Origin: Styela clava
Taxonomy: Eukaryota > Chordata > Ascidiacea > Stolidobranchia > Styelidae
Length of the DNA: 64,000 bases
Assembly: GCF_964204865.1 (NCBI RefSeq)
Contig: NC_135252.1
Location: 15,149,383 to 15,213,382, forward strand
Direction of reading: 5' to 3'
Shown here: positions 1 to 64,000 of the stretch, one piece after another
How positions within the stretch are numbered: the stretch's first letter is position 1
Layout: the number at the start of each line of letters is the position of its first letter
Notes under the pieces: generated by a model
The model's input: the letters and a program-made list of their open reading frames with translations, nothing else
What the model was told of the DNA's origin: nothing
Databases searched by the model: none
Made by a program: the position numbers and the translations under genes

Positions 1-339
1 TTCAAGGCTTGAAATGTGGTCGCACACTGATCGTTCGGTCGTAAATACGTCTTCAGAGTGTCATACGCTGGTGGTTTGTATAGCTTCAACCCCTGGTCGT
101 AGAAAGTTAATTTGAGGTTCAGCATGTAGAATAAATGCACCTACGGTGAAAAAATTAACGGGTTAGAAATATTGGTTTTTATTTTATAGCGGTTTGAATG
201 AAATCGTCCTCAGACTGGCTACACCACCCTATGTCAAGTGACATATTCCAATTTAAATTTGCAACTGTTAAAATATTTTTTGGCCTCAAAGTTCAGGAAC
301 AGATTGCTTTATGATCTAACATCCCACATATTTTATCAG
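1..339 (+). other. Upstream of first visible PUS1 exon; probable intron
   Basis: No convincing coding exon is visible. A stretch open from 238 runs into the PUS1 exon, but its upstream part has no family similarity and a good acceptor (tttatcag) ends at 339. I read 1-339 as intron. The N-terminal exon of PUS1 is probably outside the window. Confidence 0.5.
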
Positions 340-3300
340 GTTGCGCTACTTCTTGCTTTTTGTGGAAAAAATTACTATGGTCTTCAGCTCAACCGTGGTG
401 ATACATCTCTACCAACAATAGAAGGTGCATTATTTCAAGCATTAGTTAATGCCAAACTTGTTCCTGAAATATGCATGGAAAAATCACAACAAATGAAATA
501 TTCGTCATCATCTCGCACTGATAAAGTAAGTATTTGTATTTTGTCACATTATTTGACATTTTGATAATATGATATGAGGCTCATTTCCAAATGTACCACT
601 CATAGAAGTTGGTAGTCATGAAACAAAATTAAAAATAATATTCTGAACAAAAAATTACTAAAGAAACTACTTGGTCGGAATTGAATTTGGTTAGAATTAA
701 AGTCCTAATCTTAGTTTAAAAAATTAATATCAAGCATTGCCTCTTACCTCAAAACAAATTCGGTAACTCATTAAGCTAACTATTGCCAATAATTTTCAGC
801 GATTTTCATTGAATAGGGTGTTTCAACATGTGGACTGGTTGTATCTCTCAAGTTACGCATGTGCGACAATGCAAAGGACCTAATAAATCAACATCTTCCA
901 TCTGATATAAGAGTATTAGGTAAAATAGTTACAGAACTTCAAAAGTTAATACTCATATATATATATGTGCCATAAACATATAATAACAGTTTGCTCTATC
1001 ATTTGTTCCAAATAAACAAAACTTGATAATGGGTGCTCCAGAAGTATGTGTACCAATATGGATGAACTAATTTTGTTTGCCTACTTTACATCAAGTTGTG
1101 TAAAGGAACTGGAACCTATATCCACTTGGCTAACTGGATCACCCCAACTTGTAATAGAACTAAAATAGGGAAAATCAGAATAAAATTATGGCCTAACCCT
1201 AACCTGGAACACATACTACGGGAGTACCTAATTATGTACTATGACATCTCAAGGCGGATTACAAATTCTTCCTGCATTCGCCATAAGCTTCTTACAAATG
1301 TAGATTATGTAGTATTGAATGTAAATAACTATTTAAGATGGTAATACTAGCCAATGCAATGTTATTTTGATCTATATTTTTTGTCAAGATTTGAGAAAAG
1401 CTACCAGAAGTTTTCATGCAAAAAGCTATGTTGATCAAAGGACATATTCGTACACAATGCCTACATTCGCTTTTGATACCAATGTTTCAACGGATGATAT
1501 TTCAACATACCGAATCGATGAAGGTACAGTATATATTCAACTAATACATTGTTTTTCATTACATGAGTCATTAGTTTAAATTTAGTATATCCAACATTAT
1601 ATTGTACAAAATATAAGTTTTATATATTTTATGATTTATTTTAGAAAAATTGAAAAGTGTCAGATCATATTTATATCGCTATAAAGGAACACATTCATTT
1701 CATAATTTCACCTCTGGTAAAAGAATGGGAGAATCAAGCGCGAAGAGATACATACTCGATTTTTGGGCAGAAACACCTTTTGTACATGAATCTGTGGAAT
1801 TTATCACACTTAAAGTAAAGGTGTGTTAGTGTTACATACATTGATCATTGTTCATGGTGTATGAGCTAGATTTGCACCCCATTGGTTCAGTAATTGTTAA
1901 AAACAAAATTATAAATTTAATAGTTCGAAGTTTATTCCTTTCTACTATTCCAAATTTCTGTTATGCTAATTAAAATAATTTATCATCTATCTTTTTTTTG
2001 AACGCTCACTTTCAGAAAATTGCAATTTTCGTTCTAGGGTCAAAGCTTCATGATTCATCAAATTAGAAAAATGATCGGTCTTGTTATTGTCCTGGTCAGT
2101 GGCCGTGCCCCTGAACAGCATTATGTACGAGCATTTTCAGAGCCTTTGGAAGATATACCCAAAGCTCCTGGAATTGGTAAGTAATACAGTGATTTATTTA
2201 TTCCCACATGTGTTATATTTAGGTGACTAGGATGTATTTTTAGTGATTAAGTTGAAATAGTTCTGTATATTCTTTTTAGTGATAAAGTTTTACATCTTGG
2301 AATGCATAGCAGACTCGTATATGGCAATTTAAAAAGCGAGCAGAATATGATGCTGAGGAAAGATTTCTGGGTGCTCCTGAAGTATGCGCACCAAGATGTC
2401 GCATAACCTGAACCCTAACCTGGTACACAACCTGAGTTCAGGTTGTGCGCCATCTTGGTGCGCATACTTCAGTTCAGGAATAAGCATTGGACAGCTTTAC
2501 TTCCTACTTGTATCACTACATTCAACATGTTCACAACACTCATGTTTCAGATGATGATGTCAAGTTTTTATTTCTAGCCAAGCTGTTAATTGTGAGAGAC
2601 AGGTTGACTAATCTCTATATTATTTGCAGGTTTACTACTGGAGCAAGTTCATTACGATTCCTATAATAAAAAACATGATAATATGTTGAATTGGAGTTCA
2701 GAAGATGAGCAAAGAGAATTCATGAAAACACATATACTTCCAATTATTTTCAAGTAATTTGTCACAAGTTTTTATAATTTTGTTTTTATGGGCCTATAGT
2801 TCTATTTTGCAAACGTTTAATTAATTTTCAGAGAAGAACTAGAAAATCAGTCGATGTTGAAATGGATTGAAAGTTTGTCAAATCATGACTTCACCGGAGA
2901 AAAAGCAAAAGAACAGTGGAATGAATTTATATCACAGAAGCAGGTAAGATGATGCCAGTTTTCTTCATATGTTATTCACTTGATTAATCTTTAATGAATT
3001 TGATCTGGCCAAATTTCATGAAAATCTGGATCTGAGTGGCTAAACTACAAAAATCACTGCTCATGTTTTTGAGTGAAGCTGTAACATTTGGCATATTTTT
3101 TATATGATACTATCAATACAAGGAAGAAGTAAACGGGCTGAAGCAACACTTTATTTTGACCATCTGCATACAACAATAGTGTGAAGCTACGATCTTGCAA
3201 TAGACTTATTTCACATCAATAGAGAAACAGCAATATTTAACTTCATAACATCCATTTATATTTCGTATTTAGAAGAAAGAGAAGCACCTTAATGGTAATA

Positions 3301-3428
3301 AATCACCAGTCACAGCAGCTGATAATACAATTTTATCGGATGACAAAAACTCATCTAATATTGACAATGGTAGTGATTCACCGCAGCCGGCCAAAAAGCA
3401 AAAATTGGATGAAGAGCATACCACATGA
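340..3428 (+). CDS. PUS1: tRNA pseudouridine synthase 1 (TruA family), 5'-truncated, 8 exons visible
   Basis: PUS1 isomerises uridine to pseudouridine in tRNAs, in nucleus and mitochondria. Exons read from splice sites and frame: 340-525, 817-919, 1389-1523, 1645-1820, 2038-2176, 2630-2753, 2832-2943 and 3273-3428; all phases join, giving 376 residues. The TruA catalytic loop RTDKGVS, containing the catalytic Asp, is split exactly between the first two exons (SSRTDK / GVST). Further family blocks follow in order: RTYSYTMPTFAF, YKGTHSFHNFTSGK, RRYIL-like KRYILDF, KGQSFMIHQIRKMIGL, and the C-terminal PKAPGIGLLLEQVHYDSYN. The last exon is divergent, acidic/Ser-rich, and ends with a basic PAKKQKLD stretch that looks like a nuclear localisation signal. 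The N-terminus (about 40-60 residues compared with animal PUS1) is missing to the left. Family assignment is very secure; exact ends of exons 1 and 8 are inferred. Confidence 0.95.
1031..1229. mobile_element. Palindromic MITE, long form (family A), in PUS1 intron
   Basis: Starts GGTGCTCCAGAAGTATGTG and ends with the inverse, CACATACTACGGGAGTACC. The interior carries GCCTAACCCTAACCTGG. It resembles the copies at 32596-32790 and 38776-39010. It lies between PUS1 exons 2 and 3. Confidence 0.75.
2369..2478. mobile_element. Palindromic MITE, short form (family A), in PUS1 intron
   Basis: About 110 bp. The left arm reads GGTGCTCCTGAAGTATGCGC and the right arm is its near inverse complement (GCGCATACTTCAG). 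The arms flank an inverted AACCTGAACCCTAACC / CCTGAGTTCAGG core. Nearly identical to the copy at 23532-23638. Confidence 0.8.
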
Positions 3429-3463
3429 GCCTGGTACTGAACAGAAATTTTTTCGTGAATCAA

Positions 3464-6400
3464 TCATTTTATCTTATCAAATTCTTCTGTTGACCACCTC
3501 CATTCATCAACAGATAACTGGTGTCTGTTAATATCCCATCCTTTTTGTTGCAATTCCTTACTGAATTCTGTCCAGTTTATTGCATTCTCTGGCTTCATAT
3601 GGTTTGAGATTTTTCCAATATGTGCTTCAAAATATGCTTTTATAACATCTTCTGGTATTGCTATGTCTCTAAATGCCACGCAATAAATCCCTAAAAAATG
3701 GCGGCACAGTTTGTTGGGAAATGTGATGGAGCTTCTAGTATCAGGACATCTCAAATATGACATCCTTGGGATTAGTGGTAGCAAACCAATTTACTCAATG
3801 CTTACTCATTTAAACTGATACTCACCTTGTTTCGAACTGGATATGAATTTTGTATTGGGATTGGTCTTCAATGTATGTATAAATTGTTCGCTGCCAATAT
3901 CAATCTCCCTCAACATGCAGCCTGCCCTAATATTTGGGTCTGGAAATCCTAGAAAATATCAGAGGTAATACCTGAAGTATATAAAAGAGGTGAAATTGCT
4001 ACATAGAAAAAATTATGGGCTGTCATAAAATGAGATTTTTTTTCGCATGGTTGAAAAGTCACATTGGATGAAGGCTGCTCTATATGTGGGGTTGAAAGCA
4101 TTTTTTAGTAGGAAGGATCGAGTAGTTCTGAAAAGGCAGACTGATTTGTTATTATTACTCATTTGGTGAGTAAGCAATTACTGACAGGGGAAGGATAGAA
4201 ATAAATATCCAGATGTCACATAAAAAGCGCTATTCACAGGCAAGTCAAGACCCTGTTCTAGATTTAATGCTGCTAACCTAAAACGACTGGTTCTTTCAAG
4301 TTTGCTGCAACTGGATCTAGAATTTCACCATATCCAGGACTTAAAAAGCAGTGATCAATAACTATCTTCAGTCGTGAATAGTTGAATGTATTCATGATAA
4401 CACATGATACGGCTTTGTAATTTGAGTAGATATGGAAGAATGTGAATATTGCAAATAGGATCCAGGTGAGTTGAATATTTCCAGAAACAATAGGCGTCAG
4501 GAACAGATTTATGATGAGTGCTGCAAGGTTTACCATGGTTTCCTGAAAATCAAAAGGTTACTAATGCCATCGATATTTGAAATCCACCCCCGACTGTGAA
4601 ATATTTGGATGAAAAAAGTTAGTTGTATGTAAGCCTCCTTCAATAAATAGTTGAGAACACTCGGTATACTTGATGCTTTTAGGAATTATTATAATCACCA
4701 CTGAAGGCTTGAAAATACAGCTCTGAAGCTCCCCTCTGATCCATATTCAACATGTTTTGATGTGTCAAGTCAAAATGGGTGCAAGCCATTTTTAATGCTT
4801 AAAACTTCATTACTTCCATATTTTTTAAAACCTTAAGCATGATATTCATTTAAACATTTTCATACTTGTGAGCCATCTTTTGCAGAAACATCTGCCATAT
4901 TATTTCGCCTAGCTTGGTGAACTGTAAGAGCTGCTCTTGTACAACCACCCGCGACACCGACCAGAGAAAAGGCAAGACCTAAACATTAATTGACAAATTA
5001 TTAAATTTTGAAATCCATGTCTTTAAGGTTATAGTCACTGGCACTTGTAGGTATTTGAATGAGAATTATGGTGGGATGAGACAGAACTATCATAATTAGA
5101 AATTAAATAGTAAGTCCAATTCGATTTACAATAGATTTGTTTAAGCTTTTTCATCTCACCTGCTACACATGTTATCGGTGTGAAGAATGATTTGGGAAAC
5201 AATGGTGCAACAAGTGTTACACATATTGCACAATCATTCAAAACATCTGCAAAGAGTCTCCATCTTTTTGCATCACGATCCAGATTTGCCCTGAATTTGC
5301 AAAATAAAATTTAGGCTTGCTTGAATTGATAGATGAGAATTCACAATCAACTGTTTTCCTTACCCTTGGTAATATGCAAATGCAATTCTTCCCACCATTC
5401 CTGTACCATCTAAAAAGATGAATAGTTAGTTGATTTGGTGCACCCTTGCAGACATATCAATTTGAACTCAGAAGTTTTAATATGATATTTGGTGATTGTG
5501 ATGGCCTAGTAGTTAAAGCAATAGACTTAATTATGTTGATATTTCACATCTCAGGTTCAAATCCCATTTGATAGGCGATGCAGAAATCAATCCTTCCCAA
5601 AATAGTATACCCTCACATATTGTTAGATATTAGTGGCTTCTAGTACAAAGCTTAGTCTGGAGCAAAAGGCGCTACAAGCATTGACCAAAAGTTATCGGGT
5701 GTGAACATAACAAACAATATACTAGAAATTCATTAAAGTACTGAATTTGTCCAAATCAGGTTTAGTTCATAACCTTTAAGAAGCCATGTCACAGTTGCAC
5801 TTGCAACATTGGCCGTTTCGTCACCCACACCAGATCCTTTCAGTACTGCCTGAGTTGCAAGAGCTCCAGTGATGCTGCTACAAAATGCTTGGATTGTATC
5901 CCATATCTAAAAATAAGTTATAATGCAATAGGCCGATGCCACGAGCTGTTTTCAATCCTAGTGCTACCACATGTCTTGGTTCAAAAACTGGTTAGAGCTT
6001 GGCTTTACAGTCTTAGCACTAAAAAATTGATCAGACAAAAAAGATGAACAGTTAAATTGACGAATTTTTGAAAACACTGAAAAAGACATATATCAGATTG
6101 AAAAGAGAATTTTTGTATCTCAATCGTGTTTGACATTCTTTTAGTAGTTCTATGATTATGCTTATGCCCAAAGCAACATATTTATAAAGATCTTTGTCAT
6201 TTTTCACTCTTTTATTGAAATCGAATGTTTTCTAATGTCAGATTTAATATTCTGACACAGCAACTGAGTTAGTTCTTACCTGATACTCAAGATAGTCATC
6301 GCTGACACTGTCAGGGTATCCTTGTGGCAAGAAAATGCTCTAAAAAAACAAATTGAATTTAAAGTTGCATCCAATACGACCAAACATACACTAATCAGTA

Positions 6401-6804
6401 TGATAAAACCGTCAAATTATATGATAATTTTTCAATTTCAGGCATATGTATGTATATAAAAGTGGAATGACCAAGACCAATTTGACAATGTAATACACAT
6501 TTTTTTTTAAATTTTAGAAATTCCATTATATTAAAATGGTGTCTTCAGTAAGTGGTAAGATCCCTTTTTTTGATTTGGATGCAATTTCTAAATTTTCATA
6601 CAAAATTAACAGTGAAATCCTCTTTTTTGATACCCAATATTCTACAATTAAGCAAGCATCCACCTTTAAGACTTGAGTTACTGATTTAGAAACTATTGCT
6701 CCACCGCTGGGTTTCATTTTTCGAGACAGACCGTCATGAGTGTAAATTGTGTGTTGCTGCTGCTTGTTTGATCCAAAACGTTCCACACAAAGTATTTTAT
6801 CCAT
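3464..6804 (-). CDS. RUSF1: RUS family member 1 (C16orf58 / ROOT UVB SENSITIVE family), complete, 9 exons
   Basis: Exons on the minus strand: 6804-6664, 6339-6280, 5906-5774, 5409-5364, 5290-5160, 4978-4866, 4542-4278, 3948-3826 and 3690-3464. All splice phases agree and give 412 residues, somewhat shorter than human RUSF1. Family blocks appear in order: FLPQGYPDSVSDDYLEYQ, WDTIQAFCSSITGALATQA, DGTGMVGRIAFAYYQG, AKRWRLFADVLND, VAGGCTRAALTVHQARRNN, MADVSAKDGSQETMVNLAA, then a hydrophobic run and a HIYSNYKAV block, EILDPVAANLKEP, and the C-terminal QLSVDEWRW. RUSF1 is an integral membrane protein of poorly known role; plant homologues are needed for UVB and vitamin B6-related responses. The start ATG at 6804 heads a 47-codon first exon. 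The last acceptor (3691-3692) was chosen because it is the only one in the required phase. A SINE sits in the intron between exons 3 and 4. Confidence 0.95.
5495..5700 (+). mobile_element. tRNA-derived SINE, family 2, in RUSF1 intron
   Basis: A box-like TGGCCTAGTAGTTAAAGCA is followed by a perfect-looking B box GGTTCAAATCC near 5555. A tail follows (GATATTAGTGGCTTCTAGTA, then AAGCTTAGTCTGGAGC) that recurs at about 8730-8785 and 47125-47175. Confidence 0.65.
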
Positions 6805-7430
6805 CTTTTGAAGGCAAAATCTACCGTACTGAGCTAGCTATACCAGGTTGATGTACAGATGACACAAGCAAATGATCTGAAATCGAAAATGTGCGTTACC
6901 TCAAGCTAGTGAAGCTGCTGCATTCCGGACTTTCACAGTAAGGTAGGGACTTCCCCTGCTTCGTTGTTTGTTCCGCGCCGACAGCTAACCAGTGGGGCGA
7001 GGAATATTTAACCGGTCAATTGGTTTTATATGGTTGACGGCTCATTGGTTGACGGTTACGATTTATATTAACTGTTGACTGACATATTAGGTATAAATCA
7101 CCATTATACTATACAATTTCTTCAAAAATGATTAGTTTATTGCAAATTTATCTCCCGTGGCGTTTAATTCAAAAGAATATCACTGACTGCATTGGTATAC
7201 ACCGAAAAATGTGAAAAAATAATTGAATATAAAGTCAATTTTCTTTTCAATGCGTCGTGATTTGTATTAATGAAAATGATCGTTAGTGAGAAACGCTTTG
7301 AATTAATATTATTTCTGGTCGTGTTCAAACTACTCTCTGATAGTACACTCGGATCACATCGTACGGAACTGATAGAGCTAGAACTTTCACTAGAAGCTCC
7401 TGGTCGCAGTTGATACTGTTTTGGACACAT
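6805..7430 (-). promoter_or_regulatory. RUSF1 5' flank; no gene seen
   Basis: This is the upstream side of the RUSF1 ATG. There is a short locally GC-richer patch at about 6950-7000 (GTTCCGCGCCGACAGC), which is a plausible promoter. No TATA box or conserved element is evident. ORFs here have no recognisable protein character. Confidence 0.35.
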
Positions 7431-8240
7431 TAGTGGACCTATCGATCGTTTTGTTTTTTTTAGACACGTAGTGGACATGGCGATCGTTTTGTTGTTACCG
7501 GTATGTTGTTCTTAGTCTTGTTCTTGTTGTTCTTTGACACGTTTTAAGGAAATCGCTTTACTCTTTGATTACTGGACCGACTGCTTTGAAATTTTCAGTG
7601 GTCAAAGATTAAATTCTTCTCCAGAAGGCTATTACTTTTATTATTTGCTATGACGTCATCAAAATTATGTGGCACTACGTGTCCATATATTTGGGCATAG
7701 CTCTCTTGTTGTTGTTCCTATGCTTGTTCTTTGACATAGTTATTAAAAAATCGCTTTTCTCTTTGATTACTGGACCAATTGCTTTGAAATTCTCAGTGGT
7801 TGAAGTTGGAATTTTTTTACGGAATGCTATTACTTTTATTTATTTCTAAATTCGTATGAAATCTGATATTTTGTTCAAAATTTCGCTGTTTTATTTTATC
7901 CATAGAAACACTGGCTGTCCGGTTTGATTCTGTAAATTCCTGCTACGCAAAACTCGGATTTTTTTTAGGGTACCGGTAGCGTCAAAGGTAAGGACTGCTT
8001 CGCGCTCCAAGATTCGCTCTAGATAACGTGTCCATATATTTGAGCATTGCTCTCTTGTTGTTGTTGTATTTATCTGTTTTTTTCATCATTATAAAATCGC
8101 TTTTTTCTCCAAATACTGGACCGATTGCTTTGAAATTTTCAGTGGTTGAAGATTGATTTTTTTGCCAGAAGACAATTCACAATTCTGTTAGTTTTCGCGA
8201 CGCACAGCGTAGTGAGCGCACTAGTGCGCCGCGGCACACC
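7430..8240 (+). repeat. Dispersed repeat R1, about three partial units
   Basis: Three diverged units share GTCCATATATTTGAGCAT-GCTCTCTTGTTG (7680-7712 and 8030-8062) and TTACTGGACCGATTGCTTTG-AAATTTTCAGTGGTT (7578, 7767 and 8105). The same unit recurs at 29855-30245. No terminal repeats were recognised. It may be part of a larger transposon or a 5' UTR-like tandem. Confidence 0.7.
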
Positions 8241-8599
8241 CTACGCTACGGGAACCGTTGGTGTAGCGAAGAAATCGATAGAACAAAAAATACACATTTG
8301 TCAATTTTATTATAGCACGGATTTGAATCCTGTAACATCCTTGGAGACAAACTTGACTCCGTTTTATAGGTAGAAAAGTTATAAATCCTTTCTCGAAACG
8401 AGACAAAACTAACTCATATCCATCAATCTCCGTGTTAACTTGCTCTGCACACTTTATAATTAATAGTTAACTTGTATAATAAGCCAACAATTTTATTTTA
8501 TTCAATTTCGTTCTGAAAACCAGCGGAACAAAGTTGAGAAATAAATTGTTTACTTCTATGGTCGCACTTATTCTAGATTGGTCACATCATTCGCACGTG

Positions 8600-8790
8600 T
8601 AGCAAGCACTCTTATCACTACAACAACACTGTCACTGCGAAGTGTGTAGGATATGCAATCCATCATCCAAGAGACTGTAAAGCTTTTCTGTCGGAAAAGG
8701 GCATTGAGGCTCTTGACTTGGATACCATTAGATATCAGTGGCTGCCTGTACATAGCCTTGTTCGGAGCGAAATTCGCGAGTAAGCATTAT
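8600..8790 (+). mobile_element. SINE family 2, 3' portion
   Basis: Shares the tail ATTAGATATCAGTGGCTGCC followed by TAGCCTTGTTCGGAGCGAAA with the copies at 5495-5700 and 46975-47175. The tRNA-like head is not recognisable. The following 300 bp up to 9088 contain nothing I can assign. Confidence 0.5.
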
Positions 8791-9096
8791 ATATAAAAAT
8801 GGCCCCAATCTGTTCGTATGTAGGTTACTTTGCGGGTAGATATGTATGGTGCAATTTTTCAGGAGTGAAAAAGTATGCTGTTACAAAAGTAGGCTACGTG
8901 GGTGCAATGAATTGGTGGGTGTAAAGATAATGGAACCAGTGACAACTCACCCTATCAGGGGTTAGGATGACCTTATATTATCCTGTCGTGTCTATATCAT
9001 GTTGTTTTGTTCAAAACATGACGTTTAAAATTCGATATTTTCGTAGTAATTTAATGTATCTTCTAATATATAAATTGTACATAGGGCAAGGTTATG

Positions 9097-10371
9097 TAGG
9101 GTGACCATACGCCCTCCTTTTGGAGGATTTGTCCTCTTTTTTCGTTAAAAATTTCATGTCCTCCGAGGACGCTCTAAAAGGTCAAAATGTCCTCCTTTTT
9201 CCAAGGGATTAAATATTTAAAATTTATTCACGACATATTCAACATTTTTTGATGGGTTAAAAAAATTTAGTAAGTAAAAGTAAGTAAGCAATGCATTGAT
9301 ATGTCAATAAAACCTTAATAAACCTCGAATACAAAATAGGTTGGAAATACCTTAGTTAGCTTAAGTTGTTATGACAAACCAGTTATTTCGTGCTCAACAC
9401 CTCATTTCTAATCTACTAAAAAATTATAGCTCAGTTTTACGAAAGGTTGAATGTAGGAAATAAGTGTATATAAATTGATATAGGTTCAAGACGTTATTAG
9501 TTTCACTAAGTAATACATTTGTGGCAACAAATATTTCATTAGAGCGTTGCTAAATTATCATCCGTACTGGACGGCCTCAAAATAACGCTAGGTCATAAGG
9601 TAGACTATGTCAATTCCTGCAAAAGTCTATAAAAAAGTCTTTTCAATCCACATTCCAATGCAGTTTGAAAAATGACTGAGCTAACAACATTCTTGAGATG
9701 TCGTATCATCTTCCCGATCTTAAAAGTGCAATTTTTATACAACAAAAGATTATTGCTACCAGCATCATTGTGACACAACAATGACTATTTCCACGCTGCA
9801 TATTGATATCTACAATTATCATATTCTACAACCATTCACAAAACTAGCTTCTCTATTGTGAAGTTCTAATTGCGCTCCTAATCCAGTAATTTCAACCGTT
9901 GAATGGGGCTCAACTGGAGCTAGCACAATGGCGTTTGAGGTTTGGCAGACACGCAAAAGTTTAGAAGCATATCTCTAGGTTAAATGCATACTTGTTTATC
10001 ACGTAAAAATCGTGTTGTTCTGCGATTATCTTCAGGTCATTTCCCCTTTTTTTTTCTAGCGATTTGGTGAATTTCGATTTTAGCTGTAAATTATGTCAGT
10101 AGACCCAGTGCATTATACGGCCGTGGCCAGGGGCCATGGGCCGTAGAGGAGTCACACCCCTGTAGTACTTGCGGCTACAGTTTCTCGTTGACAAAGCGAG
10201 AATGCATTATTGCATTGTCGTTACTTCGTCCATTGTTATTTCTATTTTTAATCCTAAATTATCTAGATATATAATAATATAGATATATAATGTTTATCTC
10301 AGGCACATGTGAAATTTTGTTCTACCAAACGAGGTGTCCTCCTTTTCGGGTTTGGAAATATGGTCACCCTA
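9097..10371. mobile_element. Non-autonomous hAT-type DNA transposon with TIRs and 8-bp TSD
   Basis: The element begins TAGGGTGACCATA and ends TATGGTCACCCTA, an exact inverted terminal repeat. It is bracketed by a perfect 8-bp direct repeat AGGTTATG at 9089-9096 and 10372-10379. Subterminal GTCCTCCTTTT units occur near both ends. TIR-flanked 8-bp duplications are the hallmark of hAT superfamily insertion. No intact transposase is present. On the minus strand near 9900 a stop-interrupted reading resembles the end of an hAT dimerisation domain; this is weak. Confidence 0.88.
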
Positions 10372-10379
10372 AGGTTATG

Positions 10380-11850
10380 TCCAGGTCTAATAGACTTTTC
10401 TATGACGCTCACGCTGGTAATATTCAGCCGGCGCTGTTCGTGGCCGTTGTTCAGATTTTCATTATTGTAGTACATGTTGCGCGCATCTCGTACACTTTAC
10501 CATTGGAATATGGATGGTTTTAATTGGTAGAAAGACGAAGTTTTGGAAGAGTTTAATATGAACCATGTCCGATTATAATGAAAATCGCTGCCCAAGGCCA
10601 TCATCACACGAATTAGCCTGAAATAATTTTTTGCTGAAGGTGATTTCTAATCACATTGCCCTAGGCGCAGTAATTGATAGTCGCTCAATTTGCTTGTTGA
10701 TCGAAGCAACAACTAACACGCCGATCGAAGCTGTATTGTAATGATATAATATTATAATGTAATATGATGTTTTTAGTCGCTGTATATTTATTTTTCGTGT
10801 TTTTTCAATATGAGTGCCTTTTTTCTATCGTAAAATAATTGAAACCAAAGAGCGGATGATACGCTGGCACGAAATAAAAATACATTCAGAATACCAATGC
10901 TATAGTATAGAATAATAGCAAAATATATATAAGTAAGAGATTATTTCAATCAGTCGCCAGTTATTCTGTTTAATATACCTCAAATTAAATTGGTAAGCGT
11001 GAAATCAGTAAGCAGTAATATTCCTATTCCATACAGCCTACGTGTGACTGCAGATAAACGATTACAACCTATTCGAGAGGTTGGGACAAAACATTTGTCA
11101 GTTAAGCCATCTTATCCAATTCAGTGTAATATGTCATTTAGTTATGGCCCTTTGTTACCAAATTGTGATAGTTAAATTGTTTCAGGGTAAAACAGTAGGA
11201 GGCCCATAGTCAACGTTTTAGTAGATTGGTCATTTATAATCGTGGAGTAAATGAGTGCGTAACACCAACCTCGTATGCCCATTAACATAAAAAATACTTT
11301 GCCATATATTTCGAAGAATATGCCAATATCATAAAAAGAATAAAACAATAGAGTTTAATTCGTGACTGAAAAGGGTTCAAGTTACTGTATATGTATTAAT
11401 GTGTATGTTATCTCAAACTCATAACGCGTGCTATATTTCCCTAAAACCAATCATATTCTCATTGAACGAACTACTTCCGATACGATCGTAGTCGCAAACA
11501 AAACAGGGGCGTAGGGTGGAATATCAGCACCAAAATGACTTTGATCAGCACTAGATGGCTACGGACACGTCTTCTTCACTTTATGTCACGTGACTTGTAA
11601 TTCTATTTTTATTGGCATTGTTTACAATTACATCACGCATTTCTCTTAGTTTAGCTGTCTGGCGATTTTTTCTTCATATTTCAGACTTTTAATTTGTTTT
11701 GCAAGCTTTGTGTATCATATGCGCATACTTATTCTTTACTACTCTTATGATAAAGAGTTGCATTTGATTGATTGATGAAAATATTCGGAAGCAGTCATGA
11801 GAGAGTTCAAGGGCGTTCTAAAGTTAGTCGGACAGCCCGAGAATCATAAA
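10380..11850. other. Intergenic, no feature recognised
   Basis: AT-rich sequence between the hAT element and the SINE. Short ORFs (for example 10290-10523 and 10990-11175) are open by chance and have no codon or family signal. I see no RNA gene. Confidence 0.5.
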
Positions 11851-11857
11851 TATAGCC

Positions 11858-11935
11858 GGGGTCTGGTACGGTACCGGTACTGAACTATACCAGACCCAGA
11901 TTAAGTACGGTACCTATTGATCTCTCACTACCATT
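11858..11935. repeat. GGTACC/ACCGGTAC palindromic microrepeat
   Basis: Repeated short palindromes (GGTACGGTACCGGTAC and TACGGTACCTA) within 80 bp, with inverted GGTCTGGTA / TATACCAGACC flanks. Same motif type as 30965-31375. Confidence 0.6.
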
Positions 11936-11951
11936 GGTAGTTGCATATTTG

Positions 11952-12315
11952 AGTTTGGCATTGGCTAGAAATACGCTCGCCCCCGCACCTCTAATTAGGT
12001 ACAGAATTACCCAACGTGGGTTCGCAGGTTTGAATCCCATGCGGGATGGTTATGTGCGAGAGGATTGCTAGACTCCGCACCGCCCTAGGGTGGTTCATGT
12101 AACCGCTGGTCGGTTACGGCTTCCTACACCATCAAGTCAATGCTTCCGAAAACAAGTAACTACTGAACTAACTAATCCCATACCAGCATACCTGACATGG
12201 AATGGCAACCGGACGAGCGACCGTGGTTCGCCATATGGTTAAGCCGTCTTATCGACGTTCCTCTCCTTCGGGATAAATATGTGAACCTCATCCTTATCCT
12301 TATTAGAAACTGAAA
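11952..12315 (+). mobile_element. tRNA-derived SINE, family 1
   Basis: A degraded tRNA-like head (GGCTAGAAATACGCTCGCC) leads to a B-box region (CGCAGGTTTGAATCCC). The body reads AACCGCTGGTCGGTTACGGC, then GAATGGCAACCGGACGAG, CGTGGTTCGCCATATGG and GGGATAAATATGTGAA. It matches the fuller copy at 35435-35790 along its whole length. Confidence 0.85.
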
Positions 12316-12825
12316 GGATAACAGAATTCTTCGACTTTCTTTTTTTATCATTTCATTAAACCAGTCTGCCAGTAGACTGTAATGTCTGAATGTGTACGGC
12401 AGCTGTTCCAAAGTGAACTTGACGGCAAGTGTGCCTCGAAAATTCAAACATCGGTCAAACTGATAGAATATAGATTTCACTCAGTCACAATATACCGTAT
12501 AGCTGAAAAATCTGAGGGAACAATGACTATGACATCATTCATATTTTTGTTGTTTGAGTATTTATTTAGTTAGACATTGGAAAACTGTAGAATCTGCGTC
12601 GTACTTGCATATATTTCAAAAACTTGTATATCAATTTAGAACAACAACTGTCTGTTATGAATATTTTAGTGATGCTGATTATTCTAAATCAAAAACTAGA
12701 TAATATTTTGCCATCATCTCAGATTGAAAACCATGTAAAAATATTTTAAACTCTTATTTTTGATTCAGATCTAGAACTTCAATCAAACAAATTTGTTATT
12801 ACAAGATCATTTATTTGAAATAACA

Positions 12826-13131
12826 ATGGGTGATTATGACCCATGTGAATGTGTATGTAGCCACCAATGGGCAATGCAACGCCTTCTATCAATTTTGAGA
12901 TCATCACAGCAATACTGCACAGAAAATGAGTGCTTTGGAGAAATGCCAAATCAGGATATGCAACGTCCAAATGAAGACTGGGGCATGTTCATGATTATGA
13001 TGGGATGGATGGTGATGGCACTTATGCTTTTCATGGTGCGACCAGCAAGCCTCAGAGGGCAAGGAGATGGGAAGCCCAGGCCAAATGGAGATGGTGGACC
13101 CCCACCCCCAGATGTCCCTCCAGTACAATAG
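12826..13131 (+). CDS. SMIM14: Small integral membrane protein 14
   Basis: A 101-residue single-exon CDS, close to the usual vertebrate length (about 99). The N-terminus MGDYDPCECVCSHQWAMQRL keeps the family's DPCECVCSH signature. A conserved Cys pair region (YCTENEC, residues 30-36) follows, and one transmembrane segment lies at about residues 53-71 (rich in Met, Trp and Phe). The tail is Pro/Gly-rich and ends in DVPPVQ. SMIM14 is an ER membrane protein of unclear biochemical role. I chose the ATG at 12826 over the upstream in-frame ATG at 12793 because family members start three to five residues before DPCECVCSH. An acceptor-like tgattcag ending at 12768 suggests a 5' UTR intron. Assignment secure. 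Confidence 0.93.
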   Translation: MGDYDPCECVCSHQWAMQRLLSILRSSQQYCTENECFGEMPNQDMQRPNEDWGMFMIMMGWMVMALMLFMVRPASLRGQGDGKPRPNGDGGPPPPDVPPVQ

Positions 13132-14746
13132 TTCCAAAGTAGCATATCTCGCCTATTTTTGTACATATTATTATAACCTATTTTAAGCATTATATTATCG
13201 TAACCTTTCTTCGTAGCCTCGAAACACAAAAATGCCTTTATTTTCTGAGTTTGTTTATTTGGCTTAATGCTGAATAATATTGTAAAGCGGTTTCGCGCGG
13301 TGTTATAATTGATTTAGTAAACTTAATGTTTCATTTCTTGTTTGTAGATTTATTCACTTCCTGTTTTACTAATATTGCTTGACCACCATAAGAACAAGAT
13401 TTCTTTTGATAAATGATCGATTTTGAATTAGAATATGACTCAATGTTCCTTGAATTTATGGCCCAAATAGTCATCTTTGTCTATTATATCAATTTGTTGT
13501 AATCTATGCTGATAGTTGAACATATGATCTTGGATATTGAGATAATATGTAAATTGTGAATTGGTATGATATGAAATTGTGTTTTCAGTATTTACTACTG
13601 TTATTGAAGCCAAGTTTTTAAAGCATAAACTGGATCCTGTGTAGGTTTGTGTGTTAATTTGGAAACTATTGACCGCATAATAAGAATTTTCAATTTTCTC
13701 TTTTTCACTGTACAAGTCTTATTTGAGATAGGTGATAACTGATAAGGATACAAAATAATGTTTGAGTAACTGTATTTTATGTTTATACTTCTTAACATAG
13801 GCTATCATGGGACTGAAAATATTCAAAGTTTGATCATTTGATTTGTTATTTCTGACTTTTTTAAAAGCATATTGCTGTTGCTATTCGACAGCATCTTGCC
13901 GCTTATGAAGCTATTTCATTGAGCCAAGCATTGCTTAGGTACTTTTGTAGTTCTGTTCATTATCTACATGTTAGTTGAAACAATAACAGTTGTTTAAAGT
14001 TTAAACCATTTAATTTTACTTGCAGTTGACGTTTTTTGAATATACACAAAAGCCAATTTTTAATTTTTTTGATATTATTTGAAATTGTCCGTTCAATCGA
14101 TTGCATTGTAATTTTATCCACAGACAATGAATATCTTTAAGAAGTACTAGAATTGTTCTTCCATTGCTGTGCAATATTTAGCTTCTTGTGCTAAACGCCC
14201 CTATGTTAAATTCTTGTTTAATGTAATAAATAGCCACCATTACAATTCTGCTTATTTTTGCTTGCATTTAGATCATGATAGTTAGATAAGAGTAGACTTC
14301 AAGCATATCCAATAGTTTTGGGTTACTTTGTTACAAACAACGTTGGAATATATTTTTCCTGAACATATTATGTACGTCTCCAAATATCAGTTTTGAGAAG
14401 ACCTGTGTTTTCGGTCAAGTGTGGTAGACACTGATTTTTTACTACTGCAATTTGTGTAATAGTGGCTATGGGAATATCCAGTTATCACTGTTAGGATAAA
14501 CGCGACAAAGACAGGATTACCAGATCATTCTAAAAATAAAAAAACGAATAGCCATCGGAGATGTTTGGATAGGATGAACCAGAATAAAATTGGTGCAGTT
14601 GTTAAGTTCTCACGTTTTGAAAGTCCGACTTTGTTTGCATTTTGCTTTGGTGTTTTCATCTGGGAAGACCCTAAAAATATTACGTATTAAACTAGTAAGA
14701 TTTCCAAAACATTGGTTGAATAAGCTATCCGTCGAATAACATCGTT
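13132..14746. other. SMIM14 3' UTR and intergenic sequence
   Basis: The first several hundred bases are probably SMIM14 3' UTR; no single poly(A) signal is decisive. The rest is AT-rich with no repeat or coding exon recognised. The last few hundred bases before 14747 should hold the ASPHD promoter. Confidence 0.4.
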
Positions 14747-17582
14747 ATGGGATCTTGGGAATGGTCAGACGTTTTGACCCAGTTCGGCCAACAGTGGAGC
14801 CGTGTTTTAGGGATTGGGCTACTTGTCCTTTTATACAAACTAGGATTATTCACTGCGAAGCCAAGCAAGCTACACATACAGTGCGACAGCCCTAGCTGTG
14901 TTCGCTGTCGAACATACACTTCAAGATCAAGGAAATTTTTGCATAACAAATGGTCAAATTATATCAAGGATGTGCCTAAGAGCGAGAGAATGAAATTTCA
15001 CAGAATAACTGAGACAACGCGACATTATGAAGCGCAACCAGCGGAAGAGCACACAATATTTGAATTGCAAAATTTATCAACACAGCCATGTTATGACCGT
15101 AAATTCTTTGAAAACGACGTCAAATTACTGGAAGACAATTTCACTAAGATTCACACCGAGTTTTCGAAAATTTTTAATTTCCGTGAATCTAGCAACATTT
15201 GGAAAGTGAACTCGACACCATCGGGAAAATGGAGTGCTTTCTATCTTATTAACCAGGGACAAGAGGTTTGTTTCAACCTAATTTCTGTGAATCGCGAGCA
15301 ACCACGCGACTCGGAGATTGAGTTATTCCACACAAGAATGTCCAACCGCAGCTCAGTGAAAGCGTTCGCGATTCTAGAAGTGGCCACCAATACTTTCGAT
15401 TTGATTAGCCTTAAATCAACCTCACGCACACTCGCTAATTTATGGGCGAGTAGTTACCGATTGACATGATACTGTACCCAACACTGTCAGTAAACGGATG
15501 AGAGCTCACAATCGACCGATTACAACGACTAAAAACTTTCATCCGGCTATGTTAGCCAACTCGCGCGCAATTGAATCGCTTCTATGGTATATGGATAAGC
15601 TTTACTGGTCCAACGAATGCACTCTCATGAATATTATATTCGTTTTATAATGCTATGCATGGGCTTACAATAATTAATCACGTTAACCTTTTCTGATTGG
15701 TTGTGGAGTTGAATGGCGTATGTAACAGTGTTATTTAACTGTTTCCTGGTTTGTGGACCAGATTATCAGTTTTCAATTTCAAACATCATTCTTCCGCTTG
15801 CAATGTGATCAGGTTTATATCATATATCATTGGTTACGCAGGTCAAGTCGGGACGTCATATTTTTAAAACTGTCAGCAAAATATGAAATAGATGACTAGT
15901 TATGGCCTATCCACAGTATACAAATCATGGTCACTGCTTTTGAACTCATAAATATTTTGTAGGACATCCTGGTCTTTGCATTGATGCATAAATCCACGAA
16001 TACATTAAATAGACTGAAACTGAATTCAGTGCCATATGCCGTTGTATTGTTTGATAAACCTCGTTATGAAGCTTTCAGGAAAGTAGCTTTATACGACACG
16101 GATGTGTATGATGATGCATGGCATTGCCGTATGTTTTGTAATTTTAGCTTCTAAAAGTACGTATGGCGTATATGCTATGGGAATAAAGAGTTGCTGAATG
16201 CAAAAGCCAAATCGGCGTTTTTGAATTGAAACACACTCTTTGAAATGCACATACTCCTAAAGTCCTAAGTCTTATGATTCGCTTGACCGTATTTTACCAT
16301 CGCAGCACAAATTTTCTTTAGCGTTAGGCCGCAATTACTGTCTCGGAAAAAAAATTATTTACAAAATGTTACCTCTATTCCAAACTCGTATTGAAGCGCA
16401 ATATAAGTGTAAAATTATTAAATGCAAGATCACTATATAAATGCATCATTTAGATAAAAGACAATATTCAATTCTGCCCGGACACATATGACGTATTGAA
16501 GCAACTCCAGAAACTCATGACTGGTTGCATATTTGGAAACGCCTGTTTTTCAGTGATTGAACCTGGCACCATCATCTCTGAACACTATGGACCATGCAAC
16601 ATCAGAGTGAGATGTCATCTGGGTATGTCAAATTACATCACTTTTAAAAGTGTCTAAAACGGCCAATGTTGATTTAATTAATTTAAGCTTAAGGTTTTGA
16701 ACTGATTAACCACAGAGTGCGGTTTTTCAATACTGTTCCCACTGGTTCAAGCACACATAATACATTAATACAAAGTCTTATAAATACATTTTTGATACGA
16801 TAATTATGTCCTCGGAAGACAATCTCATTTAATCGGAGTTATATTAAGTTGTGTATATGAGAATTGAGGCAATCAATTATCATAAAGTAAGTTATAATTA
16901 GTATTATCGATCAAATTATCTTTAGTGATTGAAGTCTGATTGCCAATTGATACTGGATTTTCATCGATTCAATCATCTTTCTTGCTTGAATTTGATTACT
17001 CCATGTGAATTAAATTTCGAATCAAATTTTTAAATCATCAGAACTTTTTGAGTTTGTCCATATTTTAGCATTTTTCTATACTGAAAACTTCTTTGTGCAA
17101 ATTACTTATTTTCCCTGAATAAGTTATTTAATAGTCAAACTGGATGCTAACACAATGTCTGTAACGTCCGATCCAATAGCGTAGAAGCACAGAGGGTAGA
17201 TAGGCTCCTTGCCACATTCCATTCATAGACCGATTGTATTATTCCCTAAACATTGTTCATTTTTATTACGTTCATATCAGACCAACAGCACGCCTGTCGG
17301 CTATAAGAGAGTTAACATGTACCATATTTACTTTTCTTTTGTCAAGGTATTGAAGTTCCCCAAGGATGTGAATTATTTGTGAATCATCGGAAAGTTCAGT
17401 GGCAAGAGAGTAAATGCATATTATTTGATGACTCTTATTTACACTCCGTAATTTATCGCAAAACAAGTTGCACGGATCAGCCCCGAGCAGTGTTTATGGT
17501 TGATCTTTGGCACCCAGACCTTACATTTGATGAAATAAAAGGACTCAGATTCTTACTTGATCCAAGCAAGAGTATCAAGTGA
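14747..17582 (+). CDS. Aspartate beta-hydroxylase domain-containing protein (ASPHD1/2-like), 3 exons
   Basis: Exons 14747-15265, 16454-16622 and 17347-17582 join in phase to 307 residues. Layout: short N-terminus, signal-anchor segment at about residues 19-36 (type II membrane topology expected), a CDSPSCVRCR cysteine block (family motif in ASPHD2), then the aspartyl/asparaginyl beta-hydroxylase fold. Signature pieces: WKVNSTPSGKW, FYLINQGQE, GCIFGNACFSVIEPGTII, SEHYGPCNIRVRCHLG, CILFDDSYLHSV and PRAVFMVDLWHPDL. His217 and His262 are the expected iron ligands, and Arg276 the likely 2-oxoglutarate contact. Enzymatic activity of ASPHD proteins is not established. The exon-2 acceptor (16451-16453) was chosen over a nearby one because only it keeps phase. 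AATAAA signals lie near 17658 and 17742. Which vertebrate paralogue it represents cannot be decided here. Confidence 0.93.
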
Positions 17583-17970
17583 CATTTTGTTCCGTACATT
17601 TTCGAATTATTATCCATATTGCCTAATGTTTATTTTTATGTTTATTTTTATGTGCGAAATAAAATTATTCATTTATTTATATTTTTCTGAATTTGTTGAA
17701 GTCTTCAATTGGTCTTTAATTCCCAAAACTATACAGTATTAAATAAATCTTTCTTGACTACGATCGGGTACCGTATTCCACAGCAGATGAAAATCTACAT
17801 TTCGAAAATCGCGACAATTGGTTTTGTTTCGAAATATTTATAAACACTTACTGATCGTGTTTTCAGTCGTGGCGAATTTTTTACGAATGTATTTCAATAA
17901 ACTACATGTGATACAGTAATTTTATTTCAATCATTTAGGCAAAGAACCCCAAATGTTTGAGAATTCGACT
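17583..17970 (+). other. 3' UTR and downstream flank of the ASPHD-like gene
   Basis: AT-rich with candidate poly(A) signals (AAATAAAATT near 17658, TTAAATAAATC near 17741). Nothing else assigned. Confidence 0.4.
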
Positions 17971-18240
17971 CGGCGGTGTGGCGCATCGTGCTAAGCGCTA
18001 ATACCACTCTCGCCGCCGCACCTCTGATTACCCTGTGTGGGTTTGAATCACGTGGGGGATAATTATATATGTGAGAGAGGATTACTGGAATCCTCGCCGC
18101 CGTAGAGTGTAACCGCTGGTCGGCTGCGGCTTCGTCTGCTTATAGTCCATGCATCTGAAAAAAAAAAAAACTGGACAACTAATCCTAAACTCGACATGGA
18201 TTGTTAGCCGGATGAGAGGGTTTCTGCAATGCCGATATCA
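17971..18240 (+). mobile_element. tRNA-derived SINE, family 1
   Basis: Head CGGCGGTGTGGCGCATCGTG with A-box-like GCTAAGCGCTAATACC, then CTCGCCGCCGCACCTCTGAT, a B-box region (GGGTTTGAATCACG), and the body AACCGCTGGTCGGCTGCGGC. An internal A-run interrupts the body near 18160. Diverged relative to the copy at 35435. Confidence 0.85.
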
Positions 18241-18439
18241 ATTTGTTTGACTATCACAATACTTATACCAACATACTTAATCGCCAATCTGTGATTTTCA
18301 AACTTATATATTTTAAATGTTTCTTAAATATACCACAACCGTAGTAGTATATATTTACGGTTCAACGTATTAGTTTTTATTTACGGTTGAACAATATTGA
18401 TATTAATATTTATATTATATTATATATATATATATATAA

Positions 18440-18690
18440 CTCTATTACGGTAGTTAAACGGACCTGCCATAATTGCAGTACTTAAGCGGACGTCGTTCCT
18501 GTGTCCGTATCATTGTTTTTAAATACGTGCTTGGAGAGCGCGAGAGCCGTTGACAACTACGGAGAAAAAGAGTCAACACAATCCTCTCGATAAAAGATAT
18601 AGAATTTTTGTCCGCTTAATTCGTCCACTTAATTCAGACCACCAAATGTTTTAGCCTATTTCGGCACTAAGCCGGACCCCTCTTATATGT
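18440..18690. mobile_element. Possible pogo/Tigger-like MITE remnant
   Basis: Left side contains TAGTTAAACGGACC and TACTTAAGCGGACG. Right side contains GTCCGCTTAATTCG and GTCCACTTAATTCAG, the inverse. TTAAGCGGAC-type terminal repeats are characteristic of pogo/Tigger elements, with TA target sites. Ends and duplication are not clear. A (TA)n run precedes it. Confidence 0.45.
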
Positions 18691-18964
18691 CGCCCTGGAT
18701 GTCTACATAAATGATGTTGCTTTTATTTTAATACGCATTTTAAAGCGCATGACCTCGCTTCAATTTCCGATGGATTCGAACCATTTAGCAATATTTATCA
18801 CAAAAAATAGCATTTCTTTTTCAATGTTCCGTCTTTCGTGCAAGGGAGATGCACTGTGTTTGGTGTTGGAAATATTCTTCTATATCAAAAAATACTCAAA
18901 ATGCAACGTGAAGGTAGACAAATCGAAACAAATTGATCCAAACGTGTTATATATTTGAAACTGA

Positions 18965-20660
18965 GAAAAACACAGAGCATATCACAAATGTTCGCCTATT
19001 CCAACCCTATGGTGCAACATATAGATTAAACAGATGCTATGTTGTGAGTGTCAAGATATCAATACCAAGTCAAAATTATGGAATTCCATTAATATTGATA
19101 AACATTACATAAAATATATCTCAAATGTCAACTTATCCACCTAAGGGTGGCATACAACAATTGAAAAAAAAATTCTTAAATCATATTGAGAAACATCACA
19201 CAAAATATATCTCAAATGTCCACCTATCCGGCCACCTAAGTGTGGCATAAAAGAATTGAAATGAAAATTCTGAAATCATATTGATAAACATTACACAAAA
19301 TATATCTTAAATGTCAACTTATCCGACCATCTAAGGGTGGCATACAACAATTGAAAAAAAAAATCTTAAATAATATTGAGAAACATCACACAAAATATAT
19401 CTCAAATGTCCACCTATTCGGCCACCTAAGTGTGGCATTAAACATTAAAATGAAAATTCTGAAATCATATTGAGAACATTACACGAAGTATATCTCGAAT
19501 GTCCACCTATTCGGCCACCTAAGTGTGGAATAAAACAATCAAAATGAAAACTCTTGAAATCATATTGAGAAACATTACACAAAGTATATCTCAAATGTCC
19601 ACCTATCCGGCCACCTAAGTGTGGCATGAAATATTAAAATGAAAATTCCGAAAACGTAATGAGAAACATTACACAAAGTATATCTTAAATGTCCACCTAT
19701 TCGGCCAACTAAGTGTGGCATACAAGAATTAAAATGAAAATTCTGAAATCATATTGAGAAACATTACAAAAAGTACATCTTAAATGTCCACCTATCCGGC
19801 CACCTAAGTGTGGCATACAAGAATTTAAATGAAAATTCTGAAATCATATTGAGAAACATTACACAAAGTATATCTCAAATGTCCACCTATCCGACCACCT
19901 AAGTGTGGCATAAAACAATCACAATGAAAACTCTGAAATCATATTGAGAAACATTACACAAAGTATATCTCAAATGTCCACCTATCCGACCACCTAAGTG
20001 GGGCATACAAAAATTGAAATGAAAATTCTGAAATAATATTGAGAAACATTACACAAAATATATATCTCAAATGTCCGCATATCTGACCACCTAAGTGTGG
20101 CATACAACTATTGAAACAAAATTCTGGAATCGTCTTAGAAAATCTTAAACAAAATAGATCTCACACACTTAAGTGTGTGAAATTTAACTGAAATACGAAA
20201 TTTCGAATACTAATCATATTTCGATGTTGTGGAAAATTGCTCAAAATTTATCTCTAATGTTCACCTATCCGATAACTTGAGAGTGACAAATATTATAAAC
20301 CAAAATTTTGAAACCGTATTGAAAAACAAAACAGAAAACTAATCGCAAATCGTCATCTACTACTCAGCTACGTAAGTGTGTCATGTAAATGCAAAATGAT
20401 ATTTTGGAATGGCAATAATATTGAGAAGCATTCAAAAAAAATTTCAACCATTCGACCATTTCAGAAGGTATATAATTAAAACACGAAATTCTGAATAAAA
20501 TATCGAGAAACATTATACACAACATATCTCAAATGTTCAATAAAGTGACGTTTTCAGTGGGGCCTATAAATGCGAAACGAAATTTTGCCATGTCAACTAA
20601 AATGAGAAACATTACACCAAATATACCTCAAATGTCTACCTATCAGGGCGCCTAATTATA
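18965..20660. repeat. Satellite array, about 95-bp unit, about 17 copies
   Basis: Tandem units carry CTCAAATGTCCACCTATCC, GGCCACCTAAGTGTGGCAT, then AATGAAAATTCTGAAATCAT and ATTGAGAAACATTACACAAA. Spacing between successive CTAAGTGTGGCAT motifs is about 95 bp (for example near 19517 and 19612). The centre (19200-20110) is homogeneous and both edges decay. ORFs read from it are artefacts. Confidence 0.9.
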
Positions 20661-20979
20661 GCAGTGATTGATTATACAGTCAACTATACAAGCGATCAAA
20701 ATGAAATTATTGAACCTCAATATCAATTTAGAATCTTTGCACAATTTATTTAAAATTTTTGCACCAACTCGGAAAATAAAAACATGATTGTTATTTTGAA
20801 TTTATAATTAAATAGTAAAAATGTATGCCAAGTATGTATACGAATGTGGATATGCTCACTAGGTTAAGTTGTTGAGGAGAGACAAGATTATGCTCACTGC
20901 CGGTTCATCTTTATGAATTATACAGAGATGTCTTAAAGCTTTACAATAAACTTCTCGCAAGATATACCAATCTGTGCAA

Positions 20980-21531
20980 TTATTTTTCTTTTCGTCGTTT
21001 CTTTTCTGGTTCGCGTTTGTTTAGAAGCTTTTTTTTAATTGATTTACAGCCTTTTTCTTTTCCATATATATGGTTTTCTTTGAAATCACCTAAATTGCTT
21101 ATTGAAAGTGATTCTGAAGATGGTGCGGTATAGTCTGTTGACTTATCTGAAACTTTGGTCAAAAATTCATGCATAAGTCACAAAACATCATCACAGTGTT
21201 TTAGTACAATTCAGAATTATGCTACTCTTGATTGATCGAACAAACGAAATGTTTGAAATGGATAATTGCATTATTACTCAAATAAACCAGAGTTTCTAAA
21301 CGTTGCACTACAATTATTCGTAGATAGCTGCGCTATTTGTGATGGGCTGCAAATGATATTATGATTTGGTTTATTACCATTCATTGGTATCAATTTACGA
21401 TACTGTATTTAATAAAAAAAACTAGCATAGCAAACTCATTTAGTCACCTCCTGGCACAGCTTTCCCCGAATCACTACCCGCATTTCCGTCTGCCAAGTTC
21501 TGAAATGTAGGCCATCTCGTTGGAGAGTCAC
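20980..21531 (-). CDS. 3' exons of an unrecognised lysine-rich protein gene
   Basis: Two minus-strand exons join in matching phase 1: 21531-21448 (acceptor catgtag, donor gag/gtgact) and 21152-20980, ending at a stop. The translated end is hydrophilic: DSPTRWPTFQNLADGNAGS, then DKSTDYTAPSSESLSISN, and finally a strongly basic tail (KKKLLNKREPEKKRRKEK) resembling a nuclear or nucleolar signal. Phase agreement plus open, polar sequence supports coding. I do not recognise the family. Upstream exons would lie beyond the repeat-filled interval to the right. A stop-free stretch at 22078-22023 (STSPRNAAGNHHSSDK) has similar composition but does not splice in phase directly. The ORF at 24550-24311 could belong to the same gene. 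Confidence 0.45.
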
Positions 21532-22320
21532 CTACATGTGAACAAAAAATACAGCCCGGTGAATAACTAGATGAAGATGGTAAAATAACACAGGGACATG
21601 TGCCAAATCACAAAACAAAATTGCTAGCAATGCAATTCTTCAAAACTGTTTTCCGAAGATGAAATATTCTAATCTAATATGAAGCGGTGTATTAGATATT
21701 TTTATTTACACCAAGCTATACAAACGTCAACTACTCGCTTCTCGTATATCCTTCTGTTTCGACAAAAAATTGAATTCATTGAATTTCCACAATCTTCGTT
21801 TGTATTTTCATCTGGATTTAGAAATCCCTCTGAATTACACACTCTGACACTCTTACAAACGCAAACCCAGTCGTAGCATTATTTTGATGGTCAGATCAGA
21901 ACTACGACCAGTAAAAGCATAACAGTATCAGTAGTCTATATTTTGATAATCTGGATTACGTGAAAAATCTCAACACCAAAAATATAGCAACCCTAATATT
22001 GAAAATCGTTATGACTAATCACCTTATCCGATGAGTGATGATTTCCAGCAGCATTCCTCGGTGACGTTGAAATCCTTGCTTATTATGACTCGACTTCAAC
22101 TCACTGGGTAACTGATAACACCTGACACAAAAGACTTGGATAGCTTCTCCAAACACAACTGTTCTATTTTATCTAAATTTCGGCAATCACGCTCATGAAG
22201 ATCCCAATCCCCTCACGGCGCCCAGGTTACTTGCGAACAAAACGGCAAACGTGGTAAAGTTCTCGGCGAACCCGACAGTTTTACTATTGCGACACAAAGC
22301 CTCTTTAGTACGGAGTTGTA
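21532..22320. other. Probable intron of the minus-strand lysine-rich gene
   Basis: No repeat family recognised. A possible exon at 22078-22023 (minus) is noted under the neighbouring gene. The plus-strand ORF at 21679-21876 shows no coding character. Confidence 0.35.
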
Positions 22321-22440
22321 AATTGAGGTCCTTTTCAGTTTATTGAGCCAATGAGCATATATACAATGAGTGGAAACTTGCAAAGATTTGCTCATTTTGG
22401 TATTGTTCCCTGCATTTTTACGTCGTCCAGCTAAATGGTT
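22320..22440 (+). mobile_element. LINE-associated segment next to minisatellite
   Basis: About 110 bp (ATGAGCATATATACAATGAG, then GGAAACTTGCAAAGATTTGC and TCATTTTGGTATTGTTCCCT) matches, in opposite orientation, 37250-37140, where it precedes the LINE fragment. Here it runs directly into the 38-bp minisatellite. Confidence 0.7.
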
Positions 22441-22449
22441 GAGGAGGGT

Positions 22450-23290
22450 TGGTAGCATAAAAGTCATATTGGGGATGGCAAAATAGGGATGGCGAAATAC
22501 GGTCGAAAGGTGGCAGATTAGGGATGACGAAATAGGGACGAAAAGACAAATTGGGGATGGCAAAATGCGGTCGAAGCGTGGCAGATTAGGGATGGCGAAA
22601 TACGGTCGAATGGTGGCAGATTAGGGATGGCAAAATGCGGTCGAAGCGTGGTGGCAGATTAGGGATGGCAAAATGCGGTCGATGGCTGTCAGTTTTTGCC
22701 AAATCGACTGTCATAATGCGCTGTTTAGTATACAGATAACAATAAACAATTGCCTCAAAATTACAAAGAAATATGGCCAAAGTGTTTAGATTTGGGGCTG
22801 ATGAAATGGATTAGTACCTGTCAAATTCGGGCTTGGAAAACACAGTCGATGAGTGTCAAAATGGGATGGCGAAATGGGGTCGAAGCGTGGCAGATTAGGG
22901 ATGGCGAAATGCGGTCGAAGCGTGGCAGATTAGGGATGGCAAAATGCGGTCGAAGCGTGGTGGCAGATTAGGGATGGCAAAATGCGGTCGAAGCGTGGTG
23001 GCAGATTAGGGATGGTGAAATACGGTCGAAACGTGGCAGATTAGGGATGGCAAAATGCGGTCGAAGCGTGGTGGCAGATTAGGGATGCCGAAATACGGTC
23101 GAAGCGTGGCAGGTTAGGGATGGCAAAATACGGACGAAGCGTGTCAAATTGGGGGTGGCGAAATAGGGTCGATTCCTGTCAGGTTAGGAATGATGAAATA
23201 TGGTCGATGCGTGTCAGATTAAGGAGGGCGAAATAGGGCAGTGGGTTGACGGGTGTCATGTTAAGGATGGCGAAATGCGTGTCAGATTTG
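22450..23290 (+). repeat. Minisatellite array, 37-39 bp unit, about 20 copies
   Basis: Unit built from GCAGATTAGGGATGGCAAAA and TGCGGTCGAAGCGTGGTG, repeated with deletions. It is disrupted by one unrelated-looking patch at 22700-22850, then resumes and decays near 23290. The inverse-complement array is at 31395-31700. Confidence 0.92.
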
Positions 23291-23531
23291 GAAACGAACA
23301 TTGTCAAATTTAAGGAACTAATCTGATCAGTGTTTCACATTTTAAAATTCATTTAAAAGGTATTGTCCGATTTTACATCGTGTCTTTATTTTATGATTAA
23401 TTTTAATGTTTTATATATTATTACATTTTTCTCATCAAGTCTTGAACATTTTTTTTATATTTTTCTGATTAATAATTTTAATACAATCTTTTAATGTTTG
23501 ATATATTATTACGTTTCTCTCATCAAGTTTT

Positions 23532-23638
23532 GGGTACTCCTGAAGTATGCGCACCAAGATGTCGCACAACCTGAACCCTAACCTGGTACACAACCTGAGT
23601 TCAGGTTATGCGCCAGCTTGTTGCGCATATTTCAAGAG
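23532..23638. mobile_element. Palindromic MITE, short form (family A)
   Basis: Left arm GGGTACTCCTGAAGTATGCG, core AACCTGAACCCTAACCTGG, right arm TTGCGCATATTTCAAGAGG. Nearly identical to 2369-2478. Confidence 0.8.
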
Positions 23639-24310
23639 GTCTGCATTGGCTGGCATAGCATTGTGGATCGTGCCATCATTTATGAGGTCATATGTTTTAT
23701 CTCTTTCGTCATGGAAATTTCAATTTTTCCCTGGTATTATTGTCCCTACAATTTTTTACGCCACCCCGAAGCCTGCGATATTTCTATTCCAAATACTGTT
23801 ATTAAACAATTCTTTTCAATTACAAATATTTTAAATTGCTCAAGTATATATGTAGAAGAATCCTGTTTTGCTTTAAAATATTTTTGGCATAATTCACGAT
23901 CACACTGCATGAAGAGTTCATTCTCCGTGTTTCGTTAATTTCAATTCTCAAAATTTCTTTCGAAGTTAATTGGTTTTATAATTTGAATATAACCTTTTGA
24001 TGTAAAGATGTGTTCGATATATTATGCTATAAAATAATTTTTATGATATTGGGTGAATTCCTATCTAGAGGAGAGTCTTTGAATAGGAATATACGTTGTA
24101 GTATTACTCACTTTTGTATAATATTATTCATGAAAACGCGACAAACTATTTGAACTGCGTAAAAATGAAAATGCGACTTTTGTATAACACTGGCAAAGAA
24201 TCTACAAAAGGCAAGGTAATTAAACATAGGGATTTTGGTATAAACAGTTCAAAAACCAACTAATAGAAGATTTCAACACAAAATGTTGGAAACCACCAAA
24301 TTCATCCATT

Positions 24311-24550
24311 TTATCGTTTTTCAGAAAGTAAATGTCGAAGACTAGTTTGACTTTTTAGGAATCTTCTTGCATGCTTTACTTCTTGAGGAACATAATTACC
24401 ATTACCTGGTACAGAATCCAACCCATGTCTTACTGGATAGCGAAGGAGCAACTTATAAATTAATGTGTTACGTGTAACGCAAGTCTTGTTCTCTGTTGCA
24501 ATTGAATTCCAAGGAAAGACGCATTTGCGACAAATTTTCCGTGCTGCTTG
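24311..24550 (-). CDS. Putative exon with CxxC motif; possible C18orf21/RPP21-like (Rpr2-type) fragment
   Basis: A stop-free minus-strand reading ends with a stop at 24313-24311. It begins AARKICRKCVFPWN, giving a C-x2-C knuckle, and continues with VTRNTLIYKLLLRYPVRHG and a basic helix (EVKHARRFLKSQTSLRHL). The pattern of one CxxC followed by a basic R-x-KLL-x-R helix recalls RNase P/MRP-type zinc-ribbon proteins (Rpp21 and UPF0711/C18orf21). The second CxxC of those families is not seen, so the match is tentative. A further open stretch about 24745-24640 (LYSPEQILQSLDMNIERI) could be its first exon. It may be one gene with the lysine-rich exons at 21.0-21.5 kb. No other assignment is supported. 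Confidence 0.35.
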   Translation of the reverse strand, partial: QAARKICRKCVFPWNSIATENKTCVTRNTLIYKLLLRYPVRHGLDSVPGNGNYVPQEVKHARRFLKSQTSLRHLLSEKR

Positions 24551-24759
24551 GAATAGGGTGGGTTAGACCTTGGTGCTATATATATCCGCATTGTTTAATA
24601 TTTAATAGTGCTTATAACTGGCGTAGTTTCGTGCACCGTTATTTCGCGTTCAAATGCGTTTGATGAGGGATTAATTTTAAGCTAGTAATACGTTCAATAT
24701 TCATATCTAATGATTGTAATATTTGTTCTGGTGAGTATAACATAAAAAAAGCCTTTCTA

Positions 24760-25310
24760 GATTTTCAATTGAAATCAAATGAAATTATACTTTCAAAAAC
24801 TTATAGGCGAAATGTTTTGAAAACATTCTGCGCTGAGCAGGGTCTCTATAATTGTACGGACATTTAGCGAAATAAAGCCAGTGAAATACTTCCCTGAATA
24901 TTCGACATTTACACTGGAGTCAAATTATTACTAATCTGCAACTGAAAAGTTTCAACCTAATTGTTTTTGAACTTTACAAAACAATCTCAAACATTTGATG
25001 GTCAGAAAACGCTAATGTTTCATGTAGTAGTCAGGGAACACGCAATTTGATGGGTTAGTCTAGCAGGAATGGCGAACCTTTTTAAAGAATTGGGTCGAAA
25101 ATTATTGTTGTATTGTAGAAAAGAAGACTGTGGTTCGTAGACAGGGTTGTCTAAAACGAATCAAATATTCGAATACATTTTCGGCTGATTTTCGAATAAT
25201 ATATAGTCTCTTTTCATCGTAAACACGGTTTTTCGTTTTTGCGGGAATCTTCAAACGATTTTACACATTCATTTCCATTACGTCAAGAAATTGAAGATTA
25301 TTCAATGTCG
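24760..25310. other. AT-rich interval, nothing assigned
   Basis: No coding exon, RNA gene or known repeat recognised on either strand. Confidence 0.4.
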
Positions 25311-26250
25311 TAATTGTTATGATACCCAATAAATTGTCGCAAGTCGGAAAACAAGTCGATTTATTAGAGGAAATAATCAATACTTTTTCCCGCTTTATGG
25401 CAAATAATTTTGATAATGATATTTGAAAGTTTCGACTTTTTACTGGGATGATTTTCTGTTGTGCAAATTATTTATATCCATGACCGATACTAGCATATAA
25501 AATTATTATGCGTTATTAATTTAGTTTTGTTTAACGTAACTTATGGTTGCGACGACAATTTGTGAGCATAAAATGTGTAGTGAACTGCCCGATATTATTC
25601 ATTTTTGATTCCTATTTTCGGATTTACTGAATAATAAAAGTATTATTACTCTGAAATCTACTGGAATTTGTGGACTTAAAATGTGTGGCAAGGTGCCCGA
25701 ATATAATTAATTTCTGATTCGTATTCACAAAATAATATTACTCAAAAATACACTACACGGACTTAAAATGTGTGGTAAAGTGCCCGAATATAATTAATTG
25801 CTGATTCGTATTTTCGTATTCACAAAATAATAAAAGTATTATTACTCCAAAATACAACGGCAATTTGTGGGCTTAAAATGTGTGGTAAAGCGCCTGAATA
25901 TAATTAATTTTTGATTCGTATTTTAAGACTCTTGGAAAAATTGTCCCAAGTCGGAAAAATAATTTATACTTTATCCCGCTTTTTGGCAAATAATTTGAAT
26001 AATGGTTGGTAGAAAGTATGAACTTTTTACCAGGATGATTTTGTGTTGCGCCAAATATTCAAATCCATGACCGATACCACTATTTCAAATGCCTTGCCAT
26101 ATTAATTTAAATCTGTTAACGTAACTAACTCATGATTACGTCGACTTGTGAAAAAATAAAAGCGTTACTATTCTAAAATATATATCGCAGTAATCTGTGA
26201 ATATGAAATGCCTGGTAATATAGCCAGTTATTCCATTGTTTATTGCATGC
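25310..26250 (+). repeat. Duplicated block (about 600-bp spacing) containing about 100-bp subrepeats
   Basis: The segment beginning GTCGCAAGTCGGAAAACAAG at 25336 (followed by CCCGCTTTATGGCAAATAAT) recurs from about 25945 (CCCAAGTCGGAAAAATAATT, then CCCGCTTTTTGGCAAATAAT), including CATGACCGATAC and TTAACGTAAC landmarks. Between them, three units carry ACTTAAAATGTGTGG, TGCCCGAATATAATTAATT and CTGATTCGTATT at about 25675, 25765 and 25870. Confidence 0.75.
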
Positions 26251-28713
26251 AAATTCTTTCGCATATTATAGATAAGCGTTTTTTGAACTTCAAATGTATT
26301 CGAAACAGTGAACTATTCGGTATTGGCCACTCGTAGGTAAACCCGCTACCGCAATTTTTCCGTTAGACTCATAATCTTTGACGTTGAAGGACTAAGGTAA
26401 TATCTTGTACTTGATTTTATGTAATTTGTGTAATACTAATTACCGAAATATGTTCCAACGCTACGGACTACGGTAAATATTCCCGTGGTTTCAAAAGAGC
26501 TTTGAAACGGGATTTCACTGTATGAGAATTGCATTTTTAGATTGGCTTTCTGCCACGTTGAAGTCACTACCACTCTAATCACAACCCTCTAACGACTACG
26601 TGATTGAAGAGGCGTTATAAACTCTCCATTTCATTTTCAGTTTTCCACGATAAAAACAGTGAATTAGGAGGCCTCTTTATTTCATTTTATTCAGTTTTCC
26701 ACGATAAAAACAATCTCAAAACTTTCCAAGACTAGACTAACATTGAAAACATATTGAACGGTATATATGTAGGGATGAATTAAATGTCCCTGAACTAAAT
26801 GACCAGAGAGTTTGACAAGCCCGTGAATCGATGCTCTAAGAACGACCAGAGATCGTAGGTTTTATGTCAGTCAGTCAGTAGTTTATTTTTTCACCACACA
26901 TGAAATACACTAAATGCATACGGAATGTAAAAGGAAGCAAATAATTAAAAAGCACGGATAATTCGAGGTGAAAGGAGTCGCGAAAACCAAAATTGGTTAT
27001 CGAGCAGCGACACCTGAGCTAAAGTCTAATAAATGAATCATAAAACAATGAAAAAAGTCAAACAATGAATAAAAGAATATAAAGAAGTGAAAAATCGAGA
27101 CGACCTGAATCCAAGAGACGCTCGAGACACAGAAAAGCAAAACCAAAAACGACTCCAAGCACATATGTGCGAGTAACTATGGGAACAGCAGCAGGAATGC
27201 AGTACAGGTATTACATGGTATTTTCAAATTTGAGGTAATGGCATTGGTTACTTAAGATATGTAAATGGTGAATGACTCAAAGTAAGGTATAAGGCATTAA
27301 AAAGTAACTATAATGGTCTAGTTGTTGTAACTAAGTAGGTTTAAAAAAATCATCATCATCAATCATTTCAAAATTGAGCAACATTAAAGTTGGCTCATGT
27401 AATATGATATGATTTTGAAAGCTCTATATTATAGAAACGAAAGCGCACTGACATGAGAGTGAGCGTATATTCCTTCAAATGGCCAGAATGAATCATATAT
27501 ACAGCACCTAATGAAAGTGATGAATTGAATATTTCGAAATTTCGAATATTTTGAAAAAATAGTGTTCACAAGCAACAAGAAATATATGACATTGGAAGGC
27601 ATGGAGAGTGAGGGTTAAATGCTAATTGGAGTGCTTAGTATCAGCAATAGTGTCAGCATCAGCATTTCCCTGATTGCAGGGAATTAATAAAAATAGAAGA
27701 AAGAACACCAATGTTAAATTATAAATTACAATAGTTTTTCATTCTGCTTTTAAGAAAATTACAATTCATGAGAAAACTTGCAAATGTTAGTGAACCATGC
27801 ATGTTTATTCATACATGCGCGCAAGAAAGAAGTTGTAAACGGAAATAAAGAGATGACATTTGAGATAACATGAAGCACATAATTTGAGATGACATGATGC
27901 TATAAAGATATCGGGTATAAATGCAAAATGGGAAATCCTACATCATTTACAGTAAGGTTCAAAATGTGAACACAAAAATTGGGATATCCAACCAATAAAA
28001 AATTATTACATTATTGAGAAATTAATTTACAATATTTTATAATAATGAAAGCATATAACACCAGTATATCATATTGATTCGAAATGTTGTCACACAATTA
28101 CATGTGTTTCCATGCATAGTTTGGCATATTAAAACATGAACTTAACCAAAGGACTTAGTAAATGCTAGGACATTATCTGGGGGAAGACATATTTTCACTG
28201 CAAGATTTCAAGATTACACACTGAAAACTTTTGCTACAGAAAGTAATCAGGAACTTCATTATAGAATATATATAACAGCATATGCACCCACCCACATAAA
28301 TAACAAGTTTATCTTATAACAAGAACAAAATAACACAGTATGGAGTAGTAGCAGAGAAATTGTTATTTTAGGATTGCAGACAATGCATTAGTACAAAGTG
28401 GTTATGATTCATGAATGAAATCAGATCTTATTGATTGACTTCAAAACAAACAAGGACTAGACAAAGTATATAATATCGTGTACACAAATGCTACAGTCCC
28501 CATAAATAGTGTTTAATAATTGGCAAAAAATACTGAAAGCAAATTAAAACATAATTCTGTATCTTGGAAAAATGAATCTCAAACAAATACAATTTAGTAT
28601 GTTGCACGTTATTTGAAGCAAAAAAATAAATATTTGGAATTTGTGTACACAAGTTGAAGTCAGTGACATTAATTTGAACAGTAGCACAAATAGAGCTATT
28701 AGGTTATTAAACG
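26251..28713. other. AT-rich interval, nothing firmly assigned
   Basis: Contains a short direct duplication near 26630-26715 (CAGTTTTCCACGATAAAAAC twice). Otherwise purine-rich, low-information sequence with no convincing exon. May include remnants of old transposons. Confidence 0.4.
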
Positions 28714-28840
28714 ACGCTTCTGTAGTATGTGCACTGAGATGGCGTACAACCTGATAACCCTAACATGGTACACATACTATGTTCAGGCTGTGTGCCATCT
28801 TGGTGCACATGCTGGGACGGGATGCACACACGGGAGCACC
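28714..28840. mobile_element. Palindromic MITE (family A), diverged
   Basis: Begins CGCTTCTGTAGTATGTGCAC, core AACCTGATAACCCTAACATG, and ends CCATCTTGGTGCACATGCTG followed by CACGGGAGCACC. Arms are still inverse complements. Confidence 0.7.
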
Positions 28841-29854
28841 TATTAAACATATAAAGGTATTCAAACTCAGCGATTGTGTGATCTCAGTGATCTTAGGTAG
28901 GGTTAGGAACTGAATTTTATGAGAATGTCTTCAAGACACGAAAATGGAAATCACAAAGGTAAGTGAGATTGCATACTAGTAGCAAGTCGAAATGATAAAA
29001 TATTCGTGGCAGTAAAGGATCAGACCAGGAGATTGCACTCTTTCAAATGTTTGTGTAAATAAAATGATAACTATAGGGCTGCCTATGTGCTATTAGGTGA
29101 AATCTATGAAAAAGCTGATCTGTCATAAAAATGTTTAGATTAGCTGGATGGATAACCTTGGATGCAACAATTGGAATACAGTTTGCATAAAAAACAGTAG
29201 CAATAAATAAACTATAAAACAAGATTAACAATGAGAGTGATTTTTATGATTGATCCAAGTTACATTAACAAAAATAGGAAAATTATTTTAATAGAAGCAA
29301 TTATGGCAAATAAACAACTCTTACTAACATGGATTAGCAAACATACACTAAAGTTTAATGTTTTATATGCCCTTTACAAATAACAAGTATCTAATTTCTC
29401 ATTTAACATTTGCCTTATAAGCTAAAATGCTGAATAAATATTAAATATTACTAGATTAGAATGGTTCCTTTATGAAATTTGAACATAATCATATTCCAAG
29501 AACTTGTGAAATACTACACGAAGCTATTGTGTTAGAAAGTATCTTCAATACATTTTTGTACCAGGGTAAAGTTAACTATAACAAAATAGGAACCTCCGTC
29601 TGCTGAACGATTATTATTACTTTTTAATGAGTTGTCCGAAGCAATGATCAGCAATGATACCAAATCTGAACTGAAACGTAAGTTTCAGCACTTCAAATTC
29701 ATAAACATTCTCAAGTTTCAGAATATTTGCAGATTGAACCAATACACAGTAGAGTATGTGAGCCGGTCATCAACTTCAAAACACAGTTTTGAAGTACAAA
29801 GATAGTTTTGGAGATAAAACTATATCAAGTCCCATGTCACAATTCATTTGTGGG
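28841..29854. other. Intergenic, nothing assigned
   Basis: AT-rich with no repeat, RNA or coding signal I can support. The minus ORF at 29043-29231 has no family character. Confidence 0.4.
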
Positions 29855-30245
29855 CATGTAGTGGACCTATGGATCGTTTTGTTATTGTGTTGTTATGTTA
29901 TATGTTATATGTTGTTGTTCTTTGATACATATTGAAAAACCGCTTTTCTTGTTGATTACTGGACGAATTGCTTTGAAATTTTCAATGGTTTAAGATTGAT
30001 TTGCATGAAGGCTATTACTTTCATGTATTTCCAATATTTCTGAGAGCTGCATGGAATTCATTTCTTTTGTGCTATGACCTCATCAAAAATTGCCACCATG
30101 TGGCGGTTCATCGTGCGCAGCGAGTCACGAGGTCAGCGAACATTGGTGCTTCTAGTGTTTAGCGAACCGTCAAAGGTAAGCTGGACTACTGCTTCGCTCA
30201 GGCTGCATGTCCATATATTTGAGCATCGCTCTCTTGTTGAAAGTG
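29855..30245 (+). repeat. Dispersed repeat R1, second locus
   Basis: Shares GATTACTGGACGAATTGCTT, TTGAAATTTTCAATGG and the downstream GTCCATATATTTGAGCATCG-CTCTCTTGTTG with 7430-8240. The middle (GGCGGTTCATCGTGCGCAGC onward) matches weakly the region near 8200-8250. Confidence 0.7.
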
Positions 30246-30464
30246 CAAACTATAAAGTTCTTGATCCCCTTTCTGGCACAAATAGACTCACTTCAGTCAT
30301 TGCAGCAATATCCCTAAAGACTAGATAACCTTAATCTTCATATCTGAAATTATATCAAAATACTTGACAGAGTTTCAAGTAGTCATTATAGACTTAATGT
30401 CATTTACGATCAAATTTTATAATGGAATTGGAAGTTCGGGGCTTTTACTACAGTTAATTGACAT

Positions 30465-30757
30465 GACATGTTGTCTCGCTCGGATTAACGATAGGATCTA
30501 CATATCTATCCCAGGAGAGAGATAATGGACCAGATGGTGGAGGAAGCTGTAACCGACCAGCAGTTATGTGAACCACCCAACTGCGACGAAGAGTCCAGTA
30601 ATCCTCTCGCACATAACCATGGGGTGACGAGCGTATTCCTAACAATCTCCACATTTACCCTGCGAACCTACACAGACTGACATAGTGTAAGTAATAAGAG
30701 GTGCGATGCCAAGCTTATTCCGCTCACAGGCTTAGCATGATGAGCCACACCACTGCT
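30465..30757 (-). mobile_element. tRNA-derived SINE, family 1, reverse orientation
   Basis: On the minus strand: GTGGTGTGGCTCATCATGC, GCTAAGCCTGTGAGCGG, then GGATTGTTAGGAATACGCTC and CATAACTGCTGGTCGGTTAC. Same order of blocks as the 35435-35790 copy. Confidence 0.8.
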
Positions 30758-30964
30758 AATTTGAGACAATTCAGCAATTAAATATATCAAATGGTTAGAA
30801 TGCATATTAACTTTTTGCTTAGGTCTGCGGAGTTCACTCAAACAGTCAAACGGCTTTAGCAGTTTCACTTTTTAGTTTATCGCTTGCTCCACACAATGCT
30901 GCAATGTTACCAGTCCCAATTTGACATACCGTGTTCGTGCCTACATCTTGCCACACAATAATTC

Positions 30965-31375
30965 CACCGCGAAGGCATACCGGTACCGTAGTCCAATGAT
31001 ACCGTACCGTACCGGTAGTCTACCGTTACCATATTAATTAAAAGTCCAAGTCTTGGTACGGTACCGGTACCGTACTGTCCTTGTAATTACCACCAAAACA
31101 ATTGCCAGAGTAGCCTAATTTGAACCAGAAGAATGTTAAATCTCTTATTTTCTGTCTACTGCCATTCTCTACGCTGCCCATGCCGTCAAGGACTGGATTA
31201 GCATTAACAGATTAATGATGTAATGGGCCACATACCGGTACCGTACTCACTACGGTACGTACCGGTAGGTGGTACCGGTACCTATTACTGTATTACCGTA
31301 TCCTGGCATATGCAGGTACATTCAGGCTACATGCTAAACTTAAGAACCTTAAAATGTTCGTACGGTACCGATGTA
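30965..31375. repeat. ACCGGTAC/GTACCG palindromic microrepeat cluster
   Basis: Three clusters of overlapping TACCGTACCGGTA and GGTACGGTACCGGTACCGTA palindromes at about 30985-31080, 31230-31300 and 31350-31375. Similar to 11858-11935. These may form hairpins; nothing else is encoded. Confidence 0.7.
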
Positions 31376-31394
31376 CGGTAACACTGACACCATG

Positions 31395-31700
31395 CCCTTC
31401 ACTTTCTCAAACGTCGCCATCCCTAGTCTGCTCCACAATTCGACCGCATTTTGCCATCCCTAATCTGCCACTACGCTTCGACCGCATTTTGCCATCCCTA
31501 ATCTGCCACCACGCTTCGACCGCATTTTGCCATCCCTAATCTGCCACCATTCGACCGCATTTCGCCATCCCTAATCTGCCACGCTTCGACCGCATTTCGC
31601 CATCCCCAATTTGACTTTTCGTCCCTATTTCGCCATCCCTAATCTGCCACCTTTCGACCGTATTTCGCCATCCCTATTCTGCCATCCCCAATATGACTTT
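31395..31700 (-). repeat. Minisatellite array, 37-39 bp unit, inverted relative to 22.4-23.3 kb
   Basis: Units GACCGCATTTTGCCATCCCT and AATCTGCCACCACGCTTC, about eight copies, are the reverse complement of the 22450-23290 array. It ends at CCCCAATATGACTTTTATGC, which likewise matches the edge of the other array, then passes directly into LINE sequence. Confidence 0.92.
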
Positions 31701-31704
31701 TATG

Positions 31705-32460
31705 CTACCACCACTATAGAAATGGTTCGTTGCATATTAAGAAAACGCATTGCTCGCTGCCAAAATCCCTTGCTTCAGCCGAGTCGGGTGCGAAATTGGC
31801 CGTATTGAGGTCTGTAATTCTTCAATACATATTTGGTTTTGGGTTTCGAAGTATGGTACGCTGAAAGCATACAACTATGAGCATATGCTTATTGGGAATG
31901 CATATCTATTAGGCAGAAAACGTATCTACAGAACAGAATATGAACCAGTCGCCGAGAGGGGTGCGGTTATTTATGTATTTATTCATTGATATAACATGGG
32001 ATTTACATATTTATCCATGGGAGAGGAAAGCCGAGAAGAATGCCTAAATATATGGCGAACCACGGCCTCTCACAATCATAGCTCTGTCCTCCATATGAAT
32101 CACATGGCTCTGCGAGCTATTCGTTTACCTATTAAAAATACTGATTTTAACTATAAATTACTCTGGGATATCTTGCCTTTGAAAACAAAAGCCAGAAATT
32201 GGAAGAAAATCAGGGAATGAAACGTGTGTATTATGTAATGGAGAACCTGAGTTTGTTTCACATATTTTCATGTATTGTAAATTACAAAAAATATTTATGA
32301 AGAATTTGTTTTAGATATATTAAAATTGATTAGAATACATTTTGTTATCAATATGATTCTTGCATATCATTTAATTTTAACGATCCTTTATATAGTCATA
32401 TAGATACTGTTGATTTGGATGCAATTATACTTTTGTTATCAATAGTGAGAAATATTTCAG
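31705..32460 (+). pseudogene. Non-LTR retrotransposon (LINE) fragment, plus orientation
   Basis: Decayed ORF pieces: MLAAKIPCFSRVGCEIGRIE and NYEHMLIGNAYLL (31750-31920), and after an intervening SINE tail, LPIKNTDFNYKLLWDILPLK (about 32115-32185) then the shifted CVLCNGEPEFVSHIFMYC block (about 32226-32280). The C-x2-C-x8-H-x4-C pattern preceded by LLWDILPLKTK is the RT-tail zinc knuckle (zf-RVT type) of LINE ORF2 proteins. At least one frameshift. Matching copies lie on the minus strand at 34970-35345 and 36190-37260. Confidence 0.8.
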
Positions 32461-32595
32461 GACTGCTATTAACTATGTGAGCTATTTTTTCTGCAATGCA
32501 AAATACATCTTGCGTCTGCTATTTACTATGTGAATTAATTTTTCTGCAATGTAAAGTATTTCCATAACTGCTTTTACTATGTGGGCTGTTTTTTC

Positions 32596-32790
32596 GGTAC
32601 TCTTGTAGTATGTGTACCAGGTTAGGTTACGATTCTCCTTATTTTTGTTCTATTAAAAGTTCGGGAATTGTCTGTGTTACACAAGTGAATATCCCCTACC
32701 GATAGAATTTAGTCCATTTACACAACTTGATATAAAATAGGCGAACAAAATTAGTTACCTTCATATTGGTACACATACTTCTGGAGCACC
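32596..32790. mobile_element. Palindromic MITE, long form (family A)
   Basis: Begins GGTACTCTTGTAGTATGTGT and ends ACACATACTTCTGGAGCACC. The interior TTTGTTCTATTAAAAGTTCG and TTTACACAACTTGATATAAA is the inverse of the interior of 1031-1229. Confidence 0.78.
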
Positions 32791-33874
32791 ATTTTTTTTG
32801 TAATGTAAAATATTTAATTTTTTTGGAATGCAAAATATTTTCTACAGCTTCTGTATTTTTCATATGTCACTTTTCATTTCATCGAAAATACACATGGTCT
32901 GGCACATTGTTCATTCTTTGTGGAGATTTTGGTAAATTTACAGATGGAATAAGACCGACATTCAGCTTTTTTCTGTTTTACAACTGTAATACAAATTGAA
33001 GTATGTAAACCCAGTTGGTAGACACCGGAACCATGTGTACCAGGTTAGGGTCTACTACATACAAGCATTCCCAAACTTTTCAAGCCGCACCCCCTTTTTA
33101 GAATTTGTGAAGTCTTGCGCCCCACCTCAAAATAGTTAGCTAACAATGATAAGCTACAAATAACAGTAGTAACAGATGTTTTATTGGAAAAACAGTTGAA
33201 AATACATGGATGGAACGAAATAAATGACAAGTTTTGATATGCAAATATTTACAAGTTTTGATATGTATAAAATTAGCCAAGTCCAGAAGTCAGTATTTTA
33301 AACTAATAGAGAGAGAGAGTTTATTTCGTTCGTCAAACCATGAAGATATATAAATTATAATAAAAAAAAGAGATGCTCAGGTGTTTGACTGGGAGACAAC
33401 GTTACAACATTTGGGGTCATTTAACAGGTTCGGTGTTAAATTCTTCAATAGCTCTCATATACCGTATTCACTATATACATTATTCACAAGAATTTTTGAT
33501 TTGGAAAGTACTAAATAATCATGTTTTGTCCTAAGATCATCATTTATTCAGCTGATAAGTTGACATGTATTGCATATCAACTGCATAAAAATGGGTTAGC
33601 AAGGATACCTATTATTTGGAAAATTTATCTACTAAAAATTAATGTGATAGGTCATGGGTTTTTTATGAGCAAAGATGAGGAAAATTCTATTATTATAGCA
33701 CTTTAATTATAAACATTTGATAATAGTAATGCAATCATGAGTATATTTCTTTATACACTATAATTTGAACCCATCAAATTATAATACTTGATTATGACTG
33801 GCAAGTGATTTGGAGGATAGTGACACACATTAATACATGATCAGGATTTGACCCTTCTCCAGCAGATATATATA
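32791..33874. other. Intergenic, nothing firmly assigned
   Basis: A half-copy of the MITE end (GAACCATGTGTACCAGGTTA) occurs near 33030. A GAGAGAGAGTTTATTTCGTT patch at 33309 may be a reversed retroelement tail (compare 43460). No exon recognised. Confidence 0.4.
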
Positions 33875-34335
33875 TATATATGAAATAAAGTGCTCATGTA
33901 CATATCTATATTCGGCTACAGAGCACGTATCATAGAATGAATTTTAAGGCGAAATATTGATAATATACCGAAATAGCAATGATAAACAATAGGTTATTTT
34001 TAAATAAGTATTACCGGTACTAAAAAATAAATAAAGTGCTCATATACATATAGATATTTGGATACAGAGCAAGTATCATAGAATAAAATTCAAGGCAAAA
34101 AATTGATTAAATACCAGAATAGCAAGTATAATAAACATTAAGATACTTTTAAACGAAGTATTACTAAAAAATAAATGTGGTCATGTACATAGATATTTGG
34201 ATACAGAGAAAGTGTCATAGAATTTAGGGCGAAATATGGATGCAAGTATGATAAACAATTTGATATTTTTATAAAAAGTGTTACTAACAAATAAAATAAT
34301 AGATTATGGAGTTCCAGCAAGTGTGCTCATAACAA
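33875..34335 (+). repeat. Tandem repeat, about 145-bp unit, three copies
   Basis: Units beginning AATAAAGTGCTCATGTACAT at about 33883, 34031 and (shortened) 34174. Each continues GATATTTGGATACAGAGCA, then AGTATCATAGAAT and GATAAACA landmarks. Spacing is about 148 and 143 bp. Confidence 0.82.
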
Positions 34336-34544
34336 ATAAAAAGATAGCAATTCATTTACCACAGTGAATTAAATTCATTACACATTACTACTTGCTATAA
34401 CATGGCGGGCACATGATACTCATCGTGTTTTAAACTTTTTTAAAGGTTTTGCTCGCTCTCCAGAACTCTCCATTTTTTATTTGTTTGTATTGTCAGATTG
34501 TGGACTTTTCAAAATAAACTATCTTTATCAATGAATACAATATC

Positions 34545-35345
34545 CCAGGTCACCACTTGGCTGGTTCATATTCTGTTCTGTAGTTAAGTTTTCTGCCTAA
34601 TAAATGGTATGTATTCCCAATAAGCATTACAGTATGCTCATTCGTTCACTCAATGAGTGATTTTAATTACGGTTAATATAAATAAGTTCATATTCCATGT
34701 TGCATCCATGATTCAGTATTTATTTTGTTCAATTCCAGTAGTAATCCATACCATAATTAGGTTATTTTAATAAATGCATTGATATAAAACAATAAAAATG
34801 AAATTAGTAAATATAAAATACATATCATAAACATATAATTTTCTTTTTGAAATAACGCTTTACATAAATTTTTCAATTCCCTCTCAAATGGGTTCCATTT
34901 TTATCTGCTTTTTGAGAAAGGCAAAATGGGGTGTTTTATTTTCGAATATAATAGAATTTCTCATGGTCAAAATTTTATATCTCACTATTGATTACAAAAG
35001 TATAATTGCATCCAAATCAACAGTATCTATATGACTATATAAAGGATCGTTGAAATTAAATAATGTGCAAGAATCATATTGATAACAAAATGTACTCTAA
35101 TCAATTTTAATATATCTAAAACAAAATCCTCATAAATATTTTTTGTAAATTTACAATACATGAAAATATGTGAAACAAACTCAGGTTCTTCATTACATAA
35201 TACACACATTTCATTCTCTGCTATTCTTCCAATTTCTGGCTTTTGTTTTCAATGGCAAGATATCCCAGAGAAATAGTAAAAATCAGTATTTTTAATAAGT
35301 AAACGAATAGCTCGCAGAGCCATGTGATTCATATGGAGGACAGAG
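34545..35345 (-). pseudogene. LINE fragment with RT-tail zinc knuckle, minus orientation
   Basis: Minus-strand pieces match the plus-strand fragment at 31705-32460: the part at 34545-34665 matches 31860-31960, and 35345-34980 matches 32090-32450. The reading CVLCNEEPEFVSHIFMYCKF (C-x2-C-x8-H-x4-C) is intact within a 60-codon ORF at 35209-35027. The central 300 bp is AT-rich and unassigned. Together with 31705-32460 this forms a large imperfect inverted repeat. Confidence 0.8.
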
Positions 35346-35434
35346 CTATGATTGAGAGAGGCCGTGGTTTGCCATATATTTAGGCATTCTTCTCGGCTTT
35401 CCTCTACCCTTGGATAAATATGTAAATCCCATGC

Positions 35435-35790
35435 GCGGCGGTGTGGCTCAACGGGCTAAGCGTTAGGAATACGCTCGCCACCGCACCTCTAATTACTCTG
35501 CATGGGTCCGCAGGTTCGAATCCCATGCAGGGATGGTTATGTGCAAGAGGATTGCTGGACTCCTCGCCGCCGTTGGGTGATTCACGTAACCGCTGGTCGG
35601 TTACGGCTTCCTCCACTAACAAGTCCATGCTTCCGAAAACAAACAATATAACTAATCCCATTCCCGACTTGGAATGGTAACTGGACGAGAGGCCGTGGTT
35701 CGCCATATGGATAAGTCGTCTTATCGGCTTTCCTTTCCCCCGGGATAAATATGTAAATCCTTATCCTCATTATCCTAATAAATACATAAA
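35435..35790 (+). mobile_element. tRNA-derived SINE, family 1, fullest copy
   Basis: Head GCGGCGGTGTGGCTCAACGG followed by GCTAAGCGTTAGGAATACGC (A-box region), B box GCAGGTTCGAATCCCATGC, body GTAACCGCTGGTCGGTTACG, GAATGGTAACTGGACGAGAG, GCCGTGGTTCGCCATATGG, and tail GGGATAAATATGTAAATCC. The B box matches GGTTCGANTCC exactly. It is inserted next to a partial copy of its own tail at 35345-35432. Confidence 0.92.
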
Positions 35791-36189
35791 TAACCGCACC
35801 CCACTGGGCGACTGGTTCATATTCTGTACTGTAGGATAAATAATCCAATATTCATTTTTCATATGTCCATTCCATCAGTGTTTGAGGTGTTGATCGCATC
35901 GGCATACAATTCATCAATTTTTAGTATATTGAGTTAGATTATGTACAATAAACGTAAAAAATTAAATATATTAGACATGTTCATTTTAATACATACTAAA
36001 TTTATACACACTAGATTTATAGTTCAAATACAATTCCTTAGTATTTCAAATTCTCTGACAAAATTTGGTGATTTTCTATTTTTTTCAATGTTGAGTCTAT
36101 AAGTGATTGCAGTTTTTATTTGTTTGATAACTAGGTGCTGATTAGGGGTATTACTTTCGAATATAACAGAATTTCTTTGTATCCATATT

Positions 36190-37260
36190 TTATATCTAGT
36201 GATTGAAATTAAATAAACATCTTGTAATGTTGGAATGTAACAAATAGCTTAAATCCAATAAAACACAAGTTTCATAATTTTTCAAAAGTCTGGCATTATT
36301 TAAATTCCTAACAGTATTTTCCATGAAATCAAAAACATAATCAAAATATTCACAGTTCATAAAAAGATGGCTAACAAATTCTGGTTCTTTTCCACATAAC
36401 ACACACATATCATTTCCTGCTATATTTCTTATTCCAGGTTTTGTTTTTACTGGTAAAATATCCCACATTAACTTGAAATTAAAGGTTTTCATATAGTTTG
36501 CCAGAATATTATTATGAATATTCTCACATGCAATATTTAAATTACAATTGCGTAGAAAAATTAATCTGTCCCCAGTCATAGAAATAACAATTTTTTTATA
36601 AATAGTTTATGCATATCTTCTTTTATATCTGTACTACTTATGTTATGCTTTCTTAAAAATTCTAATATTAATCTATACTCACTTTGAGGACAAAATCTAT
36701 GTAAACATGTATTTTTAGTTCTAATCCCCCAAAATGTACTAAGTTGTTGTCCAATATTGTATTCAACAAAGGACATACAAATATGATTGTAATCCTCATT
36801 ATAATCACATTCTCTAGCTTTATAATAATCCAAGACACTAATTATGTACATGCACATTGTAAAAATGGGTATGTTAATAATATCATAACCCCACGAATTC
36901 CCTATTTTCAGTATGCTTCTTCCATTGAATACAAATTTTTCCACGTTTACTATCTAATAGATATGCATTCCCAATAAGCATATGCTCATAGTTGTATGCT
37001 TTCAGCGTACCATACTTCGAAACCCAAAACCAAATATGTATTGAAGAATTAAAGACCTCAATACGGTCAATTTTGCACCCGACTCGGCTGAAGCAAGAGA
37101 TTTTGGCAGCGAGCAATGCGTTTTCTTAATATGCAACGAACCATTTAGCCGGACGACGTAAAAAATGCAGGGAACAATACCAAAATGAGCAAATCTTTGC
37201 AAGTTTCCACTCATTGTATATATGCTCATTGATTGAGCTTATATTGCAAAAAACAGAACG
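36190..37260 (-). pseudogene. LINE fragment, ORF2 C-terminal region, minus orientation
   Basis: Three overlapping decayed ORFs read in order on the minus strand. First, MLAAKISCFSRVGCKIDRIE to NYEHMLIGNAYLL (37116 to about 36950). Second, EKFVFNGRSILKIGNSWGYD and TFWGIRTKNTCLHRF (36944-36576). Third, FKLMWDILPVKTKPGIRN followed by CVLCGKEPEFVSHLFMNC (36579-36196), again C-x2-C-x8-H-x4-C. Frameshifts separate them. The upstream 110 bp (37250-37140) also flanks the 38-bp minisatellite at 22.3 kb. No RT catalytic block is present, so it is truncated. Confidence 0.85.
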
Positions 37261-37269
37261 GACGATCTT

Positions 37270-38234
37270 CATGTTCTGCCTGGTTATTGTATCAAAATTA
37301 TCAAACCTACTCTCCAAAAATCGTAAAAACATATACCGAAAAATTAAAAGATTTTTGCATAAATAAAATGTCCACTTTATGTACGAAAATTAAACCCGTT
37401 GATTATAAACCAGCAGAACTACTGTCCCATTAAAGTTGGCGAAAATGTGCAATTATTTAAAAAATATTGAAAGAACATATTAATTTTGATACTGTTTTAT
37501 CAGAGAAAAAGAGATTTCAGCAAAATATCGCAAAACGTTTTAATTATGGAACGTGGAATAATTAAGCGGACAGGAAAATGTCTACCCAATTTTTCCGTCT
37601 ACATAACTGTCGCTTTTTTAGCAGGGTATGTCTACTTAACTACCGCATTAGATATATATATATATATATGATATTTTTATCCATTGTGATATGTAGAGAA
37701 AAGACACCAAAACCAATTTTTAGCTTGTAAGTTCGATATTTGTTGGCGAGTCACTTGTGAAGTAACAGCATGTTCGCTAATTCATTTAGCGATTATGGAG
37801 GGATGCGAATTTGTTTTGGAGGGCTCTTGAAACCAAGGAAGGTCGGTACTGAAACTGTTTTGCTGAACTAAATCGATTGAAACGTACACGGAATAACTGC
37901 TAAATTGAACAACTAAAATATAATACAATATATCATATGCTGTTTATTGTTTCACTTCAAAATTGTTAATTTAATACGGTATTTTTTGAATTGGAAAATA
38001 ACATCAGCAGTGTTTTTATTCTGCGACAAAGTGATATCAATGGCGACACCTAGTGCATGACATTAGGTGATCATAGAAACGGGAAGCCATTAGCGTAGCA
38101 ACGGGCGTTCTCAGTTATCTGGTTGCGTCTTTTTGGCTTAAATCATGTTTATCGTCGATAACGGCTTGGTCGAATGTATATTTTGCTAATTTAGCATATC
38201 AAACAATCATTATTTTTCTACAATCTGCATAAAA
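37270..38234 (+). promoter_or_regulatory. 5' flank of the lamin-related gene
   Basis: Non-coding, with a (TA)n run near 37650. The last 200 bp before the ATG at 38235 is less AT-rich (AGCGTAGCAACGGGCG near 38091) and is the likely promoter/5' UTR. No TATA box at a useful distance was seen. Confidence 0.35.
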
Positions 38235-41200
38235 ATGGATATAGTTAGAGCCGCAGGAGACACTCCTTTGGTTTCCAACAGAGTCAGTGAGAAGGCGGAC
38301 TTGCAAAACCTAAACCATCGATTTGCATCGTACATTCAGTCTGTTCGAAATGCTCAAGAACGTGAGGTAAGTTTTGGATTATTTGTAGTCAAAGTAAATT
38401 AGATAATAATTTGCACAATTAAAATTCGACTATTTGACAAGATAAAATGTTTTGATAAGGTGAATGTAACTATATCATATTAGTTTATTTTGACTCCATA
38501 ATCAGCGGGAAAAAAACTGATAAAAACAAAATAAAACTGATTTTATAATCAGGAAAGAAAACAAAACCCTAAGTAAGGTTTAAAACGTACAGATGTTAGA
38601 TGGAAAAGTGTTGTTGATGAAAGAAGTGGTACATGTTGGCTCACCCCAAAACTAATTAAAACACGCACACATATACATACAAATACAATCACACAGACAA
38701 AATAAATGATGAGTTTAGATGATGAAATTTAGATCAGGTTTTATCCTGTATCCAGGAGTGAAATAGAGAAATATTGGTGCTCCCGAAGTATGCGAACCAA
38801 GATGGCGGACATCGGAACGTAACACCGGTAACAGGTTAGGGTTAGGCGATAATTTTTTTCCAATTTTCCTTATTTTAGTCCTATTATCAGTTCGAAGACT
38901 AGCCAAGAGCCTCCCGTAGTATTTATACCTAAAATTATGGCCTAACCCTAACCTAGTACACATATTACATTCCGATGTCCGCCATCTTGGTTCGCATACT
39001 TCGGGAGCCCCAAAATATTTTTGAAAAGATATCGCCAATTGCGAATATTTAGGGTTCTTCTAATAAGAGAGACAATTTCAATTGCATGCAAACAATTTTT
39101 TTGGAATTTTTATACCTATAAGAATACTTGGGAATCAATGGAAAGCATTTGTGGTTGAAAGTTTGATTAAATTGAATTCTGATTTTAAACAGCTTCAGCA
39201 ACGAAATTTGTTTGCTGAAAGCAGAAAACAAGCTGATATCCCAGATTCAATTCGACTACAGTATGAACAAGAGATCAGGGAACTTCAGGCAAAGTTGGAA
39301 GAAATGTCTCGAGAAAAACAGGAGCTTGAAATGTCCAGAGTAAAATATGAAACTACAACTGATGAGTATGAAAATAGGCAAGTTATCTTTGTTTCTTGCT
39401 TTTGATTAAAAATGTTGATAAATTCCACATAAAAGTGAATATAAATATTTTTGATCTTTGAAATGATTTTTTCAGTATTATTTTTTATGAGAAAACCCTC
39501 AATTCTCAAACTTGAAAAAAGAAGGCTTGATTGAATATTAAATTATATTAAACTACTTACAATGTTGCTTAGAAATGCCCAAATTACAAGTCGTGTCATT
39601 GGGTCATCTACTTGAGTTGAATTTGAGTTTAAAGTTGAGTCACTGAGCTAAGTCTCACTAGTGGAGTATGATTTCAGCACTACAGCTCTTTTTATCTAAC
39701 ATATCACATATTTTAAAATAAAAATCAGTGCAATTTGGGTTTGAAGGTCACACATGATTTTTATGATGGAAGTGACCAATGGGCACGGATCTCTTAGTTT
39801 TAAGCTTCGCTCTGCATAATTCTATCAAAACTACTGTGTTTGAATTTTTTATCATCAAAAATTAACATTACAAGAAGATTGAGATGTTGAATGACTGATT
39901 TATGACTTTTTTCATAGAATTGTCTCATTGAATGAAACTGTATTTGCGAAGCAAAATGAGCTTCAAAGGTTACATGGTGCATTAGCTGCAAAAGATGTTG
40001 AACTTCAAGAAGCAAGAGCTGATGCAACTCAGCCCAGACTTGCGTTAGAAGGTGCAAGAATGGAGACTGATGATCTCAGAAAAAGACTTGAAGAATCAGA
40101 AAGAAGGTTTGTTTGTTATTCGTTATCATTGACATCTCTCATTGCTTGTTAATAGTTGTTACGTATAAATAAACGATTTTGTATTCTTACAATTTGTACT
40201 TTTCAGATTACTTTTGGAAGGAAATGCCAAGTCAGACTTACAACAACGGTTGTCAAATATACAGAACAAAATGCAACAAGAAGTTCTTTTATATCAGCAA
40301 GTAACTAGAGCTTTATAATTTTTTTTTTATAAATGCTCAATCAATACATGTTTAAGTAAAATTTTTGAATTCTGACAAAACAAGATGATAGCCTTTTACC
40401 AGCCGTAATGTGATTCATCAGCATATGTTTAGGTTTGTTAGAAATCCCAGTTTAATTGAACTACAGAACATTCGAATGACTAGGCTCTAGTAAATATTAT
40501 GATATATGATACTAGGCGATACCAATTTTCTTAGATTCCAAGTTCCAACAAAGCGTTTCAGCAGAGGGATATCACTTTCAAGTAGAAACATTCATGAATT
40601 GTAACTGTCGATTATTTAAAACTTTTAGATCATATAACGGTAATTGATAACTCTTCTACTTTGTAGGAACAAACTGAAATGAGAAATAAATTAGAAAAAT
40701 CTCATCAACTCATTCTTCAACTTGAAGATAAAGTTAGGAAAGCAGGACAAACAGATTCAAGTCTTGCTGATATGATGAGAAAAGTGAGAGAAGCCAGTGA
40801 AGCTGAACTAAGAAGATTCATGGAAGAAACTGAAGCAAAATATAGTCTTAATGTAAGCAAGTATTTGTATTGAAACATAATATAAAAAATACTTACAGTA
40901 TATCATCATTTTCTTGTTATATGTGCTAATTTGTGAAATTCGGTTTTCACCATTACAGTAGTTGTAAAATATTGTCATGTCATTCAACAAATTTAAACTT
41001 TGCTATTTAGATACAAGAAGTTAAAATGCGGATGGATGCCAATGTCTCTAATTTGACTGCTCTTGTTGAAGAAAATGGAAATCTACGAGCACAAATCGAT
41101 ACACAGGCAGCAGATGTTCGAGCAATGGAAACAAAGGTAATAAATTCCAAAAGTTTGCTTTATATTGATGAAATGATTAATTTGTTGATCTTTTTAGTTA

Positions 41201-44200
41201 CCATACAGAGCTTCTTCTGATTTAATTATGACTTTTTTTTCTAGTTGTCAATGCTTGAAAATCAAAAAATCTCAGCTGAAAATGCATTGGAAAATGAAAA
41301 ATCCTTATTTCAATCACATGTTCGAGAGTTAGAAAGGAAGCTACAGGTATATTTTACGTTATATTTGGATGAAAGAAGTTTAAATTTGTTGAATAAACTT
41401 AAATTTCAACTTAAATATAAATACATTAAACATTGAACATTCATACAGAATTGATCGAAGGCTCTCATATTGATCTTTTATTGAGAATTAATGATAGTCT
41501 TATAAAGAAATCACATTAGATATTCATTCATTGAAGAAAAAAAACTTGTAACTAATTTATATCCTGAATGAAGTTTTGCGTTTACTTTGTATAAATTGAA
41601 TAATAAAAAAACTTGTGACCAATTTATAACTCTTACCGGTAATTCATATTTTTTGTAGTTGGATCAGAATTTGATAGAAAAAGTTTTTATAATTTCAGGA
41701 AACCCAGGATCTCCTATTGGTTAAAATTCAGGAACTTGGTATTGCTCAGGAGGCAAATATTCCATTAAAAGCGGAAATCAATGCTTTGAAAACTTTGATT
41801 GAGGAAGAAGAAAGAAGGTGTCTTATTTTTATAGTTTATTTAAATTAATAAAAAATCAATCAAACAATTAATATCAGCAATTGAAGTCAAATAATTTAAA
41901 CATTTAATCTTTAATGTAGATAATTTGAAAAACAACCAGTGCTTACAGTTACTCTGTTCTGAGGATTGATCTTCAATATGTTATAAGTCTTAACAATTTT
42001 TTATTTTTATGCTTAGGACCAGACTGCTTAACAGTGTAACGTCTATCACAGGAAATCTTCTGATACTTTTCATAATATGTCATATTTCACATAATAAAAT
42101 ATTTTCCATTAATTCTAATACTTTGCATATCGTTAACATTGGAATCAAGTTATCCATTCAAGTATTAAAATCTAAAAACATCAATATTATTGATAACAAC
42201 TCTTCGACACAATTGTGTTTATGTTTCCACCATGCTCGTACTACTAACTTCATTCCAATTTTGAGTGTATGCTCAAATAGTTACCAATTACCATCTATGT
42301 GTATACTATGTATCATTACTGTGTTCGCCAATTATTTTGGGACAATTTTGAGCGCGGCAGATTTAGCTTCGCCAGGATTACCCAAAAACGCTATTAATAT
42401 GAAAGTAGCATCTTGTTTTTATTTTTTTTAGGCTGAACACACGTTTTGTTTCATCGCCTGAAAATATGTTTATGGCATCACTCACTAATCAACAACTGTC
42501 ACCCTCTCCTGCATTTGTGGAAACATTGGGTGGATTGCCACAAAAAAGTCCAGATTACACTAGCATATCAAGGGCAACCACCTCTCCAGGGGGCTTATCT
42601 CCGAATCACCTTTTGGGAACGAGCAGTAGTTATCACAGAGAAACAAATGCTTCAACTTCTTTTCCTTTAAGCAAACGTCCTTCATCAGGTCCAAGCAAAA
42701 CAAGCTCTTCTAAGCAGGAAGATATATTAAATATACCTAGATCTGCTCCTACATATATACCAACGACTTCTGATAGATTATTAAGAGGAAATTCGAATGA
42801 ATTCGAGGTTTGTAATGAATTTTACATTGAAGTAGTGCCTATATTTAAATGATGGACAGTATATTTTATGTGCTGTATCATCAGATACAATGCACTTTTT
42901 TAGATGTTTTTTTGAACGTTTCTGTTTGGTCACATAGTATGCCAAATTTGATAGATATGCCGTATAGTTATCCTATATGGTAAAAATCTTTGGAAAATAA
43001 TTTAAAATAGTTTTAATAATTTCAACTTCAGGTTGAAAAAAATAATATAAAAATCATTTTAGATCTATTATATCATCTAAGATAAAAATAGGCTCAGAAA
43101 TGCGGTGCATCATACTGATTGTCAGGATTACACTTGTCACTGCACATCTGATTACACTGTTTGAGTTTGCACGCTCAAATACTGTGTGGGATAATTATGT
43201 GCGAGTTATTGCTGGATTCCTCTCCGCCGTAAAATGGTTCACATAACCGCTGGTTAGTTACGGCTTTCTCCACCATCAAGTCCATGCAACAGAAGCAAAT
43301 ATCTAGCTAAATAATTCTATACCCATCGACCAATGACTGGTAACCGAACGAGAATCCATGGTTTTCCATAATGATTAGGCAATTTTATTAGCTTTCCTCT
43401 CCATCAGGATAAATATGTAACTTCTACCTGAGATTTTATATTTCTGCGTGAGAAAAGAGAGAGAGAGATTTATTGCCAAAAAAACAAAGTCAACACTATT
43501 ATAAATTATTACCTATATTATGAAATGTAAGTTTATTTACTGAATGTCAAAAGCTTGCAACTAAGGGTTTGAAGCTTACAGATAGATGGTTCACAATCAA
43601 ATTTTGATACGCTAAGAGCTATAAAAGATTCTATTAATGTATATTTATATTTTTACCACTTCAATCAAGGATCCAGATATTTTAAATACATTTGAGCAAC
43701 TTCTACAAAATCCCATCGTTCTATTACAGAGCAAAGTTCTTACACCATTGTCTGAAAGTGCAAGTAGTGATTTGTTTGATATGCGGCAAGGAGATGACAA
43801 CAATAACATCAAACGTGGTCCACTCGTTGGAATGGACGAGTTACCACCCAGACCAGATAACCCAACTCCAACACCATTACCCTCACGTCCATTAAGTGCA
43901 TCTAACTCAAGATATATCTCATCTGCAGGTAGGTAATTTGCAAAATTTCGATGATGAGGCTTGGAAGGTGTTTTCATAGTTCATAAAAAAAAGATTCTGT
44001 ATACTTTTCTCCTGTTTAGTTTTGTTTTGTGAACCTCTTGTTATTCATTCTTCTGTATTTTTACTCGAAGAGCGTGTATAATGTAATATCAACAAATAAA
44101 AATGTAATGAATCAGTGAACAAGAAAATTCTGTCATTGGTTGTACTTGTCTACCTGTTTTGAGACGTTCGAAGATCACAATGAGTGTTCAATTGTATTAC

Positions 44201-47200
44201 TTTTGTTACCCTGTACTGATGTCCTCCATAACACTTTGCGACCATTATCTCCAGTCAGTATTCACTAGTTATTATATTGACAATATTGATTTAAATTAGA
44301 ATTCTTGAATAAATGGAGACTTGTTGAAAAAGAATCCAAATTGTCAATTAAAGTTTATTTCATTCCTTGAATCTACAAATATGCCATGCAACTATTTCCA
44401 TTTGTTGTTAAGGCCAAGGAAAAGACTACTTCGATGCCATGTTCAGTGACATCAGAAAAGATACTTTGTATTCAAGAGTAACGGAAGAAGACACCGGTCC
44501 TTCCACTGCTCATATTTCTTCTGTTCATCAGGACATGATCAACTCAACTGGAAGGTACTTTGTATAATTTTATTATGGAGTATTTTATAATATAATGACA
44601 AATATATTTATAGTGATTCAATGGTCTTGCTGCACAATAACACAAATATATTTCTGTAACATTTCATCTGGCCATCATCCTCATCCTCTGGCCATCATCC
44701 TCAGGCGTTACAAAATATATTTGTATTAGTGTACAACAACACTCCTAAATCCATAAGGGTAGTTATCTTTACTCTTGCTACAACATCCTTGCATTATATG
44801 TATTCGGATCCACCGGCACATAGAAGAAGGATAAGTAGTTAGTCCTGCAAAAACCAAATCATTAGCACTTATGCATTTATGATGTACAAATTTGCAGTGA
44901 ACAAACCATTCAAATTTCAATCAGATTGATAGATTTCGAGCTGCATTTTGAATTTATATAACTTGCTGTCAGAAATAGTTTAATTTGAAATGTTTGAAAA
45001 AGTTGAGTAGGCACTTTTAAGATTCATTAGATCCATGTTTGGTAAACTTTAATAAAGTCACCATGTTTTTAAATAATCAGACATCTACTTGATATCAAGT
45101 TCTTGTAAATATACTTCAATACTCTTTGTTAATATTATTTCATGCTGTGATACAATACATAAAATAAATGGAATTCTTTTATCAGTTATAATTGTTGACA
45201 GTGCTTCATTGTACACTGAATCAACATTGGCGTTGTATTGCTTATTTATACTTTTACCTTCAGCCAACCTATAGCTGGTTCCAGCAATAAAATATGGTAT
45301 TCTGGAGCTACAACCAGGTTACAAATTGTATTATATAGCTTACCGTGATATGCTGTGAGCTGAATAACAGTGTGTATATTGCAGATTAAAATAAACTGCT
45401 CTTATGCAATTAATAATTAATCCTTCGCTAAACTCTGCGTATAACTATATTATAAAAAATTGAATTCTATGTGATGGAAAATTATTCTATTATACATCAA
45501 AATTATGTTATTTTAGGTGTACAATGAATAATAATATAATTTGTCTGAAGCTTTTGATTTTACCACACAGAAGCAAATTTACCAATAATGAAAAATTTAA
45601 ATTTTCTAATTACAAAATTTTTAAACAAATCTGTTTGAGTATCACATTTTTCAATTTTCAATCAAAATGAGGTAAATTACTGGGGTATTTCTCAATTATC
45701 AACTTTATTTCTAAATAAAAAAATTTCCGTATTTCTGATTTGCTTTGTTTATAACTTGGTTGCGCAAACTTCGAATAATGTCTTCAAGCAATGAATTGTT
45801 TTGTTTTACGATGTCTCTGTCTACGTCTTAAGCCGACTAGTCATAGACGAGTATTTGTGATTGCTTTTAATAATTTATGTATATTAGGAGACTGTTGACT
45901 AAATTGGGTGTGAAATTGTTGTGTTGCTAAATTTTTATGTTATCATCGGATTTGATTTGGAACATATTTAAAATTATAATTATCAAAGCTACTTCACCAA
46001 GATGGAGAATTCAAATTCAAATTTTGGTTTACACCACCATTTGTGGCTTTTAATTTGTATCAAAGTAATTGAATTGAGAAATGTGAAACCTTGAGAGTTT
46101 GCATTAACCAGGACTGTGTTTTTAGCATCCCAGCTTTCGTAATTTTTTGTGCTAGAATTTCATATTTACTTGAAAGATATTTATTACGATTAATATGACA
46201 TTTGAAAGGGATAATAATTGATAAGGAAAACAGTTTTACGACCATTTTAGAATATTTTAGAACTTCACATTTTGAGCAACAGATTTGACATTTATGAAAC
46301 TGATTAAAGATCTCCTAGATACCACTCAATAACTGATAAAATTGTACTTGGTATCTGGCAAGAACAAATATTATGTTGTTGTTTCCTTTCAAAAAGGATA
46401 TTAGAAATATTTTCTAAACTGCTTTGTGAATCTTGAACTAAGAAGGATGAGGTATATCCTATAATCAAAATTTCAAACCATGGTATCCATCATACTTTAC
46501 AATAATAAATTAATAAAATTGGACATCTATATTTGCAATCCTTAGTTTTGCTTTCATTTTATTATTCAACTTTATAATTGTTCAATTGATTAGTACACTA
46601 TATTTGAAAATCATTGTAATTAACTGTAATCTATATGTTAATATAAAAATAACCTTTCCATTCATCCAGTGCCACAGGAAATGTGAAAGTTCTACAAGTT
46701 GCAGATGATGGATCGTGTGTAGTTGTTAGCAACACATCTGCCACACAAGAAGAAAATATCGGTGGTTTTATGTTGCAACAATCTGTTGGAGGGCATCCTG
46801 TAGCTGTGTTTAGATTTCCTCCTAGAACCAGACTGAAGCCATCAACTACTACTACAGTAATTTGCTTTTGTGAATCATGACTATCTCTTGTCTTATCAGA
46901 AATTATCAGAGACAAATAAGATGTTTCTGGATCAATAACTTGTATTTGGACTTTGTTAACACTTTAACATTGATATAGCCATAATAGCATAGTGGTGAAA
47001 ATGTGGGATTCAACCATGTTAGCATCACATGATAGAGATCACTGGTTCAAATCCCATGCCCACCACCTCACCCAGGATGCCAATATTTAAAGATTCCAGT
47101 CCTTCCAAAAACGCATGGCGCTTTCTTGTATATCGTTTACATTTTGTATAGAGCCTCGTTCAGAGTGAGATGTGTGAAAAATTCCACAAAAAAAATTTGG

Positions 47201-50107
47201 ATCATGTCTTACTGGTATTCTAATACAGATCAAGCTAAAAAAAACTCAAACTTGATCATTTCCACATCTACTTTCCAGGTTTGGAGTGCAAGAGCATTGA
47301 ATGGGGTTCACAATCCACCATTCCATTATGTTTGGTCACAGCTTGATAAATGGGGAACGGGACCAGAATGTACAACAATTCTATGTAAACCAAATGGTCA
47401 GGCAATTGCATGGGTGACATCTGCTACAGTAAGTACATCTCTTTTTTGTGAGTTTTTGTATTAATAATATTCAAGTTACAAGTAGGAATGCATAGATAAA
47501 TTTATTCATCATAAAACTTTTTTCGGGGATTGTGATGTGTCTTAAATTGTGATGAATTGGATAGACTTTGTGTAGATGAAAAATGAGCTCTAGGTTGAAA
47601 GTAGAACATTAGAAATTAGCACAGACGTAGCTTGAATGATAGATAGAAGGATTTTAACATTTGCAAAGATACAATACTTATGTCATTTTTCTGATGTTGG
47701 ATAATATCAAAAGGTTTTTCAAAAAGTAGTAATATTTATAGATGTTTTGAATCATAGAGGCTTGTTTTTCATTTGTATTAATCTTTCAGGATCTCCACTG
47801 CCTTGGATCATGTGAGCCAGAAAATGCAGTTGATAGATAAAAGTATAAGTATACTGATATTATTTTAGAAATGAGATACAGTAATATCATTGTTGAGGTG
47901 ATATGAACAGGTACCGGTATAACATATCAGTATTAGTACAGATTTCAGGATGGCATATAACTCTTAGTTGTGTGAAAGTTTTAGTTAGCTGAGTGTTGTT
48001 ACTTATGATATAGCAGATCATACACGGTCATGTAAATGTTGTTAGCAGTAAAATAAAGCAAAATATGATACACCTGAGTACAAGGGAGCAAGTGCCAGCA
48101 ACATTAAATAAATACCATCTGGACCTCCTGAAGTATGCACACCAAGATGGCGCAGAATCTGAACTCCGGTTGTGTACCAGGTCAGCGTTCAGGTTGTGCG
48201 ACGTTTTGGTGCGCATACTTCGAGAGTGCCTACAATTTCATGAATAAAGACATGATGTTTCATATATCAACCTCATTCCATTCTGGAAAAAGACATTATA
48301 AAGCAACAAATCGTTTTTGTATTCTCGTGGAACGGAAAGCAATACAGTAAATAATAATATTTTTTTTTATTAGCGCACAATGAAGGCTCACAGAGGATAC
48401 AAATATGCTCCGAATGTCAGTCAGCAATCTGAGGAAACACAAAAATTGTTAGAAGATATTCGAGTCAAGGTAAAATGAATCTTTGTTTTATTATTTTGAT
48501 ACTTGTATGGTAATATTTGCAATCCTAAAATTATAAAATAGAGATGAGGTAATAGGCACTCTCTCCCATGGAATGCATTTTTCAAATATCCAGAAGTATG
48601 CAAAACATGGACTAAAAGAGTTGTAATTACAGAATGTGGCAAGGATGCAAATTGGAAACATTTGGCACATTAGGTATGCTATTGTCCAGCCTAGGACCCA
48701 GAACGTCAACATGCATGAATTGCAATTTTTTTGATAATGTGTTTCTTCTAAACTAATGTGTTCATTATCCAATACATAACTTACCGGTAATTAACAAACT
48801 TGGTTTTCTTACAATATAAATTATTAAAATTTGCTGTGTTAAATTTCATTGTTGTTACTTCCATTTATAGAATCAACAAAATGATTTTGATGAAGATTCA
48901 GAAGACGAATGGAAACCTGATCCAGTTACTTTACCATCAATGTACACATCGAAACCAACTTTATATAGAGATACTGGATATAACCCTAGGCCAAATCCAA
49001 CCATAAGAAAGTAAGCAATATTTTTGACTTACATCTTAGCATATTTGACTAAAATGAAAAAGTATTAGATGTGCACTGCAATCATCTGTTGAATTGGCAC
49101 CCCTTCTCATCACAATGAAAAAGTAGCCATAGTGTATTTATCAGTCACATCTGCGTCAATCAAGGTATTTTTTTCTGATTTCCGCTGCAAAGACGAAAAA
49201 TCTTTTGGTTCGGGACTTTTTTGTCATGTTTTTTTAGAGAGAGGCTAACAACAGTACAGACTTACTCAAGTCTGTGAGATTTTTAGGATTGATTAGGCCT
49301 ATTCGCATCTTTATCTCTGAACAAGGCCACGTAAAAGCATTCACTGATATCAAGCTACCATATTTGGAGCGAATGGAACCTTCAATGTGATAGTCTACCT
49401 GATTTATCACACCCTGGACCTGAGATTTGTAACCTGTGATGCAGAAGATTCGATTAGCTGCTAGGCTATCACATCTATGTGGGGATTTGACAATACTTAT
49501 AAGATCTCAAGATGTCAACACGGTCACAGTTTTTCATAATTTGCAATTGTCACGTTTTTTCGTATTTTCAAGTTTTTGTTCATGTCCCTTCATATCACAT
49601 ATCAACAGAAATAATTTCTTTTCATATCACAGACCAAGGTCATCACCAGGATCACGAACATCTGCATCTATGGGTCTGTTGCCTTCACGTACTGGCAGTG
49701 CACCATTGTATCTACATCAACCAAGAACATCTGCAACACAAGTGAGTGGCAACAGTTCGTATATTCCTCCCTGGTCACTTTACTGCCAGGAAGAAGATGA
49801 TAACACTAATTATACTGAAATTAAATCTGCCCCTTTGAATCGTACTACTAATAACATAACACAAGATTGTGATAGGCTTCAGTCTGCACCTGCTGGAATA
49901 AGAGGGACTTACGATGAAGTGCCTAGAAAATCCCCAGGGCAGAGTGCCCGCATTCATCTTCCAGGCACATTTTGGCCCCCTGCGGAACAACACCAAAAAG
50001 GCATGGAGTGGTTGAGGTCACAACATAACATTGATTTTCTACCACCCATGCCTAAGGCATTCCCTTGTGTTACGCCAACATACAGAACACTGAATAAGTC
50101 GTACTAA
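38235..50107 (+). CDS. Lamin-related protein: lamin-length coiled-coil rod plus lamin tail domain (LMNTD1-like), 16 exons
   Basis: Exons: 38235-38366, 39193-39377, 39918-40106, 40207-40300, 40667-40852, 41011-41136, 41245-41346, 41699-41817, 42432-42807, 43670-43928, 44413-44554, 46670-46856, 47279-47428, 48374-48469, 48871-49010 and 49633-50107. All phases agree, giving 985 residues. Residues about 18-44 (EKADLQNLNHRFASYIQSVR) match the start of a lamin coil 1A. The coiled coil runs to about residue 377, ending EINALKTLIEEEERRL, like the lamin coil 2 end; about 355 residues is lamin rod length. A Ser/Pro-rich linker (378-636) follows, then an Ig-like lamin tail domain (637-750) with VFRFPPRTRLKP and, as in LMNTD1 (IFLTD1), CTTILCKPNGQAIAWVT. 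The C-terminus ends TPTYRTLNKSY with no CaaX box. Intron 2 is GC-AG (AG/GCAAGT). Its likely role is a nuclear or ciliary filament scaffold (inference). Confidence 0.9.
38776..39010. mobile_element. Palindromic MITE, long form (family A), in lamin-related gene intron 1
   Basis: About 45-bp terminal inverted repeats: GGTGCTCCCGAAGTATGCGA then ACCAAGATGGCGGACATCGG, mirrored at the right end. Interior carries GGTTAGGGTTAGGCG and GCCTAACCCTAACC in inverted arrangement. This is the best-preserved copy. Confidence 0.88.
43098..43430 (+). mobile_element. tRNA-derived SINE, family 1, degraded, in lamin-related gene intron 9
   Basis: Recognisable by ATAACCGCTGGTTAGTTACG, TCCACCATCAAGTCCATGC, ACCGAACGAGAATCCATGG and GGATAAATATGTAA in family order. 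The tRNA head is mostly lost. A GAGAGAGAGATTTATTGCC patch follows at 43460. Confidence 0.75.
46975..47175 (+). mobile_element. tRNA-derived SINE, family 2, in lamin-related gene intron 12
   Basis: A-box-like ATAGCATAGTGGTGAAAATG and B box GGTTCAAATCCCATGCC. The tail TATAGAGCCTCGTTCAGAGT parallels the copies at 5495-5700 and 8600-8790. Confidence 0.68.
48121..48230. mobile_element. Palindromic MITE, short form (family A), in lamin-related gene intron 13
   Basis: Arms GGACCTCCTGAAGTATGCAC and GGTGCGCATACTTCGAGAGT are inverse complements. The core holds ATCTGAACTCCGG and GTTCAGGTTGTGCG. Confidence 0.78.
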
Positions 50108-51998
50108 GAGCAAACTGAATTAATTGATGTACTAATTAAGTTTTTATTGAAATATTGGGTGGTGCTTGCAATGTGTGCTAATTAACGTTTTTTTTAAGAT
50201 TTGTAAGCAAGCTAACATACTGTTATTAAGCGGTCACTCAAAGACATGTTGCAAACACTTTCATAATTTGTAAATTTGATAATATGCTGACAGTTGCATC
50301 ACACATTCACGTTTCACACAATATTTGTATCACAATCTGTCAATGTTAAATCTGCCTACTATATTTGCACCATCACCATATTGTACAATCTATAATCTTA
50401 TTATTTAATGTGTTTCATCAAGTTAATGTTATAATTTGCAAGATATTTTCGTTCTCTGAACATTACCACACCACAAAATCAGGAAGAACAAAGTACTGAA
50501 ACTATTGAACAGGTTACTCTGTTTAGCGCTATTAAAAGCTATAGACAGTAGTAAATCATGCAATATTCGTTGTATTACTTACTCTCATTCAATTTCGCTC
50601 AAAAATGAATTTATAGAAAATTCTACACATGCATGTAACTAGTGATTACCCTAACTCCCCATTAAAAATAATTATAATTTAATCGATTTTATCAAGTTAC
50701 CTAAATTTAATTAATTTCAATTGTTTCAATTTAATTACCGATATTGAGGCTGTAAAATAGGCGGTTTTTAATTTTTATGTTCTGACCCAATTATACCAAA
50801 GAATATTGTTGATAAATATGGATACTGTTTTATATTAATTTTTGTTCTCAGTGTTTTAATTGTGAATTTCTGCAAGCATGAGCTGCATGTTGATAAGTAG
50901 TAGTTCAATAATTGTTGTAATTAATGTTGTCTTGTCATTGCCATTTAGTCAATTAGGTTAATTGGCTATCACTAACTATGTGTAGTTCCATTAAATTAGG
51001 AAATCTTGGTAATTATTGAAAAGTGAGGTACCTTAGTTGAAATTTTAATTATCGTGAAGTGGGTATTTTATCATTGAAACGGGTTTTGTATCCCTATTAC
51101 TGGAGAAATGTTGAAAAGGGGTTAGGATTCCAAATTTTAGGATTGGGTTCTCTCTTGTATTGAACTCACTAACAACAGGTCCTATCATTTTAGGAAATGT
51201 ATGAATGTCACTACATATGCTATATTAACATGATACGAATTACATAAACCTATTCCCCCCTGAATTCCATTGCTGGTTAGGACCCTGATTGGGACTAAGA
51301 ACAGGTTTCCTTTTAGATCAATAGTCAAAATCACTTATTTTGTTATTCCAAGTTATTTTTTTCTCATCTGGGCCATCTCATTCGATAATTATCAAGATCT
51401 CATAACCAAACCAACAATCAGTTGTAGTATAGTGATTCATGTACATTCAACTATAAACTTAAAAACTAACATTCATATCAGGAGTCCAAGAGACAACTTT
51501 CTACAGCAAACAGAGACCTTATCGATCTAACAACACAAAGAAGTCTCAGATCAAAGTATGGTTTCGATTTCATGGCTTATCCTCCTAAAGTTACAAATTA
51601 TGATGGAACGACAAGATAAAAAATTCAACTTTTGTTTGTGTTAATACTTCAAATTATGCTGCATAGTAGATCTTTTTGCCAAATGTACCAGTATTTAATA
51701 TCTATATATTATAAATAACATTCAATTGAATATGATTATTAACGATAGAAAGTATAACATTGTCATGTCAAATTGATTATTTATATTTTTCGTTGTTGGA
51801 ATATTTATTTCTTCACATATTTATAATAAAGAAGAAAGTAAATCTAATCTTTTTTTACTGTTATTACACTAACTACATCCTCTAGAACTCGTTTCTTTTT
51901 CAAATTTCTCCTAATCACGAAGATATTGTAATTTTTATTCTATTCTTGTTCTTCTACTTTTGGTGATAATGATTCTCTTTCCATCTTCTCACTTGCTT
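50108..51998. other. Lamin-related gene 3' UTR and intergenic sequence
   Basis: AT-rich. The first part is presumably 3' UTR. No exon, repeat family or RNA recognised. The ORF at 51270-51530 has no family character. Confidence 0.4.
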
Positions 51999-52240
51999 TC
52001 AGGATACTAATATTTTGTCAGTTAGGCCCGAATGGACAATCAAAATCTCGATGACATCCCCAGGTTTAAGATGCTTGAATATTTGCTTTTTTCGAATCAA
52101 AACTCATAAATTATTCAACGAATTCTAAAATAATTATTTCTATGTCTTGTCGAATATGTTTGAATTTTAGTACACCATCTTTCACTCCCGAAATTGCGGT
52201 GGCAATTCGTTCATACCACCAAAATAAAATGCTTGGTTCT
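51999..52240 (-). CDS. Possible 3'-terminal exons of an unrecognised gene
   Basis: Two short minus-strand exons can be joined in phase 0: 52240-52186 (acceptor catttag; reads EPSILFWWYERIATAISG, donor gtgaaa) and 52085-51999 (acceptor aaaaaag; reads QIFKHLKPGDVIEILIVHSG, then LTDKILVS and a stop). Both are stop-free with protein-like composition, unlike the surrounding AT-rich sequence. The donor is weak, and the complementary strand of the first exon is also open. I do not recognise a family, and no upstream exons were identified to the right. Confidence 0.33.
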
Positions 52241-53032
52241 CTAAATGTAAAATTGATTCAAACATCTAACGTTGATATCATCATAGGTATGTAGTTTTTA
52301 CATGTCCATACTTAATTGTTTGTTGCATTTATGGGCAATGTACGGTGATTTAGAAATCCTAAAATATTAGTACTGTGATAGTAATATCCATTGAACATAG
52401 AGCATGTATTGTTGTCAGATTTTAAATAATTTGTAGCAAGTAAAAATGCTTCAAGTTTCCATGGAAACCCGAAACTTGATTCCAGTGATTCAGAATTAAG
52501 TAGATAGAACTAGATTTGTTTAAAAATTATTTCCTAATCATTATAATCTGATTTGCTTTTAGTGGGTAATTGTCAGGACGATTTTCTATGTTCTCATCCT
52601 TTTATAGTAGTGAATGTACCAACTTCAAAACTGAACTGAACCCAGAATGTTCACTTCTATTCACTTATATCCAAGTAGGTTAATTTACTTTTGCTCGCGT
52701 CCCACGTTACTACTCGTTGCCAAGCTGTTCAGTTCGTTTCAAATTTTGGATTGTATTCTCTGAATGTAAAAATTTATTGCGTTTGTATTATTTTGCTGAT
52801 AGAGATTGTTGAAGCTTCGCCGAATAGCGAACTGCCGCTTTTGCACTGATTTACGGGAATAAAAAAATTATAATCTTTCATTTAGTTTTACTTTGTCCAT
52901 AATATAATATATAATTTATGTTTCATTTCGTGTTTCATATTATTTGTATTGCGTGTATAGATTTTTTTGTCCTATTGTTTGAGTAATGCAAAGTGCGCTA
53001 TAGCCAAGGGACCGCGAACACAGAGATCGTCA

Positions 53033-53043
53033 TATATAAAAGG
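53033..53043 (+). promoter_or_regulatory. TATA-box-like TATATAAAAGG
   Basis: A strong TATA match in otherwise gene-poor sequence. About 105 bp downstream lies the ATG of the 74-codon ORF at 53150. It is the only consensus-quality TATA box I noticed close upstream of an ORF in this window. Confidence 0.35.
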
Positions 53044-53149
53044 TGTTGCGCAGAACATGATCATCAAATCGTATCCATTGCTGTATAAAGAAGTAGAATT
53101 TAGTTATAAGTTAAGGACATAGACTTTAATTCACAGTCAAGGAAATACG

Positions 53150-53374
53150 TTGCTTTGTAATTGGAACTTCTTGTTATCGTCCATATTCCTACCCGAGAAT
53201 AGTGCCAACTTCTTTCTTATTTCTGTAATAATAACGAATCAGCATAGTGGTGAGGTAACAATTGTAAAATTACCACAAGCTCAGACACCTTTTCACAGAT
53301 ATTCAGGGACTCGTTTTTGTTTTATGCGTAAGATTTGCAAGAGGTTTATTAGTTGCAACGAGCGAAAAAGCTGA
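53150..53374 (+). CDS. Hypothetical 74-residue ORF downstream of a TATA box
   Basis: Begins with a hydrophobic stretch (FLLSSIFLPENSANFFLISV), then a polar part (NQHSGEVTIVKLPQAQTPFH) and a basic C-terminus (CFMRKICKRFISCNERKS). The N-terminus could be a signal or anchor segment. It has no recognised family. The TATA box at 53033 is the only reason to list it. An internal donor-like GCGTAAGA near 53325 could mean it is a first exon. Confidence 0.22.
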   Translation: MLCNWNFLLSSIFLPENSANFFLISVIITNQHSGEVTIVKLPQAQTPFHRYSGTRFCFMRKICKRFISCNERKS

Positions 53375-53719
53375 AATAGTCCAGGATAAAAAAAAGTCGA
53401 CTGTTATTGGTATATCCACGACATCGGTTTCTTCATGATATAAATTGAATAGATAAAATCCGTCGTACTTGAAAATTGTAAATTGAAAAATACTAGCGCA
53501 TATTGTTGAGAGTGTCAGTAACGAAAGATCATACCAAAATTTTGTTCCTTTTTCGTGGGAAAAGCACGGTTTGTGTTGACTGGCCCAAAAAACTCAAGTG
53601 AATAGATATTTTGATCACCATCAACAAACGGATGGGTTTATATGCGAAGCTACACGCGAACGATCGATTGGTGATAAAATTATTTAATACAATTCAGCTG
53701 ATCCGCTTTAAATAGAAAT

Positions 53720-54124
53720 ATGGTGATATTGAATATTAGCACTAATCAATTAAAAAAAAACGTACCGATGCCTAGAATGTCTGAGACCGGGATTGAAGGC
53801 AGAAAATGGGAAATGAAACAGAAAAGGATGGGCAGCCTGTCTGCACTCATCCCAAACTCAGCACTTCAAAAGTATATTAACCGACGAACGGTTCCATGCA
53901 CAACATCACGGTACATCCTACCATTGCTTAATTATGAGATTAAACACGAATTGACCATCTACATAGCATTCAAATACGCAGTGCAAATATTATATTGGAT
54001 TCGATCAGTATTTTATACGCATTTCTCTCCGAGCAAGACTCCGCACAAATCATCAAATAGTTTGGAAAATACGGATTTTTCTCCTGTTTGGTATTGCCAA
54101 CCCAATTTATTACACCTAAGGTGA
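53720..54124 (+). CDS. Hypothetical 134-residue ORF
   Basis: An uninterrupted ORF much longer than expected by chance in sequence this AT-rich. The N-terminal half is polar and basic (GRKWEMKQKRMGSLSALIPN). The middle carries a possible membrane-spanning stretch (LTIYIAFKYAVQILYWIRSV). The tail is Ser/Pro-rich. No recognised family, no splice evidence, and no clear promoter of its own. It could be a lineage-specific gene or a chance ORF. Confidence 0.28.
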   Translation: MVILNISTNQLKKNVPMPRMSETGIEGRKWEMKQKRMGSLSALIPNSALQKYINRRTVPCTTSRYILPLLNYEIKHELTIYIAFKYAVQILYWIRSVFYTHFSPSKTPHKSSNSLENTDFSPVWYCQPNLLHLR

Positions 54125-54749
54125 TAAACATAGTAGGCTTTCGTCATAGGGTTCAATTTATGATCATTATAAAATTTGTAATATTTATTAGGCCATCAGC
54201 ACTTCTACCAAAGTTCTGAACTAGCAAATACGCAAATGTATTATATATATATTTAAAATTGTCCGACGTTTCATATTTTTTTAAAGTCTTCGTAGTTTTA
54301 CAGATAGAATTAGTGTCTACCGATTGACATAATTAATATAATTAGAAGGTTAATGAAATATGAAGACAATTATTCCCACAGTTCTGTGATACCACGCTCA
54401 CACATCTACGTGTATTGGAGACTCGCACGCGGTATCATAGATAACATTCAATGTATGTATGGTGTAAGCTTCTTTATCAGCTCTTTTTTTTTCTTGCGGG
54501 ATATATTCTATAATAATCTTTATGTTAATAGATATTTTCCCATTTTGTGGGTAATATGAATAAAATATCTGAATGAAATCAAATTCTCTAGTGGCTTTGC
54601 TTCTTAGCTCAGACGGGGTATATGAGGGATGTGACGGTGTATTGCTTCAAAACGTGTAATACACTCTTCGATATGTTAAAATAAAAGTTATGTTAGAAAC
54701 ATCCCGTGTGCGAAATATTGTGTTTTAATGGCGTGCAATTATGCTGTTT

Positions 54750-54905
54750 ATTAATTAATACACTACTCATACAGTGTTATTACTTTCAGAATATTTCTGA
54801 CAATTTACCGACTGTCCAAATAGTTTATCACAATAACCTACTGATACAATGCTTTTACTTGCAGACTATTTCTGAAAATTTAGCCGACTGTCCAAATAGT
54901 CCCTA
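54750..54905 (+). repeat. Direct tandem duplication, about 75 bp unit
   Basis: ATTTCTGACAATTTACCGAC-TGTCCAAATAGT recurs as ATTTCTGAAAATTTAGCCGA-CTGTCCAAATAGT, each preceded by TTACTTTCAGAATA / TTACTTGCAGACTA. Two copies. Confidence 0.75.
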
Positions 54906-55575
54906 TAGTTTTTACACAGTCCTAACGCGCGTATCTTTAATATTTGTCAAACTAATTCAATTCATATCGAATGACGTCAGCCAGTCGCGGTATTCTAATT
55001 AAATTAGGTTATCGATCCCAAGCTTCAATTATTCACGCTCTGTTGGTCGTTGTTGCCGACGGGGTAATTGTACTGTAGAGCGCAGTCAATTTAATTCGCT
55101 TTGAGGAATGCAGTCAGTAATTCGTTGAAGATATGACCAAAAGTCGGTTCGTCTGGTCCGTTATTGAACTTGCGTTCTGCTCGATTCAATTATAGAAGTC
55201 AGACAGAAAAGATTTGTTATATTGTGCAGATCTTTCCAATCTCAATAAACGCATAGCTTTCAGTCACGTTTAGAAGAGAATGTCTCAAGGGACAATTGTA
55301 CATATTCAGCAACAAGCCGTCAGTACTGGAGATTGTTATGAGTTATGGATCCGAACTTATTCTGAATACTCAAATTGATATATCTTACCCCCAGTACCGG
55401 TACCTCAGCAACGGTCACAATTCGAAAATGATACTTAATTACAACGGAAACGGACTTTTTTGTTTTATATTATTGAATAGAAATCGATGTAGATATTCAT
55501 GTAAAAGCAAAGTGTACATGTCTTAACTTGTTCAATATTTCAGAAACTATCCAAGCTTAGAAAATAGTAACAAGT

Positions 55576-57573
55576 ATGACTGAATATGAAGAGAGTAGTG
55601 TGGATAAACTCGAAGCACAAGTACATATGATGCAATATCAACGACTACCCTATTCACTATTGAACTATTATACTGTGGATGGTCAACTAGCTGATGGTAA
55701 ACTTCTAGCAGAGTGTAAAACGTGCTTTGCTAAATGTCGATATAGTCCAAACGTAACATCAAATCTTGTAACTCATTTAAGAAATCGACATCCCCATAAG
55801 CACGCCGAGTACGAAGCAAACAGACCGACTAAAGTGGGTCAACGTCGACGACTGAGGAAGTCAAATAGCATTGAAATTCAATCTACGTTCACAATAATAA
55901 AAGAAACTCAAAATCCAGAGGAAATACGAAAACTAAGAATCACCAAGAAACTTGTATCAACCATTGCATATGATTGTCTGCCCATAAACATCGTAGAAAG
56001 TCCATTTTTCAGGGATTTGTTTTATGAAATGGATCAAAATTATATTATGCCGTCCGCCGAATCGATGAAAAACTGCCTACTGCCCGAATATGCTTCTAGA
56101 ATGGAAATTTCGCTGCGGAAAGAGCTGGAGACTTACAGTCGTCTATATCTCACTGTCGATATGTGGACGAAGCCCAGAATCACCAGCAACGTAGTATCAT
56201 TTTTGGGAGTTACGGTGCACTTCATAAACGACGATTGGGAGCTGAAGTCGCGTGCCCTTGGCTGCAGCTTCTTTGAGGGTGAAGTTAAAGTATCTGCTAT
56301 AGTCAGCGCTTACGAAAATGTTGTTGATCGGTATAATTTGAGAGGAAAAGTAAGAAAGTTGTTTGTGGACAACGCGGCATCAATGGAAATGGCACTCGAT
56401 ACATCTTTTCCAGGTTTTCATTCTGAAAATATCAATCAAATAAATACCACTGGTAGGATTTTCGATTGTGACATTGCATTTCGTGATGCAGGTAATGCAC
56501 TACCAGACGGCAACAGCTTCAGACAAGCCCAACTGTTGTGTGTGAGAGATGGCCTGATGCATCCCGAAGTGCAAGGATCTTCCATGACATTTACACTGTT
56601 GAAGGTTTCCACTCTTATAAATTCTCTTTCGGCCTCGCAAATTGGCCACGCGTTTATTCAGGAGAGAGGCATATACTTGAAAGTTAAAAACGAAGTAAAA
56701 TGGATGGCACAAATCAAAACCTTATCATCAATAGTTGAGAATCCAAATGAGTTTAATGTTGCCGTGAATTTGTTGAATGCAAAAAGTAGAGATAACCAAC
56801 TCAATACTTCCGAAATTTTGGTTTTGAGAGAATTACTTTTAATAATGGAACCTTTCATGGAAGCCCTGGAGTCTGGAGACAGTGACTCTCAAATTTCTAT
56901 ATCTGCAATCGGGCCGATCATTTGTGGACTGAAGCAATCTCTTCAGAGTATACTAGACGTTGGCTTGAAGCATTGTGCTAAACTCGCAGGTGTATTGTTG
57001 GACGCAGTTACCACACGCCTAGATCCGTTTTTAGACTGTGATGATGTTAAATTTGCATCGTTTCTGGACCCACGATTTAAATTAGAGTGGATCCAATCGC
57101 CCCTTACTCGGGATCAGTTATTAACGAACCTCCGCAGTACGCTGAGAACAGAATTGGGTGTTCAGAAAAACACCAGCGAAATTATGAAATTAAATGAAAC
57201 GCAGCATTTGAACGAAATCTCTATTCAATCACCCAAAAGACCACGCCTGTTTTCATGTTTGTTTTCAAACTCCAGGCGAGGGCAAGATGAAAACGATTTC
57301 GTTTCAAAATGTGTCGATGAATATGTAAAGGAGAGCGTTGTACCATTTCACAACGACCTTCTTAACTACTGGAAAAATTCTCCTAAATCATTGCAACCTT
57401 TAAAAAATATGGCTCGAGATATTCTTCCCTGTTCCACATCATTGTCTTATTCTCGTCGCATATTCAATATTGCAAAGAACTATTGTTCCAATATGAGTGG
57501 TAATGCCGACGCTGAAACGGTCCGTTTGCTTATATTTTTAAAATGTAACCATGAACTTATGGAGAAGTTATGA
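55576..57573 (+). CDS. BED-type zinc finger, hAT transposase-derived protein (ZBED-like), intact 665 residues
   Basis: A single uninterrupted ORF. The BED finger is at residues 47-72 (C47-x2-C50-x16-H67-x4-H72). A basic stretch (QRRRLRKS) follows, then an hAT RNase H-like core with the first Asp at 195 (LTVDMWTK), the second at 265 (FVDNAAS), and a MEPFMEALESGDSDS block (425-439) where the third acid is expected. The C-terminal hAT dimerisation-like region is at about 585-660 (LLNYWKNSPKSLQPLKNMAR). Usual hAT signatures are altered: the C-x-x-H motif reads SFRQ (314-317) just before LCVRDGL, the RW motif reads VKW, and the ER-x-FS of the dimerisation domain reads SRRIFN. No flanking TIRs or target duplications were found. 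This suggests a domesticated or immobile gene, possibly DNA-binding. ATG at 55576 was chosen because the frame is closed just upstream; an acceptor at 55542 implies a 5' UTR intron. Confidence 0.88.
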   Translation: MTEYEESSVDKLEAQVHMMQYQRLPYSLLNYYTVDGQLADGKLLAECKTCFAKCRYSPNVTSNLVTHLRNRHPHKHAEYEANRPTKVGQRRRLRKSNSIEIQSTFTIIKETQNPEEIRKLRITKKLVSTIAYDCLPINIVESPFFRDLFYEMDQNYIMPSAESMKNCLLPEYASRMEISLRKELETYSRLYLTVDMWTKPRITSNVVSFLGVTVHFINDDWELKSRALGCSFFEGEVKVSAIVSAYENVVDRYNLRGKVRKLFVDNAASMEMALDTSFPGFHSENINQINTTGRIFDCDIAFRDAGNALPDGNSFRQAQLLCVRDGLMHPEVQGSSMTFTLLKVSTLINSLSASQIGHAFIQERGIYLKVKNEVKWMAQIKTLSSIVENPNEFNVAVNLLNAKSRDNQLNTSEILVLRELLLIMEPFMEALESGDSDSQISISAIGPIICGLKQSLQSILDVGLKHCAKLAGVLLDAVTTRLDPFLDCDDVKFASFLDPRFKLEWIQSPLTRDQLLTNLRSTLRTELGVQKNTSEIMKLNETQHLNEISIQSPKRPRLFSCLFSNSRRGQDENDFVSKCVDEYVKESVVPFHNDLLNYWKNSPKSLQPLKNMARDILPCSTSLSYSRRIFNIAKNYCSNMSGNADAETVRLLIFLKCNHELMEKL

Positions 57574-58455
57574 GACGAGTTCCTAAAATATATCAAGTTT
57601 CAAACTGCATTGTTGAATGTCCTTTGCTGAAAATATTTTTAGCATTTTTATCTCTGATTTTATTTGTTTGCGATTTTTCTGTTTGCTATGAACATAGGCC
57701 TACAATACATATTTGTGTTCTCAGTCTCTTGTGTTCTCAGTCTCTATATATCATATTGACCAACAGGTGTACAGATAGTCTAATTAGCTTTATTGTTATT
57801 ATTAAGAAAACAGCAATGTCATGGAGTTACACAGAATCATCGAATGACATTGTTTTAGAAGATTTGTTGAGGGCCTGGCGGTCTGCTCACGAGCGCATTC
57901 ATTAGACATAATTTGAAAAATAATTTCGCTTTTGTAATGTTCGAAAGTAGCGGATGAACCACGTCTAAATTTCAGTTTTGTGTGAATTAATTCACAATAT
58001 TCTTTGCTTTTTTGCAAATGGTTCCTGATACGACAAAAACTCATCGAGGCCAGGTATTTTTGGGCGCATGAGATGTAAAGGCCTAAAAAAGAGAATGCCA
58101 AACTCATTTTACGATGGAATTACTAAGTTAAAACTTGTAGGGCCTCTAATGATATCTTAACTTTTATCACAAGTGCGTTTGAATTCTGAATTTTCGCCAT
58201 CCGCGCTGCAAAATATTTCATTGATGTTTTGTAACAATAAACTTTGGGCTCTGTCCATTAGACATAAATAAACAAAAGTTTGTTCATCATCCAGTCATTA
58301 TCCAACAAATCAAACTATAAACGCAAGTATATAATAACACTCAATAAGTAAAAGAAAATAATCGACTAACACGGAAATTGATAGGAGGTCGGAAGGACCA
58401 TACGGTCACTAAATCAAAACATCTCTCCTGGCATGAATAAGGTTGACAGTCTACA
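57574..58455. other. 3' flank of the hAT-derived gene, nothing else assigned
   Basis: The ORF at 57570-57905 overlaps the stop region and is AT-rich, with hydrophobic content typical of chance translation. No TIR for the upstream transposase gene was found here. Confidence 0.4.
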
Positions 58456-58463
58456 TTTTATAT

Positions 58464-59393
58464 CAGGGTGGTCCAAACAGCGGCATCCGTGACGCATGCA
58501 GCCCGCCAACACATTCCGTGCGGCCCACAGAACAATTCCAGCGTACGCTACTAAACCATTGGCAGATATTTGTATTTATTAGCAGAACAATTTTGATTTA
58601 TTTTTGAACTATAGTCTTTTTCCTGATCCCGATATCGGGATTAATGTTTGATGAAATCACGGGATTTCATTGTTGTATCTATAAACGTCAACAAGACTAT
58701 GAGAATGACGTCCTGTGATCGTTGAAAGGAGAATGAATTGTCTTGTGCAGACAAGACCAAGCTCGCGATGATGAGCTTGCGTTAAGTAACTCCTCATTTC
58801 AAGAGAGTTTTTTGCCTCTTTTTCAGTCAAAGCACTCTTTTTTTTTCAAGCGTTGGCTATGTAAAAGCAGTGACGTACCGCAAAGTTGACTTAGCGCCGC
58901 GCGATTCATTTCTTTTTTGGGTCACAGGTTCTTGGACGGACTGGGTTGTTATTTGACGATAGCACTAGGCCTGCTCACGCTACAAGTAATAAATTCATCA
59001 TATATACAATGATTGTAGGAAAAAGTTGATCGAAGTAAACTGAGAGTAAACGTAATTTCTTACCCACAACAACGTTAAACCACAGTGTATGGTGTTTTTT
59101 CAAGTAATATCTGTCACGAAAAAATATAATTTTAAGCGACTTTACATAACCAAACACGAGGAAAGATACCGAAAATATCACGATATTTCTCGGAAAGCAA
59201 TTTTAAAGTAACTGAAGGCTTTATATAGATTCCTAAAAAAATGATTAGATCGATAAACTCTCATTTTTTAATATATTTTAAGTGAGTAAACTCGCGATGT
59301 TTTGATCACTTTTAGGTTTTCTTCGACTGCGGACGACGAGACCTCCTCAAAAGTATTTGCAGTCCTTCAAACTCGCAACTTTGGACCACCCTG
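58464..59393. mobile_element. Non-autonomous hAT transposon, 930 bp, TIRs plus perfect 8-bp TSD
   Basis: Starts CAGGGTGGTCCAAA and ends with its exact inverse TTTGGACCACCCTG. It is flanked by identical 8-bp TTTTATAT at 58456-58463 and 59394-59401. The subterminal GCGGCCCACAGAACAATTCC and CAGCCCGCCAAC are typical of hAT ends. No transposase ORF inside. Sharp TIRs and TSD suggest recent insertion. Confidence 0.93.
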
Positions 59394-59570
59394 TTTTATA
59401 TTATACCAATTATAAATCATGTTAATTTGTTGTAACTAATAATCATGTAACAGGAGTAATACGACACATATATATAAGACAAAATTTAAAACGATAGCGT
59501 CAAGAAAAAGCGTTCAATTTTATATCACACAAATAAAAAAAAAACGTACAGTTGAAAAGTTGTGAATCAG

Positions 59571-59740
59571 TACTTATTCAGAAAAGACTGGAAATACTTC
59601 TTGGAAAATAATTAAAAAATTGGAAATTTCATTCAGGTTTGCGTTAATATCATTCCAAATTCTCAAAGCCTGGTACTTTATGGAATTTTGGGCACGCGAG
59701 GATGAAAAGTAATAAAATCTTGGTTGCCTAAGTGAAGTAA
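59571..59740 (-). pseudogene. LINE ORF tail relic (jockey/CR1-like C-terminus)
   Basis: Minus-strand reading RFYYFSSSRAQNSIKYQALR, then IWNDINANLNEISNFL, ending at a stop near 59571. The pattern of Arg/aromatic/Ser, then S-x-K-Y-x-A-x-x-x-WN and a hydrophobic helix is how jockey/CR1-type reverse transcriptase ORFs commonly end. No upstream RT blocks are visible, so this would be a 3' fragment. Confidence 0.42.
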
Positions 59741-60046
59741 AAACGTGATCGAAGCTTTAGTATAAATAAATGTGTAGTAAACCTGCGTAAAAAAGATTGA
59801 AACGTATAATATTTGATTTTTCTGTTTTGAACTAATCAGGCATTCAGTAATCACAACCATTGCGAAACAGGTTTTTACAAAGTGCCTGAACGTAATTTCC
59901 CTCTTACGAAATATGGTGTCATTTTGAACTGACGTCATTCATACATGACGTAAGTATCAGAGTCCAGAGGACACTCACGTTGCTGTTGCAAACACGCACA
60001 AGGTTCGTTTTCGTTTTATTCAATGTCATAGTGACTTGCTAGTTGT

Positions 60047-60292
60047 ATGTTAATGTCGACTGCAAAATCCTCGTTTATTGAAAGCGGTCAGAGCAAGCAA
60101 CAAAACGCCGAACTATTGAAAGAGTTTATAGACATCGGCGTGGAAATAGAAGAAGTAAGATCAGAGACTGAAAAAGAACTTCATCAGCAACGATTGGCAG
60201 ATCTAAAACATCTTCTAACAGAAATTAAAGAGGATAATTGGAAATATAACACTCAGCCAGAAGTTTTGGGTTTACAAAGTGCGGACACATAG
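60047..60292 (+). CDS. ANAPC16: Anaphase-promoting complex subunit 16-like protein
   Basis: An 81-residue single-exon CDS. The C-terminal half (about residues 45-78) reads LHQQRLADLKHLLTEIKEDN then WKYNTQPEVLGLQ. This parallels the vertebrate APC16 end, in which a helix is followed by (D/E)-x-W-(K/R)-(Y/F) and a hydrophobic LLG(F/L) motif. The N-terminal half is a charged helix (LLKEFIDIGVEIEEVRSETE). APC16 is a small subunit of the anaphase-promoting complex, binding the TPR lobe. This protein lacks the longer N-terminus of human APC16. Two nearby ATGs (60047 and 60053) are possible starts, and a three-codon uORF precedes at 60022. The next gene starts 64 bp after its stop. Assignment is from motif recall and is moderate. 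Confidence 0.6.
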   Translation: MLMSTAKSSFIESGQSKQQNAELLKEFIDIGVEIEEVRSETEKELHQQRLADLKHLLTEIKEDNWKYNTQPEVLGLQSADT

Positions 60293-60356
60293 GATAAGTT
60301 GAACCAGATTACTTAGACTACCGATACCATTACAGCATTACCTGTACCAATTCAAA
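60293..60356 (+). promoter_or_regulatory. 64-bp intercistronic spacer with candidate trans-splice acceptor
   Basis: Too short for a terminator plus promoter in an animal genome. It contains CCATTACAG ending near 60337, a plausible splice acceptor about 20 nt before the HIGD2A ATG, and no AATAAA. This fits a spliced-leader operon arrangement as known in tunicates (inference). Confidence 0.4.
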
Positions 60357-60722
60357 ATGTCTGGAGAAAAGAAACAAATGACAGAGGCTGAAATATTGTC
60401 ACAGCTTCCTGATGGAATTCAACCTCGTCAATTTATAAATCCCAGTATGCCCCAGTATACATCAGCTAATATATTTGATCAAGAAACGACTGCTCAGATG
60501 GTGTGGAGAAAGTTTAAAGAAAATCCTTTTATACCATTAGGACTGGGCGGAACAGTATTTTTCTTGACACGTGGTATCTTGAACATGGGGAATGCCAAAG
60601 TATCACAAAATATGATGAGGGGGCGTATACTTGCGCAGGGTTTCACTGTGATGGCTATTGTTGCAGGTATAGCCATTGAAGGAATTAGAGCTGACCGTAA
60701 ACAACGAGAAAGCAATGAATAA
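60357..60722 (+). CDS. HIGD2A: HIG1 domain family member 2A
   Basis: A 121-residue single-exon CDS. HIG1 domain: KENPFIPLGLGGTVFFLTRG with the first membrane segment at about 57-76, the matrix-loop signature SQNMMRGRILAQGFTV (83-98, the QGFT core of HIG1 proteins), and a second membrane segment at about 92-110. The N-terminus is longer and more polar than human HIGD2A. HIGD2A is a mitochondrial inner-membrane factor that assists cytochrome c oxidase and supercomplex assembly (COX3 module). The ATG at 60357 is the first in frame. Stop at 60722. It is close behind the ANAPC16-like gene on the same strand. Confidence 0.93.
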   Translation: MSGEKKQMTEAEILSQLPDGIQPRQFINPSMPQYTSANIFDQETTAQMVWRKFKENPFIPLGLGGTVFFLTRGILNMGNAKVSQNMMRGRILAQGFTVMAIVAGIAIEGIRADRKQRESNE

Positions 60723-61784
60723 TGATAAATTATCTACAGATCAGATTTTTAATCTTGCCTTGAATTGAATTAAAAAAGTTTGACATACGGTCCGTACAGT
60801 CATAAGCTGTGCATGCCTAAGCTGCTGTGTCACCATTAAAGTAATTAATAAATTAAACTATTATCCATGCATTAAAAAAATGCATTTTACCATGAGACAT
60901 GAACATCAATATATTGGCGGTGTAATTTTCATGTTTATAATAACAAAAGCATCGCTGTTTCAGGTATCTTGATTTCCTAACAATGTGCCAATGTCTGAAA
61001 TAGTTATAACAATAATTTTCTTGATAATAAAAATGAAAAAGACGTTTAATGAATTTCATATGTACGAGTGATATTAAAAATAATAATTTTCAATTTAAAG
61101 TATTTTACTGCATTTTGGCTTTTTATTTCTGGTTTACTTGTAAGATGAATCGTAATATATCCATGCTTTCATTTTATCAATTGTATAATATGGATGTATT
61201 ATGTTTAGGGGAACATATATTATGTCAAATTAATAATTAAATCTGGAAATGTGTTTTGATTTTAATCTGTCTAAATATAGATTAAATTTGTCTGTGACCA
61301 ATGCTTATATTGGTTCTTTGAGAAGGTATGAGTGATAATAACTGTGATCATTTTTACTCTAACATTTGGTGCCAATTATTGCGGATTTTGTAGTGACACC
61401 CGAACTACATCCTGGTATTTTTTCTCGGTATATCTCAGAACAAACTGTCCATTTTATCAATACCTCTATAATAATAATTTTTAACTAATTTGTATCAAAT
61501 TAGGTATAATTAGTTCCTATCTTGGCCCCCAAAATAAATGAAAATTTGCCTGACAGCAGTGTAATAATGACAACACTGCTAATATGAATGCACTCGATGG
61601 CTTTGACCAAAAAGGCGAAACTTGAACAAGCTGTGTTAAGGCATTGAGTGAAACGTATATTTTCCAAACTTCTTTGAAATGAATAGTGGAAATTGCTTCA
61701 AACTATGATTACCGGTAGTTATTATTGTTGTTAATTATTGTTGAAATACTTTTCTTCCAATTACAGATATATTTTATAAAAATA
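60723..61784 (+). other. HIGD2A 3' UTR, then SAP30BP 5' region
   Basis: Poly(A)-like ATTAATAAATTAAAC near 60846. AT-rich and otherwise unassigned. An acceptor (CCAATTACAG ending 61766) lies just upstream of the SAP30BP ATG, implying a 5' UTR intron or a trans-splice site. Confidence 0.45.
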
Positions 61785-62759
61785 ATGTCAGGCTTAGACG
61801 CTCTTGCTTCATATGATATATCTGATGAGGAAGATGAAGAAAAAAAAGTAGAAGAAAAACCAGAAAAAGAAGAGAAAACTCAAACATTAGAGCCCCAAGA
61901 GAAGACTAACGATAAACCGAAATCACCTTCACCTAAGGGGACTATCGAAGATCAAGAAGATATTTGGCAAGATCCAGATGAACATATCAATGATGATGAT
62001 GATGAGGAAAAAGAGGAGGAAGATAAAGACTCAAATGATCCGGAAGATGCTATAAAAGATGTTGAGGATCTCTCGGTGATTCATGATGGGAGTGACGTGG
62101 ATGAGGCAGAAGAAGATGGAGGAAAAGAAAGTAGTGAAGGGGAGGAAAATGATGATGTAAGCAATCTTGGTGATACATTAATGGCAAAAGCGAAGCGAAG
62201 AGCGAAACGAAAAAGTTCTGAGAGCGCTACCAATCTGGCAAAAAAACTCCGATCTGCTTCTGTTGATGAAGTAAGCATACCACCTGAGCCGGAAGGAAGA
62301 TGTTCAAGCAGTTTACAGGATAAAATTACTAGATTTATGGAACGGAAAGTGACACATGGGGAGGACTTAAATCAAGCGATTCAGTCACGAAAAGATTTTC
62401 GCAATCCTAGTATTTATGATAAACTGATTCTATATTTAGGTATTGATGAATTAGGAACTAATTTTCCACCTCAGGACTATAATCCAAAACGATGGAGAAA
62501 AGTTCCTAAATATGACGAACTTGCAAGAGCTCAACGTGAAGATATGGCCAAGAGGGAGAAAGAGCGTAAAACTAAGGTTGAGTTTGTTACAGGAACAGTT
62601 AAAAAGCCATCTTCAACCTCAAGTCAAGGTGGTTCTGGGGATCCGGTAAAAAAATCAAAATGGGATCAGCAAGGTTCGAGAAGTTCCACAGAAAAAATTT
62701 TGACTCATAAAACAACTGTTATACCTGCTGTTGGGAATATTAAAAAACCCAAACCCTGA
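61785..62759 (+). CDS. SAP30BP: SAP30-binding protein (HCNGP family)
   Basis: A 324-residue CDS without introns. The N-terminus MSGLDALASYDISDEEDEE matches the family's LxxLAxYxxDSE-like opening. Residues 20-130 are highly acidic, followed by a basic patch (KAKRRAKRKSS, about 135-145). The HCNGP domain (about 160-250) carries SIPPEPEGRCSSSLQDKI, RKDFRNPSIYDKLI and IDELGTNFP. The C-terminal part keeps KVEFVTGT, KSKWDQ and KTTVIPAVGNI, ending in a short basic tail. SAP30BP acts with SAP30/Sin3 repression complexes and in pre-mRNA splicing. The in-frame upstream ATG at 61725 lies before a splice acceptor (ends 61766), so the ATG at 61785 is preferred. Polyadenylation signal TCTAATAAATG near 62789. 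Confidence 0.95.
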   Translation: MSGLDALASYDISDEEDEEKKVEEKPEKEEKTQTLEPQEKTNDKPKSPSPKGTIEDQEDIWQDPDEHINDDDDEEKEEEDKDSNDPEDAIKDVEDLSVIHDGSDVDEAEEDGGKESSEGEENDDVSNLGDTLMAKAKRRAKRKSSESATNLAKKLRSASVDEVSIPPEPEGRCSSSLQDKITRFMERKVTHGEDLNQAIQSRKDFRNPSIYDKLILYLGIDELGTNFPPQDYNPKRWRKVPKYDELARAQREDMAKREKERKTKVEFVTGTVKKPSSTSSQGGSGDPVKKSKWDQQGSRSSTEKILTHKTTVIPAVGNIKKPKP

Positions 62760-63527
62760 TTTATTGTAGTTTACGTTACACCATGTTGTCTAATAAATGA
62801 ATATAAACTGACACATATCCCCTGCCACCTAGTCGACCAAAATCACATCTTAATACCTCCTTTTGTTGGTATAGGGGACTTTGGTCGTAGGAGTGCAGCC
62901 TCTTGTAATTTTGCATATTTACTAAGGCAAATGTATCCATTCAAACATCAAAGCATTCAACTTATACCAGTACTCAATGATACTATATAATGATATAATC
63001 ATTTTATCTTTACATTTGTTTTTTTGTAAAGTTGACGGTAATTTTTAATTCATTTTTTTGGCATTGAAATTTGTGATGTATTATGACAGGAATGATAAAC
63101 AATTGTTATGGGAGGATATATATTCAAATTTATGTATTCGATAGGAAGAATTTTTTTTAAAACTACAATGTGTTATGTACAATATGTAATATTTTGTAAC
63201 AGGAGGTTTATAGCAGACTATATTTACTGCACTAAATTAGGAATGCCAGAGGAAGTGAATTTGTTCAAAATTGGAAATAATTTTTGCTTGCAAATTGTGT
63301 TTCGGATTATTCGGATTATTCGAACTGCCTGTAAAAAATAATTCAATAAAAGCAATATTTTGTTGATCTTGAGTACAATATGGTATATTTTCTGATTTAC
63401 AAAATAATCATACTTGTCGGTATTGGATTCTATGGTTAATATTTTTATTATTTTGCTTACAATATACTATTAAAAATTGCATCTTTTTGTTTTAGTCTTC
63501 TATATTCTTTGTTATAAAGTCTTAAAA
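62760..63527 (+). other. SAP30BP 3' flank and intergenic sequence
   Basis: Contains the SAP30BP poly(A) signal near 62789 and a short inverted repeat, TAGTCGACCAAAATCACA and GGGGACTTTGGTCG (62831-62889). Nothing else assigned. The ORF at 63108-63341 has no coding character. Confidence 0.4.
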
Positions 63528-63638
63528 ATGGAGGTTGAGGAGAGAATGGAGGAGGAAGATAAAGAAGAAGATGAATTATCAAGTGATGAGGATGTTGAGG
63601 AAGAATCCTTGAAGGAAATTGAGGAATTGAATGAGAAA
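63528..63638 (+). CDS. First coding exon of an acidic protein, truncated by the window
   Basis: ATG at 63528 heads 37 codons, mostly Glu/Asp with Ser (MEVEERMEEEDKEEDELSSD then LKEIEELNEK), and ends at a donor (AAA/GTATTT). Acidic N-termini of this kind are common in nucleolar, chromatin and trafficking proteins, so no family can be named. The next exon must lie right of 64000; nothing in 63639-64000 resembles one. Confidence 0.5.
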
Positions 63639-64000
63639 GTATTTCATTTGATTTTTATTCAACAAAATGTTATAGTATAGATCAGAGATGGCGAAGATTT
63701 TTGTACTGATTGGCTTACTCATTAGATTTTTATCATGAAAACGAAAAAGTGAGCCGTAGATTTAATCAATGTCTGCATCAATGAGGCACTTGACGTTTCA
63801 TTTTTCATTACACATATTGATAGATTTAACTGAGGCGGTCTTATAGCAAATTTTTTCCTCATTTGAAATATGTTGAAACGTTTTTTTTTGCAATAATCCG
63901 TGACTTTGTGACCTGCGGGTCAGTGGTTTGTCATCCATGGGATAGATACTCTTGGTTTGTTTGTAATCTTTGGCCTTTCAACCCAATGTAAATAATCATG
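63639..64000. other. Probable intron at right edge
   Basis: No exon, repeat or RNA gene recognised. Confidence 0.4.

Follow-up and report, generated by a model that had tools for sequence, protein, structure and literature searches.

A lamin-related gene with a filament rod and a lamin tail domain in Styela clava, probably a tunicate member of the nematocilin family

Gene structure at the locus

The window analysed here is a stretch of 64,000 nucleotides of the Styela clava genome (contig NC_135252.1, 15,149,383 to 15,213,382, forward strand), and positions below refer to it unless a contig is named. It contains one predicted gene on the plus strand at 38235-50107, in which 16 exons join into a single open frame of 2898 nt, encoding 965 amino acids and a stop. 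GT-AG borders were found for 14 of the 15 introns, the sole exception being intron 2, which is of the GC-AG type (donor GCAAGT at 39378). An earlier note on this DNA had described 16 exons agreeing in phase; the entry phases indeed match in all 16, and the exon count and coordinates are right. Judged from these sequence features, the gene model is well formed and real. Its exons and domains are as follows.

38235..38366, plus strand: exon 1, the head of 17 residues, then the beginning of coil 1A (SEKADLQNLNHRFASYIQSVR); Filament match from aa 18
39193..39377, plus strand: exon 2, rod, with a GC donor at its end; the intron that follows falls at lamin position 118 (phase 2)
39918..40106, plus strand: exon 3, rod (coil 1B), from the gene model
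40207..40300, plus strand: exon 4, coil 1B part of the rod, followed by an intron at lamin position 213 (phase 0)
40667..40852, plus strand: exon 5, rod, followed by an intron at lamin position 270 (phase 0)
41011..41136, plus strand: exon 6, coil 2 part of the rod; its 126 nt equal the length in the model of the animal's own lamin; followed by an intron at lamin position 312 (phase 0)
41245..41346, plus strand: exon 7, rod (coil 2), from the gene model
41699..41817, plus strand: exon 8, end of the rod (LIEEEERRL), followed by an intron at lamin position 385 (phase 2)
42432..42807, plus strand: exon 9, Ser/Pro-rich linker
43730..43928, plus strand: exon 10, Ser/Pro-rich linker
44413..44554, plus strand: exon 11, linker, reaching the tail domain
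46670..46856, plus strand: exon 12, N-terminal half of the lamin tail domain (model, Pfam and PDB match)
47279..47428, plus strand: exon 13, C-terminal half of the lamin tail domain; carries CTTILCKPNGQAIAWVT
48374..48469, plus strand: exon 14, C-terminal tail
48871..49010, plus strand: exon 15, C-terminal tail
49633..50107, plus strand: exon 16, Pro/Ser-rich part of the C-terminal tail, with the stop codon; last residues LNKSY, without CaaX
38286..41817, plus strand: whole rod domain, introns included (aa 18-378, Pfam Filament); exon 9 supplies the last base of the codon of aa 378
46670..47419, plus strand: whole lamin tail domain, intron 12 included (aa 617-726, Pfam LTD); exon 11 supplies the first two bases of the codon of aa 617

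The exons of the linker and the C-terminal tail (9, 10, 11, 14, 15 and 16) were inspected for open frames. In exons 9, 11, 14 and 15 solely the predicted frame is open, in exon 16 it is open up to the terminal stop, and exon 10 has one extra open frame on the minus strand. When codon usage was compared over all six frames, the predicted frame ranked first in exons 10, 14, 15 and 16, which is weak evidence, while in exons 9 and 11 a minus-strand frame containing stops ranked above it (0.149 vs 0.145 in exon 11).

Introns 1 and 13 contain fold-back inverted repeats (38771-39016, 86-nt arms, 88%; 48125-48226, 40-nt arms, 80%) that resemble small DNA transposons, and by eye similar peptide readings occur elsewhere in the window. 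On the minus strand, a zf-RVT (reverse-transcriptase-associated zinc-binding) fragment (36199-36606) precedes the gene by about 1.6 kb, and a 670-residue open frame with a hAT dimerisation region, in which a BED finger scored below the cut-off, lies on the plus strand at 55561-57570. Further features of the window are the C-terminal end of a UVB-sensitive protein (3467-3790, minus), DUF2615 (12775-13128, plus), a HIG1 domain (60303-60719, plus) and an HCNGP domain (61719-62756, plus).

Rod and tail domains of the predicted protein

In the earlier note, the N-terminal 377 residues had been read as a full intermediate filament (IF) rod followed by a lamin tail domain, and profile searches for both had been proposed. 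Both domains scored above the curated Pfam cut-offs. The Filament profile was matched over its whole length (1-313) at aa 18-378 (E=4.3e-16; 59.9 bits vs a cut-off of 40), starting directly after the 17-residue head, and the coil 1A start and the rod end IEEEERRL that the note had pointed out are present in exons 1 and 8, respectively. As a control, nine versions of the rod were produced by shuffling heptad blocks, and five of them were scanned with the Filament profile. None of the five matched, compared with 65.6 bits for the unshuffled rod, which argues that the match does not reflect coiled-coil composition alone. The best PDB match of the rod is human lamin A/C (1e-9), with aa 9-291 aligned to chain residues 22-303. 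The rod also aligned to the entire rod of the animal's own lamin, described below, and the gaps relative to lamin A 18-299 are small, so the rod is of lamin length. The end of the rod is diverged: it reads LKAEINALKTLIEEEERRL, whereas the own lamin has LDMEISTYRKLLEEEEARL at that place, and the usual consensus is LDxEIxxYRKLLEGEE.

The lamin tail domain (LTD) was detected at aa 617-726 (E=3e-11; 44.1 bits vs a cut-off of 34.3), which bears out the earlier reading. Its best PDB match is again lamin A/C (2e-15), and 33 of 106 aligned residues are identical to lamin A. A total of 21 PDB sequences were matched, namely 16 lamins and five antibody chains (E 0.2-0.8), and none of them is named LMNTD1. 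The earlier note had called the wording of this domain LMNTD1-specific; the string CTTILCKPNGQAIAWVT is indeed encoded in exon 13, and its resemblance to LMNTD1 is putative. The rod and the LTD are separated by a Ser/Pro-rich linker of 238 residues, where a 2115-nt intron is also found. The LTD is followed by a Pro/Ser-rich region of 236 residues (aa 730-965), for which no Pfam profile scored above its cut-off.

Targeting signals typical of lamins were then searched for in the protein. No classical nuclear localization signal (NLS) was found, as there is no K[KR]x[KR] motif, no match to the bipartite pattern used and no 7-residue stretch with at least four K/R. The last residues are TLNKSY, so a C-terminal CaaX motif is absent as well. 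As for the SP (CDK1) sites that flank the rod in lamins, the only SP/TP site on the N-terminal side is a TP at residue 10, while SP sites at 386, 401 and 403, among others, lie on the C-terminal side.

The lamin of Styela clava and shared intron positions

A canonical lamin is encoded on the same contig (C3:5968439-5982593). Its model, built by joining eight rod exons and the next exon, reads in order an SP site (STPLSPS), the rod, the rod end YRKLLEEEEARL, ISPG and RRKRKR, a basic NLS-like run, and PDB lamin A matches its rod with 1e-51. One exon of 126 nt was taken from a length-guided scan, in which the coiled-coil one of two candidates was chosen. A candidate end reading CVVM lies 2 kb downstream of the modelled lamin; it is the first past the rod of three candidates in a CaaX pattern scan of 12 kb (C3:5980001-5992000), and it was assigned to the lamin by its position and an upstream splice acceptor. 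Between the rod end and CVVM, tblastn with two LTD queries, a motif scan and a reading of the frames all failed to reveal a tail domain. This agrees with the Ig-less ascidian lamins reported in passages of PMC4448529 and PMC4680568, which cite Riemer 2000. The two proteins of this animal thus form a mirror pair, one having the tail domain without the anchor and the other having anchor signals with no tail domain detected. On another contig, a near-identical partial copy of the lamin rod exons was observed (C18:3045324-3046890, minus strand; 58 of 61 residues in one piece), which may be a duplicate, a haplotig or a pseudogene.

The rod of the window protein is 24.2% identical to that of the own lamin (67/277) and 24.5% to that of human lamin A (68/277), while the own lamin and human lamin A share 39.0% (110/282). 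In a profile alignment of nine rods, these values for the window rod are 23.9% and 24.0%, compared with 25.1% to human vimentin, so identity alone does not place it on the lamin side over cytoplasmic IFs. The unrooted tree of the nine rods, which included no nematocilin, joined the own lamin and human lamin A at 98% and placed the window rod beside the lamins on a very long branch at 65%, with the cytoplasmic rods scattered. These cytoplasmic rods had been pieced together from exon matches above 8 bits, and one of them covers only 174 positions. The tree carries no weight beyond the lamin pair.

Intron positions were also compared with respect to a common origin. Five of the eight rod introns of the window gene match the own lamin in both codon and phase (118.2, 213.0, 270.0, 312.0 and 385.2 in lamin A numbering). 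A sixth lies one codon apart (346.0 vs 347.0), and the other two are at 58.0 and 181.2, compared with 73.0 and 162.1 in the lamin. Assuming uniform and independent sites, the probability of at least five coincidences by chance is about 3e-10. Because the own-lamin exon at 312.0 came from the length-guided scan, this position was also omitted; the other four are free of that choice, and under the same assumptions at least four coincidences would occur with a chance of 9e-8. Human LMNA presumably has the same five rod intron positions, as well as an intron just ahead of the tail-domain tryptophan, which we take to correspond to the one after residue 679 in the window protein. Equal distances of the rod from the own lamin and human lamin A are expected for a duplicate that predates the tunicate-vertebrate split. 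As far as these sequence comparisons go, the window gene fits an old lamin duplicate, but fast evolution would produce a similar picture.

Genome searches for further tails and rods

The genome (376.6 Mb, 379 contigs) was searched for other domains of these types. With the window LTD as protein query, the only two matches were the two exons of the window gene itself. The LTD of human lamin A matched both of these exons (E 0.006 and 0.33) and one place on C6 (E 0.42). The latter was dismissed by eye, as it contains an internal stop and none of the three forward frames reads like an LTD. Hence, the window LTD is the only one in the sense that no other was found by two protein searches. The Pfam LTD profile gave no match in the genome, but since it also missed the exon-split domain of the window gene, this blank is not evidence of absence. 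Likewise, the Filament scan (40 matches, E up to 1) caught the window gene only through exon 1 (E 0.11), so further diverged rods may have been missed.

Five loci encoding cytoplasmic-type IFs with short rods were observed and partly rebuilt from exon matches (L026, L028, L029, L030 and L031). In the partial nine-rod alignment, human vimentin is the most identical partner for four of them, while L026 is barely nearer to another of the five. Lamin-tail searches at these five loci gave no match. The window protein has an IF rod in common with cytoplasmic IFs, with identities of 17.5-23.3% to the rods of the five loci and of 25.1% to that of human vimentin. It differs from the five partial rods in that they have no match above 8 bits over profile positions 104-138 (coil 1B), which the window rod fills; passages of PMC4829535 describe chordate cytoplasmic rods as lacking six coil 1B heptads.

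As a separate observation, a cellulose-synthase-like glycosyltransferase exon, hydrophobic exons and, downstream, a GH6 domain were found on one strand at C9:16177232-16180173. Cellulose synthase joined to GH6 is a hallmark of tunicates, and this locus marks the genome as one of them. COX1 gave no match in the assembly.

Relationship to nematocilins and LMNTD1

Nematocilins were described by Kollmar 2015 as eumetazoan lamin duplicates with a rod, an Ig domain and a conserved tail, whose rod was lost independently in the fish and mammalian members; the conserved nematocilin tail domain (NTD) is defined in Supplementary Fig. S6 of the same work (PMC4448529). Narrower descriptions are found in passages of other papers, according to which nematocilin has no homologues outside Hydra (PMC2687796) or is medusozoan-specific (PMC12464826), and Hering 2016 terms Kollmar's bilaterian nematocilins 'putative' in one passage (PMC4829535). 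The earlier note had suggested a form linking LMNTD proteins to lamins. The content of this suggestion is probably right, but such a form is not new, as its architecture was already described by Kollmar (PMC4448529). The window protein has the same order as these lamin-derived proteins, including that of the Hydra cnidocil core, with the rod at aa 18-378, then the Ig/LTD at aa 617-726 and then a C-terminal region at aa 730-965. Based on this architecture, and not on a tree, we consider it quite probable that the window gene is a tunicate member of the nematocilin family and an old duplicate of a lamin gene.

LMNTD1 and LMNTD2 are mammalian LTD proteins other than lamins. LMNTD1 (IFLTD1) shares the lamin tail domain with the window protein, but lacks a rod in mammals, whereas the window protein keeps one. 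LMNTD1 is likely the mammalian nematocilin; as the words LMNTD and IFLTD are absent from the main text of PMC4448529, this identification is an inference of the present analysis. According to one study, zebrafish and chicken both lack an identifiable Lmntd1 orthologue (PMC6609395); this is hard to reconcile with nematocilins in fish and counts against LMNTD1 as the mammalian member. With respect to expression, LMNTD1 is among the five genes named as most downregulated in a passage on dog nasal swabs with falling ciliary genes (PMC11345268), it appears in a human testis-specific list excerpted from PMC7436996, and Lmntd1 is described as high in mouse lung endothelial clusters in part of PMC10131515, which also speaks against LMNTD1 as the mammalian member.

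Alternative explanations

The canonical lamins share with the window protein a lamin-length rod, the five rod introns seen in the own lamin and the tail fold of the human lamins, while the lack of a classical NLS and CaaX, the absence of the YRKLLEGEE rod end and the long Ser/Pro linker set the window protein apart. Readings closer to the lamins were weighed as well. The earlier note had offered a diverged tunicate lamin as an option, and the combination of rod and tail domain would suit the sole nuclear lamin of the animal. This reading can practically be set aside, because the separate lamin at C3:5968439-5982593, with its 39.0% rod identity to human lamin A, its SP sites, RRKRKR and CVVM, refutes it, and the window protein itself has neither a classical NLS nor CaaX; the window gene was accordingly rejected as the animal's lamin. 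It is also very improbable that the rod exons come from one gene and the tail exons from its neighbour. The 238-residue linker and the 2115-nt intron between the rod and the tail domain would leave room for such a division, but the frame is continuous across the 15 introns, the linker and tail exons are open in the predicted frame, and the order of rod, linker and tail is that of lamins. Phase, splice sites, this lamin-like order and the common rod introns together assign the rod and tail exons to one predicted gene.

More serious, though still unlikely, is the reading that the canonical lamin was duplicated within tunicates and that the copy, having lost the NLS and CaaX, evolves fast and works as a nucleoplasmic or cytoplasmic lamin. 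The introns in common with the lamin agree with this, as does the 65% position of the rod beside the lamins in the tree, and lamins without CaaX are indeed listed by Kollmar (PMC4448529). Moreover, the second lamins of ichthyosporeans, as described by Koreny and Field 2016 (PMC5630835), lack the CDK1 site, the NLS and CaaX, so such losses alone do not define a family; the same source mentions eukaryotic non-lamin LTD-like proteins without coiled coils. However, the window rod is no nearer to the own lamin than to human lamin A. In addition, since the searches revealed no tail domain in the own lamin and ascidian lamins are reported to lack one, a tunicate-specific duplication must have predated the loss of this domain, which also counts against it. 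An old duplicate of the nematocilin type is thus the reading that we prefer.

Proposed function and significance

The rods of the window protein would be expected to dimerise in parallel and to assemble end-to-end and side-by-side into filaments, from which the tail domain would face outward and bind partners. These filaments would lie outside the nuclear lamina, because the protein has neither an NLS nor a prenylation site (CaaX). The likeliest site would be the cilium, by analogy with Hydra nematocilin in the cnidocil core; a passage of PMC12464826, citing Hwang 2008, describes the cnidocil filament as formed by this protein. A ciliary filament role is our best guess for the window protein, at somewhat less than even confidence; besides this analogy, the fall of LMNTD1 alongside ciliary genes in dog nasal swabs and its place in the testis-specific list are hints in that direction. 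Vertebrate LMNTD1 would then be a rodless descendant of the nematocilin family.

Most interesting among these results is how the window protein contrasts with the own lamin, where the searches revealed no tail domain. One genome here offers a natural split between a lamin anchor without a detected tail domain and a tail domain without an anchor. A bolder and rather doubtful proposal is that the tunicate lamin lost its tail domain while the lamin duplicate kept it, so that the sole lamin-type Ig domain would belong to a filament outside the nucleus, perhaps in cilia, and mammalian LMNTD1 would be the rodless remnant of a eumetazoan ciliary IF. If the identification of LMNTD1 as the mammalian nematocilin is true, a mammalian protein of unknown function would be tied to a form that keeps its rod in tunicates, the vertebrates' sister group, where this form is open to tagging and deletion.
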